The translations under genes were made by a program, and so were the position numbers. This document shows positions 1 to 43,728 of a stretch of 43,728 nt of DNA, one piece after another (the stretch's first letter is position 1; every line of letters begins with the position of its first letter). The notes beneath the pieces were generated by a model. The model did not search any database. It saw nothing but the letters and a program-made list of their open reading frames with translations, and was not told the origin of the DNA. Source of the DNA: a virus; the IMG/VR virus record IMGVR_UViG_3300031565_000093, positions 1-43,728 of that record, one strand, 5' to 3'.

Positions 1-854
1 GGGAACACCGTACCTTGGTGGAGCAGGAAGGCGAGGCTCTTCCCTTTCCCGACCACGCGAGGCTTACGGGGCTGTACGTGCCCGCGACGAACGAGCAGAC
101 CATGCGTTGGGTAAACGCGCGGGCCCCGTGGGATGGCAAGGCCTTGTTGAATCGATTTGAGGACCTCGAGGATTTTGATCGCGGCGTGCTGCGGGCGCAG
201 CTCGTGCAAGGGCTCCGCGAAGGCCAGGGCATGGCCAAGATAGCGAGGAACGTCCGCAAGGGCGTGGGCATGGTTCAGCATCGGGCAACGACCATCGCGC
301 GCACCGAGATCATGCGAGCGAGCCACGAGGCAAAGGAAGAGACCTTTGCGATGTTCCGGAAGGACGGGACGATCGGTGGCGTGGGGATCACGGCCGCACT
401 CGATGATAGGGTCTGCGAGTTGTGCATGTACTACGACGGCATGGAGTATTTCTACCACAAGGACCCGCCGATCAGCGACATGCCCATGCTGCCTTTGCAC
501 CCAAATTGTAGGTGCGCGTCAGTGCCCATAAGCGCACTGTGGGATAAGCTGGGCGTGCCGAAGGGCGAGCGGTGGACCGGCTACCGGGCAGGTCGCGGGG
601 TGAAGGTGCCGGTGGATACGGACTTCAACGGTTGGCTGCGCCGGATGGAGAAAGCACATCCCGGCTACGGCGGGAAGTTATTTACGAGCAAGGGCCGATA
701 TGCGGCGTGGATGCAAGGGCAAGATGTGAGGGCCGTCATACGCAGTGACCCCGGCATCTGGAAACGGATGGAGGCCGTGCCGAAATATGGCAGTGCTCGG
801 ACACGGTCGCGGCGAAGGCGCAAAGGGCAAAGCGGCGCCGAACCTGCCAAATAG
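1..854 (+). CDS. MuF-family head morphogenesis protein, C-terminal part
   Basis: This is the C-terminal two thirds of a minor head protein of the Mu gpF/SPP1 gp7 family, which sits near the portal inside the capsid and is needed for head assembly. The reading frame is open from the first base and continues the gene that starts at 42984; joined across the circle the protein would be about 423 residues. Visible family marks are the ARTE helix (DNA near 300) followed by the cysteine set CELC ... HPNCRC (DNA 415-513), the usual metal-binding end of the MuF domain. About 115 further residues follow, rich in Arg and Lys at the end (RTRSRRRRKG). The first 327 bases are the window overlap, so the start of this piece is an artefact of linearisation. 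Confidence 0.88.
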   Translation, partial: EHRTLVEQEGEALPFPDHARLTGLYVPATNEQTMRWVNARAPWDGKALLNRFEDLEDFDRGVLRAQLVQGLREGQGMAKIARNVRKGVGMVQHRATTIARTEIMRASHEAKEETFAMFRKDGTIGGVGITAALDDRVCELCMYYDGMEYFYHKDPPISDMPMLPLHPNCRCASVPISALWDKLGVPKGERWTGYRAGRGVKVPVDTDFNGWLRRMEKAHPGYGGKLFTSKGRYAAWMQGQDVRAVIRSDPGIWKRMEAVPKYGSARTRSRRRRKGQSGAEPAK

Positions 855-969
855 CTGGGCGCTGGAACGATCCTGCTTCTTAAGCCCCCGCAACGCCCCT
901 TTTGGCTCCCCGGAAGTCTGACCGGGCTCCTCCCTGTGTACTTTCGGAAGTCGGTATTCGGAAGGCGGC

Positions 970-978
970 TGATAAAAT
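970..978 (+). promoter_or_regulatory. Candidate extended -10 promoter
   Basis: The gap 855-1002 between the MuF gene and the protease gene holds TG-A-TAAAAT, an extended -10 pattern, about 25 bases before the start codon. No good -35 hexamer is visible. It could feed the capsid genes, but it was found by eye only. Confidence 0.3.
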
Positions 979-1002
979 ACGCGCGAAGAGAGGGGCTTAC
1001 GC

Positions 1003-2478
1003 ATGCCGTGGACGATGGACGATGTTGCCAGCAAGACGAAGCTCGCCAGCACCGCAGCCCTGAAGCGGCTGTGGGTAAGCGTGGCGAACCAGGAGCTGGC
1101 CCGCTGCAAAGGGCCGCAGGAGGAATGCGAGGCCAGGGCGATACGGATTGCCAACGCAGCGGTGAGAAAGGCGGTGAGTGAGAGCATGCCGGATATTACG
1201 GAGGCAGGATGGACCACGGCCTACATGAACGATCTGCCCGATGGCAGCTTTGCCTATATCGAGCCTGGCGGCAGCGAGGACGGGCAAGGCAAGACCACGC
1301 CGCGCAGCCTGCGGCACTATCCCTTCAAAGACGCGGGCGGTAAAGTCGATCTGCCGCATCTGCGGGCAGCGTTGCGATACGCGGCGCGGGAGATCAAGCG
1401 CGGGGGCAGGGGAGCGGGCTTGGCGCAGAAGGCCATGCCGAAACTGAAAGCTGCGGCCAAGGCCGCAGGCGTGGGGCAGTATGCGGAGAGCCTCCAGGTG
1501 GTCGAGTTCCGCGAGGAAACTATGGGCCTGGATAACAGCGCGCATGTGGATCGGGAGGCGAGCATGATACGCGACGTGGCGCTGCTGGGCGCTAACAGCA
1601 AGAACGACCGCACGTACCTCCCGGACGCGCTGACGCAGGCCGCGCGCCTGCTCGATGGCATAAAGGCATACGCAGATCACCCGCCCGAACACGACATAGA
1701 CAAAGTGCGTGGCATACGCGAAGGGTTGGGCAAGGTGCAGGCCACGCGGGTTGACGGCAGCAAGGTGCGCGGTGATTTCCATGTAGTGCCACATGCCGGT
1801 TGGGTGTTGGATTTGGCTGAACGCATGCCGGAGATGGTGGGGTTCAGCATCAACGGGCGGGGCTACACCTACCAAGACGACGATGGGCACACCATCGTAG
1901 AGGCTTTCGAGCGGATACGCAGCGTCGATTTGGTAAGCGAACCCGCAAGCACCAGCAGCTTGTACGAGGGCACGCAGCACGACGACGAGGCAGGCGCGGC
2001 GGCACTTACGGTGCGGCTGAAGGGCGTAACGGACGAACAGCTTAGCGAGTACCTGGGCGCACAGCGGCCCACGGTTTTACAGGCTATCCGAGAGGAGGTG
2101 AGGAAGGGCATGGGTGCTGACGACACCATCAAAGAGCTGGAAGAAGAAAAGAAAACTCTCGAGGCGAGCAAGACCGACCTCGAGGGGAAGATGAAGGAGA
2201 AGGAGGAGGAGCTTGAAACGCTGCGGGCCGCAGAGGCCCGTAGGGAGAAGGAAAGGCTTGTGGCAGAGAAGCTGGAAAAGGCCGAGCTGCCGGATGAGGC
2301 CAAGACCGAGGAGTTCACGGAGCAGTTGATGGTCGCGCCCGATGAGGCGGCCATCGACAAGTGGATCGCGGATAGGGTGAAGGTCATGAAGACCAAGGAG
2401 GCCACGTCGGCAGGCAGCGGCGAAGGTACTGGAGGCAAGGCTACGGACGAGGAAGTCGAAGAGGCGTTCGCCGGCTAG
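1003..2478 (+). CDS. Prohead protease fused to coiled-coil scaffold
   Basis: This protein probably cleaves head proteins during capsid maturation and also serves as internal scaffold. Residues 1-60 resemble a ChaB-like helical unit. Residues 70-130 match the DLPDGSFAYIEPGG segment found at the front of many phage proteases. Residues 190-320 form a U35/HK97-type serine protease domain; likely catalytic residues are His226 (YADHPP) and Ser282 (VGFSING). Residues 372-425 are a highly charged coiled coil (ELEEEKKTLE), as expected of scaffold. At 491 residues it is longer than a lone protease because of these added parts. It lies directly upstream of the decoration and capsid genes, the normal place. 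Start ATG 1003 follows a GAGAGGGG ribosome site. Family assignment is from motifs; the catalytic residues are inferred. Confidence 0.85.
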   Translation: MPWTMDDVASKTKLASTAALKRLWVSVANQELARCKGPQEECEARAIRIANAAVRKAVSESMPDITEAGWTTAYMNDLPDGSFAYIEPGGSEDGQGKTTPRSLRHYPFKDAGGKVDLPHLRAALRYAAREIKRGGRGAGLAQKAMPKLKAAAKAAGVGQYAESLQVVEFREETMGLDNSAHVDREASMIRDVALLGANSKNDRTYLPDALTQAARLLDGIKAYADHPPEHDIDKVRGIREGLGKVQATRVDGSKVRGDFHVVPHAGWVLDLAERMPEMVGFSINGRGYTYQDDDGHTIVEAFERIRSVDLVSEPASTSSLYEGTQHDDEAGAAALTVRLKGVTDEQLSEYLGAQRPTVLQAIREEVRKGMGADDTIKELEEEKKTLEASKTDLEGKMKEKEEELETLRAAEARREKERLVAEKLEKAELPDEAKTEEFTEQLMVAPDEAAIDKWIADRVKVMKTKEATSAGSGEGTGGKATDEEVEEAFAG

Positions 2479-2534
2479 TGCCGGTGAGCGCGCTTCCCTG
2501 AAAGCACTTGAGCGAAACGTAAAGGAGGCATGCA

Positions 2535-3350
2535 ATGGCAGACGTACACAGACACAGGTGGGGTAACATCAACCCCAAGGACATGGCGGTCGCCAGCGCG
2601 ACGGTCATCGAGATCGGCGATCTGCTCTGGTACGACGTCGCCAACAATCAGGTCAAGAACATGGCCAGTCTGGTCTTTACGGACCTGGCCAACGGGCAAC
2701 TGCGTTCGCATTTCCTCTTCGCGGGGATTGCGATGAGCGCCAGCGCCAGCCTCGCCACCGCCGACATCAAGGTGGGCACGGCGGGCGTATGGGAGCTTCC
2801 GTGCGCGAGCGCGAGCTTCGGCCAGAACGACCTCGTGGGCATCGACGACAACGCCGGGCCGACCGCCTACGTTGACCAGCAGGTCATCGCTGCGGGCGAC
2901 GAGATGTTGAGCATCGGCCGCGTGGCGGCCGTAGCTGCAACCGTGACCACCGTGCTGGTCGAGATCAACCCGCGCATCGTGCGCGGCGGTTGGGGCAGCG
3001 CAGGCGCGATTACCATATCGCAGACCTGTGCCACCGATGGCACGACCACGTACATCATCTTCCCCACGGCAAGCAGCGCCGAGGGCGCGCCGTTCAAGTT
3101 CCGCGTGATGGATGCGTGGATTCTCAAGACGCACGCCAACGGCGGCGCGGGCGATAAGCTCGAGCTGCTTAACGTTGCGAACCTGATCGGCGACGTAGAC
3201 GGCAACATCAACGACAAAGCGGTTGGCCGCATTGACGACATCGACGACGCGTACCACGATGTGGCGGAGAGTACGCTATTCAGCATCAAGTGGACGAAGG
3301 CCACGTCTTCGCAGGGGATCGCTTACATCACCATCAAGCCCATAGCGTAA
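2535..3350 (+). CDS. Probable head decoration/capsid-stabilising protein
   Basis: The gene lies between the protease-scaffold and the major capsid gene, where lambdoid and HK97-like phages carry the decoration protein. The 271-residue product is rich in Ala, Gly, Thr and Val, with alternating hydrophobic residues typical of beta structure, and has no signal peptide, membrane segment or cysteine pattern. A strong AAAGGAGG site precedes ATG 2535. It is longer than lambda gpD (about 110 residues), so it may contain two domains or be a different structural protein. The role rests on position and composition; I recognise no diagnostic motif. Confidence 0.6.
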   Translation: MADVHRHRWGNINPKDMAVASATVIEIGDLLWYDVANNQVKNMASLVFTDLANGQLRSHFLFAGIAMSASASLATADIKVGTAGVWELPCASASFGQNDLVGIDDNAGPTAYVDQQVIAAGDEMLSIGRVAAVAATVTTVLVEINPRIVRGGWGSAGAITISQTCATDGTTTYIIFPTASSAEGAPFKFRVMDAWILKTHANGGAGDKLELLNVANLIGDVDGNINDKAVGRIDDIDDAYHDVAESTLFSIKWTKATSSQGIAYITIKPIA

Positions 3351-3400
3351 GGCGTGGGCAGAGCCTCTAACAGCGCACCACACTGAAGGAGGTGACAGCA

Positions 3401-4555
3401 TTGAGACCGGCAGCAATCAAGAACCTCATTGAGCGCGTGGGCGCTGTGGAGTGCGGCCGAAGAGTCGCAGAGCTTATAGCCACCGGCAGAGTCAGGTCGG
3501 CCGACATCAGCGTGCGCGGACTTTGGGAAGCCACGGTCGGCCCGGTCGGCGAGACGCTCGCCGTTGCCGCGCGCCAGCGAGGCTTCATCAGGCCGTTGCG
3601 TGAAGGGGCTGTCGATAGCACGGCGTTCTCCGCCGTGTTCGGGCAGATACTCTTCAGCCGCGTGATGAACGAGTACAGCCAGGATATCTGGGTGTGCGAC
3701 CAACTGGTCGACACCATCCAGACGACCCAACTGAGCGAGCGGGCCCCTGGGTTCCAACTCCAGGATGAGAACGCCGAAGTGAACGAGGGCATGCCTTATC
3801 CCGAAGCTGGCATGGTAGACGAGTACGTCGGCTTCGTGAGCGGGAAAAAGCGCGGAGAAATCCTGTCCATCACCGAGGAAGCGGTGTTCCGCGACAATAC
3901 AGGCTTCCTGCTCAGAAAGGCCGGCAACATCTCCCACTATCTGCGGCAGCAGAAGGAGCAGCGCATCCTCAACGTGGTAACGGGCACGACCAACGCCTAC
4001 CGGATCAACGGCACGAACACGGCGCTCTACAGCGCCACGGCCGCAAGCGCAGGCGGGCACGGCAACCTGGTTGCCACAAATGCGCTCGTGGATTGGACGG
4101 ACGTCGACGCGGTGCTGGCGTTGATAGCCTTGCAGCGCGAGAGCGACATGACCACGCCTGTGGTGGTCATGGTGAGGCAGGTGCTCGTTCCGAAGGCCCT
4201 GTTTGCGACGGCAATGCGCGTGCTCGACGCGACCGGCAATTACTACCTGAGCCGCGTCAACGCAGCCGCGGGCACGGCGGATGTCCAGTACGGCATGCCC
4301 GGCAAGAATCCCTACGCCGGGCAGTACGCGCTGGTGAGCACGCCGCTGCTTGACGCCCTTAGTACCTCGAGCTGGTACATGATGGACGGGCCGCGGGCGT
4401 TCGTGTATCGCCAGCACTGGCCTCTGCAGATGTTCAGGCAGGGCGCCGACAGCGACTTGGCGTTCGAGCGCGACATAGTGGTGCGGTTCAAGATCCGCGA
4501 GTGGGGCACGGCCGAGGTCATCGATCACAGGTCGACCTACCAGAGCACGGCATAA
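3401..4555 (+). CDS. Major capsid protein
   Basis: This is the main shell protein, about 384 residues. The assignment rests on gene order (after protease and decoration, before connectors), size and a capsid-like profile: a charged N-terminal region, a central segment around the phrase GFVSGKKRGEILSITEEA and a C-terminal FKIREWGTAEVIDHRS strand. A longer frame opens at GTG 3392, but that codon overlaps the ribosome site GAAGGAGGT (3385-3392). TTG 3401 has the ideal 7-base spacing and is the better start, giving MRPAAIKN. I cannot tell from sequence alone which capsid subfamily it belongs to, but an HK97 fold is the safe expectation for a tailed phage. Confidence 0.85.
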   Translation: MRPAAIKNLIERVGAVECGRRVAELIATGRVRSADISVRGLWEATVGPVGETLAVAARQRGFIRPLREGAVDSTAFSAVFGQILFSRVMNEYSQDIWVCDQLVDTIQTTQLSERAPGFQLQDENAEVNEGMPYPEAGMVDEYVGFVSGKKRGEILSITEEAVFRDNTGFLLRKAGNISHYLRQQKEQRILNVVTGTTNAYRINGTNTALYSATAASAGGHGNLVATNALVDWTDVDAVLALIALQRESDMTTPVVVMVRQVLVPKALFATAMRVLDATGNYYLSRVNAAAGTADVQYGMPGKNPYAGQYALVSTPLLDALSTSSWYMMDGPRAFVYRQHWPLQMFRQGADSDLAFERDIVVRFKIREWGTAEVIDHRSTYQSTA

Positions 4556-4591
4556 AGGACAACCCCGCCAAGCCAAGGATAGGAGCCAGGC

Positions 4592-4867
4592 ATGTATTAC
4601 CAGGTGCGCATGAGCGGCAACGAGGCGGTCGAAATGCCCGGCCAGCGAGTCGAGCTTCAGACGCCGCTGGAGATGCTGCTTTTCGACATCCTGATGGAGG
4701 TGCGGCGGCAGAATAAAGGTCTTTACGCGGCAATGGGCATGCTGGCCAAAGTGGCTCGCGTGCCCTTGCCTGCGGAAGCCAAGGACTTATTGGGACAACG
4801 TCATGGCGTACCCGACAGAGGCAGAGCTTCAAACGAAACGGGCGCTGATCGAGACGCAGATAAGTAG
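4592..4867 (+). CDS. Small protein after capsid gene, unknown function
   Basis: A 91-residue frame begins at ATG 4592 after a weak GGATAGGAG site. The middle (residues 25-65, including PLEMLLFDILMEV) is amphipathic and could form helices. The last 22 codons overlap the next gene by 65 bases and look less natural, so the real end is fixed only by the stop codon. No family recognised. Its place suggests a small head or connector component. Confidence 0.5.
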   Translation: MYYQVRMSGNEAVEMPGQRVELQTPLEMLLFDILMEVRRQNKGLYAAMGMLAKVARVPLPAEAKDLLGQRHGVPDRGRASNETGADRDADK

Positions 4868-5030
4868 CGTGCTGACAGCGGGCTCGAGGACGTACAAGGT
4901 GGGCGAAAGGATGGTGGCCCACACGGAGTACCTCGCCGAGCTGCGCAAGCAGCTGGAACTGGTGGATAAGCAGCTCGGCAGCCTGCCTGCGTGGGAAGAG
5001 ACGCGCTACAACGATCCTGCGGGCCCATAG
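4803..5030 (+). CDS. gpW-like head-tail joining protein
   Basis: A 75-residue protein with the pattern of lambda gpW: an N-terminal helix with repeated Leu/Ile (TEAELQTKRALIETQISSVL), a short Gly/Tyr-containing hairpin (SRTYKVGERMV), then a second helix (YLAELRKQLELVDKQL). gpW-type proteins bind the portal after DNA packaging and prepare the site for tail attachment. Length and location, before a gpFII-sized gene, both fit. The ribosome site is weak, so translation may be coupled to the overlapping upstream frame. The fold assignment comes from pattern recognition and is not certain. Confidence 0.65.
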   Translation: MAYPTEAELQTKRALIETQISSVLTAGSRTYKVGERMVAHTEYLAELRKQLELVDKQLGSLPAWEETRYNDPAGP

Positions 5031-5041
5031 GAGGGCGTGAG

Positions 5042-5410
5042 GTGTCGCTTGCCGACCAAGCTGCTACCGACCTGGACATGATGTTCAGCGACTGGGGCGT
5101 ATCGATCACGTACAAGGCCGCCACCGCTGTTGGCTTCAGTGCCGAGTCGGGCACACACAGCACCACCAGCAGCGATACAGCACTCACGGCGTTGCGGGAA
5201 ACCATACGGAGCAGCGAGGTCGCGGCGACGGCGGGAGGCATTGCCGTGCGCATCTCCGATCTTCGTTATGGTATCAAGGTGGCCGACCTGGCTGCGGAAC
5301 CGGAAGCCGACGATCAGATCGTAGACGGCGCCGAGACCTTCCGCGTGCTGGGCCAGCGAAAAAGCGCTGATGAGAACCTATGGTGGGTCTATGCCAGGAG
5401 GGTGCCGTAG
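5042..5410 (+). CDS. Probable head-closure (gpFII-like) neck protein
   Basis: The best start is GTG 5042, just after TAGGAGGGCG, giving 122 residues; the frame is open further upstream but without a ribosome site. The pattern (helical DLDMMFSDWGVSITY start, a Ser/Thr-rich loop, then strands ending in ENLWWVYARR) and the size resemble lambda gpFII, the head completion protein that docks the tail. It lies between the gpW-like gene and a gp10-like gene, which is the standard connector order. The stop codon shares one base with the next GTG start. Function is inferred from order and shape. Confidence 0.55.
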   Translation: MSLADQAATDLDMMFSDWGVSITYKAATAVGFSAESGTHSTTSSDTALTALRETIRSSEVAATAGGIAVRISDLRYGIKVADLAAEPEADDQIVDGAETFRVLGQRKSADENLWWVYARRVP

Positions 5411-5946
5411 TGCCCGCGACGATGCAATCAGCGCAGCAGATACTGCGGACGAGCACGCTACAAGGCCAGCGGCAGGGTGCCCGCATGTTCACCATCCATT
5501 GGGAGACCGAACGCGCCAACGCCGAACTGGCAAAGTTCTTCAGCATGTATCGGAAGAATCTATCGAAGGCGCTGAAGATGGTCGCCGCGCTGGTTATGGA
5601 GGGCCTGATAAAGTTCACGCCCGTCGACACCGGTAGGGCTAGGGCGGGCTGGTACATACCCGCCAGCAAGCTATCGCCTGCTGCGGCTGCCACAGCCGCC
5701 ACCCACCCAAAGCCGGAAGGGGCGGAGGGTTTGCCGAAGGGCGCGATCAAGATGCACCTGCAGGGCAGCGAACAGTACATCGAGATGAGCAACCTGGTGG
5801 ATTACATCATCATGCTGGAATTCAACTGGAGCGAGCAGACGCATGGGCAAGGCATTCTGCGCCACGCGATGCACGATGGACGGCGGCATTTACGGAGGCA
5901 TCTGCGTAATGTGCTGACCGGCCGCGAAGAGATGATGAGGCTCTAA
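5410..5946 (+). CDS. HK97 gp10-like tail completion/connector protein
   Basis: GTG 5410 follows AGGAGGG with good spacing and gives 178 residues; a longer frame from 5380 lacks this support. The TPVDTGRARAGW motif (DNA 5619-5654) is the hallmark of HK97 gp10-like neck or tail-completion proteins, which build the head-tail interface. The N-terminal half is helical (ETERANAELAKFF) and the end carries a basic stretch with several His and Arg. The stop codon overlaps the next start as TAATG. Confidence 0.8.
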   Translation: MPATMQSAQQILRTSTLQGQRQGARMFTIHWETERANAELAKFFSMYRKNLSKALKMVAALVMEGLIKFTPVDTGRARAGWYIPASKLSPAAAATAATHPKPEGAEGLPKGAIKMHLQGSEQYIEMSNLVDYIIMLEFNWSEQTHGQGILRHAMHDGRRHLRRHLRNVLTGREEMMRL

Positions 5947-6392
5947 TGATTGCCGAGGATGTGCACCAGGCGGTGATGAAGCACCTGCAAGACAATTGGA
6001 CTGAATGTACGGTGCAATATCCTGCCGTGCCTTTCAGCAGCACCGGGCTTACAGAATGGATCAAGCCCGTGGTGCAGGCGGCGGGCAGGCCGTGCCGTGA
6101 GGGCGAGCAGGATCGCCTCGTTGCGTTGGTGGTCTACATAATGCACGCCACGAGCGACGGCAACGCCTACAGGGTGCAGCAGCTGGCGGACGCTCTGGGC
6201 GCCGAGTTCGGGCAGAAGAGTATCGCAACCAGCGCGGGCCGCACCATACGTTTCAAGGAAGGGCAATTTGCATATTTTCCGCAACCCGCGGTCGCAAGCG
6301 CGATGTCGGGACCTGGTGGTGCAGGCCCTGGCGACGTGGAGCGCGACGGCGGCGCGGTGCGATTCGAAGGCATGGTAATCGAGGCAACCTAA
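5946..6392 (+). CDS. Probable tail terminator protein
   Basis: A 148-residue protein that follows the gp10-like gene and precedes the tail tube gene, the usual place of the tail terminator (lambda gpU-like; DUF4128-type), which caps the tail tube and joins it to the head. Visible pattern: N-terminal helix (IAEDVHQAVMKHLQDNW), central strands (RLVALVVYIMHATSDG) and a late strand ending GMVIEAT. A Gly/Ala/Pro linker lies near residues 117-128. No single diagnostic residue exists for this family, so the call depends on order and profile. Confidence 0.6.
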   Translation: MIAEDVHQAVMKHLQDNWTECTVQYPAVPFSSTGLTEWIKPVVQAAGRPCREGEQDRLVALVVYIMHATSDGNAYRVQQLADALGAEFGQKSIATSAGRTIRFKEGQFAYFPQPAVASAMSGPGGAGPGDVERDGGAVRFEGMVIEAT

Positions 6393-6403
6393 GGAGAAAT
6401 GAC

Positions 6404-6533
6404 GATGGGATAGCAGCCGGAGGCGTCGCGGCCTGATCAGCCGCGATTCGTCACGAGCAGATTTGGGCACCTGACTGCATGCAGGCGGTCAGGTGCCTTT
6501 TTTTGTGTCTGCGCCTCCGGCTGCTCACCCATC
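6404..6533 (+). ncRNA. Structured RNA element, copy 1 (before tail tube gene)
   Basis: The gap before the tail tube gene folds as a closed multi-branch structure. An outer stem joins 6404-6425 to 6512-6533: 14 paired bases from GCAGCCGGAGGCG plus its flanking A, a 2x2 internal loop, then GATGGG with CCCATC. Inside are two hairpins: CGCGGC/GCCGCG (6427-6445, loop CTGATCA) and the terminator stem at 6466-6497. A second copy lies at 15063-15189. The 5' arm overlaps a tiny frame, ATG-ACG-ATG-GGA-TAG, preceded by AAGGAG. Conservation of pairing in both copies is visible directly; any function in expression control is inferred. Confidence 0.75.
6466..6504 (+). terminator. Rho-independent terminator inside RNA element copy 1
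   Basis: A perfect 10-bp stem, GGCACCTGAC with GTCAGGTGCC, and a 12-base loop are followed at once by seven T residues (6498-6504). It lies between the connector genes and the tail tube gene. It should stop or reduce transcription from upstream, unless the outer stem or a phage factor allows read-through. Confidence 0.85.
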
Positions 6534-6555
6534 AAGGAAGAGGAGGTGATTTTCT

Positions 6556-7041
6556 GTGAGCGTAACCAAGAACCTGCGCGATGGCACCCTTGTCCTGCAG
6601 GACAGCGGCGCCGCGAATAGCATCACACTGGCGTGCGAAGCAGGGGACCTGCGATTCGCCGAATCGAACGCCGTAATCAACGTGTTGGATCGCGGCGATT
6701 TGAGCCACATGCGCCAGGGCGACGAGGTGCCCGTAGCACTGAGTTGGACGTTGAAGTTCATCGAGCTCATAAGCAGCGATACGGGAATCCCCACCGCCTA
6801 CGAGGCCATCAAGAATATCCAGGCGGCCTCCGGCTGGACGAGCACCAACACGGATGGCGGGGATGTGTTCACTCTGGACATGGTATTCACCATCGCCACG
6901 CCGACAGCGGGCGAAACGGCAGAGATCATCACGTTCGCAAACGCGCATGGTGCGATGGAGTTCGCCGAGGGCGACGAATACAACACGCTGGCCTTCACCG
7001 GTCAAGCGTTCATCGTTGCGCCGGAGGTCAGCAAGACCTAA
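6556..7041 (+). CDS. Major tail tube protein
   Basis: The 161-residue product is made mostly of alternating hydrophobic/polar strands (TLVLQDSGAANSITLAC, LSWTLKFIEL, NTLAFTGQAFIVA), as in tail tube proteins that stack into hexameric rings. It lies between the tail terminator and the chaperone/tape-measure pair, the fixed position for this gene in siphoviruses. Start GTG 6556 has a strong GAGGAGGTGA site. It is the first gene after the structured RNA element and terminator, so it may have its own expression level, as expected for a protein needed in many copies. Confidence 0.85.
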   Translation: MSVTKNLRDGTLVLQDSGAANSITLACEAGDLRFAESNAVINVLDRGDLSHMRQGDEVPVALSWTLKFIELISSDTGIPTAYEAIKNIQAASGWTSTNTDGGDVFTLDMVFTIATPTAGETAEIITFANAHGAMEFAEGDEYNTLAFTGQAFIVAPEVSKT

Positions 7042-7053
7042 AGGAGGGCAGCT

Positions 7054-7389
7054 ATGCAGAAGAGAATTGCATGCCCTTGCGGCGCGCGTGTGCGGTGGGC
7101 CTTCTTTCGGCGCACCATAGCCGAGGACGTCGTAGCGGCAAACCTGGAGGCCGTAGAGGCCGAAGTGGTCGCCAGCTGCCCGACCTGCAGCAGGCCACAG
7201 GCGACCGAAGCCGCAAATGGCCCTGTGGCGCGCGAGGGCGAAACCGCGCCCAACCCACAACACGGTGCCCCAAAGGCCCAGGACGGCGAAGCTGGGCCTA
7301 CCCAGGGCCCTAATAAGCGGGGTACGCCCACAAAGCGGAAAGGCCCACGTAGGACCAAACGCAAAGACAGCCGCCATGCGGCGAAGTAG
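7054..7389 (+). CDS. Small zinc-finger protein with basic tail
   Basis: An 111-residue protein between the tail tube and chaperone genes. CPCG (residues 7-10) and CPTC (about 42-45) form a plausible four-Cys zinc site. The rest is Pro/Gly/Lys/Arg-rich and probably disordered, ending in KRKGPRRTKRKD. Start ATG 7054 follows AAAGGAGG. No family recognised; a nucleic-acid or protein-contact role is possible from its charge only. Confidence 0.6.
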   Translation: MQKRIACPCGARVRWAFFRRTIAEDVVAANLEAVEAEVVASCPTCSRPQATEAANGPVAREGETAPNPQHGAPKAQDGEAGPTQGPNKRGTPTKRKGPRRTKRKDSRHAAK

Positions 7390-7403
7390 GAAAGGATGAG
7401 GAT

Positions 7404-7928
7404 ATGAAAATCGAAGGGCTTACGCCGAACCAGATCGGCGACGAGGGCGAGGTCACACTGCCGCGCAGGAAAGGGGACGACATAACCCTGCGCCTGCGCG
7501 GCGTGCCAATGGGCTTTGACGAGAAGCTGGATTTCGGGCCGCCACCACAAGCGCCGATGCGCGGATTTGCGCAGGATGCCAAAGGCAAGCTGCTGCGCGA
7601 TCCCGACACCACCAAGCCCGTGCCGGTGCGCGATGAGGCCGACGCGGCATACGTCAAGGCCATGCGCTTACGCAACCGCCTCAGCACGATGGCACTGGTG
7701 CACTTTGCTTTGGGTGCCGACGACCGCGTAAGCTGGGATACGAAACGCGAGGACTGCAGCACTGACGCGGAGTTCTACGGCAAGCTGCACGCGGAGTTCC
7801 TGGCCATGGGCTTTGCCGTTGGGGATTACGGGCTTATCGTTGACGAGGTGCTGCGGCTGTCCAACATTGGCCAAGATCAGATCGACCAGACCAAGGAGGC
7901 TTTTACGCGCGCGGCAGCACTGGCCTAG
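7404..7928 (+). CDS. Tail assembly chaperone, G form
   Basis: The 174-residue protein sits directly between the tail tube region and the tape measure gene, the position of lambda gpG. Such chaperones coat the tape measure protein while the tail tube forms and are absent from virions. The sequence is soluble, acidic and helical toward its end (DYGLIVDEVLRLSNIG, QIDQTKEAFTRAAALA). It stops at TAG 7926, but the -1 frame continues for 68 codons beyond the slip site, as in G/GT systems. Start ATG 7404 follows AGGAAAGGATGAGGAT. Few residues are conserved in this family, so order and the frameshift are the main evidence. Confidence 0.82.
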   Translation: MKIEGLTPNQIGDEGEVTLPRRKGDDITLRLRGVPMGFDEKLDFGPPPQAPMRGFAQDAKGKLLRDPDTTKPVPVRDEADAAYVKAMRLRNRLSTMALVHFALGADDRVSWDTKREDCSTDAEFYGKLHAEFLAMGFAVGDYGLIVDEVLRLSNIGQDQIDQTKEAFTRAAALA

Positions 7929-8110
7929 CGCCACAACTGCCGCCCGATACTGGCCGCACGCAGCTGTACCTGATCTACTCAGCATGTGAGCGATTCGGCA
8001 TGCAGGTGGAAACCTTCTACGGGCTGACGCGCCGCCAGCAGTTGCGATACCTGGCGTTTGAGCTAATACGCCAGGCGGAAAGCATACCACCGGCCAAAGG
8101 GATGACATGA
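7404..8110 (+). CDS. Tail assembly chaperone, GT form by -1 frameshift
   Basis: If ribosomes slip back one base on the T run at 7901-7904, reading continues in the -1 frame to TGA 8108-8110 and adds about 68 residues to make a protein of roughly 234 residues. The -1 frame is open from 7844 and encodes a plausible domain (QLYLIYSACERFGMQVETFY and LRYLAFELIRQAE) with no ribosome site or good start of its own. Its stop overlaps the tape measure start as ATGA. In lambda, the T domain of gpGT binds tail tube protein while the G part binds the tape measure. The slip itself is inferred. Confidence 0.8.
7898..7942 (+). promoter_or_regulatory. Programmed -1 frameshift signal
   Basis: Slippery core GGCTTTT (zero frame GCT-TTT) ends at 7904. 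A 7-base spacer follows, then a stem-loop at 7912-7942: CGGCAG with CTGCCG, internal loop CAC/CAA, inner stem TGGC with GCCA, and loop CTAGC holding the zero-frame stop. Spacer and stem match the usual design. The heptamer itself is not the classic X-XXY-YYZ form; only the TTT codon re-pairs perfectly. Confidence 0.75.
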
Positions 8111-10692
8111 TTCTCGAACGCCTAGTTGCACGAATCGAAGGTCAGAGCGGCCAGTTTGATCGCACCATGAGCAACATCGAGGGGCGGCAGCGCGCCATGA
8201 CGCAGCGCACCAGCGGCATGTGGCGGATGTTCGGGATGGCTGCGGCAGCCGCAGTGATTGCGGCAAGTGTCGCCGTCACCAGCATGGCGGTTCAGTTCGA
8301 TCAGTCCATGCGCCAGGTGTGGACGCTCGTTGACGTTACCGAAGCGGAATTCCAAAGCCTGAAAGAGGGCGTGCTTGACGTCCACGCGGCGATAGGCGAA
8401 AGCCAAACGGTTACGTCGCGGGCGTTGTATCAGGCTGTATCAGGCGGCGTTGCCCTAGGGGAGGCGCTCGAGTTTGTCGAGACGGCGGGGCGGGCTGCGA
8501 TCGCAGGCGCTACCGACATCTTCAGCATGACCAGCTTGTTGGTCGGCATCACGAACGCCTACGCTGGCTCACAAATAACCGCCGAACACGCAAGCGACGT
8601 CTTGTTCACCACCATCAAGTACGGCGTTACGACAGCAGAGGAATTGGGGGGCTCCCTTGGCCGCGTGTTGGGGATCGCCTCGGCGGCGGGGATCGCTTTT
8701 GAGGACCTGGCTGCCGGGGTTGCAACCGCCACCAAATTCATGGGCCAGACCGATCTTGTCGTAACCGGGTTGCGCGCCCTCATCATGGGCATCCTCACGC
8801 CGACTGACAAAGTTGCGGCGGCGGCTGAAAAACTCGGGTTGAATTGGAGCGCGGCAGCACTGCGAGCCTATGGGCTGCAGGGAATGTTGGTAAAGCTCAT
8901 CGAGGCCACGGGCGGCAACGCCGAAGCAATCGCCAAGATCGTACCTGAAGCGCGGGCGCTGGCGGTGGCGGCTGGATTTACCGCAGAAAATCTCGAGGAT
9001 TACGCAACGTACATGGCGGAGGCGGCGGAGAAGACCGGGCAGACCACGGAAGCGCTGAAAAAGATGACGGGGGCATGGCAAAGGTGGAAGAGGATCTTCG
9101 CCGGGGCGAAGAAAGATTTAATTAGCGGGGCAGAGGGCTTTGTTGGGCTGGCAGATGGAATCAGCAAGGCGCTACTCAAGATGCAAGCGTTCGAGCAAGT
9201 AAGAGAAACGGCGCTGGCAGGTAGGCTCGCGGAGGCGCTTCCAAAGATCATCGAACGCTACGTCGATGAGGGAACAATGGAGCTTGAGGAACTCCAGCGC
9301 AGGATCGAAGGGATGCAGCGCGGCCTAAGAGGATTTTGGGGCGACCCCGCGGTAAAGGCTGGCCGAATAGAACTCATTGCGCTGGAGGAACAATACGCTG
9401 CAGCGATAACAGACATCGAAGAGCGCATTACTAAAGCGAAAGAAGAAGAGGCGCGCGAGCACAGTGAACTGTACAAGCAGGAGGAGAAGGACAGAGTGGA
9501 CGCCGCGTTCGCCGCCAAGTTGGAACTCAAAGCGTCGGCAAAGGAATATCTCGCCTACATGGAAGGTGCCTTCCGCGACGAATCGGAAGCGTTACAGGAC
9601 GAGCTAGATCGCCGCGTCACGATGCACAAGAAATATGCGCAGGGAATCGAGCGCCTGCAGGAAAAACTTCGCGCGGATCAGTTGGGCGGGGCCGAGCTGC
9701 TGTTCAGGTTGGAGCTTGATCACGAGCAGAGCACCCTCGAGAAAATAGGGATGCTGCGGGCCAGAGCGGGCGAGATGGAAAGCAAGGCCAACAAGGCGTT
9801 GCTGGAGGGGGAGTTCAAAGACGCGCGGGAGTACGCGGATAAGCGGCTGCGCCTGCTTGAAGAGATCGCGCGGAAAGTCATGACTGAGGGGAAGGCCGCC
9901 ACGGGCATGGGATTCGCCGCGCCCTTAGCCGAGATAGAGGCCAAGCGCACCAAGGCCTTGCAGGAAAGGGATTTTGCGGGGGCCAAGGAATATGCGAATA
10001 AGCGGAAGCAGCTGCTTGCTCAGATCGCGCGGGAAGCAATCACTGAGGGCGAGGCCGTCACGGGCATGACCTTTGAGGCCGCCAAGGCCGCTGTGGAGCA
10101 GGGCATTGCATTCCAGCGGCAGATGACTGAAAGCAGCATCCGGCATTTCGAGACGCTGGCAGCCGGAGCCTTAACCAGCATCGAACAGCTTGAGGCAAAG
10201 CTTCACAACCTATTCGCCGCCGCGCGCGCAGAATTGGTCATCAACCTTGATGCGTCCGCGGGGATAGAGAATATCGAAGAGCTCACCAACGCGCTGCAGC
10301 AGGCCATCGACCGGGTGGCTGAGTTGGATCGCAAGTTGGGCCAGGCGCAGAAGAAACGCGCTGCACCGGAGGAGGCTTTTCAACATGGTGGCTGGGTCGG
10401 TGGCACAGGCGGCGTGGACAGAATTCCAGCGCTGCTTACCGCGGGCGAGTTCGTCGTGCAGCCGAGAGCTGCAGCGCGGCATGCGCAGCTCCTTGATGCC
10501 ATGAACCGTGGAATTGTTACGCCTGGCCAAGGTGCTGCGGTTGCGGCAGGAAACACATACACCACAGGCCCTATCGAGCTGCACTTCCACAACCCCGTGA
10601 CGCGCGAGGCGGTGCGCGACGTGGTGATACCGGAACTTGAGGCGGCGGCGCGGCGCGGGCTGCTTACGCCGACGCTGGGAGGCCGAGGATGA
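8107..10692 (+). CDS. Tape measure protein
   Basis: The 861-residue protein sets tail length and is ejected into the host. Residues 40-65 form a hydrophobic segment (AAAAAVIAASVAVTSMAV). Residues 100-310 carry the phage tape measure core, including GVTTAEELGGSLGRVLGIAS and GLRALIMGILTP. Long charged helices occupy 370-670, and the end has the FQHGGWVGGTGGVDRIPALLTAGEFVVQ type motif common in siphovirus tape measures. Two tandem repeats of about 53 residues lie near 562-665. By the rule of about 0.15 nm per residue the tail would be near 130 nm (inference). The ATG overlaps the chaperone -1 frame stop, and the end overlaps the next gene by 4 bases. Confidence 0.95.
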   Translation: MILERLVARIEGQSGQFDRTMSNIEGRQRAMTQRTSGMWRMFGMAAAAAVIAASVAVTSMAVQFDQSMRQVWTLVDVTEAEFQSLKEGVLDVHAAIGESQTVTSRALYQAVSGGVALGEALEFVETAGRAAIAGATDIFSMTSLLVGITNAYAGSQITAEHASDVLFTTIKYGVTTAEELGGSLGRVLGIASAAGIAFEDLAAGVATATKFMGQTDLVVTGLRALIMGILTPTDKVAAAAEKLGLNWSAAALRAYGLQGMLVKLIEATGGNAEAIAKIVPEARALAVAAGFTAENLEDYATYMAEAAEKTGQTTEALKKMTGAWQRWKRIFAGAKKDLISGAEGFVGLADGISKALLKMQAFEQVRETALAGRLAEALPKIIERYVDEGTMELEELQRRIEGMQRGLRGFWGDPAVKAGRIELIALEEQYAAAITDIEERITKAKEEEAREHSELYKQEEKDRVDAAFAAKLELKASAKEYLAYMEGAFRDESEALQDELDRRVTMHKKYAQGIERLQEKLRADQLGGAELLFRLELDHEQSTLEKIGMLRARAGEMESKANKALLEGEFKDAREYADKRLRLLEEIARKVMTEGKAATGMGFAAPLAEIEAKRTKALQERDFAGAKEYANKRKQLLAQIAREAITEGEAVTGMTFEAAKAAVEQGIAFQRQMTESSIRHFETLAAGALTSIEQLEAKLHNLFAAARAELVINLDASAGIENIEELTNALQQAIDRVAELDRKLGQAQKKRAAPEEAFQHGGWVGGTGGVDRIPALLTAGEFVVQPRAAARHAQLLDAMNRGIVTPGQGAAVAAGNTYTTGPIELHFHNPVTREAVRDVVIPELEAAARRGLLTPTLGGRG

Positions 10693-11126
10693 GCGTGCGG
10701 TTTCAATTGGGCGGTGTTGATTGCTACCTTCAAAATCCTGATCCCTCCAATACCGTCGACCAGAGGCGCATGCAAGTTATCCGCCAATCTGCCAGTGGTT
10801 CATATTACGCCTACGATAAGGGTGTAAAGACGCAGGTGTGGGTACTCCGCTGGAGCGGCCTGCGCGAGAGCGAAAAAACTGATTTGGAAAGCTTCTTCTG
10901 GAGCACGGTGAGGGGCGGCCAGTACGGATTTTGGTTCACGGATTGGAGAGGGACTGTTTGGCGGGTGCGCTTCTTGCAGACGTCCATCGTCTTTACGGAA
11001 GTGGCTGATGCGCGTGTGGGCGCGGCGACAACTTTTACAAGCGGCGGGGTGAGCTATCCGACGACAACGCGGGAAAAGGGCGTGTGGAGCACGGAAATTA
11101 CATTGTTCATTTCCTACGCGGCATAG
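10689..11126 (+). CDS. Small distal tail protein (DUF2460-like profile)
   Basis: A 145-residue protein after the tape measure gene, rich in Trp, Tyr and Phe. The segment ESFFWSTVRGGQYGFWFTDW resembles the core of DUF2460-type and related distal tail proteins that sit at the tip end of the tube. The ATGA overlap with the tape measure gene suggests coupled translation. Function is inferred from order and this motif; it may be the adaptor joining the tube to the large tip protein that follows. Confidence 0.65.
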   Translation: MSVRFQLGGVDCYLQNPDPSNTVDQRRMQVIRQSASGSYYAYDKGVKTQVWVLRWSGLRESEKTDLESFFWSTVRGGQYGFWFTDWRGTVWRVRFLQTSIVFTEVADARVGAATTFTSGGVSYPTTTREKGVWSTEITLFISYAA

Positions 11127-11165
11127 GGGCATGGGCGCCCAGGAGCAGGCTCTAGGGAGCGCACC

Positions 11166-14100
11166 GTGAAAACACTATCGGCGGACATGCTGAAGGCACG
11201 GAGGCGGCTTTACGCAAGGCCCTATAACATCGTGAAGTTTGAATGGGGCGGCAGCGTCGGGGATAAGTGGTACAGCGACAGGGCCAGCGGCAGCGGCAAC
11301 GGCAGCAGCATCAGCAACCTCGCTGACCGGGTCGTTGATTGGGGGACGTACAGGCTGCCGCAGGCCGAGGGGCGTAGAGCGGCGGCTATTGCGGACATCA
11401 CAATCACCCTGCGCGACGAGGACGGCGTGATCCGCAGCATCCTGCAATGGAGAGGCCATCAACGAATCCCGGCCACGGTGTATCAGTGCTTCGTCGATAC
11501 CGGCGTGGAGACCGTCACCCTCGTGGACGGCGTGGCTGTTGCGCCTTTCCAGTGGCGCGAGACTGATGCAACCGTTGCCATTGACATTACGGAGCGGGCT
11601 CATCAGTTCAACCAGGTTATCGGCACCATGGTCACCAAGGACGACTGGCCGTATCTGGATGCCGATCAGTCCGCCATGTTGCCCATAGTATTCGGGCGGG
11701 TGCATCGGCGGAAAGCCTTCCTGCTCGAGGGCACGGTGGAGACCTCTTTGGCCGCGCCCCTTCGCATGGACGAGGAAGATCTCTTTGTAAATGACAGCGA
11801 AGATTTCCCCCAATACACGGCTATTAACCTATGGCTCGATGGTGAAAGTATTCGAGGCCGGTTCAAGGGCGGGAACCAGTTCTACACTGATGCGCGCGGC
11901 GACAATTCATACTCGGGACGCCTCACTGACGACAGCGATCATCTGCTGGAATTACGGTGCACGACACTACCCCCACCGATAAGCCAGTACATAGGCTTAT
12001 CCATCAGAATTTCTTTTGTGGACTTCCAGGGCTCTCACGGGATCGAACGCCAAATTATCGGCACCGATCCCGATATATCGGCTCTGTACATAAACCAGGT
12101 TATCCTGGCGTCCAGCATTTGGGGGCCATACTTTTGGTTTCCCCAACGCGGTGCGTCGTTTGAGATTGACGGCGAAGTGCGTGAGCATGCGAAGGGCACG
12201 CGCGTACTGCTCAAACGTGATCGATATACCTGGGTGCTCAACGACCAGCCCAGCAAAAACATAATCGCCGTCGAGGGCTCGATTGCGGGCGTAGCGAAAA
12301 ACGTCCCCACACGTGCGATCCAAGAGGGGTATTTCGCAAGGACTAAGCCTGTCGTCGAGCTCGTGCCTACAGGAAGTTACGCCGCAATCGAGCCAGCCCG
12401 ATACACCGTTAAGCTCAATGCTGCGGACACCATTCCCGGCAGGGTTCTCACCGTGATTAGGATGACGGTTCTCCCCACGATGATTGGGCCGGATTTTGCT
12501 TTCAGGTCTGACGATCTGTACGTGACATTCAATGGGGCCTATGATGCGGGCGGCGCTACGATCAAGAGCCCGCCTGATGTTATCCGCCAGTTGGGGTACA
12601 GATACCTCGGCATGGTGGCGGGCGATTTTGATCAGCCGAGTTTCGAGGCCGCGAAGAACCAGCTTACGTGGTGCCACTTCGGGTTCATGCTGCAGGAGCA
12701 ATATCAGGGCCTTGATCTGTTCGCCGATCTGGCCATGCAGGCAAGATGTATGCTCACCTGGGAGGGCGGGATAGCCAGGCTTCAATATCTTCGAGAGGGG
12801 CCTTTCGGGCCACCGTATGCGGGGGCGTTGACTGACGCTGAGCGCGAAGCATGGAGCATGGAGGTATACCATGAAACGCCAGAGAATGTCGTCACCGAAG
12901 TTCTAGCCGAATACACGCGCAAGGGCAGAAAGACACACTACGTGACGCAGAGCGCAGGCGCAATGGCCGCGTATGGCCGCCGAGTGTTGTCGTTGAACCT
13001 GTGGGCGCACAACCAGGTGCAGACCGTCAGGCCCGTGGCCGAGTTCTGGTTAGAGCGCCTATGCCATGCTCATGAAAGGGTGCGGGCCAGCACTTTTCTC
13101 CGCTTGCTCGAAATCGAGAGGGGAGACGCGTTGGCTGTTTCCGTAGACGATGTGGCGATAAGCCCCGCGGAGGTTATGAGCCTATCCCACCATCTCGGAA
13201 ACGCCCCACAGGATCGCATGGACAACATGACGTTTGATTTGCGATTGCCACGTTGGGGCGGATGCGAAAGCACATGCGAAATGCCCTGCGAAGTCGACAC
13301 GGAAGTAATGGCCACGCCTGGCCCACACGCGGGCAAGGCCGGATGCGAATTGGGCTGCACCTATCATTGCCAATCAACTTGCGAGGAAGCGTGCGAACTG
13401 ACGTGCGTGTCGGGCTACGAACTGCTGATGGTGAGGGATAAGGAAGAGTGGCTGGCAGGATGTGTGGCTTCCTGTCAGGTTGATTGTACGACCGCGTGCG
13501 CTACGGCTTGCCAGGTTAGCTGCGAAAGCAGATGTGAAACTGGCTGCGAAGTGTATTGCGAAACCACCTGCGAATCAGGTTGCGAGATTTATTGCGAAAG
13601 TGGATGCGAGACGGAATGCGAAAGTGCCTGCGAAACGGCGTGCCAGGTTATGTGTGAAAGCGAGTGCGAATCCGGGTGCGAAATGGGATGCGAGTCGGGC
13701 TGCGAAACGGAATGCGAATCCGGGTGCGAAACAGGGTGCGAGCTGGGCTGTGAGGTCTACTGTCAGACGGGCTGCGAATCAAGTTGCGAAGTCGGCTGCG
13801 AATCCGATTGCGAAACCGGGTGCGAGGCGATGTGCCAGAGCACTTGCGAGACTGGCTGCGAAACCAGTTGTGAAACTGGATGCGAAACCAGCTGCGAGAC
13901 GGGCTGCGAGGTTACCTGTGAGACGGGGTGTGAAACCAGCTGCGAAACTGGCTGCGAAGTAACTTGTGAAACCGGATGCGAGGTCACGTGTGAAACGGGG
14001 TGCGAAGTGGGCTGCGAGACCGGGTGCCAGGTCAGTTGCGAAGTTTCCTGCACGGCTGGCGGCGTAGAATGTTGCGAGCTGCCGTGCTGGTGTCACTCCG

Positions 14101-14279
14101 ACCCAGGAGGCCTCGGCTCTCCGTACCTTGAGGCTTGCAAGATGTGGAACTGGTGTCCGCCATGGACTACGGGGAACTGCACGTACATCGGCTACTCCGA
14201 GTGCATCACTGTGACGTGCAATAATTACGGCCCGCTGCCGTGGGAATACTGGTACGAATCCAATAACTGTGTGACGTAA
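11166..14279 (+). CDS. Tail tip protein with Cys-tetrad repeat domain
   Basis: A 1037-residue protein at the tip position. Residues 1-690 look like a tail hub: mixed strands, a WYSDRASG start region and a helical part around QGLDLFADLAMQARCM. From about residue 698 it becomes extremely Cys-rich. Residues 766-965 are 50 consecutive four-residue units each starting with Cys, consensus C-E-(T/S/V)-(G/S/T); 40 of the 50 have Glu next and 6 have Gln. Nine less regular units precede this tract. The last 72 residues mix Cys with Trp and Tyr and probably form a terminal knob. Start GTG 11166. A radical SAM/SPASM enzyme lies two genes downstream. The N-terminal role is from order; the repeat domain function is unknown. 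Confidence 0.85.
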   Translation: MKTLSADMLKARRRLYARPYNIVKFEWGGSVGDKWYSDRASGSGNGSSISNLADRVVDWGTYRLPQAEGRRAAAIADITITLRDEDGVIRSILQWRGHQRIPATVYQCFVDTGVETVTLVDGVAVAPFQWRETDATVAIDITERAHQFNQVIGTMVTKDDWPYLDADQSAMLPIVFGRVHRRKAFLLEGTVETSLAAPLRMDEEDLFVNDSEDFPQYTAINLWLDGESIRGRFKGGNQFYTDARGDNSYSGRLTDDSDHLLELRCTTLPPPISQYIGLSIRISFVDFQGSHGIERQIIGTDPDISALYINQVILASSIWGPYFWFPQRGASFEIDGEVREHAKGTRVLLKRDRYTWVLNDQPSKNIIAVEGSIAGVAKNVPTRAIQEGYFARTKPVVELVPTGSYAAIEPARYTVKLNAADTIPGRVLTVIRMTVLPTMIGPDFAFRSDDLYVTFNGAYDAGGATIKSPPDVIRQLGYRYLGMVAGDFDQPSFEAAKNQLTWCHFGFMLQEQYQGLDLFADLAMQARCMLTWEGGIARLQYLREGPFGPPYAGALTDAEREAWSMEVYHETPENVVTEVLAEYTRKGRKTHYVTQSAGAMAAYGRRVLSLNLWAHNQVQTVRPVAEFWLERLCHAHERVRASTFLRLLEIERGDALAVSVDDVAISPAEVMSLSHHLGNAPQDRMDNMTFDLRLPRWGGCESTCEMPCEVDTEVMATPGPHAGKAGCELGCTYHCQSTCEEACELTCVSGYELLMVRDKEEWLAGCVASCQVDCTTACATACQVSCESRCETGCEVYCETTCESGCEIYCESGCETECESACETACQVMCESECESGCEMGCESGCETECESGCETGCELGCEVYCQTGCESSCEVGCESDCETGCEAMCQSTCETGCETSCETGCETSCETGCEVTCETGCETSCETGCEVTCETGCEVTCETGCEVGCETGCQVSCEVSCTAGGVECCELPCWCHSDPGGLGSPYLEACKMWNWCPPWTTGNCTYIGYSECITVTCNNYGPLPWEYWYESNNCVT
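13461..14060 (+). repeat. 50-unit Cys-x-x-x coding repeat (residues 766-965)
   Basis: Every fourth codon is TGC or TGT for 50 units without a break. Glycine tends to fill the fourth position of alternate units, giving an eight-residue super-period such as CETGCETS or CETGCEVT. At DNA level the units differ in synonymous codons, so the protein pattern, rather than recent DNA copying, appears to be preserved. Confidence 0.95.
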
Positions 14280-14290
14280 AGGAGCAAGCG

Positions 14291-14782
14291 ATGGCTGCGG
14301 GCGTCCCAGCAGATGTGCGAGAACTTTTCAGGCAATGCCCATTCCGCGAAGTTCGGATGATAGTATTGGAAGGCAGTATCTCGCCGAGGCCGGGTGAAGT
14401 TTCCAAGTGCTTTGCCATCGATACGGTATTGGGGTTCCCCGCTGGCTCTGTCGGCGTCCATGAGAGTACGTGTGCGGTTTGCGTATCAACCGGGCAGCCG
14501 GGCTCCCTCGACAACGCGGCATTCAAAGCGGATGTAGACAGCGCCGCCACAGCTAGGATCGGCTCCGGTGCGTGCCCTCAAGGAGTCGACCGCGACATCG
14601 TTATAGCCAAGGCCCTGGTGGCGGGCACGGATAAGGAGCGCCTGCGCCTAGCGCTTATTCGTGGGGTAAAGACGGCTGAGAAAGCGAAGGCCCTAGGTAG
14701 AACGCCCCCGAACCCATTGACGGAGGAGGAGGCCATGCGCTTGGCTGTGGATCATGATTTACTAAGTGAGGTTGCGCGATGA
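14291..14782 (+). CDS. Small Cys-containing protein after tail tip, unknown function
   Basis: A 163-residue protein with a good TAAAGGAG ribosome site, lying between the tail tip and the radical SAM cassette. Cysteines fall at 16, 40, 61, 64 (CAVC) and 95, enough for a metal site. The C-terminal third is helical and charged (DKERLRLALIRGVKTAEKAKAL). No signal peptide or membrane segment. I recognise no family. Its position makes it a candidate accessory to the tip protein or to its modification, but nothing in the sequence proves this. Confidence 0.65.
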   Translation: MAAGVPADVRELFRQCPFREVRMIVLEGSISPRPGEVSKCFAIDTVLGFPAGSVGVHESTCAVCVSTGQPGSLDNAAFKADVDSAATARIGSGACPQGVDRDIVIAKALVAGTDKERLRLALIRGVKTAEKAKALGRTPPNPLTEEEAMRLAVDHDLLSEVAR

Positions 14783-15072
14783 GCGTTACGGATGATTTTG
14801 CAAGGGAGTTGCGGCTTGCGGCCAAGATCGGGCGCGCGTCGGGTAACGTGTCCGCAGTGCCGGAAGAAGTACGCAAGCGACGCGAGGAAGCCTGCCGCGA
14901 GTGCTCCGCAACCGAAATAGTGGATGGACGACCGCGCTGCTCCTATTGCGGCTGTGATGTGGAAGCGCGACTGTACAAGGCCGATGCGGTTTGCGCGAAG
15001 AACTTATGGCCTGCGCTGACCGAGGAGATGCTGGGGCTGCAGAATTCAGAAAAGGAAATGCCGATGGGATAG
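14779..15072 (+). CDS. Small zinc-ribbon protein (CxxC...CxxCGC type)
   Basis: A 97-residue protein whose start overlaps the previous stop (ATGA). Cysteines 39, 42, 54, 57, 59 and 72 form the pattern CRECS ... CSYCGCDV ... VCAKNLW, a small metal-binding module seen in many phage and bacterial orphan proteins, often ending in a Trp as here. The first 38 residues are helical and charged. Its last codons overlap the second structured RNA element. Role unknown; zinc binding is inferred. Confidence 0.7.
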   Translation: MSVTDDFARELRLAAKIGRASGNVSAVPEEVRKRREEACRECSATEIVDGRPRCSYCGCDVEARLYKADAVCAKNLWPALTEEMLGLQNSEKEMPMG

Positions 15073-15189
15073 CAGCCGGAGGCGTCGCGGCCTGATCAGC
15101 CGCGGTTCGCCGAGGACGGACTAAAGCACCTGACTGCATGCAGGCGGCCAGGTGCTTTTTTTGTCTGCGCCTCCGGCTGCTGACCCATC
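15063..15189 (+). ncRNA. Structured RNA element, copy 2 (before radical SAM gene)
   Basis: This is the same architecture as 6404-6533. The outer stem joins GATGGG plus GCAGCCGGAGGCG (15063-15084) to the complement at 15168-15189, and encloses hairpin CGCGGC/GCCGCG (15086-15104) and a terminator hairpin. The region between hairpins differs from copy 1, while both hairpins keep their pairing; the base of the terminator stem changes from G-C in copy 1 to A-T here. The ribosome site of the radical SAM gene lies just outside the 3' arm. Confidence 0.75.
15123..15162 (+). terminator. Rho-independent terminator inside RNA element copy 2
   Basis: Stem AAAGCACCTG with CAGGTGCTTT and a 16-base loop, running into seven T residues (15156-15162). 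It separates the tail-tip genes from the radical SAM cassette, so read-through or a separate promoter is needed for the latter. Confidence 0.8.
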
Positions 15190-15205
15190 AAGGAGTAGGA
15201 CTAAT

Positions 15206-16744
15206 ATGTTCAGAGTGCTCAATGCCAACATCACGCCGCGCGTGCGCATGCTACGTGGCCAAGCGGAGCCGCAGGTACATTTCTTCGTAGTGAAAGATGA
15301 CCACTTTGCTTACGACGCCAACAGCATGGCCCTGGTGCATTTGGAGCCAGCGTTGTGGAAGACGCTGCGCGACGACCCTGGTGCGGCCAAGAAGTTCGGC
15401 GGCATGCTGTGGTGCCGCGACAAACCGCAGTTTGATGCGTACCTTCCCAGGGTGCGGGCGCTGGTGCTCAACGTGACGCACAAGTGCAACCTGGCCTGCA
15501 GGTATTGCTTCGTGCGGAACGTGGACGACTACCAGGCCGATGCCCTCCCAGACATGAGTTATGAGACGGCCATCGAAGCGATCAACCATGTATTCCCGCC
15601 TGACAGCAACGCGCCTTTGGACGTCGGGTTCTTTGGCGGTGAACCGTTCGTCAATTGGCGGACGATGGCGCGGGTAGTGGACTGGGTCGAAAGCGAGGCT
15701 GGGGAACGGGGGCATGGCAAGAAGCTGCACGTAACGACCAATGCCACGCTGATTGACGACGAGAAAGCACAGTGGCTGAAGGGCCACGATTTCAACCTGG
15801 TGCTGAGCCTGGACGGCGACGAAGTCACACACAACGCCATGCGGCCTGCGCGTAATCCGCAGACCAATAGCTGGCTGGCCACCATGAACGGGTTGGAGCG
15901 CCTGGCAGCCGCTGGCCTGGGGCCGCGGATAACGCTGCGCAGCACGTTTACCGCCGAGGGTGTTGACCTGGTGGAACGCCTGCATGACCTGAACAGTTTG
16001 GTGTGGCGGGGCATGGCTGGTGCGGTGGCTATCGAGCCTGCGTGCCTGTCGGAGTTCAGCTGCGTGGATCAAAACGTGGCGAAGGAGTTGGCGTTTGATC
16101 CCGACAGAATCCTGGCGCAGTTCCAGTATCAGTACGAACGCGCGGCGGACTGGTACATCGAGCAGATCAACGACGGCCGCAGGCCGCACTTCCACCACTT
16201 CGATACCTTCATTCGGCGGCTGTTATGGTGCGAACACAACCCCTCGGAATGCGGCGCGGGGAAGGGCTATTTGGCCGTCAATCCAAAGGGCGAGCTGTTT
16301 GCGTGCCATCGTGAAACGCGGTCGCGCATCGGGGCGCTGCCGGGCGGCGTAGACGAGCACCTGCGGACAGCGTGGATGGACAACCGCATCTATGCCCGCA
16401 CCGGCTGCATGGAATGCCATTGGCGGCACGTGTGCGGCGGCGGGTGCCGCGTGAACAGTTTGGCGCACGGGCTGACCATCCACGAACCAGCGCCGGAAGA
16501 TTGTATCTTCAAACGACTGTGGATGGAGCACGCAGCCTATATCATCGCTCATGTGGACAACAGCAAGCTGCAGGAGCTTTATCGGCCACGTGGGGAGCAG
16601 CGGAAGCGCCGACCGCAGCAACAGAGGCGACCGCGGCACGGGCCTATGCGCGGACCACTACCGACACGCCAGCCAGGCCAAACACGCAGGGAAGGGAACA
16701 GCAATGCCAGAAGCGGAGAACACAGCGGCGCGCGGCGAACGTAG
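15206..16744 (+). CDS. Radical SAM/SPASM peptide maturase
   Basis: The 512-residue protein has the radical SAM motif C94-x3-C98-x2-C101 (CNLACRYC), the SAM-binding GGEP motif (FFGGEPFVNW), and a complete seven-Cys SPASM domain: C349, C367, then C401-x2-C404-x5-C410-x3-C414, and C433. The N-terminal 90 residues (HFAYDANSMALVHLEP) resemble the front of SCIFF/ranthipeptide and QhpD-type maturases, which install thioether links from Cys to other residues. The C-terminal 75 residues are Arg/Gln/Gly-rich and probably disordered. Start ATG 15206 follows AAGGAGTAGGA; a longer open frame lacks support. The nearby Cys-tetrad tip protein is a natural candidate substrate. Enzyme class is firm; substrate is a guess. 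Confidence 0.93.
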   Translation: MFRVLNANITPRVRMLRGQAEPQVHFFVVKDDHFAYDANSMALVHLEPALWKTLRDDPGAAKKFGGMLWCRDKPQFDAYLPRVRALVLNVTHKCNLACRYCFVRNVDDYQADALPDMSYETAIEAINHVFPPDSNAPLDVGFFGGEPFVNWRTMARVVDWVESEAGERGHGKKLHVTTNATLIDDEKAQWLKGHDFNLVLSLDGDEVTHNAMRPARNPQTNSWLATMNGLERLAAAGLGPRITLRSTFTAEGVDLVERLHDLNSLVWRGMAGAVAIEPACLSEFSCVDQNVAKELAFDPDRILAQFQYQYERAADWYIEQINDGRRPHFHHFDTFIRRLLWCEHNPSECGAGKGYLAVNPKGELFACHRETRSRIGALPGGVDEHLRTAWMDNRIYARTGCMECHWRHVCGGGCRVNSLAHGLTIHEPAPEDCIFKRLWMEHAAYIIAHVDNSKLQELYRPRGEQRKRRPQQQRRPRHGPMRGPLPTRQPGQTRREGNSNARSGEHSGARRT

Positions 16745-17081
16745 GTACACCAACGGGCGGCGCGGCACGGACTTGATTACACTAGGCTGGCTGCAGGAAG
16801 ACGCGCGCCTCAAGGGCGACCTGACGCGGGCGGTGAAGGACATGGGGCGGCGGCTGGAACGTATGGAGCCGATTATCACCGAGGCGACCACAGCGATTGC
16901 CACGCACAGCACCATATTGGAGGCCTATGCGAACGCCCAGATCCTCGAGGGCGTGCAGGACTTGCGCACCTGGCGCAAGCTGGTGAGCAGCATCTTTGTC
17001 GGCTTGTGGGGCTTCGGCGCGCTCATAGGTGTAGGCGCGGTGGTGCATCGCCTTACCACGGGGCATTGGATCGGCCAATGA
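16704..17081 (+). CDS. Coiled-coil membrane protein, possible holin-like
   Basis: ATG 16704 after AGGGAAGGGAA gives 125 residues. Residues 30-90 are helical and charged (MGRRLERMEPIITEATTAIA), followed by one membrane span (SSIFVGLWGFGALIGVGAVV) and a short tail. This outline resembles XhlA-like or other single-span phage lysis or anchor proteins, but no signature confirms it. It overlaps the end of the radical SAM gene by 41 bases and the next start by 4, so it belongs to that operon and could instead anchor a modification complex. Confidence 0.6.
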   Translation: MPEAENTAARGERRYTNGRRGTDLITLGWLQEDARLKGDLTRAVKDMGRRLERMEPIITEATTAIATHSTILEAYANAQILEGVQDLRTWRKLVSSIFVGLWGFGALIGVGAVVHRLTTGHWIGQ

Positions 17082-18154
17082 ACATTCGAGTGTTACGCGA
17101 AGCGGGAGGCCTGGGCGATCTGGTGCGCCTGTTCCCCGTGATCGCTGGCCTGAAGGCCAAGTACCCCGGCAGCGAACTGCACTTCTTTTGCCTCGGCCAC
17201 TACCAGGAGCTGGTGATGCACGGGCATTGCCCTGGCGTAGATGCGTACATAAGCGTGGCGCACCACCTGCGGCGGCAGCGCATGTCGCCGATAGACGAGA
17301 AGAAGCACAGATATCTCCGCACGGGGGTGAAGTACGATCTGGACGTCGATATGTATTGCCCCGCCTTCGTGCACGAACGCGAAACGCAAGGGGCGGTCAC
17401 GCGGGAGCGCACGGAGCTATGGTGCGCGGCTGTGGGCGTACCCGTGGGCCGCCCTGTTTTTCACCTGGCGGAGGAGGAGCGCGCGTGGGCGCAGGCATGG
17501 CGCACGAAGGCGCTGCAGCCGCTGTGCCCCGACGTCGATACGTCCGCCCCAGGCAGGATCGTTGCCCTGCAGCCGCACAGCACTACCACGCAGCGCAACT
17601 GGGCAGCGCGGAGCTGGCAGGAGTTGGCCATGATGTTTATGCAGGAAGGGTATGCGGTGGTGATGCTGGACTGCTGCAGCGGCAGATTTCGGGGCTGGCC
17701 CTCAACCCTCCAGGAAGTGAATCGCCCATTTGGCCAATTGGCTGCGCTGCTGAGCGTGTGCGGCCTGGCCATCACGCCCGACAGCGGGATTTACCATCTG
17801 GCCGGTGCGGTGGGCACGCCAGCCCTGGGCATATTTGGCAACACAAATGGCGAAATCATCAGCCGCATTTGGAGGCCCACGGGCTACTACATAAGCAAGG
17901 CCGAGGCCGACCTGGATCGCGACTTACTGCCCGCGGATTGCAAGCCGCCCTGTTATGGCTTCCGGGATCGCGGGGCCGCAATAGAATGCCGGAAGAACGG
18001 ATGTGGAGCAGCCCATCAGATCACTGTGGAGGAAGTACATGCCAAGGCACACGAAATCATCGCGGAGCATTGGCCCAATAGGCGCGACGGTGGATTGCCC
18101 GCCGAAGGTGGGGCCGGAGTACTGCGATCAGGCGTACTGGCAGGACGCCACTAA
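17078..18154 (+). CDS. GT9-family glycosyltransferase
   Basis: The 358-residue protein starts MNIRVLREAGGLGDLVRLFP, the typical opening of heptosyltransferase-like (GT9, GT-B fold) enzymes. The donor-site region TPDSGIYHLAGAVGTPALGI followed by FGNTNGE is also characteristic. GT9 enzymes move sugars, classically ADP-heptose, onto lipopolysaccharide. The real start is ATG 17078 (ATGA overlap). Cysteines near the end (CKPPCYGF and others) are extra. In this operon, with radical SAM and methyltransferase genes, the acceptor could be a tail protein or the host surface; sequence cannot decide. Confidence 0.9.
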   Translation: MNIRVLREAGGLGDLVRLFPVIAGLKAKYPGSELHFFCLGHYQELVMHGHCPGVDAYISVAHHLRRQRMSPIDEKKHRYLRTGVKYDLDVDMYCPAFVHERETQGAVTRERTELWCAAVGVPVGRPVFHLAEEERAWAQAWRTKALQPLCPDVDTSAPGRIVALQPHSTTTQRNWAARSWQELAMMFMQEGYAVVMLDCCSGRFRGWPSTLQEVNRPFGQLAALLSVCGLAITPDSGIYHLAGAVGTPALGIFGNTNGEIISRIWRPTGYYISKAEADLDRDLLPADCKPPCYGFRDRGAAIECRKNGCGAAHQITVEEVHAKAHEIIAEHWPNRRDGGLPAEGGAGVLRSGVLAGRH

Positions 18155-18806
18155 GTCGGGGTATCGCAGCTACAACGGCACCTGGCCGCTGCACCAGTAC
18201 ATCGGGCACATGCTCGCTCTAACCCTGGGGCCTTGGCCGAAGGGCAGCCGCGTGCTGGATGTCGGCGGGGCCTTCGGATACCACATGGATTGGTTGGAGA
18301 AGTACGCCCCGTGCGAGGGCTACGTGGTGGACGGCAGCATGTACGCCATCACCCACTGCGTGCCGCACTTGGCAAATCGCACGTACCATCGGGACCTCGG
18401 CGCCAACCCCTTGCCTTTCCCTGACGAGCATTTTCATCGAGTGGTCTCTATCGAAACGCTCGAGCACATTAGCATACGGGAGGTGGCCTTTGCCCTGCGG
18501 GAGATCCGGCGCGTGCTCGAGCCAGGCGGACTGCTGTACGCCAGCATTGCGATTGGCGAGGCCTACGATCCCGACTTCATAGACGATACGCACCAGACCA
18601 TGCGCCTACGCGCCTGGTGGGAATGCATGTTTGACCACGTGGGCCTGGTGCCGCGGCCCGATGTTGCCGAGCGGGTAAGGGCAACGGTTGTGCCCTCTGC
18701 CGGCGGCGCGTATCGGGGCGGATACCTGGCGCGCGAAATGCATTGGGAAATTTTCTGCTACCAGAAGAAAGGAGCGTGCCAATGGAATGGTGGCGCAACG
18801 TCCTGA
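18039..18806 (+). CDS. Class I SAM-dependent methyltransferase
   Basis: ATG 18039 follows TGGAGGAAG and gives 255 residues; it overlaps the glycosyltransferase gene by 116 bases. Motif I is VLDVGGAFGYHMDW, motif IV region is FHRVVSIETLEHIS, and ALREIRRVLEPGGLLYAS is the usual strand-helix after it (Methyltransf_11 type). These enzymes methylate small molecules, sugars or proteins. The N-terminal YWQDATKSGYRSYNG segment is like sugar- or peptide-linked methyltransferases found beside glycosyltransferases. Substrate unknown; the neighbourhood suggests tailoring of a surface or virion component. Confidence 0.9.
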   Translation: MPRHTKSSRSIGPIGATVDCPPKVGPEYCDQAYWQDATKSGYRSYNGTWPLHQYIGHMLALTLGPWPKGSRVLDVGGAFGYHMDWLEKYAPCEGYVVDGSMYAITHCVPHLANRTYHRDLGANPLPFPDEHFHRVVSIETLEHISIREVAFALREIRRVLEPGGLLYASIAIGEAYDPDFIDDTHQTMRLRAWWECMFDHVGLVPRPDVAERVRATVVPSAGGAYRGGYLAREMHWEIFCYQKKGACQWNGGATS

Positions 18807-19108
18807 TTGGGCTTGCCGCCGTAGGGGTCACCACTGCTGTAATTGGGGTGATATGCAAGAAGGCGTTTGCCCTGGGCTGGGCTACGGCTGGCATCATCTG
18901 CAGCAAGGTCAGCACGCCCGTGGCTACCTTCTTCGGCAAGCGATGGCTGGAGCCGTTCTTCAGGAATTTCCTGGATGGTTATAGGGCGCGGATCGCCGCG
19001 CAGCCAGGGATAGTACCCGAACCGGAGGGCGAAACCCACAGCGGCCTGACGGGGCAGGAGCAACGTAGACGTCTGTGGGACAGACGAGGTGTAAGGAGGA
19101 AGCCATGA
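18782..19108 (+). CDS. Small membrane protein, holin candidate
   Basis: ATG 18782 after AAAGGAGCG gives 108 residues. A hydrophobic segment at 7-25 (LIGLAAVGVTTAVIGVICK) and a weaker one near 30-48 could span the membrane; the remainder is charged and ends in an Arg-rich tail. Size and layout allow a holin, and the following gene is exported, but no endolysin is recognisable nearby. The end overlaps the next start by 4 bases. Confidence 0.55.
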   Translation: MEWWRNVLIGLAAVGVTTAVIGVICKKAFALGWATAGIICSKVSTPVATFFGKRWLEPFFRNFLDGYRARIAAQPGIVPEPEGETHSGLTGQEQRRRLWDRRGVRRKP

Positions 19109-19695
19109 AGAGGTTACTGGTCGCTTTGATGATGGCCGCCGTTCTCGCGTTGCCATTCGGCACGGCGGCGCAGGCGGTGGACGACAACCCGTTCAACTTG
19201 AGCTTCGAGTTGAGCGAGAATGTCACCCTGGACGTTGGGTTCAACGAGGTTACTCCCGTGCTCTTCATCAACACGGAGACCTCGGAAGACTCGGAGATAT
19301 CGTTGGGCGTCCTCGTTGATGTTATCACATTGGACATTCAGGAAAGCGGCGATGAGCCTGTTCTGATTGGTCTATTGAAAGAGACGGACCCTGCCCTCGG
19401 TGTCGCGACGTACCACGACGCAGGAGGTGACACGCGCGCTGGGATTGCGGCTACGGCGAAGTTCTCTCGGCCTCTCCAGTGGGGTTTCAGAACCTTCGCC
19501 GGCCTTATTGTAGATGAAGGTCCGGCAGATACTTTCGGAGAGATGTTCGAGGCGCGGGCTGGCTTGGCATATACGTGGGAGGTGGACACCGAGGAATGGT
19601 CGCTGCGCGATGGGCGACTGGATGCGGTGTTCTCCATCGGCATGGTGATTAACTTCCCGGTCCGGCAGACGAATCCTGAGAGTGCGGTTGACTGA
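19105..19695 (+). CDS. Exported protein, possible outer-membrane barrel
   Basis: The 196-residue product begins MKRLLVALMMAAVLALPFG and has a likely signal-peptidase site after AQA (residue 28). The mature part is acidic and built of alternating strands, ending in FSIGMVINFPVRQ; an aromatic/hydrophobic final strand is typical of outer-membrane barrels. ATG 19105 follows GTAAGGAGGAAG. A phage-encoded exported protein at the end of the late region could block superinfection or act in lysis. No family recognised. If it is a barrel, the host is Gram-negative (inference). Confidence 0.7.
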   Translation: MKRLLVALMMAAVLALPFGTAAQAVDDNPFNLSFELSENVTLDVGFNEVTPVLFINTETSEDSEISLGVLVDVITLDIQESGDEPVLIGLLKETDPALGVATYHDAGGDTRAGIAATAKFSRPLQWGFRTFAGLIVDEGPADTFGEMFEARAGLAYTWEVDTEEWSLRDGRLDAVFSIGMVINFPVRQTNPESAVD

Positions 19696-19725
19696 CTCGT
19701 GTTACAGCGGGGCACGTGTCCTCGC

Positions 19726-19767
19726 GGGCGGCGGCTATGCTGCTTCACACCCGGCTGGCCGCCGCCC
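19726..19767. terminator. Strong GC hairpin between convergent genes
   Basis: A perfect 10-bp inverted repeat GGGCGGCGGC / GCCGCCGCCC with a 22-base loop lies in the 106-base gap between the rightward late operon and the leftward gene ending at 19802. The position suits a bidirectional terminator, but no T run follows on either strand, so it may only pause or protect transcripts. Confidence 0.45.
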
Positions 19768-19801
19768 CTCCTGGGCTGGATCGTGCGGCGGGGCTAATAG
19801 G

Positions 19802-20344
19802 TCAACGGAATTCAAAATGCTCGAGCGCCCAATGCTTGCCGTCCTCGTGATGCCTGCCGTACTTCTGCATTGTGCATGTGTACTGGGTCCTGATCATGAC
19901 ACCGAAACTGTTCTGTGAGTCGACATAGGATTCCACGCGCCATTTCCCGTTATTCAAATCCGTCACGGTGGCCTTAGAAATCGGGGGGAACTTTGCCGAA
20001 GCTGGTGCCTTGAGGCGGTCCTTCACGAACTCTTCTGCCATGATCGGCGCAGATATCTCACTGCCCCAAGTTTCACTTAGCTCGTATCGCACGTACATCA
20101 CGACCATGAAGAATAGCACCAGGCCAAGAACAATCGCGATCCCAATGGCCCATTTCTGTTTCCCTGTCAATCTTTTTTTTGGCGGGATTCTCCCCTCCAA
20201 AATCTCCCTGGTGCCTGCAGGAACGTCAATGCTGCTTTCGCAGCGCGGGCACAGGGCCTTTTGCCCAGCGACGCACGCTGGGGCGCGTAGCTCCTGCCCG
20301 CACTGAGGGCAGATAACAGTGATCTTCTCTGCGTCATTTCCCAT
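19802..20344 (-). CDS. Zinc-ribbon membrane protein on the leftward strand
   Basis: A 180-residue protein read leftward. Residues 12-36 carry two CxxC pairs (CPQCGQ and CPRCES) as a zinc ribbon, residues 65-88 are one membrane span (WAIGIAIVLGLVLFFMVV), and the C-terminal part (FVKDRLKAPASAKFP ... WRVESYVDSQNSFG) resembles a domain common in bacterial membrane-anchored orphans. Start ATG 20344 follows TTGGAGGAAC. Together with the small gene upstream it forms the only leftward unit, divergent from the repressor. This is the usual place for prophage-expressed or exclusion genes, so a role in host or superinfection is possible, not proven. Confidence 0.75.
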   Translation of the reverse strand: MGNDAEKITVICPQCGQELRAPACVAGQKALCPRCESSIDVPAGTREILEGRIPPKKRLTGKQKWAIGIAIVLGLVLFFMVVMYVRYELSETWGSEISAPIMAEEFVKDRLKAPASAKFPPISKATVTDLNNGKWRVESYVDSQNSFGVMIRTQYTCTMQKYGRHHEDGKHWALEHFEFR

Positions 20345-20477
20345 TCGTCAGTTCCTCCAAATTGGCCACGGTTTTCCGAATCAACCGCCACGCAGAAGCG
20401 CACACCTTCCCGATGCCAAGCACCACGCACCACGCGGCCAGGCCAACCACGCGCATGGGAAGGGGAACGTGATTCAT
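20334..20477 (-). CDS. Small membrane protein, first gene of leftward unit
   Basis: A 47-residue frame, ATG at 20477, ending in TGA that overlaps the start of the 180-residue gene by 11 bases. Residues 9-28 are hydrophobic (RVVGLAAWCVVLGIGKVCAS), followed by a charged end (LEELTNGK). Its start overlaps the stop of a seven-codon leader (ATGA), so translation by re-initiation is likely. No family recognised. Confidence 0.55.
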   Translation of the reverse strand: MNHVPLPMRVVGLAAWCVVLGIGKVCASAWRLIRKTVANLEELTNGK

Positions 20478-20497
20478 ACCCATCCGAGGGTCGTCAT
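20474..20497 (-). CDS. Seven-codon leader peptide MTTLGWV
   Basis: On the leftward strand an excellent site AAGGAGGGAGG precedes ATG 20497, but the frame stops after MTTLGWV. The stop TGA overlaps the next ATG. This looks like a leader that loads ribosomes for the downstream membrane genes; control through ribosome stalling is possible but unproven. Confidence 0.4.
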   Translation of the reverse strand: MTTLGWV

Positions 20498-20557
20498 CGA
20501 GCACCTCCCTCCTTTTTTTCGAGTAGATCCTTTTGTCGTAAGTACGCCAACGACGCC

Positions 20558-20586
20558 ATCTTGGGCCACCGCGCTCCGCCTGTCAA
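20558..20586 (-). promoter_or_regulatory. Candidate leftward promoter
   Basis: On the minus strand a perfect -35 TTGACA (20586-20581) is followed after 17 or 18 bases by a weak -10 (CAAGAT or AAGATG). It points to the leftward gene pair and is back to back with the rightward promoter. Confidence 0.4.
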
Positions 20587-20597
20587 GCCTCTGTATC

Positions 20598-20614
20598 AAA
20601 TTTCTTAACAATTT
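20598..20614. promoter_or_regulatory. Candidate operator between divergent promoters
   Basis: AAATT-N7-AATTT is a 17-base inverted repeat lying exactly between the two outward-facing TTGACA boxes, in an AT-rich patch of a GC-rich genome. It is a natural binding site candidate for the adjacent XRE-type repressor. Confidence 0.4.
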
Positions 20615-20618
20615 TCCC

Positions 20619-20648
20619 TTGACACGTGGCGGGGCCATCATGTATCTT
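20619..20648 (+). promoter_or_regulatory. Rightward sigma-70-type promoter for repressor/early genes
   Basis: A perfect -35 TTGACA (20619-20624), an 18-base spacer and -10 TATCTT (20643-20648) lie 20 bases before the XRE gene start. The GGAGG ribosome site at 20656 falls just after the expected start of transcription. This is the clearest promoter in the window. Confidence 0.7.
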
Positions 20649-20668
20649 CTCGATATGGAGGTGCTGAA

Positions 20669-20968
20669 ATGGACATCGTGTTCGATTTTGATCGATTCGA
20701 CGAGCTGATGATGGCGAGGGGCTGGATGATCGCAGATCTTATGAAGGCCATTATTCGCAATGGGGACGATATAACCGACGCTTCGATACGGGGTTGGGCG
20801 GCACGGCGCAGTTCGCCGAAATTATCGAACATCCGGCTATTGGCGAATGTGTTCGGGGTCGAAATCCAGGAACTCATAATCAGCGCGGCTAACGTGGAAG
20901 ATGCCGCCAAATCGGAAGATGCAGGCGAAACGGCGAATGGCACAGCGCCAGCCGCCAATGCAACATAA
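20669..20968 (+). CDS. XRE-type helix-turn-helix regulator (Cro/CI-like)
   Basis: A 99-residue protein with a helix-turn-helix across residues 8-70: FDELMMARGWMIADLMKAI, then DASIRGWAARRSSPKLSNIR as recognition helix and following helix, and LLANVFGVEIQELI closing the domain. The last 28 residues are Ala/Glu-rich and disordered, so there is no large dimer or cleavage domain as in lambda CI. It heads the rightward early genes next to a divergent promoter pair and probably controls that switch. Start ATG 20669 follows TGGAGGTGC. Confidence 0.85.
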   Translation: MDIVFDFDRFDELMMARGWMIADLMKAIIRNGDDITDASIRGWAARRSSPKLSNIRLLANVFGVEIQELIISAANVEDAAKSEDAGETANGTAPAANAT

Positions 20969-21055
20969 GATATATTATGAATGAAACGAAATGACCGAGA
21001 ACGCAGGAAAGATCACGGTTTTAGCGTTGCCCGCCCCCAACGGACGAATTCGGGG

Positions 21056-21105
21056 CACAGGGCGGTTCTCATCCCCCATTTGCAGATCCTCCCCGCCGCC
21101 CTGTG
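21056..21105 (+). other. Hairpin in leader of early genes
   Basis: The 178-base gap after the regulator contains a perfect inverted repeat CACAGGGCGG (21056-21065) / CCGCCCTGTG (21096-21105) with a 30-base loop and no T run. It could be a leader structure for the small early genes. Nothing else is evident here apart from an AT-rich patch near 20965-20985. Confidence 0.35.
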
Positions 21106-21146
21106 TCCTCCCCCAATACGCGAGAACGACGGGAGGGTTTGCAGAA

Positions 21147-21302
21147 ATGCGGCTGACCGACCAGGACAAGAAGGACATCGCACGCGGGCGGGCCGTGCTG
21201 GTGCTCATGCGGTGGCACGGTCGCGTCCACACGAGCGAGATCGCGAGGGCTGTGAAGGATTACAAATTTGCGGTGAAGAAAGCCAGAAAGGAGAGGGGGT
21301 GA
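21147..21302 (+). CDS. Small basic protein, unknown function
   Basis: The frame is open upstream, but the sensible start is ATG 21147 after GGGAGGG, giving 51 residues. The product is Lys/Arg-rich and helical (MRLTDQDKKDIARGRAVLV, then HTSEIARAVKDYKFAVKKAR), with an outline that could be a short DNA-binding helix pair. No family recognised. It is the first of a run of very small early genes. Confidence 0.5.
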   Translation: MRLTDQDKKDIARGRAVLVLMRWHGRVHTSEIARAVKDYKFAVKKARKERG

Positions 21303-21307
21303 TTTTC

Positions 21308-21529
21308 ATGGATCAGGAGACAGCGGACCTCATGGATCGCGAGGACTTGATTGATGGCGTGGGCTTCGCGGACGAAGGCGGGCGGTCGGCGCTGCGGGCG
21401 GCGACTCGAGACAACCCACGTAATCGGCCGTGCCCGAACTGCGGCGAGAAGAACGTGCTCACGCCCATCGACGTGCGGCGCGGATACCAGTGCGACCGTT
21501 GCGCGGACGCGCTGGAGATGGGGTACTGA
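21308..21529 (+). CDS. Small zinc-ribbon protein
   Basis: ATG 21308 after GGAGAGGGGG gives 73 residues. CPNC (residues 42-45) and CDRC (62-65) with a basic strand between them (VLTPIDVRRGYQ) form a classic zinc ribbon; the first 38 residues are acidic. Probably binds a nucleic acid or partner protein. The stop overlaps the next start as TGATG. Confidence 0.65.
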   Translation: MDQETADLMDREDLIDGVGFADEGGRSALRAATRDNPRNRPCPNCGEKNVLTPIDVRRGYQCDRCADALEMGY

Positions 21530-21639
21530 TGCGGAAGCTCGGACCTGAACAACAGTTGAGGAGGGCGATAGAACCCATTGCCTGGTGGCTGGTTCCGGCG
21601 GCGATTCTGCTGGCTGGGTTGGTGCAGATGTTGAGCTGA
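21529..21639 (+). CDS. 36-residue membrane peptide
   Basis: ATG 21529 overlaps the previous stop (TGATG). The protein has a basic front (MRKLGPEQQLRRAIEP) and one hydrophobic segment (IAWWLVPAAILLAGLVQML). Tiny membrane peptides of this kind are common among phage early genes and often affect host envelope or defence systems; no specific function can be assigned. Confidence 0.5.
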   Translation: MRKLGPEQQLRRAIEPIAWWLVPAAILLAGLVQMLS

Positions 21640-21650
21640 AGGAGGCGGAA

Positions 21651-21893
21651 GTGGCGAAGCTGACAGTCACGGTCGGTAAGACGACCTACACGGAGCGGGC
21701 CCGGTGGCAGCGCGAATTTGCGGGCCAGACGATGCTGGTCGTGCTGCGCGAGGATGGGGCGGTGCTCTCGCGGATCAAAGGTGATCCGCAGAGCAAGTGG
21801 CATCGGATACAGCAACTGGGCCGCACGGAGCAGAGCTTACGCGGCTTCATGCGGAAGCTGGATAACGATCCGGCGTACACAAGAATCCATTAG
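21651..21893 (+). CDS. Hypothetical 80-residue early protein
   Basis: GTG 21651 follows TGAAGGAGGCG closely, a better start than the upstream open frame. The product has a strand-rich front (KLTVTVGKTTYTERARW) and a basic helix at the end (QSLRGFMRKLDND). No cysteines, signal or membrane segment. Not recognised. Confidence 0.55.
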   Translation: MAKLTVTVGKTTYTERARWQREFAGQTMLVVLREDGAVLSRIKGDPQSKWHRIQQLGRTEQSLRGFMRKLDNDPAYTRIH

Positions 21894-21903
21894 GAGAATT
21901 CGC

Positions 21904-22251
21904 ATGGCGGTTGAGTGGGCGGCACGGCAGTTATTGAAGGTGGGGCGACTTGCTGGCGGCGACGAGGGCTTTGTGCTGCTTTCGCAGACGCATCTGCCCA
22001 CGGAGCAGTATCCGCGCGGCCGCTGGGGCTGCGTGATCTACAGGCGCTGCGCCCTGGCCGTGTGCGGCATTACCCAGGAGCAGATGGCGGAGAATTTCGA
22101 TACGCCCGAGCATTATCACATCAAGCACATGTTCAAGGAAGTGGAGAGCGACGAGCATGCGCGCTGGATCGGCGAAGAGGGCGGGGCGCTAATCACGCCC
22201 GATCAGGTGGCGGCGCAGTTGGACTGGCGCAGTGGAGGAAGTGGCGCATGA
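21904..22251 (+). CDS. Hypothetical 115-residue early protein
   Basis: ATG 21904 follows TTAGGAGAATT. The protein is mixed alpha/beta, with a conserved-looking core (GRWGCVIYRRCALAVCGITQ) and a His-rich stretch (EHYHIKHMF) that might bind metal. Its end overlaps the next gene by four bases. Not recognised. Confidence 0.55.
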   Translation: MAVEWAARQLLKVGRLAGGDEGFVLLSQTHLPTEQYPRGRWGCVIYRRCALAVCGITQEQMAENFDTPEHYHIKHMFKEVESDEHARWIGEEGGALITPDQVAAQLDWRSGGSGA

Positions 22252-22454
22252 AGTACTCGTCAATTGATGGTTGGCACGTAGTAGGGCATTGCCCCAGATG
22301 CGGTGCGCCTATATGGGGCAAGAGCGCCTACGACGGCACGGGCGAAAACATGTATCCGTGCCCGAAGATTGAACGTAGCTGTACGTGTTTTCCAGACAGC
22401 ACGAAGACGGGCGGCAGGCGGCCGGAGGAGCTACAGGAAGGAGAGCCCGGTTGA
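22248..22454 (+). CDS. Small zinc-ribbon protein
   Basis: The 68-residue frame starts at ATG 22248 (ATGA overlap). Cysteines occur as CPRCG (15-18), CP (38) and CTC (45-47), with GAPIWGKSAYDG between, a plausible four-Cys zinc site. The end is Gly/Arg/Glu-rich. Part of the early small-gene array; function unknown. Confidence 0.6.
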   Translation: MKYSSIDGWHVVGHCPRCGAPIWGKSAYDGTGENMYPCPKIERSCTCFPDSTKTGGRRPEELQEGEPG

Positions 22455-22729
22455 TTCAGCGAAAGGGAGTCAGGGCAGCACTGCTCGAGGACGAGAGGAA
22501 ATCTCTCCGGCGCTGCCTTCGCTGCGATCGGTGCTGGTTCACGGATCGGTGCCATCGCATCTGCCCCGAGTGCTCCAAGATAAACGAACGCCTGGCGGCC
22601 AGGGCGATGTGCGTGCGATACGGCGTGGCGATCCCGGAAGGCGCAAACATCGAGCAGAGAGGAGATGGAGATGGATTGCACGAATTCGAATCTGCCGCCA
22701 GGGTTTGCCCCCCAGGCGGCGGGGCTTGA
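22451..22729 (+). CDS. Zinc-finger protein with TTG start
   Basis: The frame runs upstream, but TTG 22451 has a good AAGGAGAG site and overlaps the previous stop (TTGA), giving 92 residues. The CLRCDRCWFTDRCHRICPEC block (residues 23-42) is a dense zinc finger of a type frequent in phage early and regulatory proteins. The C-terminal 40 residues are Gly/Glu-rich and look unstructured. A DNA-binding role is likely but unproven. Confidence 0.6.
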   Translation: MIQRKGVRAALLEDERKSLRRCLRCDRCWFTDRCHRICPECSKINERLAARAMCVRYGVAIPEGANIEQRGDGDGLHEFESAARVCPPGGGA

Positions 22730-22868
22730 CGAGCCTGACGACGAGGAAGTACTCGAGTGGGCGCTGCGGCACTACCCGGAAGCCATGCGGCAGGCCGCAC
22801 GCAGGATCGCCGACGCGCATCCCGTCGAGTTCAACGATGCGTTTAGGCGCAGGGGGGGGCGAGGATGA
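22671..22868 (+). CDS. Hypothetical small acidic protein
   Basis: About 65 residues from ATG 22671, or 67 from ATG 22665; both lie after AGAGGAGA. A Pro/Gly-rich front is followed by an acidic helix (DEPDDEEVLEWALRHYPEAM) and a basic end (FRRRGGRG). It overlaps the neighbours on both sides. Not recognised. Confidence 0.5.
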   Translation: MDCTNSNLPPGFAPQAAGLDEPDDEEVLEWALRHYPEAMRQAARRIADAHPVEFNDAFRRRGGRG

Positions 22869-23707
22869 GCCGCCAGACAGCAGGCGGACTGGAGCTTCAC
22901 TGGTCGGAGATAAGAATGCTCCAGGACTGCGGCGAGCAATACCGGCGCCGTTACGTCAAGGGCGAGAAGATTCCTCCGGGAATCGCCATCCTGATCGGGA
23001 TTGGCACTCACGCGGCCATCGCCGCCGACTTGAACAGGAAAATCGCCACGGGCGAGCTGGCGCCGCAGGACGAGATCAAGACCGTCGCCCGCGACGTCAT
23101 AGCGGAGTACTTCGCCGATGGCAATTTCTCGCTATCGCGGGACGAGCGGGCCCTGAAGGCGAAGCGGGCGTGGCGGGATGAGACCATTGATATGGCCGTC
23201 GTCCTGAGCGCGCTCCATCACCAGCGGCTGGCGCCGAAGATACGCCCGATCAAGAACGGCATCGAGCGGTCGTGGCTGGTGGATGTGCCGGGGGAGGGCT
23301 TCAAACTGGGCGGCACGCTCGATATCCAGGAGCGGACCTGCGTGCGCGACACCAAGACCGCTGGCAAAACACCTTCCCGCGACGCCGCGGATAGGAGCGA
23401 TCAGCTGAGCATGTACGCCCTGGCGGTGAAGGTGCTCGATGGCAAGGCCCCGAAGAGCGTGCGGTTGGACGCCCTGGTGAAACTCAAGACGCCGAAGGCG
23501 GTGAGCCTCGAGAGCGCGCGCACCGACGCTGATTTTCGTGTCCTGCTGGCGCGTGTGACGGCAGCCGTCAGCGCGATCCGCGCGGGCATCTTCGTGCCGG
23601 CGAATCGAGATTACTGGAAATGCGACGAACGGTATTGTGGCTACGCAGCGACATGCCCCTATTTCCGGGGCAGGATTCAGGTGAGGACAGGAGGAGGTGA
23701 GGCATGA
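22865..23707 (+). CDS. Cas4/RecB-like PD-(D/E)XK exonuclease with Fe-S Cys set
   Basis: The 280-residue protein has the nuclease signature D153 (GGTLDIQ), D162-T-K164 (RDTKTAG) and the Q-x3-Y motif (DQLSMYAL) typical of the RecB/Cas4 branch. Four cysteines in the right places, C22 near the front and C253, C258 and C264 at the end (CGYAATCPYF), predict an iron-sulfur cluster as in Cas4 and AddB. Such phage enzymes resect double-strand ends for recombination. The next gene, overlapping by four bases, is the likely annealing partner. Confidence 0.88.
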   Translation: MSRQTAGGLELHWSEIRMLQDCGEQYRRRYVKGEKIPPGIAILIGIGTHAAIAADLNRKIATGELAPQDEIKTVARDVIAEYFADGNFSLSRDERALKAKRAWRDETIDMAVVLSALHHQRLAPKIRPIKNGIERSWLVDVPGEGFKLGGTLDIQERTCVRDTKTAGKTPSRDAADRSDQLSMYALAVKVLDGKAPKSVRLDALVKLKTPKAVSLESARTDADFRVLLARVTAAVSAIRAGIFVPANRDYWKCDERYCGYAATCPYFRGRIQVRTGGGEA

Positions 23708-25158
23708 GCAAGAGGAAGGCAGAGCAGCAGGCGGGATCAGATGCACACCTGCCAGGACAACAGGCGGGGATGGGCATGGCCGTCCACGCGGCGACGGCAT
23801 CCGCCCCGGCGATCGCAGGAGCGGCTGCGGCCGCACGAGCCGAGATCGAGGCGGCCTACGCGATAGCTCTACATCGGCCGCGGAACGTGATGGACGCCAG
23901 GCAGCGCATCTTGGGGACGTGTTCGCGGCCGCGCTTTGCGGCGAATGTGTCGGCGGTCTACAGAAAGCCAGTGGGCGGCGGCCAAGAGATCGAGGGCCCG
24001 GGGATACGGCTTGCGGAGGAGTTCGCCCGCAGCATGGGGAATATCCGGGCGATGTCAGAGGTACGCCGCGATGACGACGAGGTGCGGGAGGTGGTGGTGT
24101 GGGTGACGGATCTCGAAACGAACACCACGTTTTCCGAGCCCGTTTCTCTCCAGCGAACCCTCGAGCGGAGAACTACACGCGAGGGCCAGGTAGTCATAGG
24201 CCAGCGGGAAACATCGCGGGGCAACACGGTTTATATCGTCAGGGCTACGGACGACGAGATGGCGATCAAAACGAAGGCGGGCGTGAGTAAGGCGCTGCGG
24301 AATTGTATCTTGCGGCTGATGCCTCAAGACATCGTCGAGGAGGCCGTCGAGACCATCAAGAGAATCAGGCGGGCAGAGATCGCCGAAGACCCGCTGGCGG
24401 CCAGCAAGAAACTTGCAGACGCATTCGGGCGGCTGGGCGTGAAGCCAAGCGACCTCGAGGTGTATCTCGGTCGACCGCTGCAGAATGCCAGCACGGGCCA
24501 GCTCGACGAGCTGCGATCCGTATACGCAGCCATCCGGGATGAGGAGACCACGTGGGCGGCGGTGATCGATAACAAGACGGGCGGGAGGACGCGCGAGAAG
24601 GGCACGCTCAGGCCGGACGATCTGGCACCGCCCGATGGTTCGGGACCGCCGAAACGCACGCGGGAGCCCGCGAATAACTGGAAGGGCATCCCCGAGCAGA
24701 TCGCGGCGTACGGCAACGCTGCAGGTTGGAGCCCGGTGGACGTACGGACGATCATCCAGGCGGCTGTGGGCGACAAGAGGCCCTCCAGGTTGTCGAAGGC
24801 GGACATCGCCACGGTCATGGCTGCCATGAAGCAGCGGAATGGCGCTAGGGCGCACGAAGGCAATGGGGCGCCCAATGGGGCAGGGACCTCCCCAAAGGCC
24901 CACGTGGGCGATCTTGGGGCCTCCCAGCCGCCTGGAAACGGGCCCACGGCAACAAAGCCCGGACCGGCGACGCCCGCGAAGCCGCCCGAGGAGCCTGAGA
25001 TTGAAATGCCATCTGACGTCAGGAAGGCTAAAGAGGCGATGTGGGTGCCCGGCAGCAATATCGTTGCGTACTGCAAGGAGCACTTCGACAAGGAGCCTTC
25101 AAAACTGACGAAACCTGAGCGGGTGGAAGTGATTACCTGGATCATGCACAGCAGATAA
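23704..25158 (+). CDS. Conserved phage protein, putative recombination partner
   Basis: A 484-residue protein. Residues 35-230 have the pattern of a conserved phage family (EIEAAYAIALHRPRN, QRILGTCSRPRFA, EGPGIRLAEEFARSMGN, VRATDDEMAIKTKAGVSKA) usually located beside Cas4/RecB-like nucleases, which suggests a single-strand annealing or mediator role; this is from memory of gene neighbourhoods, not a proven function. Residues 300-450 are Pro/Gly/Ala-rich linkers, and the end is a short helical domain (SNIVAYCKEHFDKE). Strong AGGAGGTGAGG ribosome site. Confidence 0.65.
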   Translation: MSKRKAEQQAGSDAHLPGQQAGMGMAVHAATASAPAIAGAAAAARAEIEAAYAIALHRPRNVMDARQRILGTCSRPRFAANVSAVYRKPVGGGQEIEGPGIRLAEEFARSMGNIRAMSEVRRDDDEVREVVVWVTDLETNTTFSEPVSLQRTLERRTTREGQVVIGQRETSRGNTVYIVRATDDEMAIKTKAGVSKALRNCILRLMPQDIVEEAVETIKRIRRAEIAEDPLAASKKLADAFGRLGVKPSDLEVYLGRPLQNASTGQLDELRSVYAAIRDEETTWAAVIDNKTGGRTREKGTLRPDDLAPPDGSGPPKRTREPANNWKGIPEQIAAYGNAAGWSPVDVRTIIQAAVGDKRPSRLSKADIATVMAAMKQRNGARAHEGNGAPNGAGTSPKAHVGDLGASQPPGNGPTATKPGPATPAKPPEEPEIEMPSDVRKAKEAMWVPGSNIVAYCKEHFDKEPSKLTKPERVEVITWIMHSR

Positions 25159-25180
25159 CGTTGCCGGTTGGGGGGCAGAA

Positions 25181-25219
25181 GGGGCTGGCTCTGGCTGCGA
25201 CCAGGGGAGGGCCAGCCCC
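25181..25219 (+). other. Intergenic hairpin
   Basis: GGGGCTGGC (25181-25189) pairs with GCCAGCCCC (25211-25219) in the 82-base gap before the replication-type gene. No T run follows. It may protect the upstream message or be a weak terminator. Confidence 0.4.
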
Positions 25220-25240
25220 GCACAGACAGGAGATACGCGA

Positions 25241-26116
25241 GTGGCGTCCGCAGACGAGACCTATTGCAGAGTTGACGTCAATTTCATTCTCACCGATCCG
25301 CGCTGGTTGAACCTATCACATGAAGCGAAGGCGCTCTACATGACTGTCTGGGCCACGGCCGTATTCCTGCGACGCGAAAGGCTTCCGAAGATGTACGGCC
25401 TCGGGCACTTCGCGCGCTTGCTCGGATTATCTCGGCATAAGGCGGGCACAAGCTTGGCAGAACTGTTACCGAAGAAGGGCGGATCAGGGCTACTGTATCG
25501 CGACCGCGCAGGTTGCATAACTGTATGTGGGGTAAGGAGTAAGCACAAAAGGTTGCCGTGGAACGACGAGACCCCTATGGGGAGGATAGCCGGAGGCTAT
25601 CCGGCTACGCGCGCGAAGGGAAGAGGGAGAGGGAGAGTAAGAGTAAGAGAAGAAGGGAAAGAGGGAACTAATAACACCAGACCGCGCGCACGCGAGGACA
25701 GCGCTTCCCTTCCGAGAGAGATCGATCATGAAAGTTCCCCGTCCCCAACAGCGGAGGAGAAGCGATATCTGAAGAGATGCAACGTGCTCCGTTCTGCGTT
25801 GCGGTCATCGCTCGCCAACCGCTACAAGAACATGAAGCATCTTGGCAAGGAGACTGCGGCCCTCAAAATCGTGATCGCCTTAGTCGAGCGGCTCCTTGGA
25901 AAGCGCGGGATCGATCACATGACCTGTGATATGGCCGTGAGTGCATGCCTAGTGGAAGTACCTCGCGCCTGGCGGGGCTTCAACAAGATGCTCGAGGCCA
26001 AGGGCGCGAAGCAGAAGGCCCCGCCCTTCTATGCCACCAATTTTGCGCGGAAGGCATTCCTGGCATTCCTGGAGGAGCGTCTGGAAAGCCTATCGATACC
26101 GGAGCGCTTTAGATGA
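25241..26116 (+). CDS. Replication-initiator-like winged-helix protein
   Basis: GTG 25241 after ACAGGAGAT gives 291 residues. The first 95 residues (YCRVDVNFILTDPRWLNLSHEAKALY ... GLSRHKAGTSLAELL, quoted in pieces) match the winged-helix front seen in phage replisome organisers. A long basic disordered linker follows (KGRGRGRVRVREEGKEG), then a helical C-terminal domain (YKNMKHLGKETAALKIVIAL). It resembles the gene at 31341 in plan. Probably binds origin DNA or recruits host helicase; no helicase loader is seen in the window. Confidence 0.6.
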   Translation: MASADETYCRVDVNFILTDPRWLNLSHEAKALYMTVWATAVFLRRERLPKMYGLGHFARLLGLSRHKAGTSLAELLPKKGGSGLLYRDRAGCITVCGVRSKHKRLPWNDETPMGRIAGGYPATRAKGRGRGRVRVREEGKEGTNNTRPRAREDSASLPREIDHESSPSPTAEEKRYLKRCNVLRSALRSSLANRYKNMKHLGKETAALKIVIALVERLLGKRGIDHMTCDMAVSACLVEVPRAWRGFNKMLEAKGAKQKAPPFYATNFARKAFLAFLEERLESLSIPERFR

Positions 26117-26130
26117 GAGGAAGATAAAGC

Positions 26131-26898
26131 ATGGCAACCAGCGCCGACCTATTCGAACTTATGAGGACGAACGGCCAGCGGATAGACAAGGCGGATCAGG
26201 GATATTGGCAGAGGTTCATCGAAGAGTTCGCGGCTGACCGGGTGATCAGAGCGTACAAAGAATTCATCGGGCGCGAGGACTATAGCGGACGGGAAGTGCA
26301 GCAGCACGAGCTGCGACCGCTCCTTACGCGATACAAGAGGGACGAGGAGGGAAAAGCCAAGGATATTCAGCACCAAAGCAAGGAGCACCCGATCTACCCG
26401 TGGTTGATCGACGTCCGCGGTATCGGGCCGGTGCTGGCGGGGGGCTTGCTTGCCTTGATTGGCGACATCGGGCGGTTCGATACCGTATCGAAGCTGTGGG
26501 CCTACGCCGGGATGCATGTGATCGACGGAAAAGCGCCGAAGCTCGAGCGGGGGAAAAGGGCGAATTGGAACAGTACGCTGCGGACCCTCTGCTGGAAGCT
26601 CGGCGAATCGTTCGTCAAGGCCGGCGGTCAATATCGGGAGCTGTACGACGCCTACAAGAAGCGCGACCGCGCGAAGCATCCGGAGAAGCTAAACAGCGGC
26701 CGCAAGAGCCGCAAGGGCAAAGCGATCTGGATGTATACGGACGGGCACATTCACGCCAGGGCGAAGCGGTACGCGGTCAAGATTTTGCTGTCGCATCTGT
26801 GGGAGTACTGGCGGCTGTTCGAAGGGCTGGCGGTCCGCGAGCCTTACGCCATCGAGGTGCTGGGCCATACTGGCAAGATCGAGCCGGAGGCGCATTGA
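26131..26898 (+). CDS. Stand-alone IS110-type (Tnp20) helix-hairpin-helix protein
   Basis: The 255-residue protein carries the C-terminal half of IS110/IS116 transposases: VRGIGPVLAGGLLALIGDIG (residues 95-114) then RFDTVSKLWAYAGM, followed by a helix pair (GKRANWNSTLRTLCWKLGES). The N-terminal DEDD (RuvC-like) catalytic domain of IS110 enzymes is absent, and the Ser-rich segment that holds their catalytic serine is not visible. So it is probably a DNA-structure-binding protein, not an active transposase. It sits two genes before a separate RuvC-like protein, so the two activities may act in trans. ATG 26131 follows AGAGGAAGA. Confidence 0.8.
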   Translation: MATSADLFELMRTNGQRIDKADQGYWQRFIEEFAADRVIRAYKEFIGREDYSGREVQQHELRPLLTRYKRDEEGKAKDIQHQSKEHPIYPWLIDVRGIGPVLAGGLLALIGDIGRFDTVSKLWAYAGMHVIDGKAPKLERGKRANWNSTLRTLCWKLGESFVKAGGQYRELYDAYKKRDRAKHPEKLNSGRKSRKGKAIWMYTDGHIHARAKRYAVKILLSHLWEYWRLFEGLAVREPYAIEVLGHTGKIEPEAH

Positions 26899-27278
26899 TG
26901 GTTGAAGCACATGGCTGGCTGCCGGTCGGTGTCGTGATGGACCCCCGCGCGAAGCCGGGAGGTCTGTGGCCGTATAGCACTGTGCCGGAGCCGTGGCATG
27001 CGGATGAGGACAGCAAGGACCGCGAGGGCAGGTACTTGGTGCATAGGTGGATCGTGAGCGCCGGATACCATCGGCCGAGCAGCAACCACTACCTCCTGCG
27101 CATTGCGAAAATGTGCCTGCCTTACTGGCCTTGGCATGAGGGTTTCTGGGTGCTCATGGCCGAGAACGGCAGAATCATTGGACGCTGGACTTGTCAGTGG
27201 TTGGGCGCGGCTCCACTGCCGCAAATGGCCAAGCCGCCCACCGAGTGGGCACAAAAGCGGATCGCGGAGGAAATCTGA
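26898..27278 (+). CDS. Hypothetical Trp-rich protein
   Basis: A 126-residue protein coupled by TGATG to the previous gene and by the same overlap to the RuvC-like gene. It is strikingly rich in Trp and His (YWPWHEGFWVLMAENGRIIG). No signal, membrane span or cysteine set. Not recognised; its tight coupling suggests a role with the two recombination-type neighbours. Confidence 0.55.
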   Translation: MVEAHGWLPVGVVMDPRAKPGGLWPYSTVPEPWHADEDSKDREGRYLVHRWIVSAGYHRPSSNHYLLRIAKMCLPYWPWHEGFWVLMAENGRIIGRWTCQWLGAAPLPQMAKPPTEWAQKRIAEEI

Positions 27279-27817
27279 TGGCGGATGCGTTCATTGGTAT
27301 CGACCCGGGGAAGGACGGTGCCCTGGTGGTCCTTCCGGACGAGGACGATAGCGAGGTGAAAGGATTTATCACGCCGATGGGGCCCGCACCTGGAGGTGGC
27401 GGCCGGGAGTACTTGACCAGTGCGATGGCGGGGATCGTGGCTGAGATCTGCAAGGAGTACGACGTGCAGCTGGTGGCAATTGAGCGCGGGCTGGCGAGAC
27501 GTCGCGGAGTTGCCGCCGGAGCTACGAGCATTTACGAGACGGGCTACGGCGTGGCGCTGTGGGTGGGCATGGCGGCGATGAGTTTCCTGAGGTATGTCGA
27601 GGTGCCGCCGGCCGAATGGCATAGCCAGATGACCAGAGCGTGGCCAGGCGGGACGAAGGAGCGGGCTATTGCCTGCGTGACACAATTACTGCCGCAGCTG
27701 GAGTTGGCACCTGGCGATCGGCGGGTGCCGCATACGGGGCTTGCGGATGCCGGGTGCCTCGCCATGTTGGCCCAGAAAAGTTGGAACCGGCACATGAAGT
27801 TACGAGAAAGGAGGTGA
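27278..27817 (+). CDS. RuvC-like Holliday junction resolvase
   Basis: The 179-residue protein has the RNase H-fold marks of RuvC: D9 in FIGIDPGKDGA, E69 in LVAIERG, and D157 in HTGLADAGCLAML, with length near that of RuvC (about 170). Such phage enzymes cut branched DNA before packaging or during recombination. ATG 27278 overlaps the previous stop. The C-terminal end is basic (NRHMKLRERR). Confidence 0.88.
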   Translation: MADAFIGIDPGKDGALVVLPDEDDSEVKGFITPMGPAPGGGGREYLTSAMAGIVAEICKEYDVQLVAIERGLARRRGVAAGATSIYETGYGVALWVGMAAMSFLRYVEVPPAEWHSQMTRAWPGGTKERAIACVTQLLPQLELAPGDRRVPHTGLADAGCLAMLAQKSWNRHMKLRERR

Positions 27818-27822
27818 TGCAC

Positions 27823-27999
27823 ATGATGTGCCCACTGCAGACGGCAGGGATGTGCGCGAACCCGCAGCAGGAGGAGCCGATTGGCTGCGACAAGGAAAAC
27901 TGCGCATGGTGGGACCAGGGGTGGGAGAAGTGCGCGGTTCTGATTTTGGCCGAAGGCGTTAGGCGAATTGAGGAGCTGGCGCAGAAGCAGGTACGTTGA
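27823..27999 (+). CDS. Small Cys-rich protein
   Basis: ATG 27823 has the best spacing to AAAGGAGGTG and gives 58 residues. Cysteines at 3, 11, 22, 27 and 38 in the pattern MMCPLQTAGMC ... GCDKENCAWW suggest a small metal site, and the end is a helix (VRRIEELAQKQV). This outline is common among phage and bacterial small zinc proteins of unknown role. Confidence 0.55.
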   Translation: MMCPLQTAGMCANPQQEEPIGCDKENCAWWDQGWEKCAVLILAEGVRRIEELAQKQVR

Positions 28000-28011
28000 A
28001 AGGAGGACGAG

Positions 28012-28281
28012 ATGGACAAGGCGTGCGCGAAGATATTCGTTCATGAGGACCCGACAGGGAGCAGCATCCATAGCTGCTTCATCAAGAAGTGCAAGAGGCG
28101 GCCGACGGTATTTCTGAGGACTGTTCGAGAGGAGTCAAAGGAGGAGTGGATTCCGACGTGCCGGGTTCACACAAGCCAAGTGGCCGGGCTGGTCGGTGGC
28201 GGCCTTGCTGGTGATGAAGAAAGGCGACGACCCCAATCAGCCGCGGCTGTTCGATGGCGCAGAAGAAGGCCAATGACCTGA
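28012..28281 (+). CDS. Small protein with possible frameshift at its end
   Basis: An 89-residue frame with a GAAAGGAGG site. The first 55 residues look genuine (SSIHSCFIKKCKRRPTVFLR, then WIPTCRVH), with Cys and His that could bind zinc. After about 28175 this frame becomes Gly- and Arg-rich and unlikely, while the +1 frame reads KWPGWSVAALLVMKKGDD and DPNQPRLFDGAEEGQ then stops, which looks more natural. A one-base indel, real or from sequencing, is suspected. Confidence 0.45.
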   Translation: MDKACAKIFVHEDPTGSSIHSCFIKKCKRRPTVFLRTVREESKEEWIPTCRVHTSQVAGLVGGGLAGDEERRRPQSAAAVRWRRRRPMT

Positions 28282-28291
28282 AGGATTGAAA

Positions 28292-28334
28292 GCTGGCGTG
28301 TGCCAGCAGAAACGAAGCGGCGGTCTATGCCGCC
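28292..28334 (+). other. Twin tetraloop hairpins before ATPase gene
   Basis: GCTGGC-GTGT-GCCAGC (28292-28307) and GGCGGT-CTAT-GCCGCC (28319-28334, one G-T pair) stand side by side, each followed by AGAAA. They end just before the ribosome site of the ATPase gene and may act as a leader or stability element. Confidence 0.45.
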
Positions 28335-28349
28335 AGAAAGGAGACGGTG

Positions 28350-29576
28350 GTGAAAATCATTCGGATGACGGCAGAGAACATCAAGAAGTTGGTGGTAGTG
28401 GAGATCGAACCCACGGGCAGGGTGATCAAAATCAGCGGCAAGAACAACGCGGGCAAGAGCAGCGTGCTCGACGCGATTTGGTGGGCGTTGGGCGGTGTAC
28501 GCAACGTCCAAGACCAACCGATCCGCGAAGGCCAAAAGAAGGGCAGCGTGACGCTTGACCTTGGCGACCTGATCGTGACCAGGCGATTCAACGCCCGGGA
28601 CGATGGCGGGTACACGACGAGCTTGACGGTTGAAAACGCCGCCGATGGCGCACGATACCAGAAAGCGCAGGCCATGCTGGACGGCCTGGTTGGGCGGCTG
28701 GCGTTTGATCCGCTGGATTTCATGCGCATGGATTGCCATGCCCAGCTGGCAACGCTGAAGGAGCTGGCGGGCATCGACACCACCAAGCTGGATGCGGAAG
28801 CCGAGCGCGTGTACGCCGAGCGCACCAACGTGAACCGCGACGCTGCTAGGCTGCGCCCTGTGGTGAAGGCTGATGAAGAGCAGCTGCCCGAGGGCCACGC
28901 AACGGTAGAGGAAACCGCCACCGCATTGATGGCCAAGGTAAGTGCTGCACACGATCACAACAATGCGCTCGAGCGGGCGCAGGCGGCACGCGATGAAGCC
29001 TACGCGCGCGTGGCCGATTTGGAGGAAGATTTGCGAACCGCCAAGCTCGCGGAGGTGGAGGCTTTGGATGCCTTGACCAAGCTGGGTGAGGCAGCCGACG
29101 TAGCCACCCTGGAGGAGCAGGTGCGCATGCTGCAGGAGCACAACACCCAGGCGCGCACGTACCAGCGACTGGCAGCCAATTGGGAGGAGCTTGCAAAGCT
29201 CGAGCGCCGCGCCAAATCGTGCAGCACCCGCCTGACAAACATCGAGGCGCGCAAGGCCGCGATGGTGCAGGAGAGCAACCTGCCGCTGCCGGGCCTGGCG
29301 CTGGGCGACGACTGCGTGATGTACGGCGACGTGCCGCTGGATCAAGCGGGCAGCGCGGAGCAGCTGCGCGTGAGCATGGCAATGGCCATGGCCCTGCATC
29401 CGAAGCTGCGCGTGATCCGGATAACCGACGGCAGCCTGCTGGATGCCGATAGCATGGCCGTGATTGAAGGCATGGCCGCAGGCGAAGATTGGCAGGTGTG
29501 GGTTGAGGTTGTGGACGAAAGCGGCAAGGTTGGCATCGTGATGGAAGACGGCCAGGTGGCCAAGGTGAACGAGTGA
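28350..29576 (+). CDS. SbcC/RecF-like AAA ATPase
   Basis: A 408-residue SMC-type ATPase from GTG 28350 (GTG 28347 is also possible). Walker A is ISGKNNAGKSSVLDAIWWAL near residues 29-48. Two coiled-coil arms follow (about 150-310, with LEEQVRMLQEHNTQARTYQR). The C-terminal half-site has the signature-like AEQLRVSMAMAMALHPKLRV and RITDGSLLDADS. Such phage proteins load or guide nucleases and annealing proteins at DNA ends, and it probably works with the Cas4-like nuclease encoded upstream. Walker B is degenerate (RVIRITDG), so strong ATP turnover is uncertain. Confidence 0.82.
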   Translation: MKIIRMTAENIKKLVVVEIEPTGRVIKISGKNNAGKSSVLDAIWWALGGVRNVQDQPIREGQKKGSVTLDLGDLIVTRRFNARDDGGYTTSLTVENAADGARYQKAQAMLDGLVGRLAFDPLDFMRMDCHAQLATLKELAGIDTTKLDAEAERVYAERTNVNRDAARLRPVVKADEEQLPEGHATVEETATALMAKVSAAHDHNNALERAQAARDEAYARVADLEEDLRTAKLAEVEALDALTKLGEAADVATLEEQVRMLQEHNTQARTYQRLAANWEELAKLERRAKSCSTRLTNIEARKAAMVQESNLPLPGLALGDDCVMYGDVPLDQAGSAEQLRVSMAMAMALHPKLRVIRITDGSLLDADSMAVIEGMAAGEDWQVWVEVVDESGKVGIVMEDGQVAKVNE

Positions 29577-29941
29577 ACGTAGCCATAGACGTGAAGGTAC
29601 TACGCGAAGCAGAGGGTCCAGGCAGCCTGGGTTGCGTGCTGGGCTGGTGGGCCAAAGGGCACCATGATCCGTTTGTGTTCATTGCCGCGATTCAGAGATG
29701 CAGCCGGTGGGACTGGCGCGACGTCGCACGCAAGGCGCTGGGTATACACTGCACGATCCGCCTTGACGAGAGCAAGGTGGCACATGGGTACTTTCGTGCC
29801 ACGCCTTATGGGGCAGGCGAGGAGGGCTGCTGGTTCTGGACGCCGTGTGGACGCGGCCGCGGCGCAGCGCCGGTGACGATCCTGGACTTGCAGGACTGCG
29901 TGGTCTACGAAGTGCGGCCCGAGAAGGAGGTGGCCACGTGA
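29573..29941 (+). CDS. Hypothetical 122-residue protein
   Basis: Starts at GTG overlapping the ATPase stop (GTGA). Mixed alpha/beta with several Trp and Cys (GCWFWTPCGRGRG) and a strand-like end (VTILDLQDCVVYEVRPE). No family recognised. The coupling to the ATPase gene suggests it belongs to the same recombination or replication unit. Confidence 0.5.
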   Translation: MNVAIDVKVLREAEGPGSLGCVLGWWAKGHHDPFVFIAAIQRCSRWDWRDVARKALGIHCTIRLDESKVAHGYFRATPYGAGEEGCWFWTPCGRGRGAAPVTILDLQDCVVYEVRPEKEVAT

Positions 29942-30162
29942 CCAAGGCCAAGAGCCACATACTGATCAAGCCGGTGGGCACTATACCCCGCATGCACAAC
30001 GTGTACGCGCGCAGCGACAGCACGTTGATTGGCACGTGCAGCTACTGCCCGCGATGGCGGGAGTACGTGTTTGAGCCTGCGCCAGACACGCAGTGGTCGG
30101 CGGGCTGCCTGGACGAGGTGCGCTGGTTTCTCAGGCGCAAGAACACGGAGGCGAAGAAATGA
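29938..30162 (+). CDS. Hypothetical small protein with CxxC
   Basis: GTG 29938 after GAAGGAGGTGG gives 74 residues. It has CSYC (residues 34-37), one further Cys (57) and basic ends. Possibly a minimal metal-binding protein. Overlaps both neighbours by four bases. Confidence 0.5.
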   Translation: MTKAKSHILIKPVGTIPRMHNVYARSDSTLIGTCSYCPRWREYVFEPAPDTQWSAGCLDEVRWFLRRKNTEAKK

Positions 30163-30443
30163 GCGAGAAATACAGCGACGGCGTGAAGGCGGTGCTGGGT
30201 CTGTTGAAACAGCTAAAGCACGATGGGGTTTTCTATATCATCAACGCAGATGGACCGTGGCGGATAGAAATTGCTGATGACGTTGATGACGGCCTGTCCG
30301 AGATCAAGGCGGCGCTGGCGCGACTTAAGGAACTGGAGGTTTTTATAGCGGGGGAAGCATGGCGCGAAGCTATGCGGCACGGAACTCCAGAACAGGTGGA
30401 GAAACTAACCGCGTTCCTCATAGACAAGGAGCAAGAGCCGTGA
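30159..30443 (+). CDS. Hypothetical helical protein, paralogue A
   Basis: A 94-residue acidic helical protein starting MSEKYSDGVKAVLGLLKQL. The front resembles the next gene product (MTENYSEGAEVAFDAMQSEL), and both share an EIKAAL(A/E) segment, so the two are probably tandem paralogues. No known family; likely an early protein. Confidence 0.5.
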   Translation: MSEKYSDGVKAVLGLLKQLKHDGVFYIINADGPWRIEIADDVDDGLSEIKAALARLKELEVFIAGEAWREAMRHGTPEQVEKLTAFLIDKEQEP

Positions 30444-30751
30444 CCGAGAACTACAGTGAAGGCGCGGAGGTGGCATTTGACGCCATGCAAAGCGAGCTGC
30501 GTTATTGGGAAGACGAATTCGAATTAGCACACGAGCGCGGAAGCCCTGACGCCAACATTTACACGAGGCACATTGAGCAGCTTACATCCGGCATCACCGA
30601 GATCAAGGCGGCGTTGGAGAAGGCGAAGAAATGGGACAACCTCAAGGCAATCGCCTTGGATAAACACCACAGGTGGGAGGATGAGTATTACACCGCCACC
30701 GAGTTATGGGACATTATGGACGAGATGGACAAGGAGGCCCCCGATGCCTGA
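30440..30751 (+). CDS. Hypothetical helical protein, paralogue B
   Basis: GTG 30440 (GTGA overlap) gives 103 residues, acidic and helical, starting MTENYSEGAEVAFDAMQ and ending KEAPDA. The same KEAPDA ending and following start are found again at 35728 because of a 33-bp DNA repeat. Related at the front to the preceding protein. Function unknown. Confidence 0.5.
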   Translation: MTENYSEGAEVAFDAMQSELRYWEDEFELAHERGSPDANIYTRHIEQLTSGITEIKAALEKAKKWDNLKAIALDKHHRWEDEYYTATELWDIMDEMDKEAPDA

Positions 30752-30762
30752 ACCCATGAGCG
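30730..30762 (+). repeat. 33-bp direct repeat at a gene junction, copy A
   Basis: A 33-base perfect repeat covers the end of one gene (KEAPDA, stop), the ribosome site AAGGAGG and the start of the next (MPEPMS). The other copy is at 35707-35739, between unrelated genes. A conserved CGAGAT lies upstream of both copies with a 3-base offset. Confidence 0.9.
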
Positions 30763-31019
30763 CGAAACGGCTGGAGGCGCTTCTCGCCGATTTCAAGCGA
30801 ATCAAGCCAACATATTTTCTGGATAGTTTAGAACTCGTCGCCGAGGTAAGGCGGCTCAAGCCCTTCGAGGATGAAGTGAAGCGGCTGGAAAAGGCCAGGG
30901 CCGACTGTAGAAAAAGCCTGAAACGCAACCAAGCCAGGGACAAGGCGACAATTGTAAGACTCAAGAAACAAGCGGGGCTGAAGGAGGAAGCTGATGGCAC
31001 TGTTCCACATTTACTATAG
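30744..31019 (+). CDS. Coiled-coil protein, unknown function
   Basis: ATG 30744 gives 91 residues starting MPEPMSAKRLEALLADFKRI. The body is a basic coiled coil (EVKRLEKARADCRKSLKRNQ). The start region is shared at DNA level with the gene at 35721. A second ATG, at 30756, is possible. Not recognised. Confidence 0.55.
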   Translation: MPEPMSAKRLEALLADFKRIKPTYFLDSLELVAEVRRLKPFEDEVKRLEKARADCRKSLKRNQARDKATIVRLKKQAGLKEEADGTVPHLL

Positions 31020-31278
31020 ATACGGGCAATCATTTTGTAACAAGCTGTCCGGCCCGTGTGTTGGTGAGGCTATCGCTGACGGGGATTACCAACAGGAAGC
31101 TGGAGCCGAATTCGCGCTTGGTGTTTTCGACGATGGCGACGGTAGCCTATTTGCATTCCGGCAGGCCGTTCTAAGCGTTCCCCAATCTCATCTGACGGAA
31201 GATGCGGAAGCGATTCTTCTCCGCGAGACCGGTAAGATTCCGGTCCGGCGCATTCTTTGTGAGATTGAGCGGGGCTGA
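30994..31278 (+). CDS. Hypothetical 94-residue protein
   Basis: ATG 30994 after GAAGGAGGAAG. An aromatic front (MALFHIYYRYGQSFCNKLSG), a central acidic region (ALGVFDDGDGSLFAF) and a short basic end. No motif recognised. A GCGGGGC/GCCCCGC hairpin overlaps its stop codon (31269-31297). Confidence 0.5.
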   Translation: MALFHIYYRYGQSFCNKLSGPCVGEAIADGDYQQEAGAEFALGVFDDGDGSLFAFRQAVLSVPQSHLTEDAEAILLRETGKIPVRRILCEIERG

Positions 31279-31312
31279 ACGGGGGAGGCGGCCCCGCATA
31301 AACATACGTCGA

Positions 31313-31322
31313 GGGGGGGGGG
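31313..31322 (+). repeat. G10 homopolymer before replication gene
   Basis: Ten G residues in a row lie 9 bases before the AAAGGAGTGA site of the gene at 31341. Such tracts can change length by slippage, here altering leader spacing and not a reading frame, and they are also prone to sequencing error. Confidence 0.8.
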
Positions 31323-31340
31323 TAGAAAGGAAAGGAGTGA

Positions 31341-32078
31341 GTGGCGCGCAAAAGGATGGTATCGGAAGCGCTGTATGATGACGCGGCGCTTCTGGCAGTA
31401 GGGCGAGATGCAAGAGACCTATTCATAGGATTGGTATTACACGCAGACGATGAAGGAAGGCTGTTCTACGAGCCTGACTATTGGGCTCAACGGCTGTTCC
31501 CGGGCGAGACAATCGAGGTCTCGAAGCTGGTATGGAAGCTGAGTCATCGGGGCCTGATCTACAAGTATCGCATGGGCCGCAACCGATATGCGGTCATCGT
31601 TCCGGGATGGTTCAACTGGCAGAAAATCAGACGCGCCACACCATCCCAAATCCCCCTACCAAACAGCTCGGAAATAGTCCGGGTGCTATCACGGTGCTAT
31701 CACGGTGATGACACGGTGCTATCACGGTGCTCACACGGTGCTGTCACGCTGGGGGTATACCTGCGTACACTGTGCGGACACTATGCTATCACGATGCGTA
31801 CACACACTCACGCGGTGATTAAGCGTAAGTTCCGTGACCGCTTCATCTTACTGTCACGAGTACTCGGAATGTGTTCCGGAAAGCCGTTGGCAAGTTGTTG
31901 GAAAGATGCGGGAATCGATCCGGAATCTGTCCGGCAAAGCTTTAAGGAAGGATCAGAAAGGAAAGAAGAAGTAGAGGAGATCGATAAATCGATCCGGGAG
32001 GCAAAGAAAAAAGCGAAGGACGGATTCATCGGTCCACTGATAGAGAAGGAGCTTCAGAAGCTGGCGGAGGTGGCGTGA
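31341..32078 (+). CDS. Replication initiator with internal origin iterons
   Basis: GTG 31341 gives 245 residues. Residues 1-100 form the winged-helix front of phage replisome organisers (SEALYDDAALLAVGRDARDL, DDEGRLFYEPDYWAQRLFPG, RYAVIVPGWFNWQKIRR). The C-terminal 60 residues are a charged helix (KEEVEEIDKSIREAKKKAK). The middle is coded by DNA that contains six tandem 11-bp repeats, recalling lambda O, whose origin lies inside its own gene. It probably binds those repeats and brings in host helicase. A second, related initiator-like gene is at 25241. Confidence 0.72.
   Translation: MARKRMVSEALYDDAALLAVGRDARDLFIGLVLHADDEGRLFYEPDYWAQRLFPGETIEVSKLVWKLSHRGLIYKYRMGRNRYAVIVPGWFNWQKIRRATPSQIPLPNSSEIVRVLSRCYHGDDTVLSRCSHGAVTLGVYLRTLCGHYAITMRTHTHAVIKRKFRDRFILLSRVLGMCSGKPLASCWKDAGIDPESVRQSFKEGSERKEEVEEIDKSIREAKKKAKDGFIGPLIEKELQKLAEVA
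31682..31747 (+). repeat. Six 11-bp iterons, likely replication origin
   Basis: Consensus GGTGCTATCAC. Units 1, 2 and 4 are identical; units 3, 5 and 6 differ at 2 to 3 positions. All six are head to tail with no gaps. Eleven bases is one DNA turn but not a multiple of three, so the pattern is kept for DNA and not for protein. A further TGCTATCAC lies at 31784. This is the strongest origin candidate in the window. Confidence 0.8.
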
Positions 32079-32082
32079 TGTG

Positions 32083-32193
32083 ATGAAGCACGTTCTCGTC
32101 ATCCTGCTTGGCCTCGGTGCTATGGCCCTGGTCTATGCCTTTGCCCGGCTCATGTACTGGCTGGACTACGGACACTTGAAGGAGGTGTGGTGA
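32083..32193 (+). CDS. 36-residue membrane peptide
   Basis: ATG 32083 gives a peptide with one clear membrane span (HVLVILLGLGAMALVYAFAR) and a short charged end. The next gene starts two bases after its stop, and its own end carries the next ribosome site (AAGGAGG). Function unknown. Confidence 0.5.
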   Translation: MKHVLVILLGLGAMALVYAFARLMYWLDYGHLKEVW

Positions 32194-32194
32194 G

Positions 32195-32485
32195 ATGAAG
32201 ACCAAAGACCTTAAGACGGTTGACTCAATACGGTTTCCGATGCCGGTTCCACGTGACGTCGCCGTCTGCCCGGAATGCGGTGGGGAGCTCGAGGTCGAGT
32301 GCGATTGCTGGGATACAGACACGGGCAAGCCGCTCGAGGAGTGCATCTACCCAACTTGTTCAAATGAGATAATGGAACATCGCTGTTGGCAAGGAGAGTG
32401 GATGCCTGCTCGAATGCGGGTCATTCGATGGTTGCAAGCTACTTATCGTATTAGGGAGGATAGTGGTGTCGAAGATACGAGTTAA
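32195..32485 (+). CDS. Zinc-binding protein
   Basis: A 96-residue protein with CPECG (25-28), then CDC (36-38), Cys50, Cys55 and Cys64, giving one or two zinc sites. The end is basic and helical (ARMRVIRWLQATYRIR). AAGGAGG site in front. Part of the family-like series of small zinc proteins in this phage; not recognised. Confidence 0.6.
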   Translation: MKTKDLKTVDSIRFPMPVPRDVAVCPECGGELEVECDCWDTDTGKPLEECIYPTCSNEIMEHRCWQGEWMPARMRVIRWLQATYRIREDSGVEDTS

Positions 32486-32651
32486 GAGCGTATACGAGAA
32501 GCGCGAGAAGGCAGACGGGCTGCGGGTGCTGGTCACGCGGCTATGGCCGCGAGGCGTCAAGAAAACGGACGTGGACGTGTGGCTGCCGGCGCTTGGGCCG
32601 AGTCGGAAGTTGCTGGCTGACTACAAGGCTGGGCGCACCAGTTTCGGATAA
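32463..32651 (+). pseudogene. Truncated DUF488 protein
   Basis: The 62-residue frame matches the front half of DUF488 proteins: VKSVYEKREKADGLRVLVTR then LWPRGVKK and WLPALGPSRKLLADYKAGR. Full proteins usually have about 115 residues or more and continue with a conserved region that is missing; TAA comes right after TSFG. It is therefore a remnant or a frameshifted copy. DUF488 function is unknown. It overlaps the previous gene by 23 bases. Confidence 0.65.
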
Positions 32652-32734
32652 GTAATGCGGCTGCGTAGGCCGCAGCGGGTGGCGGGTCAGTAGGGGCATA
32701 GACTTGCCGCCCGCAGCCTTCGGAAGGAAAGCAC

Positions 32735-33076
32735 ATGGGCAACGTATATGGCAGTCCAGGGACGGGAAGCTCGGCGGTTGATCTTGCGACGAAGCTGCGG
32801 GCGTGGACGGTGAAGGGCGAAGCTCCGCGATGGTTCCGGCTGGTGCTTTGCCTCGGAGGCTATAAGTTGCCGGCCGAAGCGATCATGAAGACGCTGGGTT
32901 ACGAAACGCACGTGCAGCTCAAGAGCGACATCCAGAACGCGCGCATTGCCGGATTCGAGATCTACGAGCGGCTAGAGATGGACGGCAAACAGAAGCGGCG
33001 CACATATTGGCTAGGCAGCCAGTCGTTGATGGAGCTCGAGGCGCATCGGAAAATGATTCCTGATGACTTTATCTGA
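32735..33076 (+). CDS. Hypothetical 113-residue protein
   Basis: ATG 32735 after GGAAGGAAAG. It has a Gly/Ser front, then helices (VDLATKLRAWTVKGEAPRWF) and a segment (IMKTLGYETHVQLKSDIQNA) that could be a helix-turn-helix. Together with the next gene product it may form a regulator pair. The gap before it (32652-32734) contains GGCTGCG/CGCAGCC-type inverted repeats. Not recognised. Confidence 0.5.
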   Translation: MGNVYGSPGTGSSAVDLATKLRAWTVKGEAPRWFRLVLCLGGYKLPAEAIMKTLGYETHVQLKSDIQNARIAGFEIYERLEMDGKQKRRTYWLGSQSLMELEAHRKMIPDDFI

Positions 33077-33338
33077 GAGAGCCAAACAACTGATGAGCGT
33101 GCTCAGCACAACGCCGATATCGCGCGAAGCGATCCTGGGCGATCTGAATTGGAGCAAGGAGGACTTGCGGCGGGCGATACTCGATGCGCGGCGGCAGGGA
33201 TACAAGGTGATCCTTCGGCACATCAGCGACGGCATAGCGACCGAGTACTACTTTTACACGGACGAGGCCAGCATGAAGAAGGCCCTAGCGGAGGAGGAGA
33301 CGGCGAATGAGCCGGACGAAGAGCAGGGAACGGCCTAG
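33063..33338 (+). CDS. Small winged-helix-like protein
   Basis: A 91-residue protein overlapping the previous gene by 14 bases. Residues 5-70 read like a winged helix: LMSVLSTTPISREAILGDL, then SKEDLRRAILDARRQGYKV and a beta wing (ILRHISDGIATEYYFY). The end is acidic. Probably DNA-binding; target unknown. Confidence 0.55.
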   Translation: MTLSERAKQLMSVLSTTPISREAILGDLNWSKEDLRRAILDARRQGYKVILRHISDGIATEYYFYTDEASMKKALAEEETANEPDEEQGTA

Positions 33339-33780
33339 ATACTTTTCCACCAGCGTTCCTGCGGGCACTACGTTGGAGCACATCCGGCAGATGCTCGTGA
33401 GGTATAAGGCTGACCGGCTGATGCTCTACCAGGACTTGCAGGAGGGCCACGTGGGCGTGGAGTTCGTGTGGCAGGGCGCCGCGATTCGGTTGAGTGTTTC
33501 GGCTGACAGGATCCTGGAGCGACTGGAGGGCTGCTCGGGGATTTCCAAACAGCAGCGGTCGCGGGACCACGCGATGAAGGTGGGCTTGCGGCTGATACTT
33601 CACTACCTCGAGAACGCATTTGAAATGTTGGACTGGGAGATAATGAGCCCGGCGGAGGTGTTCATGCCCTACTTGATCCTCCCAGGTACGCAGAGGACGC
33701 TGAAGGACGTATTCATCGACAAAGGGGGCATGATCAAGCTGGAGGCGCTCCAGGCGCTGCCGAAGCCGAAGGAGAAGTGA
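33307..33780 (+). CDS. Hypothetical 157-residue protein
   Basis: ATG 33307 lies within the end of the previous gene. Mixed fold: a strand-rich centre (GHVGVEFVWQGAAIRLSVSA) and a long helix (DHAMKVGLRLILHYLENAFE), with KPKEK at the end. The YKADRLMLYQDLQEG and FMPYLILPGTQRTL segments look conserved. I do not recognise a function. Confidence 0.5.
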   Translation: MSRTKSRERPRYFSTSVPAGTTLEHIRQMLVRYKADRLMLYQDLQEGHVGVEFVWQGAAIRLSVSADRILERLEGCSGISKQQRSRDHAMKVGLRLILHYLENAFEMLDWEIMSPAEVFMPYLILPGTQRTLKDVFIDKGGMIKLEALQALPKPKEK

Positions 33781-34526
33781 TGAACAGAACCGGTATCGAA
33801 TACCTGGACTACACGTGGAACCCGACGCATGGGTGCAGCCCTGTGAGCGCCGGTTGCGAAAATTGCTGGGCATGCACGATGGCGACGCGGCTTGCGGGCT
33901 GTGGCGCACGGGGATACGACAAGGCAAAGCCATTCGCAGTGACCTTCCACCCTGGTCGGCTTGACGAGCCGCTGCAGGTTAAGAAGCCCGCGCTCATCGG
34001 CGTCAGTTTTATGGGCGACCTGTTCCACAAGGCAGTTACGGACGCGCAGATCAGGCAGGTGCTCGACGTCATGGAGCTGGCGCGGCAGCACACGTTTGTT
34101 CTACTGACGAAACGGCCTGAGCGGATGATGTGGTTCAGCGGCAACTCTGGGCTGCCGCCGAATGTATGGCCGGGCACCAGCGTGGAGAACCAGGCGGCTG
34201 CCGACGACCGGCTGTGGTGGCTGCTGCAGATCAAGGCGGCGGTGCGGATTGTGAGCTGCGAACCGTTGCTCGAGGAAGTTACCCTGGCGAAGCATCTTGC
34301 TGGCAAGCCGGGGCTGCAGTGGGTGATCGCTGGCTGCGAGAGCGGGCCTGGGCGCAAGCCGTGCCAGTGGGCGTGGGCCGAGCGGCTGCGCGTGGAATGC
34401 GTGGCGGCAGGCGTGCCTTTCTACTTGAAGCAGATGGCGGAGAACGAGGACGGTTCGGGCAAGGTGATCCACGCACCTATCCTGGACGGCAGGCGGTGGT
34501 TGCAGCACCCGGAGGAGGCAGCATGA
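33780..34526 (+). CDS. Phage Gp37/Gp68-family (DUF5131) protein
   Basis: The 248-residue protein from ATG 33780 carries the family start YTWNPTHGCSPVSAGCENCW (Cys in a C-x6-C-x2-C arrangement) and further marks such as ALIGVSFMGDLFHKAV, FVLLTKRPERMM and WVIAGCESGPG. The family is widespread in phages and is thought to be related to radical SAM proteins through its Cys cluster, but its reaction is not known. The TGATG overlap joins it to the preceding gene. Confidence 0.85.
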   Translation: MNRTGIEYLDYTWNPTHGCSPVSAGCENCWACTMATRLAGCGARGYDKAKPFAVTFHPGRLDEPLQVKKPALIGVSFMGDLFHKAVTDAQIRQVLDVMELARQHTFVLLTKRPERMMWFSGNSGLPPNVWPGTSVENQAAADDRLWWLLQIKAAVRIVSCEPLLEEVTLAKHLAGKPGLQWVIAGCESGPGRKPCQWAWAERLRVECVAAGVPFYLKQMAENEDGSGKVIHAPILDGRRWLQHPEEAA

Positions 34527-35341
34527 GCAAGAAAAAACCCCGGCTGACGACTCCCGAGTTGATGGAAAAGCTGGCGTATAAATACGGCGGGGAAGCGTGG
34601 GCATTCTTCGAGCAGGTACGCAGCGGGACGGGGTATCTTCATCAAGTGCGGACGGCAGATGCAATAGCGATGGGGCTCTGGCCCTCTCGCGGTCTGGAGC
34701 TTCTGGGCTTCGAGGTCAAAGTGTATCGTGCTGACTGGCTGAAGGAATTGAAAACGCCGCGCAAGGCGGACGAGCTTGTCGGCTTCTGTGACCGGTGGTG
34801 GATCGTGGCGTTGAAGGATGTGGCGAAGGTCGAGGAGATTCCGACGACCTGGGGGCTGATGGTTCCGCATGGGCTTGGACTGCGGGTGGTGAAGCCAGCA
34901 CCAGAGCTCAAGCCAGAACCCGTCGACCGTCTATTCCTGGCATCGCTTCTGCGGAAGGCGAAAGTCTACGTAGCGCCGGCGAAGCGCACCGAGGCGAAGA
35001 TCAAGGCGGCATGGGAGGAGGGCCGGGCGAAGGGCGCGGAGCACGCCAACTGGCACTGGAAGAATATCGAGCAGCCAGGACTCGAGCGGCTGGCGGAAGG
35101 TGCAAAGAGATTCCAGGAACAGACCGGGATCGAGCTGTCAACGTACAGTGCGGAGAGCATCGCCACGGCGGTCAATCTTCTGCGCAGAGAGCAGTCATTA
35201 AGAAACAAGATTGAGGACACGGCCCGGCAGGTCGAAGGCTTGGAAGCGGCGCTTGTATCGGGCCGTGAACTATTGGCCGCATTAACGAAAATGCAAAGGA
35301 AACGGAAGCGGGGAGGGGGGAGCCGATCGCCGTCTACGTAG
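34523..35341 (+). CDS. PD-(D/E)XK nuclease-like protein
   Basis: ATG 34523 (ATGA overlap) gives 272 residues. The core GLELLGFEVKVYRADWLKEL (residues 57-76) has the E-x-K strand of a PD-(D/E)XK nuclease similar to the MmcB-like or VRR-type group, and FCDRWWIVAL follows as the next core strand. Residues 160-250 are helical. The end is Lys/Arg/Gly-rich, coded over a G-rich tract, and may not be native. Probably a DNA repair or recombination nuclease. Confidence 0.7.
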   Translation: MSKKKPRLTTPELMEKLAYKYGGEAWAFFEQVRSGTGYLHQVRTADAIAMGLWPSRGLELLGFEVKVYRADWLKELKTPRKADELVGFCDRWWIVALKDVAKVEEIPTTWGLMVPHGLGLRVVKPAPELKPEPVDRLFLASLLRKAKVYVAPAKRTEAKIKAAWEEGRAKGAEHANWHWKNIEQPGLERLAEGAKRFQEQTGIELSTYSAESIATAVNLLRREQSLRNKIEDTARQVEGLEAALVSGRELLAALTKMQRKRKRGGGSRSPST

Positions 35342-35360
35342 ACGAGCTGAGGAACATCGA

Positions 35361-35447
35361 ACCCTCGCTCTCGTCGCGCTCGAAATCGCGGCTGTGTTGG
35401 CCGCTTTCGCGGGAGTAGTGTGGCTGTGGAAGGAGGTGCTGAAGTGA
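35361..35447 (+). pseudogene. Membrane-peptide frame without a start codon
   Basis: The frame ending at TGA 35445-35447 reads LALVALEIAAVLAAFAGVVW then LWKEVLK, a convincing membrane span. Its stop overlaps the next gene start as GTGA and it contains that gene's ribosome site, as real genes here do. But no ATG, GTG or TTG lies upstream in frame; a different frame just before it reads EPIAVYVDELRNIE. One or two indels near the G-rich tract at 35313-35322 or at 35355-35365 may have broken a small gene. Confidence 0.4.
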
Positions 35448-35728
35448 AGCCCGGAACAATTGTGCGCCTAACTGATGGGCGAGTTGGCACAGTGGTATAT
35501 CACGGTCTTGATGGATATGGAATTGTGTGGGGGCGGCGGCAACTTGCGGGGCAGGACATAGAATGTCTGTTAAGCGGTGGGGTTTTCAGGACAACCGATG
35601 ATGGCGCATTGGAGGACGCCCGCCATCGCGGCTTAATGCCAGAGGCCATGCTTCGGGACACATATCCATCTGCCGATTTGGAGTGTGTTGGTGAAGCATA
35701 CGAGATCAAGGAGGCCCCCGATGCCTGA
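35444..35728 (+). CDS. Small beta-rich protein (SH3-like start)
   Basis: GTG 35444 after AAGGAGGTGC gives 94 residues. The front VKPGTIVRLTDGRVGTVVYH resembles small SH3-like or KOW-type barrels. The remainder is acidic and ends in KEAPDA through the 33-bp repeat. Role unknown. Confidence 0.5.
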   Translation: MKPGTIVRLTDGRVGTVVYHGLDGYGIVWGRRQLAGQDIECLLSGGVFRTTDDGALEDARHRGLMPEAMLRDTYPSADLECVGEAYEIKEAPDA

Positions 35729-35739
35729 ACCCATGAGCG
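35707..35739 (+). repeat. 33-bp direct repeat at a gene junction, copy B
   Basis: Identical to 30730-30762. It again spans the end of one frame (KEAPDA), AAGGAGG and the start MPEPMS of the next gene. The neighbours outside the repeat are unrelated. Confidence 0.9.
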
Positions 35740-35993
35740 ACATGAGCGAGCACGAGCTTAGTGCTGAGGAAATAGCGGAGGATCAGCTGGCCTATGGGAC
35801 AATGTTCCCGGAGATGCGCGTGCGTGAGGCCGTGGTAACGAAGCGCGTTAGAGTACGCTGTCCTGGTTGCGGGTCTATCGAGTCCGCGGAGGTAATTTGG
35901 TACGGAGGAGACCCCTGGCCGACGTATGGGGCCACGTGCCGGCGGTGCGGTTACGAAATCATCGAGAGCGAATGGGAGGAGGTAGCTAAGTGA
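35721..35993 (+). CDS. Zinc-ribbon protein
   Basis: ATG 35721 gives 90 residues. An acidic front (SEHELSAEEIAEDQLAYG) is followed by a clear zinc ribbon: RVRCPGCGSIE then ATCRRCGYEI. Such proteins may act on transcription. The first six residues come from the 33-bp repeat. Confidence 0.62.
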   Translation: MPEPMSDMSEHELSAEEIAEDQLAYGTMFPEMRVREAVVTKRVRVRCPGCGSIESAEVIWYGGDPWPTYGATCRRCGYEIIESEWEEVAK

Positions 35994-36331
35994 CGAAGTA
36001 CGAAGAGGCAATCGAGGAGGTGAGGCGGCTGCTGCCAGGCGACCAGGTACTCTGGGCCCAGGATGGGGGCATGCGGGCGGCGCGGATTTTGCATCTGATC
36101 CCACTCGGAAAATCGCCGGGACTTACGGTCATCGTGGGCGACAGCATGCGCGAGCTGGTGAGCGACGAAGAGTGGCGCGGGCATATCGAGAAATTTGTGA
36201 AGGCGGGACCGGGGTCGATCCCGGCCGCAATCATCTTTGGCGTAACGGTCGGGCTGATAGCGAGCGACCCGAAAGCGAGCGGCTTCGAGGATGGGCCCGA
36301 GGAGGAGCAAGCCGATGGCCAAGAAACGTGA
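35990..36331 (+). CDS. Hypothetical 113-residue protein
   Basis: GTG 35990 overlaps the previous stop. It starts with an acidic helix (TKYEEAIEEVRRLLPGD); a strand region follows (MRAARILHLIPLG, TVIVGDSMRELV), then a hydrophobic patch (IPAAIIFGVTVGLIAS) that could touch membrane, and an acidic end. No family recognised. Confidence 0.5.
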   Translation: MTKYEEAIEEVRRLLPGDQVLWAQDGGMRAARILHLIPLGKSPGLTVIVGDSMRELVSDEEWRGHIEKFVKAGPGSIPAAIIFGVTVGLIASDPKASGFEDGPEEEQADGQET

Positions 36332-37748
36332 TGGCGAGCTACGCACGATGCGCAAGAGCGTCGCTAGGCTGCGGGCGGCGCCGTACAACCCGCGTGACAT
36401 ATCGCCCAAGGCGCTGGAAGGCCTGCGCACGAGCATTCGGGAGTTCGGCCTGGTCGAAGCCTATCATCTGGAACAAGCGCACGCGCAGGGTGGTCGCGGG
36501 GCACCAGCGTGTAGAGGCGTTGAAGCAGGAAGGCGTCAAGAGCACCGACGTCATCGTGGTGGACCTCCCGGAGGAACGCGAGAAGGTTCTGAACGTGGCG
36601 CTGAACAACCCGCACATCATGGGGCACTGGACGGGCGGCCTGGCGGGAGTACTGGATGATATTGAGGGGACGCTGCCGGACCTGATGGATGGCCTGCTGC
36701 TCGGGGATCTCCGGGACGACCTGCCGCCCTTGGACGAAGAGCTATGGGATGGCCTGACAGATCCGGACAACATTCCCGAGCCGCCCGACAAGGCGATCAC
36801 GCAGGCGGGCGACATGTGGAAGCTCGGAGATCATCGGCTGTTATGCGGTGACGCCGGCGAGGCGGCGGACGTCGACCGGCTCGTGGCGGGGATGCCGGTG
36901 CATCTGGTCAATACGGACCCGCCATATAACGTGCACGTCGAGCCACGGAGCAATACGGCAATTGCGGCTGGCGTAACCTCTGTATCTCGACGGGCGGACC
37001 TCCAGTGCGAACGGTCGACCACGGCCCGGGGCAAGCGGGACAGGGCGATGATTCACAAGCGGATGCATCACCAGAACTTCGACGTGGCGAGGGGTGCGGC
37101 GCATCCGAAGCGGGCGCGGGTGAAAATGCGGGCGAAGGACCGTGCTATGGAAGGGGACTTCATGCCTGACAAAGATTTCGTGCGGGTACTCAGGTTGTGG
37201 TTTGGGAACCTGGCGCGAGTGCTCGATGCAGGCCGGGCATTTTACATCTGGGGCGGCTATGCAAACTGCGCGAACTACCCGGCGGCGCTTGAGGGTGCCG
37301 GCCTCTACTTTTCGCAGGCGATTATCTGGGTGAAGGAGCACCCGGTTCTGACGCGCAAAGATTTCATGGGAAACCACGAGTGGTGCTTCTACGGCTGGAA
37401 GAAAGGCGCGGCGCACTACTTCAATCCGGAGATCACGAACGCCACCGACGTATGGGCCGTCAAGAAGATCAGTCCGCAATCTATGATCCATCTGACGGAG
37501 AAGCCGGTCGAGCTCGCCGTCCGCGCCATGACTTACTCGTCCCGGCCGAAGGAGAACGTGCTCGATCTCTTCGGCGGGTCCGGAAGTACGCTGATCGCGG
37601 CGGAGAGAATCTCGGACGTCGCGCTTTCCTCATGGAGATCGACGACCTGTATTGTGATGTGATCGTGAAACGTTGGGAGGAATTCACGGGCAAGAAGGCG
37701 GAACGCATCAGAACGGCCAGGAAACGGGCTAAGAAGGCCACGAAGTAG
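36315..37748 (+). pseudogene. ParB-N6/N4 DNA methyltransferase split by two frameshifts
   Basis: Three frames together make a well-known phage protein: ParB-like nuclease/binding domain (APYNPRDISPKALEGLRTSI in frame from ATG 36315), then VVAGHQRVEALKQEG and a DNA methyltransferase with TDPPYN (DNA 36913-36930) and FGGSGST (37570-37590), and an ending FLMEIDDLYCDVIVKRWEEF. The first shift is at about 36459, where dropping one G restores GLVE-PIIWN. The second is near 37612-37618, where gaining one base or losing two restores the RRAFLMEID ending. The catalytic core itself is intact. It may be a decaying gene or carry sequencing indels. If active, it would methylate phage DNA, possibly against host restriction. 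Confidence 0.85.
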
Positions 37749-37847
37749 GCCCACGTGGCCCCAGGATCGCCCGTGTGGCGATAAGTCCCTGCCAGGCGCA
37801 TGATTCCATCACAAACAAACGGAAGCGGGCCCGTGGGCGTCCGGGCG

Positions 37848-37853
37848 TATAAT
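37848..37853 (+). promoter_or_regulatory. Consensus -10 TATAAT before packaging genes
   Basis: A perfect TATAAT stands in the 129-base gap after the methyltransferase, 25 bases before a GTG start. No recognisable -35 lies 16 to 18 bases upstream, so it may need an activator or be chance. Confidence 0.35.
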
Positions 37854-37877
37854 GGGCGGCAGGAACGGAGGAAGGTA

Positions 37878-38087
37878 GTGAAGACGTTGCACATGGAGTG
37901 CGAGGCGGCAGATATAGCGGGTCTCATCAAGCAGTTGGCGATGGTAGTGAACAGAAAAGGAGGAGTCGAGAGATGGGAACAGGAAGGACGTTGGAAATCA
38001 GCTGCAAGAACGCGGCGGATGCGAAGCGGTTCGCAGAGCAGCTGCGGGCGTGTGGCGGTGGCGGTGTGGCCGAGGGCGTCAAGGTGA
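37878..38087 (+). CDS. Small protein, possible paralogue 1
   Basis: GTG 37878 after GGAGGAAGG opens a 69-residue frame. The first 35 residues (MKTLHMECEAADIAGLIKQL) resemble the start of the following gene product (RTLEISCKNAADAKRFAEQL), which suggests a tandem duplication. The second half overlaps that gene in another frame and looks unnatural, so the true gene may be shortened by an indel. Confidence 0.4.
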   Translation: MKTLHMECEAADIAGLIKQLAMVVNRKGGVERWEQEGRWKSAARTRRMRSGSQSSCGRVAVAVWPRASR

Positions 38088-38212
38088 CGGTGGACCCTAA
38101 GACTACGGTGGATGCCCTTTCAAATGCGGTATTCGAAATCGGCCTGAAGTTGAGCGAGAAGGCCGTGCGGTTCGGCGCAATGTGGGCTGGCGACTCAGGC
38201 CCCGAGGTATAA
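37973..38212 (+). CDS. Small protein before terminase, paralogue 2
   Basis: ATG 37973 after AAAAGGAGGAG gives 79 residues: a short strand, helix (AADAKRFAEQLRAC), Gly-rich loop and a second helix (SNAVFEIGLKLSEKAVRFGA). It lies directly upstream of the packaging genes. Function unknown. Confidence 0.55.
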   Translation: MGTGRTLEISCKNAADAKRFAEQLRACGGGGVAEGVKVTVDPKTTVDALSNAVFEIGLKLSEKAVRFGAMWAGDSGPEV

Positions 38213-38236
38213 CCAACTGCCACACCGTCTCCGAAT

Positions 38237-38286
38237 GGGCTGGGCGTATGGAGATTCGCCACCTCCGGACAGAATGCGCCCAGCCC
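38237..38286 (+). other. Hairpin in the gap before terminase genes (possible pac region)
   Basis: GGGCTGGGCG (38237-38246) pairs with CGCCCAGCCC (38277-38286), with a smaller GGAG/CTCC pairing inside. Further short inverted repeats (GGCCAGGTTGGCC, GCAGAGTTCTGC) lie between 38326 and 38360. The 186-base gap 38213-38398 adjoins TerS, where phage packaging sites often occur. No T run, so a simple terminator is less likely. Confidence 0.4.
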
Positions 38287-38398
38287 GTGGCAGCCTAATA
38301 TACCCATCGAGAGGAACGGGCGGAGGGCCAGGTTGGCCGAAAGCAGAGTTCTGCGGCCCGGTCTCGCGTGGTGATGGGTAAAAGAACAGAGGTGGGAA

Positions 38399-39043
38399 GT
38401 GGCGAAGAAGAAGAAAGCAGAACGGTTGACACACTTGACGCCCAACGCGCGCGCGAAGGCCGCGAAAAGTCGCGCGAAGCGAAAGGCCAACGCGAAGGCT
38501 CGGAAGCAACGGCAGGAGGCGAAGGTGCGGGAGCACATATCGCTGGCCGTGGAGATGCGCATCCAGGGGAAGGGCTGGGATGATATCGCGCCCGTTCTTG
38601 GCAGGAAGGATGCGGCGAGCGCGCGGCAGATCGTGGTTGAGCACCCAAAGCTATGGCATGCCGAGGAACGGAGGCAAGTGGCTGAATATACAGGCCAGCT
38701 GCAACAGGAGTCCTTGTTCGTTTTGCGTGCGGGGCTTCGGGGCGAGGCCTCCGGAGAGAAGAGAAAGTCGGCCGAGGCGCTGCTGAAGAACGCGCGCGAA
38801 TGCGACCGGATACAGCTGGCGGCGCAAGCCAAGAAGCTGGACGTGAAGCTGCGCTTAGAGAAGGGCATGGTAGGGCAGTTGGCGGACCGCGCCGTCCAGC
38901 GGCTCGTCGCGATACTGCGCGAGGAGATTCGGGATGAGCGGACAATTGATCGCATTGCCGCCAGGCTCGGAGACGTCGTTTCTGATCTCAATGAAAAACA
39001 GCCTGGCCCAGACTTCGCGCCTCCGCTGTTCCGCCTGGGCTGA
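38399..39043 (+). CDS. Terminase small subunit
   Basis: The 214-residue protein starts at GTG 38399. A very basic front (KAAKSRAKRKANAKARKQRQ) and a helix-turn-helix (EMRIQGKGWDDIAPVLGRKD, then ASARQIVVEHPKLW) suit binding of the packaging site. A long helical central region (residues 90-190) would form the oligomer ring. It overlaps the large terminase gene by 110 bases, an unusually long overlap, with the TerL ribosome site inside this gene. Assigned from motif plus position before TerL. Confidence 0.82.
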   Translation: MAKKKKAERLTHLTPNARAKAAKSRAKRKANAKARKQRQEAKVREHISLAVEMRIQGKGWDDIAPVLGRKDAASARQIVVEHPKLWHAEERRQVAEYTGQLQQESLFVLRAGLRGEASGEKRKSAEALLKNARECDRIQLAAQAKKLDVKLRLEKGMVGQLADRAVQRLVAILREEIRDERTIDRIAARLGDVVSDLNEKQPGPDFAPPLFRLG

Positions 39044-40589
39044 GAAGTACCGAGTCATGGGGCGACCTTTCCCCGGGCCCTGGACCCTCGAGCACCATCC
39101 GTGGCTGCGGCAGCTGCTCGACGACGACTCCCCAAGCATCGTCGTGCGGAAGGGCAGCCAGCTTGGTCTTACCGAGTACGCCTTGAATCGCTGCCTGTGG
39201 GGTATCGACGTGCAGAAGTGGGACGCGCTATACGTCCTGCCTACCGCAAATCCCGACGCCGGCGACTTCACCGCTGCCCGCTTTGATCCCGCCATTGAGC
39301 TCTCCGACCACATCGAGAAGCTGTTCACGGACGTATCGAATGTCGGCCATAAACGCGCGGGCGCTTCCAACTTGTACGTGCGGGGCAGCAATAGCCGGAG
39401 CGGCCTCAAATCCGTGCCGGTCGCGCGCCTGGTGCTGGATGAGCTCGACGAAATGGTACAGGCGAACGTGGAGCTGGCGGTCGAGCGCCTCAGCGGCCAG
39501 CCGCAAAAGCAGCTGATCCGGCTGAGCACTCCCATAGTGGAAGGCTACGGGGTCGCGGTGGCTTACGAAGAGAGCACGCAGCAGGTGTGGGTATTCAAGT
39601 GCCCGCACTGCGGCAAGCGCATCGAGCTTACGTGGCCGGAGGCGTTTCGATACGAGGAGTCAGAGGCCGACGACTTCAGCGGGAACGCGGTGATATGCCC
39701 GGAGTGCAAGGGGGACCTCCCCACCGAAACGAAAATGCAGGCACAGCGGGAAACGGGGGAGTGGATCGCACAACGGCCGCAGGCGAGTGTGGCTGGGTAT
39801 TGGATCAACCAGCTCTACTCGAGCACCGTCTCGGCGGCTGAAATCGCTGCGGCGTGGAAGGCCGCGCAGACGCGTGCAACGGCAGAGCAAGAGTTTTTCA
39901 ATCACAAGCTAGGCGTAGCCCACTCCCCCAAAGGCGCGCGGATAGACGACGCGATGATCAGCAGTTGCATCCAGCCCGGCCGAAGGATGCTGACCACGAG
40001 CGAGGGCACGACCATGGGCGTGGACGTCGGCAAGCTGCTGCACTACGAGATAGACGAATGGCGGGAAGGGCGGAAGTGGCTTGTGGCTGCGGGGACATGC
40101 GCGGAGTTCAAGGAGATCGCGCGGCTCATCGGGCAATATCGGGTGTGGTGCTGCGTGGTGGATGCCTTGCCGGAGGAAAGGAGCGCCCGGAAACTGCAGC
40201 AGCAGCTCCCCGGGCTAGTTTACCTGGCCTACTACCGGGACCTTAAAGTGCCGCTTCGATTCAATGAGCCGCAGCAGACGGTGGACGTGAACCGCACCGA
40301 GGCAATGGACGCGGCCCTGGGGCGAATACGGACGAGCACGCACGTGCTGCCGTTGGACTTGCCCGAGGAATGGCGAGCGCAGGTTAAGGCGCCAGTGCGG
40401 GTGCTGAAGGAAGACCCGAGGACGGGCAACCCGAAGGCGCGATACATGGAGGGCAGCCTGGCCGACCACTACGCGCATGCGGCGGTCTACAGCGAGGTAG
40501 CCTATGCGCTTCGCCCGAATCCGCCTATGTGGCAGACAGGCGAGAGCATGCCGTTTGGCGACAATTTCCTTGAGGCGTTTGGAGAATAG
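38934..40589 (+). CDS. Terminase large subunit (GpA-like)
   Basis: The 551-residue packaging motor. ATPase: substrate entry PGPWTLEHHPWLRQLL, Walker A variant KGSQLGLT (73-80), Walker B LVLDELDE (166-173). A zinc insert with CPHCGK (223-226) and CPEC (255-258) is typical of lambda GpA-type enzymes. Nuclease: D364 in MGVDVGK and D410 in CVVDALPEE, with an Asp/His pair near the end (LADHYAHAAVY). It cuts concatemers and pumps DNA into proheads. ATG 38934 has GAGGAGATT in front. Confidence 0.93.
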   Translation: MSGQLIALPPGSETSFLISMKNSLAQTSRLRCSAWAEKYRVMGRPFPGPWTLEHHPWLRQLLDDDSPSIVVRKGSQLGLTEYALNRCLWGIDVQKWDALYVLPTANPDAGDFTAARFDPAIELSDHIEKLFTDVSNVGHKRAGASNLYVRGSNSRSGLKSVPVARLVLDELDEMVQANVELAVERLSGQPQKQLIRLSTPIVEGYGVAVAYEESTQQVWVFKCPHCGKRIELTWPEAFRYEESEADDFSGNAVICPECKGDLPTETKMQAQRETGEWIAQRPQASVAGYWINQLYSSTVSAAEIAAAWKAAQTRATAEQEFFNHKLGVAHSPKGARIDDAMISSCIQPGRRMLTTSEGTTMGVDVGKLLHYEIDEWREGRKWLVAAGTCAEFKEIARLIGQYRVWCCVVDALPEERSARKLQQQLPGLVYLAYYRDLKVPLRFNEPQQTVDVNRTEAMDAALGRIRTSTHVLPLDLPEEWRAQVKAPVRVLKEDPRTGNPKARYMEGSLADHYAHAAVYSEVAYALRPNPPMWQTGESMPFGDNFLEAFGE

Positions 40590-40591
40590 CG

Positions 40592-41506
40592 ATGCAAGCA
40601 GACACGTACAAGTGGGGCATGCAGGCTAGGCCGCATGCGGAGCTGCGTTTCAAGGTGCGGGCGCAAATGCCTGCCGCTAGGTTGATGCACGGCGGCAGCG
40701 AAGAGGATCGCAAGGCGGTGGAGGACGTTGCGAACGCCCTGCTGCACGCTATGGAGCATCGTCGGGCAAGGGTGCTGGCCATGGGCGCGCACGCTATCAA
40801 GCTGGGCCTGGTGCCGAAGATCGTGCAGCTGCTGGATGCGGGCGTGTTCACGGGGCTCCTCATCACCGGCTCGGTGCTCATACACGATTACGAGCTGCAC
40901 GTGTATGGGGCAACAAGCCAAGATGTCGGCGCGGGCTTGGAAGACGGCAACTATGGGGCCTGTAAGGAAACGGTGGACTTCATGGAGCACGTGGCATATC
41001 AGGGGCGCGGGCGCGGGTTAGGCTACGCGGCGGCAGAGCACATGGCGGCAATGCCGGAACATTCCTACGGGCGCAGCCTGCTGGCGGCGTGCCACCACAA
41101 CGAGGTCCCGGTGGCGGTCGCCGTTGCCCTGGGCACTGACACGTGCCATTGGCACGATGGGTTTGACGGCGCCGCGGTGGGGCAGGCGTCCGCAATCAGC
41201 CTGCGCAACGTGCCAGCCTGGGTAAAGCATCTGCACGACGGCGGCGTATGGATCAACGCGGGCAGCGCGGTGGTGCTGCCCGAGGTATTCTTGAAGGCGG
41301 TCATGGTAGTGCGGAACCGCACCAAAGGCGAGGAGCCGCGGCGCTTCACTGCCGTGGTAGTTGATCGGCAGGAGCTATATAGGCCAATATGCAACGTGCT
41401 TGAGCGCCCAGGGGGCAGGCCCTATTTCCTGAAGATGCCGCTGGAGGTGTTCTGGCCCGCATTGGCGGCAAACATGTGCAGCAACGAAGGAGGTGGACGG
41501 TGTTGA
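40592..41506 (+). CDS. Deoxyhypusine-synthase-family protein in packaging operon
   Basis: The 304-residue protein follows the terminase by two bases and overlaps the portal start. It carries the marks of the deoxyhypusine synthase (DHS) fold: GAHAIKLGLVPKIVQLL (65-81), ITGSVLIHDYELHVYGATSQ (91-110), DGNYG (118-122), VALGTDTCHWH (178-188), DGAAVGQAS (192-200) and GSAVVLPEVFLKA (224-236). DHS uses NAD and spermidine to modify a lysine; bacterial relatives act on polyamines or have no known role. The catalytic lysine region of eukaryotic DHS is not evident. The position between TerL and portal suggests a virion or DNA-packaging link, perhaps through polyamines. Family is firm; activity is open. 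Confidence 0.87.
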   Translation: MQADTYKWGMQARPHAELRFKVRAQMPAARLMHGGSEEDRKAVEDVANALLHAMEHRRARVLAMGAHAIKLGLVPKIVQLLDAGVFTGLLITGSVLIHDYELHVYGATSQDVGAGLEDGNYGACKETVDFMEHVAYQGRGRGLGYAAAEHMAAMPEHSYGRSLLAACHHNEVPVAVAVALGTDTCHWHDGFDGAAVGQASAISLRNVPAWVKHLHDGGVWINAGSAVVLPEVFLKAVMVVRNRTKGEEPRRFTAVVVDRQELYRPICNVLERPGGRPYFLKMPLEVFWPALAANMCSNEGGGRC

Positions 41507-42987
41507 ATGGATGGCGGCTGAGACGCCGCATAGAAACGAAGCGCCTCGAGTTGGAGATGCAGCAGCTCGAAGGCGCGGAAGCCCTTATGGCCAGCGCGAT
41601 CCAGGAGACGCGGGCGAACAACTGGGCGGACGAGGACAAGGACTGGCGGGAGTGGGAGCCGATTGACCAGGAGGGGGTGTCGGCCTATCGTGGGCTGACG
41701 CTCGAGCGGCTCACGGTCATGCGGAACAAGGCGCGCACGCTGGCACGGGATAACCCGCACGCGAAGGGCATCTTGCGGAACTTCGTGAAGTACGTGGTCG
41801 GCAAGGGGTTCTCCTACTCGGCCGAAACGGACGACCCGCAGGTGGCTGAGAAAGCTGCAGAGGAGTGGGAGAGATTCTGCAACGCAAACAACTGGGCGAG
41901 CATGGAGCGGGAGATCGTCAAGCGGAGCCTGCGGGACGGCGAAGTGTTTCTGCGTTTCTTCAGGCAGCCCGAGACGCTCCTTGTGCGCTTCGTCGATCCG
42001 GTCTTGGTAACGCCCAAGAGCGCGGATATGAAGCATCCGTTCGGCATCGAATACAAGCCCGACGACCTCGGCGGGCCGCCCATAGCGTATTACATCCGGC
42101 CGAACTACGAGACCATCACATCGGATCGGATAGACGCCAAAGAGATCGACCATATTAAAGTCGAGGTGGACAGCGACATTCCTCGAGGTATCAGCGTGCT
42201 CTGGAGCGTGCGGAGGCGGCTGCGGCAGTACGACACGTGGTTGGGGGATCGCCTGATACTGAATAAGCTTCGCACGGCCATCGTGCTGGTGCGCAAGCAC
42301 AAGGGCGCGAGCCCATCGCAAATCGCGGCCTTTGCCACCGCCCAGCAGACGGAGAGCAAGACGGACGATCTGACGGGCGACAGCTACCGAAGCAAGACGA
42401 TTCACCCCGGTAGTGTCGTGGACATCCCGGACACTATTGATCTCGAGTACATGGCTGCGAACATCAACGCGCGCGACGTCGCCGCTGACGGCAGGGCGGT
42501 TCTGCTTTCGGTTGCCGCTGGCATAGGGCAGCCGGAATACATGGTCACGGGTGATGCCAGCAATGCGAACTATGCAAGCACGATGGTGGCCGAAGGGCCT
42601 GGAGTGAAAGAGTTCGAATATTGGCAGGGCGTGTTCGGCGGGGAGTTCGCTGCCATCTGGCGACGGGTCATGGCGTGGGCAGGCCAGGCACACGCGGGGG
42701 CGGCCGCCGTTGCCGCCTGTGGCGTACAAGTCGTAGGTGCACGGGTGATTACGCGCAAACCGAAGGAAGAGGCCGAGACGGGCCAGATTCTGGCGGACAA
42801 CGGCGTGATCAGCAAGCGCACGTGGGCGGCGCGGGAAGGGCTCGACTACGAGGAAGAGCAGCGCTACATCGAGGCGGAAGAGGGCACGGGCGCCGGGGGC
42901 CCTGTAAGTCGCGACGAAGGCGAGGCAGAGGATGAGGGCGCGAGCCTCGAGGGTGCCCGGCAACCCCAGGAGCTACCGGCGGCATGA
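41503..42987 (+). CDS. Portal protein (lambda gpB-like)
   Basis: The best start is TTG 41503, after AAGGAGGTGG and overlapping the previous stop (TTGA), giving 494 residues; an upstream ATG at 41476 lacks a ribosome site. The protein has the layout of Phage_portal_2 members: LTVMRNKARTLARDNPHAKG, then FVKYVVGKGF, RDGEVFLRF, LLVRFVDPVLVTP, GIEYKPDD, IPRGISVLWSV, and TGDASNANYAST near residue 345. It forms the dodecameric ring through which DNA enters. It couples by ATGATGA to the MuF gene. Confidence 0.93.
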   Translation: MNGWRLRRRIETKRLELEMQQLEGAEALMASAIQETRANNWADEDKDWREWEPIDQEGVSAYRGLTLERLTVMRNKARTLARDNPHAKGILRNFVKYVVGKGFSYSAETDDPQVAEKAAEEWERFCNANNWASMEREIVKRSLRDGEVFLRFFRQPETLLVRFVDPVLVTPKSADMKHPFGIEYKPDDLGGPPIAYYIRPNYETITSDRIDAKEIDHIKVEVDSDIPRGISVLWSVRRRLRQYDTWLGDRLILNKLRTAIVLVRKHKGASPSQIAAFATAQQTESKTDDLTGDSYRSKTIHPGSVVDIPDTIDLEYMAANINARDVAADGRAVLLSVAAGIGQPEYMVTGDASNANYASTMVAEGPGVKEFEYWQGVFGGEFAAIWRRVMAWAGQAHAGAAAVAACGVQVVGARVITRKPKEEAETGQILADNGVISKRTWAAREGLDYEEEQRYIEAEEGTGAGGPVSRDEGEAEDEGASLEGARQPQELPAA

Positions 42988-43728
42988 TGATCGTTGCCGA
43001 AAGGACTAACCTGCCCCGCGTGGTGCTGCGGAAGATGCAGAAGGCGCAGCTGCGCGCCGCCGATCTCTCGGTCGCCCAGGTCCTCCGCGATCTCAAGGCA
43101 ACTCTGAATGCGGAGAGCCGCGTCGAGCGGCTGCTGGCATTGAGTCGGGAGCAGCGGGATATCCTATCCTGGACCTGGCCATACGCGGAGGATACCGAGC
43201 TTCCGCTGGCGCCGCCTGCCGCACGCGCTCTCGGCAACGATATCGCCGACGAAATCCAGAGACGCCGTGCGCCAATGATACGCGAGGCGCATGCGGTGGT
43301 GGGGCGCACCTTCATTGCCATCGCCGAGCGGGCTTACGTGGCCTACCAGTGGATCGTAGATTCGATGGATCAGGCCATGGTGGATGCTTTGGGTCGCGTG
43401 CGGGAACACCGTACCTTGGTGGAGCAGGAAGGCGAGGCTCTTCCCTTTCCCGACCACGCGAGGCTTACGGGGCTGTACGTGCCCGCGACGAACGAGCAGA
43501 CCATGCGTTGGGTAAACGCGCGGGCCCCCTGGGACGGTAAGGCCTTATTGAATCGATTTGAGGACCTCGAGGGCGTCGACCGAGCGATGCTGCGCAGGCA
43601 GCTCGTGCAAGGGCTCCGCGAAGGCCAGGGCATGGCCAAGATAGCGAGGAACGTCCGCAAGGGCGTGGGCATGGTTCAGCATCGGGCAACGACCATCGCG
43701 CGCACCGAGATCATGCGAGCGAGCCACG
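42984..43728 (+). CDS. MuF-family head morphogenesis protein, N-terminal part
   Basis: The gene starts at ATG 42984 (or 42987) overlapping the portal stop and runs off the window end. The frame continues into base 1, so this is the front of the protein whose end is at 1-854. The N-terminal 139 residues are helical (LPRVVLRKMQKAQLRAADLS), then VDRAMLRRQL stands where the other copy has FDRGVLRAQL. The last 327 bases overlap the window start. Confidence 0.88.
   Translation, partial: MMIVAERTNLPRVVLRKMQKAQLRAADLSVAQVLRDLKATLNAESRVERLLALSREQRDILSWTWPYAEDTELPLAPPAARALGNDIADEIQRRRAPMIREAHAVVGRTFIAIAERAYVAYQWIVDSMDQAMVDALGRVREHRTLVEQEGEALPFPDHARLTGLYVPATNEQTMRWVNARAPWDGKALLNRFEDLEGVDRAMLRRQLVQGLREGQGMAKIARNVRKGVGMVQHRATTIARTEIMRASH
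43402..43728 (+). repeat. Window-end overlap with bases 1-327 (circular or redundant genome)
   Basis: The last 327 bases match the first 327 with no gaps. Sixteen substitutions are confined to 43529-43597 (equal to 128-196); both flanks are identical. Five amino acids differ. This closes the molecule at 43401 bp. Confidence 0.95.

Follow-up and report, generated by a model that had tools for sequence, protein, structure and literature searches.

A proposed virion-protein maturation cassette in a phage tail module: a Cys-x-x-x repeat tail-tip protein and a neighboring SPASM radical SAM enzyme

The window analyzed here, the whole 43,728-nt stretch of virus DNA that makes up positions 1 to 43,728 of IMG/VR record IMGVR_UViG_3300031565_000093, carries a tail module on its plus strand, within which the region under study spans 11166-16744. 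The tape-measure protein (861 aa, 8107-10692) is recognized by PF10145 (77 bits) and phrog_991 (1e-30), and is followed by a small tail protein (145 aa, 10689-11126) without a family match, assigned by its position and found in the same order in locus L003. Next comes a 1037-aa protein (11166-14279), whose location after the tape-measure gene supports a tail-tip role. Two ORFs separate it from the radical SAM (rSAM) gene: a 163-aa protein of no assigned family (14291-14782), found with L003 only, and a 97-aa zinc-ribbon-like protein (14779-15072; phrog_13558 at 3e-6 and, weakly, DUF6171), whose gene precedes that of the rSAM in L003 and L386/L445 as well. The rSAM ORF opens at GTG 15152 and ends at 16744; relatives place its start at ATG 15206, from which a 512-aa protein is read (15206-16744). 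Downstream lie a GT9-type glycosyltransferase whose C-terminus bears a four-Cys motif (17078-18154; PF01075, 60.9 bits) and a SAM methyltransferase (Methyltransf_11, 18003-18806) conserved in L003.

The distinctive feature of the tail-tip protein is its array of Cys-x-x-x (CX3) units, which occupies aa 700-965 (13263-14060) and consists of two short runs, of 3 units starting at aa 700 and 6 starting at aa 727, followed by an unbroken one at aa 766-962, its first unit starting at 13461 and its last ending at 14060. The earlier note had described a tail tip ending in 50 such units, mostly C-E-x-x. The run indeed holds exactly 50 consecutive units, and Glu is the second residue in 43 of 56 units (Gln in another 7); the protein itself, however, continues for about 72 residues beyond the repeat as a Cys- and aromatic-rich cap (aa 966-1037, 14061-14276), conserved in L003. 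Counted from any Cys of the array, Glu or Gln thus falls at +1 and +5, and the next Cys at +4. When aligned with L003, the repeat keeps 62 of 63 Cys residues, though 27 of those codons have switched between TGC and TGT, as well as 45 of 48 of the E/Q residues that follow a Cys; relative to L001, its dN/dS is 0.07. Because Cys and E/Q are retained across synonymous codon switches at so low a ratio, the repeat is coding sequence under purifying selection, not simple-sequence noise. A low-complexity origin was considered as well, and is ruled out by the diversity of the units together with the synonymous TGC/TGT switches. Outside the array, aa 552-663 show a weak J/megatron-like similarity (NF048004, E 0.12), and a relative of the protein, L169, matches phrog_31 at E 0.008. 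A PDB profile search with the N-terminus returned no match, no relative was found in the annotated phage collection, and AF2 modeling of the tail tip or repeat gave a pLDDT of 30 (full tail tip with five sequences), a model that was not interpreted. No leader peptide was recognized in the protein, of which the repeat is a C-terminal part.

The neighboring enzyme proved to be the complete SPASM radical SAM protein that the earlier note had read from the sequence. It scores 48.6 bits against Radical_SAM PF04055, above the cut-off of 29.5, its CX3CX2C motif (C94/C98/C101) is invariant in the window clade, and all seven cysteines (349, 367, 401, 404, 410, 414, and 433) of the SPASM set, which in this subfamily bind two auxiliary clusters, are present and invariant or nearly so. 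In line with the SPASM assignment, its AF2 model (pLDDT 85) matches the folds of CteB and anSME, the best being CteB by Foldseek (4e-25, TMt 0.81), which is also matched by sequence (5wgg, 1.9e-34); anaerobic sulfatase maturase and TigE match by both measures too. The earlier note had likened its front to SCIFF/ranthipeptide and QhpD maturases; its best NCBIfam scores all lie below the equivalog cut-offs: SCIFF TIGR03974 (185.4 bits versus 425), nif11 (170 bits), PapB NF047865 (169 bits versus 340), and QhpD TIGR03906 (158.9 bits versus 453). The TIGR04115 enzyme model gives a mere 46.6 bits versus 350, while the adjacent Cys-x-x-x repeat protein of TIGR04115 systems has its counterpart in the 50-unit run two ORFs upstream. 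With every characterized maturase cut-off lying far above it, homology does not tell which bond the enzyme forms. Since a single-sequence query found no close relatives in viral contigs, an alignment-based search was used. In the enzyme tree, the window enzyme groups with CX3-linked viral enzymes in a clade of 7 (support 100/99), to which SCIFF/CteB is sister (93/92).

The association of repeat and enzyme was measured in both directions. In the forward direction, virus records were chosen solely for heterogeneous CX3 repeats and then scored for PF04055 above its cut-off; among the matches listed, an rSAM gene was present in 28 of 37 records compared with 1 of 42 controls (p=1.6e-12). The nine negatives include one with a motif-level rSAM-like gene (G012) and two with weak rSAM matches (G004 and G037) beside the repeat gene, and the remainder mostly end at a contig edge. 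The opposite pattern contemplated in the earlier note, Cys-repeat tips occurring mostly without a radical SAM gene, is therefore not the one encountered. In the reverse direction, rSAM relatives were collected blind to repeats and checked for an ORF with heterogeneous CX3 repeats on the same strand as the rSAM; one was present in 12 of 16 distinct window-clade loci and 29 of 50 more distant ones, against a background of 7 in 74 viral loci. The other 21 distant loci lack a CX3 array, and L443/L444 have the enzyme with no visible array. In every pair measured the two genes share a strand, many of them overlapping or adjacent. The first repeat pattern favored E/Q at residue 2, so this preference was re-measured in enzyme-found loci; there, blind to the repeat, Glu occupies residue 2 in 467 of 1047 units and Gln in 288 of 1047. 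A second repeat class carries Ser/Thr/Gly at that position (L048, L083, and L088). Enzyme–substrate matching, earlier a matter of inference, now has independent comparative support from this strong two-way, same-strand co-occurrence, and on these genomic grounds the putative pairing is strongly supported.

The linkage recurs in many phages. CX3 repeats are linked to rSAMs of at least four separate clades, a spread over enzyme clades absent from the earlier note, and the repeats are borne by different tail proteins: the window type, P2 gpI-like, and hub/J-like. Among relatives of the window tail tip, presence and absence are coupled, as the window, L003, L169, L424, and L507 have both repeat and rSAM, and L425-L427 have neither. 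Not every phage rSAM is of the CX3-linked kind: matches in the annotated phage collection are mostly unannotated gut records without a CX3 repeat, those retrieved resembling SCIFF-type genes, and some phage rSAMs (Achromobacter phage 2-1, L364) are without a CX3 partner. Phass-1 has a pair of rSAMs together with a small protein rich in Cys.

A linked glycosyltransferase is a further observation, not made in the earlier note. In the window clade, 19 of 25 loci have a GT9 after the rSAM, often together with a GT2; a GT9 in that position occurs in 1 of 75 other loci and 0 of 80 controls. In L440, rSAM and GT9 are fused in one chain. The only NCBIfam matches of these GT9s are LPS heptosyltransferases, weak and below cut-off. 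TibC, a GT9-like enzyme that glycosylates repetitive proteins, has a four-Cys module at its C-terminus (PMC4358343), and the GT9s here resemble it in that four cysteines are conserved; their spacing, however, is roughly C-x3-C-x11-C-x4-C rather than the C-x2-C-x15-C-x11-C of TibC, placing them outside the TibC type.

Together, CX3 tail arrays that in many unrelated viruses lie beside a radical enzyme of the Cys-cross-linking kind, and often beside glycosyltransferases, suggest a virus-run chemical finishing of a tail part. We consider it likely that the locus is a cassette for virion-protein maturation, in which the rSAM installs Cys thioethers along a tail-tip rod that is perhaps also glycosylated. 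As synthesized, the tail-tip protein would carry in its C-terminal part a rod of some 59 Cys-[Glu/Gln]-x-[small] units. The SPASM enzyme, acting inside the (anaerobic) host, would then abstract a side-chain hydrogen and join each Cys sulfur to a nearby residue, the most likely acceptor being a Glu/Gln gamma-carbon at +5 (or −3) from the Cys. The predicted product is a chain of overlapping thioether rings, which would make for a rigid, nonreducible tail tip in the virion. In this clade, the protein probably also receives decoration from the linked GT9 (and GT2 or methyltransferase), for instance on its abundant Ser/Thr residues. A more general formulation, of a CX3 module placed on unrelated tail-protein ends and processed by phage SPASM rSAMs (through several independent recruitments) and GT9/GT2 into stapled, glycosylated poly-thioether tail-tip rods, in phages probably of anaerobic bacteria, strikes us as evenly balanced between true and false.

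Thioethers are favored because the enzyme is closest to thioether-forming CteB by sequence and fold. The rSAM could instead modify the repeat by other chemistry, such as alpha-carbon (sactionine) bonds, Cys oxidation in the manner of anaerobic sulfatase maturases, or C–C links. Several chemistries are represented among the relatives of the window enzyme, sulfatase maturase and TigE included, none of the characterized families claims it, and the Ser/Thr/Gly repeat class would fit such a role; yet tree, sequence, and fold all point to the SCIFF/CteB thioether formers, and the strong preference for Glu/Gln as second residue fits side-chain acceptors, making other chemistries unlikely. Less probable still is that the cysteines of the rod simply form disulfides or bind metal, with the rSAM directed at a tRNA, a metabolite, or another protein, and the two linked merely through shared late-gene modules. 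A complete SPASM enzyme does not by itself name its substrate, and some phage rSAMs (Achromobacter phage 2-1, L364) stand without a CX3 partner. Such hitch-hiking, however, would not be expected to enrich repeat and enzyme in both directions, to recur over several independent clades of the enzyme and several tail scaffolds, or to leave L425-L427 without either, and the rSAM families nearest to the window enzyme all mature peptides or proteins.

The glycosyltransferases are a separate matter, as GT9/GT2 could act outside maturation, on host LPS or another virion protein, while thioether installation by the rSAM still holds. Phages often carry surface-modifying enzymes, and the GT9 family includes the LPS heptosyltransferases, whose models these GT9s match best. 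We regard this as a genuine possibility, if the less probable one: GT9 is concentrated behind the window-clade rSAM and almost absent from other CX3 loci, it forms a single polypeptide with the rSAM in L440, and its four-Cys motif bears a loose resemblance to the iron finger of TibC, a heptosyltransferase that acts on protein (PMC4358343).

If the proposed thioether maturation is true, the peptide chemistry of radical SAM enzymes, so far seen in small peptides and a handful of host enzymes, enters the structure of virus particles, and many phage lineages have adopted it. It would account for odd Cys-repeat tail proteins that have no Pfam names, and the long natural substrates, which run from 8 to over 120 units, could be used with their enzymes to make stapled rods of protein. 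The literature searched, covering few subscription papers or preprints, yielded no phage rSAM/Cys-repeat tail system or such virion maturation. The reading given in the earlier note is supported in part, and the pairing of CX3 repeat and rSAM that it builds on is not entirely new, being already in NCBIfam (TIGR04115).

The closest known kinds are the CXXX-repeat (TIGR04115), PapB, and SCIFF systems, and the window enzyme belongs to none of them. TIGR04115 systems share a Cys at every fourth residue beside a SPASM rSAM maturase, and the enzyme of one CX3 phage locus, L088, qualifies for full membership (473 bits versus 350). The clostridial members found here, however, sit in small-peptide clusters, such as L390 with a CX3 ORF of about 60 aa, an S8-like protease, and an ABC ATPase, whereas the presumed substrate in the window is a 1037-aa tail protein. 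SCIFF maturase CteB (TIGR03974; PDB 5WGG/5WHY), of the sister clade and the best fold match, likewise partners a short six-Cys peptide rather than a tail protein. TigE acts on a repetitive peptide. It is matched by sequence and fold (PDB 8VPO), but is associated with cyclopropylglycine formation (PMC9062424) rather than thioethers, and is not a phage system. PapB/PapA ranthipeptides (NF047865) form thioethers from Cys to Asp/Glu side chains at repeated short spacings, and PapB is the best-scoring model for several CX3 phage enzymes. PapB is promiscuous in spacing, accepting one to five spacer residues with Asp/Glu (PMC9413430). PapA has Asp at +4 (CX3D), whereas the window repeat departs from CX3D/E spacing, with its Glu/Gln at +1/+5 and no recognized leader. 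The closest precedent for a protein substrate is QhpD (TIGR03906), which makes Cys to Asp/Glu thioethers within a full protein (PMC5682303), although that protein is a host dehydrogenase subunit with a few links, and the candidate here is a virion repeat.

The late module of this 43,728-base virus record sets a tape measure gene (8107-10692) and the gene for a 145-aa tail protein ahead of the one encoding a 1037-aa protein (11166-14279), whose Cys-x-x-x (CX3) units fall into three runs: one of 3, one of 6 and an uninterrupted one of exactly 50 (aa 766-962). Of 56 units, 43 have Glu as their second residue and 7 have Gln, bearing out the 50 mostly C-E-x-x units of an earlier note; that note had the protein ending in the repeat, but a conserved Cys/aromatic cap lies C-terminal to the 50-unit run. 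Between this protein's gene and the radical SAM (rSAM) gene (ATG 15206 to 16744) are two ORFs, of 163 and 97 aa; 3′ of the rSAM gene lie a GT9-type glycosyltransferase gene and a methyltransferase gene. A single Mu gpF-like gene is split between the first and last ORFs of the record (1-854 and 42984-43727), which overlap by 108 residues at 95% identity; the genome is therefore probably complete and circularly permuted, its two ends being variants. A short tandem repeat with an 11-bp unit, GGTGCTATCAC, occupies 31682-31748.

The complete SPASM enzyme anticipated two genes downstream of the tail tip is indeed present, with CX3CX2C and all seven SPASM cysteines conserved. Its closest solved relative by sequence is CteB, a SCIFF thioether maturase (1.9e-34), also the top structural match (4e-25, TMt 0.81) of its AF2 model (pLDDT 85). 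The suggested likeness to SCIFF/ranthipeptide and QhpD maturases holds in the kinship to CteB but stops short of family membership, the enzyme falling under every NCBIfam equivalog cut-off. Phylogenetically, it belongs to a clade of seven viral enzymes (support 100/99), all adjoining CX3 repeats, to which the SCIFF maturases are sister (93/92). The remaining CX3-linked rSAMs form at least three more clades: TIGR04115-type, PapB-like with Phass-1, and a group from loci L216, L173 and L210.

The co-occurrence check proposed earlier was run in both directions. CX3 pattern scans of viral and genome contigs gave low-complexity noise and heterogeneous arrays among the matches listed; of these, 23 of 42 heterogeneous-array slices (one from the window itself, and near-copies, included) held an rSAM motif, versus 5/285 low-complexity loci, with genes detected by script (motif plus stop-to-stop ORF). 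In whole records among the matches listed, PF04055 exceeded its cut-off in 28/37 CX3 records versus 1/42 controls, which are low-complexity CX3 loci of the same collection (Fisher 1.6e-12, p-values being inflated by relatedness among records); without near-duplicates, 26/33 carry rSAM by our own count from the same tables, again among the matches listed. Of the nine CX3 records without PF04055 over cut-off, G012 (L370:13219-14781) encodes, adjoining a repeat gene whose CX3 protein has 119 Cys, a 520-aa rSAM-like protein with CX3CX2C (CSGGCVYC) and a Cys-rich C-terminus, below PF04055 detection and of a divergent clade. Two others (G004, G037) show weak rSAM matches directly next to the repeat gene, four (G007, G013, G015, G017) are cut by the contig end near it, and G001 is a doubtful repeat.

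In reverse, an rSAM alignment was used to find viral-contig relatives without reference to repeats, and the association held: with near-copies removed, a heterogeneous CX3 ORF lies on the rSAM strand in 12/16 loci of the window's enzyme clade and 29/50 more distant loci, versus a background of 7/74. Two of the four clade loci without one (L431, L432) have almost no upstream sequence. Because Glu (467) and Gln (288) outnumber Thr (91) at residue 2 of 1047 units in loci found through the enzyme, the preference was not produced by the search pattern. Among tail-tip relatives, the window, L003, L169, L424 and the planctomycete-bin contig L507, where the two genes are 13 bases apart, have both repeat and rSAM; the distant L425, L426 and L427 have neither, and L423 has the repeat where its contig ends. 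Conceivably, a single ancestry could underlie the association; the several enzyme clades and tail scaffolds argue against this.

Those scaffolds include, among others, P2 gpI-like proteins (L206 at 43 bits, L198 at 27 bits and, weakly, L152), a fibre resembling J (L208, 2e-12) and a YqbQ/hub-like protein (L160, weak match), the repeat seemingly behaving as a portable C-terminal or internal module. Sequence comparison shows the repeat to be under selection. Against the related L003 protein, about 65% identical in its N-terminal part, 62/63 Cys are kept, 27 of those codons switching between TGC and TGT, as are 45/48 Glu/Gln after Cys; against L001, repeat dN/dS is 0.07.

Some phages (L376 of record G005, L434, L435) have multiple CX3-repeat proteins, up to three within one 20-kb stretch. 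Large phages (L489:12774-15371, L490, L463, L467, L493) encode, near an rSAM gene, ~200-aa proteins with C-terminal CTCNCNYC-type repeats, a second repeat class and tandemly paralogous in L489 and L490. Phage Phass-1 (L369, 7986-10725; genetic code 15) has two rSAM genes, then a 174-aa Cys-rich protein. The isolated Achromobacter phage 2-1 (L364, 7992-9350) has an rSAM gene four genes past its baseplate hub; Cys repeats are absent.

A glycosyltransferase accompanies the window's enzyme clade. PF01075 matched 7/24 CX3 records tested, all 7 of that clade, and by local profile GT9 lies directly 3′ of rSAM in 19/25 clade loci (a few near-copies included), 1/75 other loci and 0/80 controls. GT2 is next in line at many GT9 loci, and L440:8737-11379 is a natural fusion of SPASM rSAM and GT9 in a single 881-codon open frame. 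These GT9s, best described by profile as LPS-heptosyltransferase-like, share a four-Cys C-terminal motif that recalls the TibC iron finger (PMC4358343) but differs in spacing; we infer that they glycosylate the tail.

QhpD and PapB link Cys sulfur to the carbon adjoining the Asp/Glu carboxylate (PMC5682303; PMC9413430), one to five spacer residues working well for PapB (PMC9413430). By analogy with these families, Cys-to-Glu/Gln links might form in the CX3 array. Where the second residue is Glu/Gln, the sole forward spacing in the PapB range would be four (Cys i to Glu/Gln i+5), and a backward link from Cys i to i-3 would also be possible; Gln as acceptor found no documentation in the literature searched. 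A ladder of such links would give the tail tip a rod that is stiff, acidic and resistant to reduction.

The system is known from sequences of uncultivated viruses, and the literature searched yielded no paper on a phage tail CX3-repeat/rSAM system. The NCBIfam CXXX-repeat-target rSAM family is already known; its clostridial members here sit in small-peptide clusters, and the enzyme of the CX3 phage L088 belongs to it. The window enzyme is a non-member of this family and of the SCIFF, PapB and QhpD families, but is predicted from its anatomy to work like their enzymes. New here are the phage tail proteins as presumed substrate, the size of the arrays (well above 100 units in the longest), the repeated recruitment and the GT9 link.
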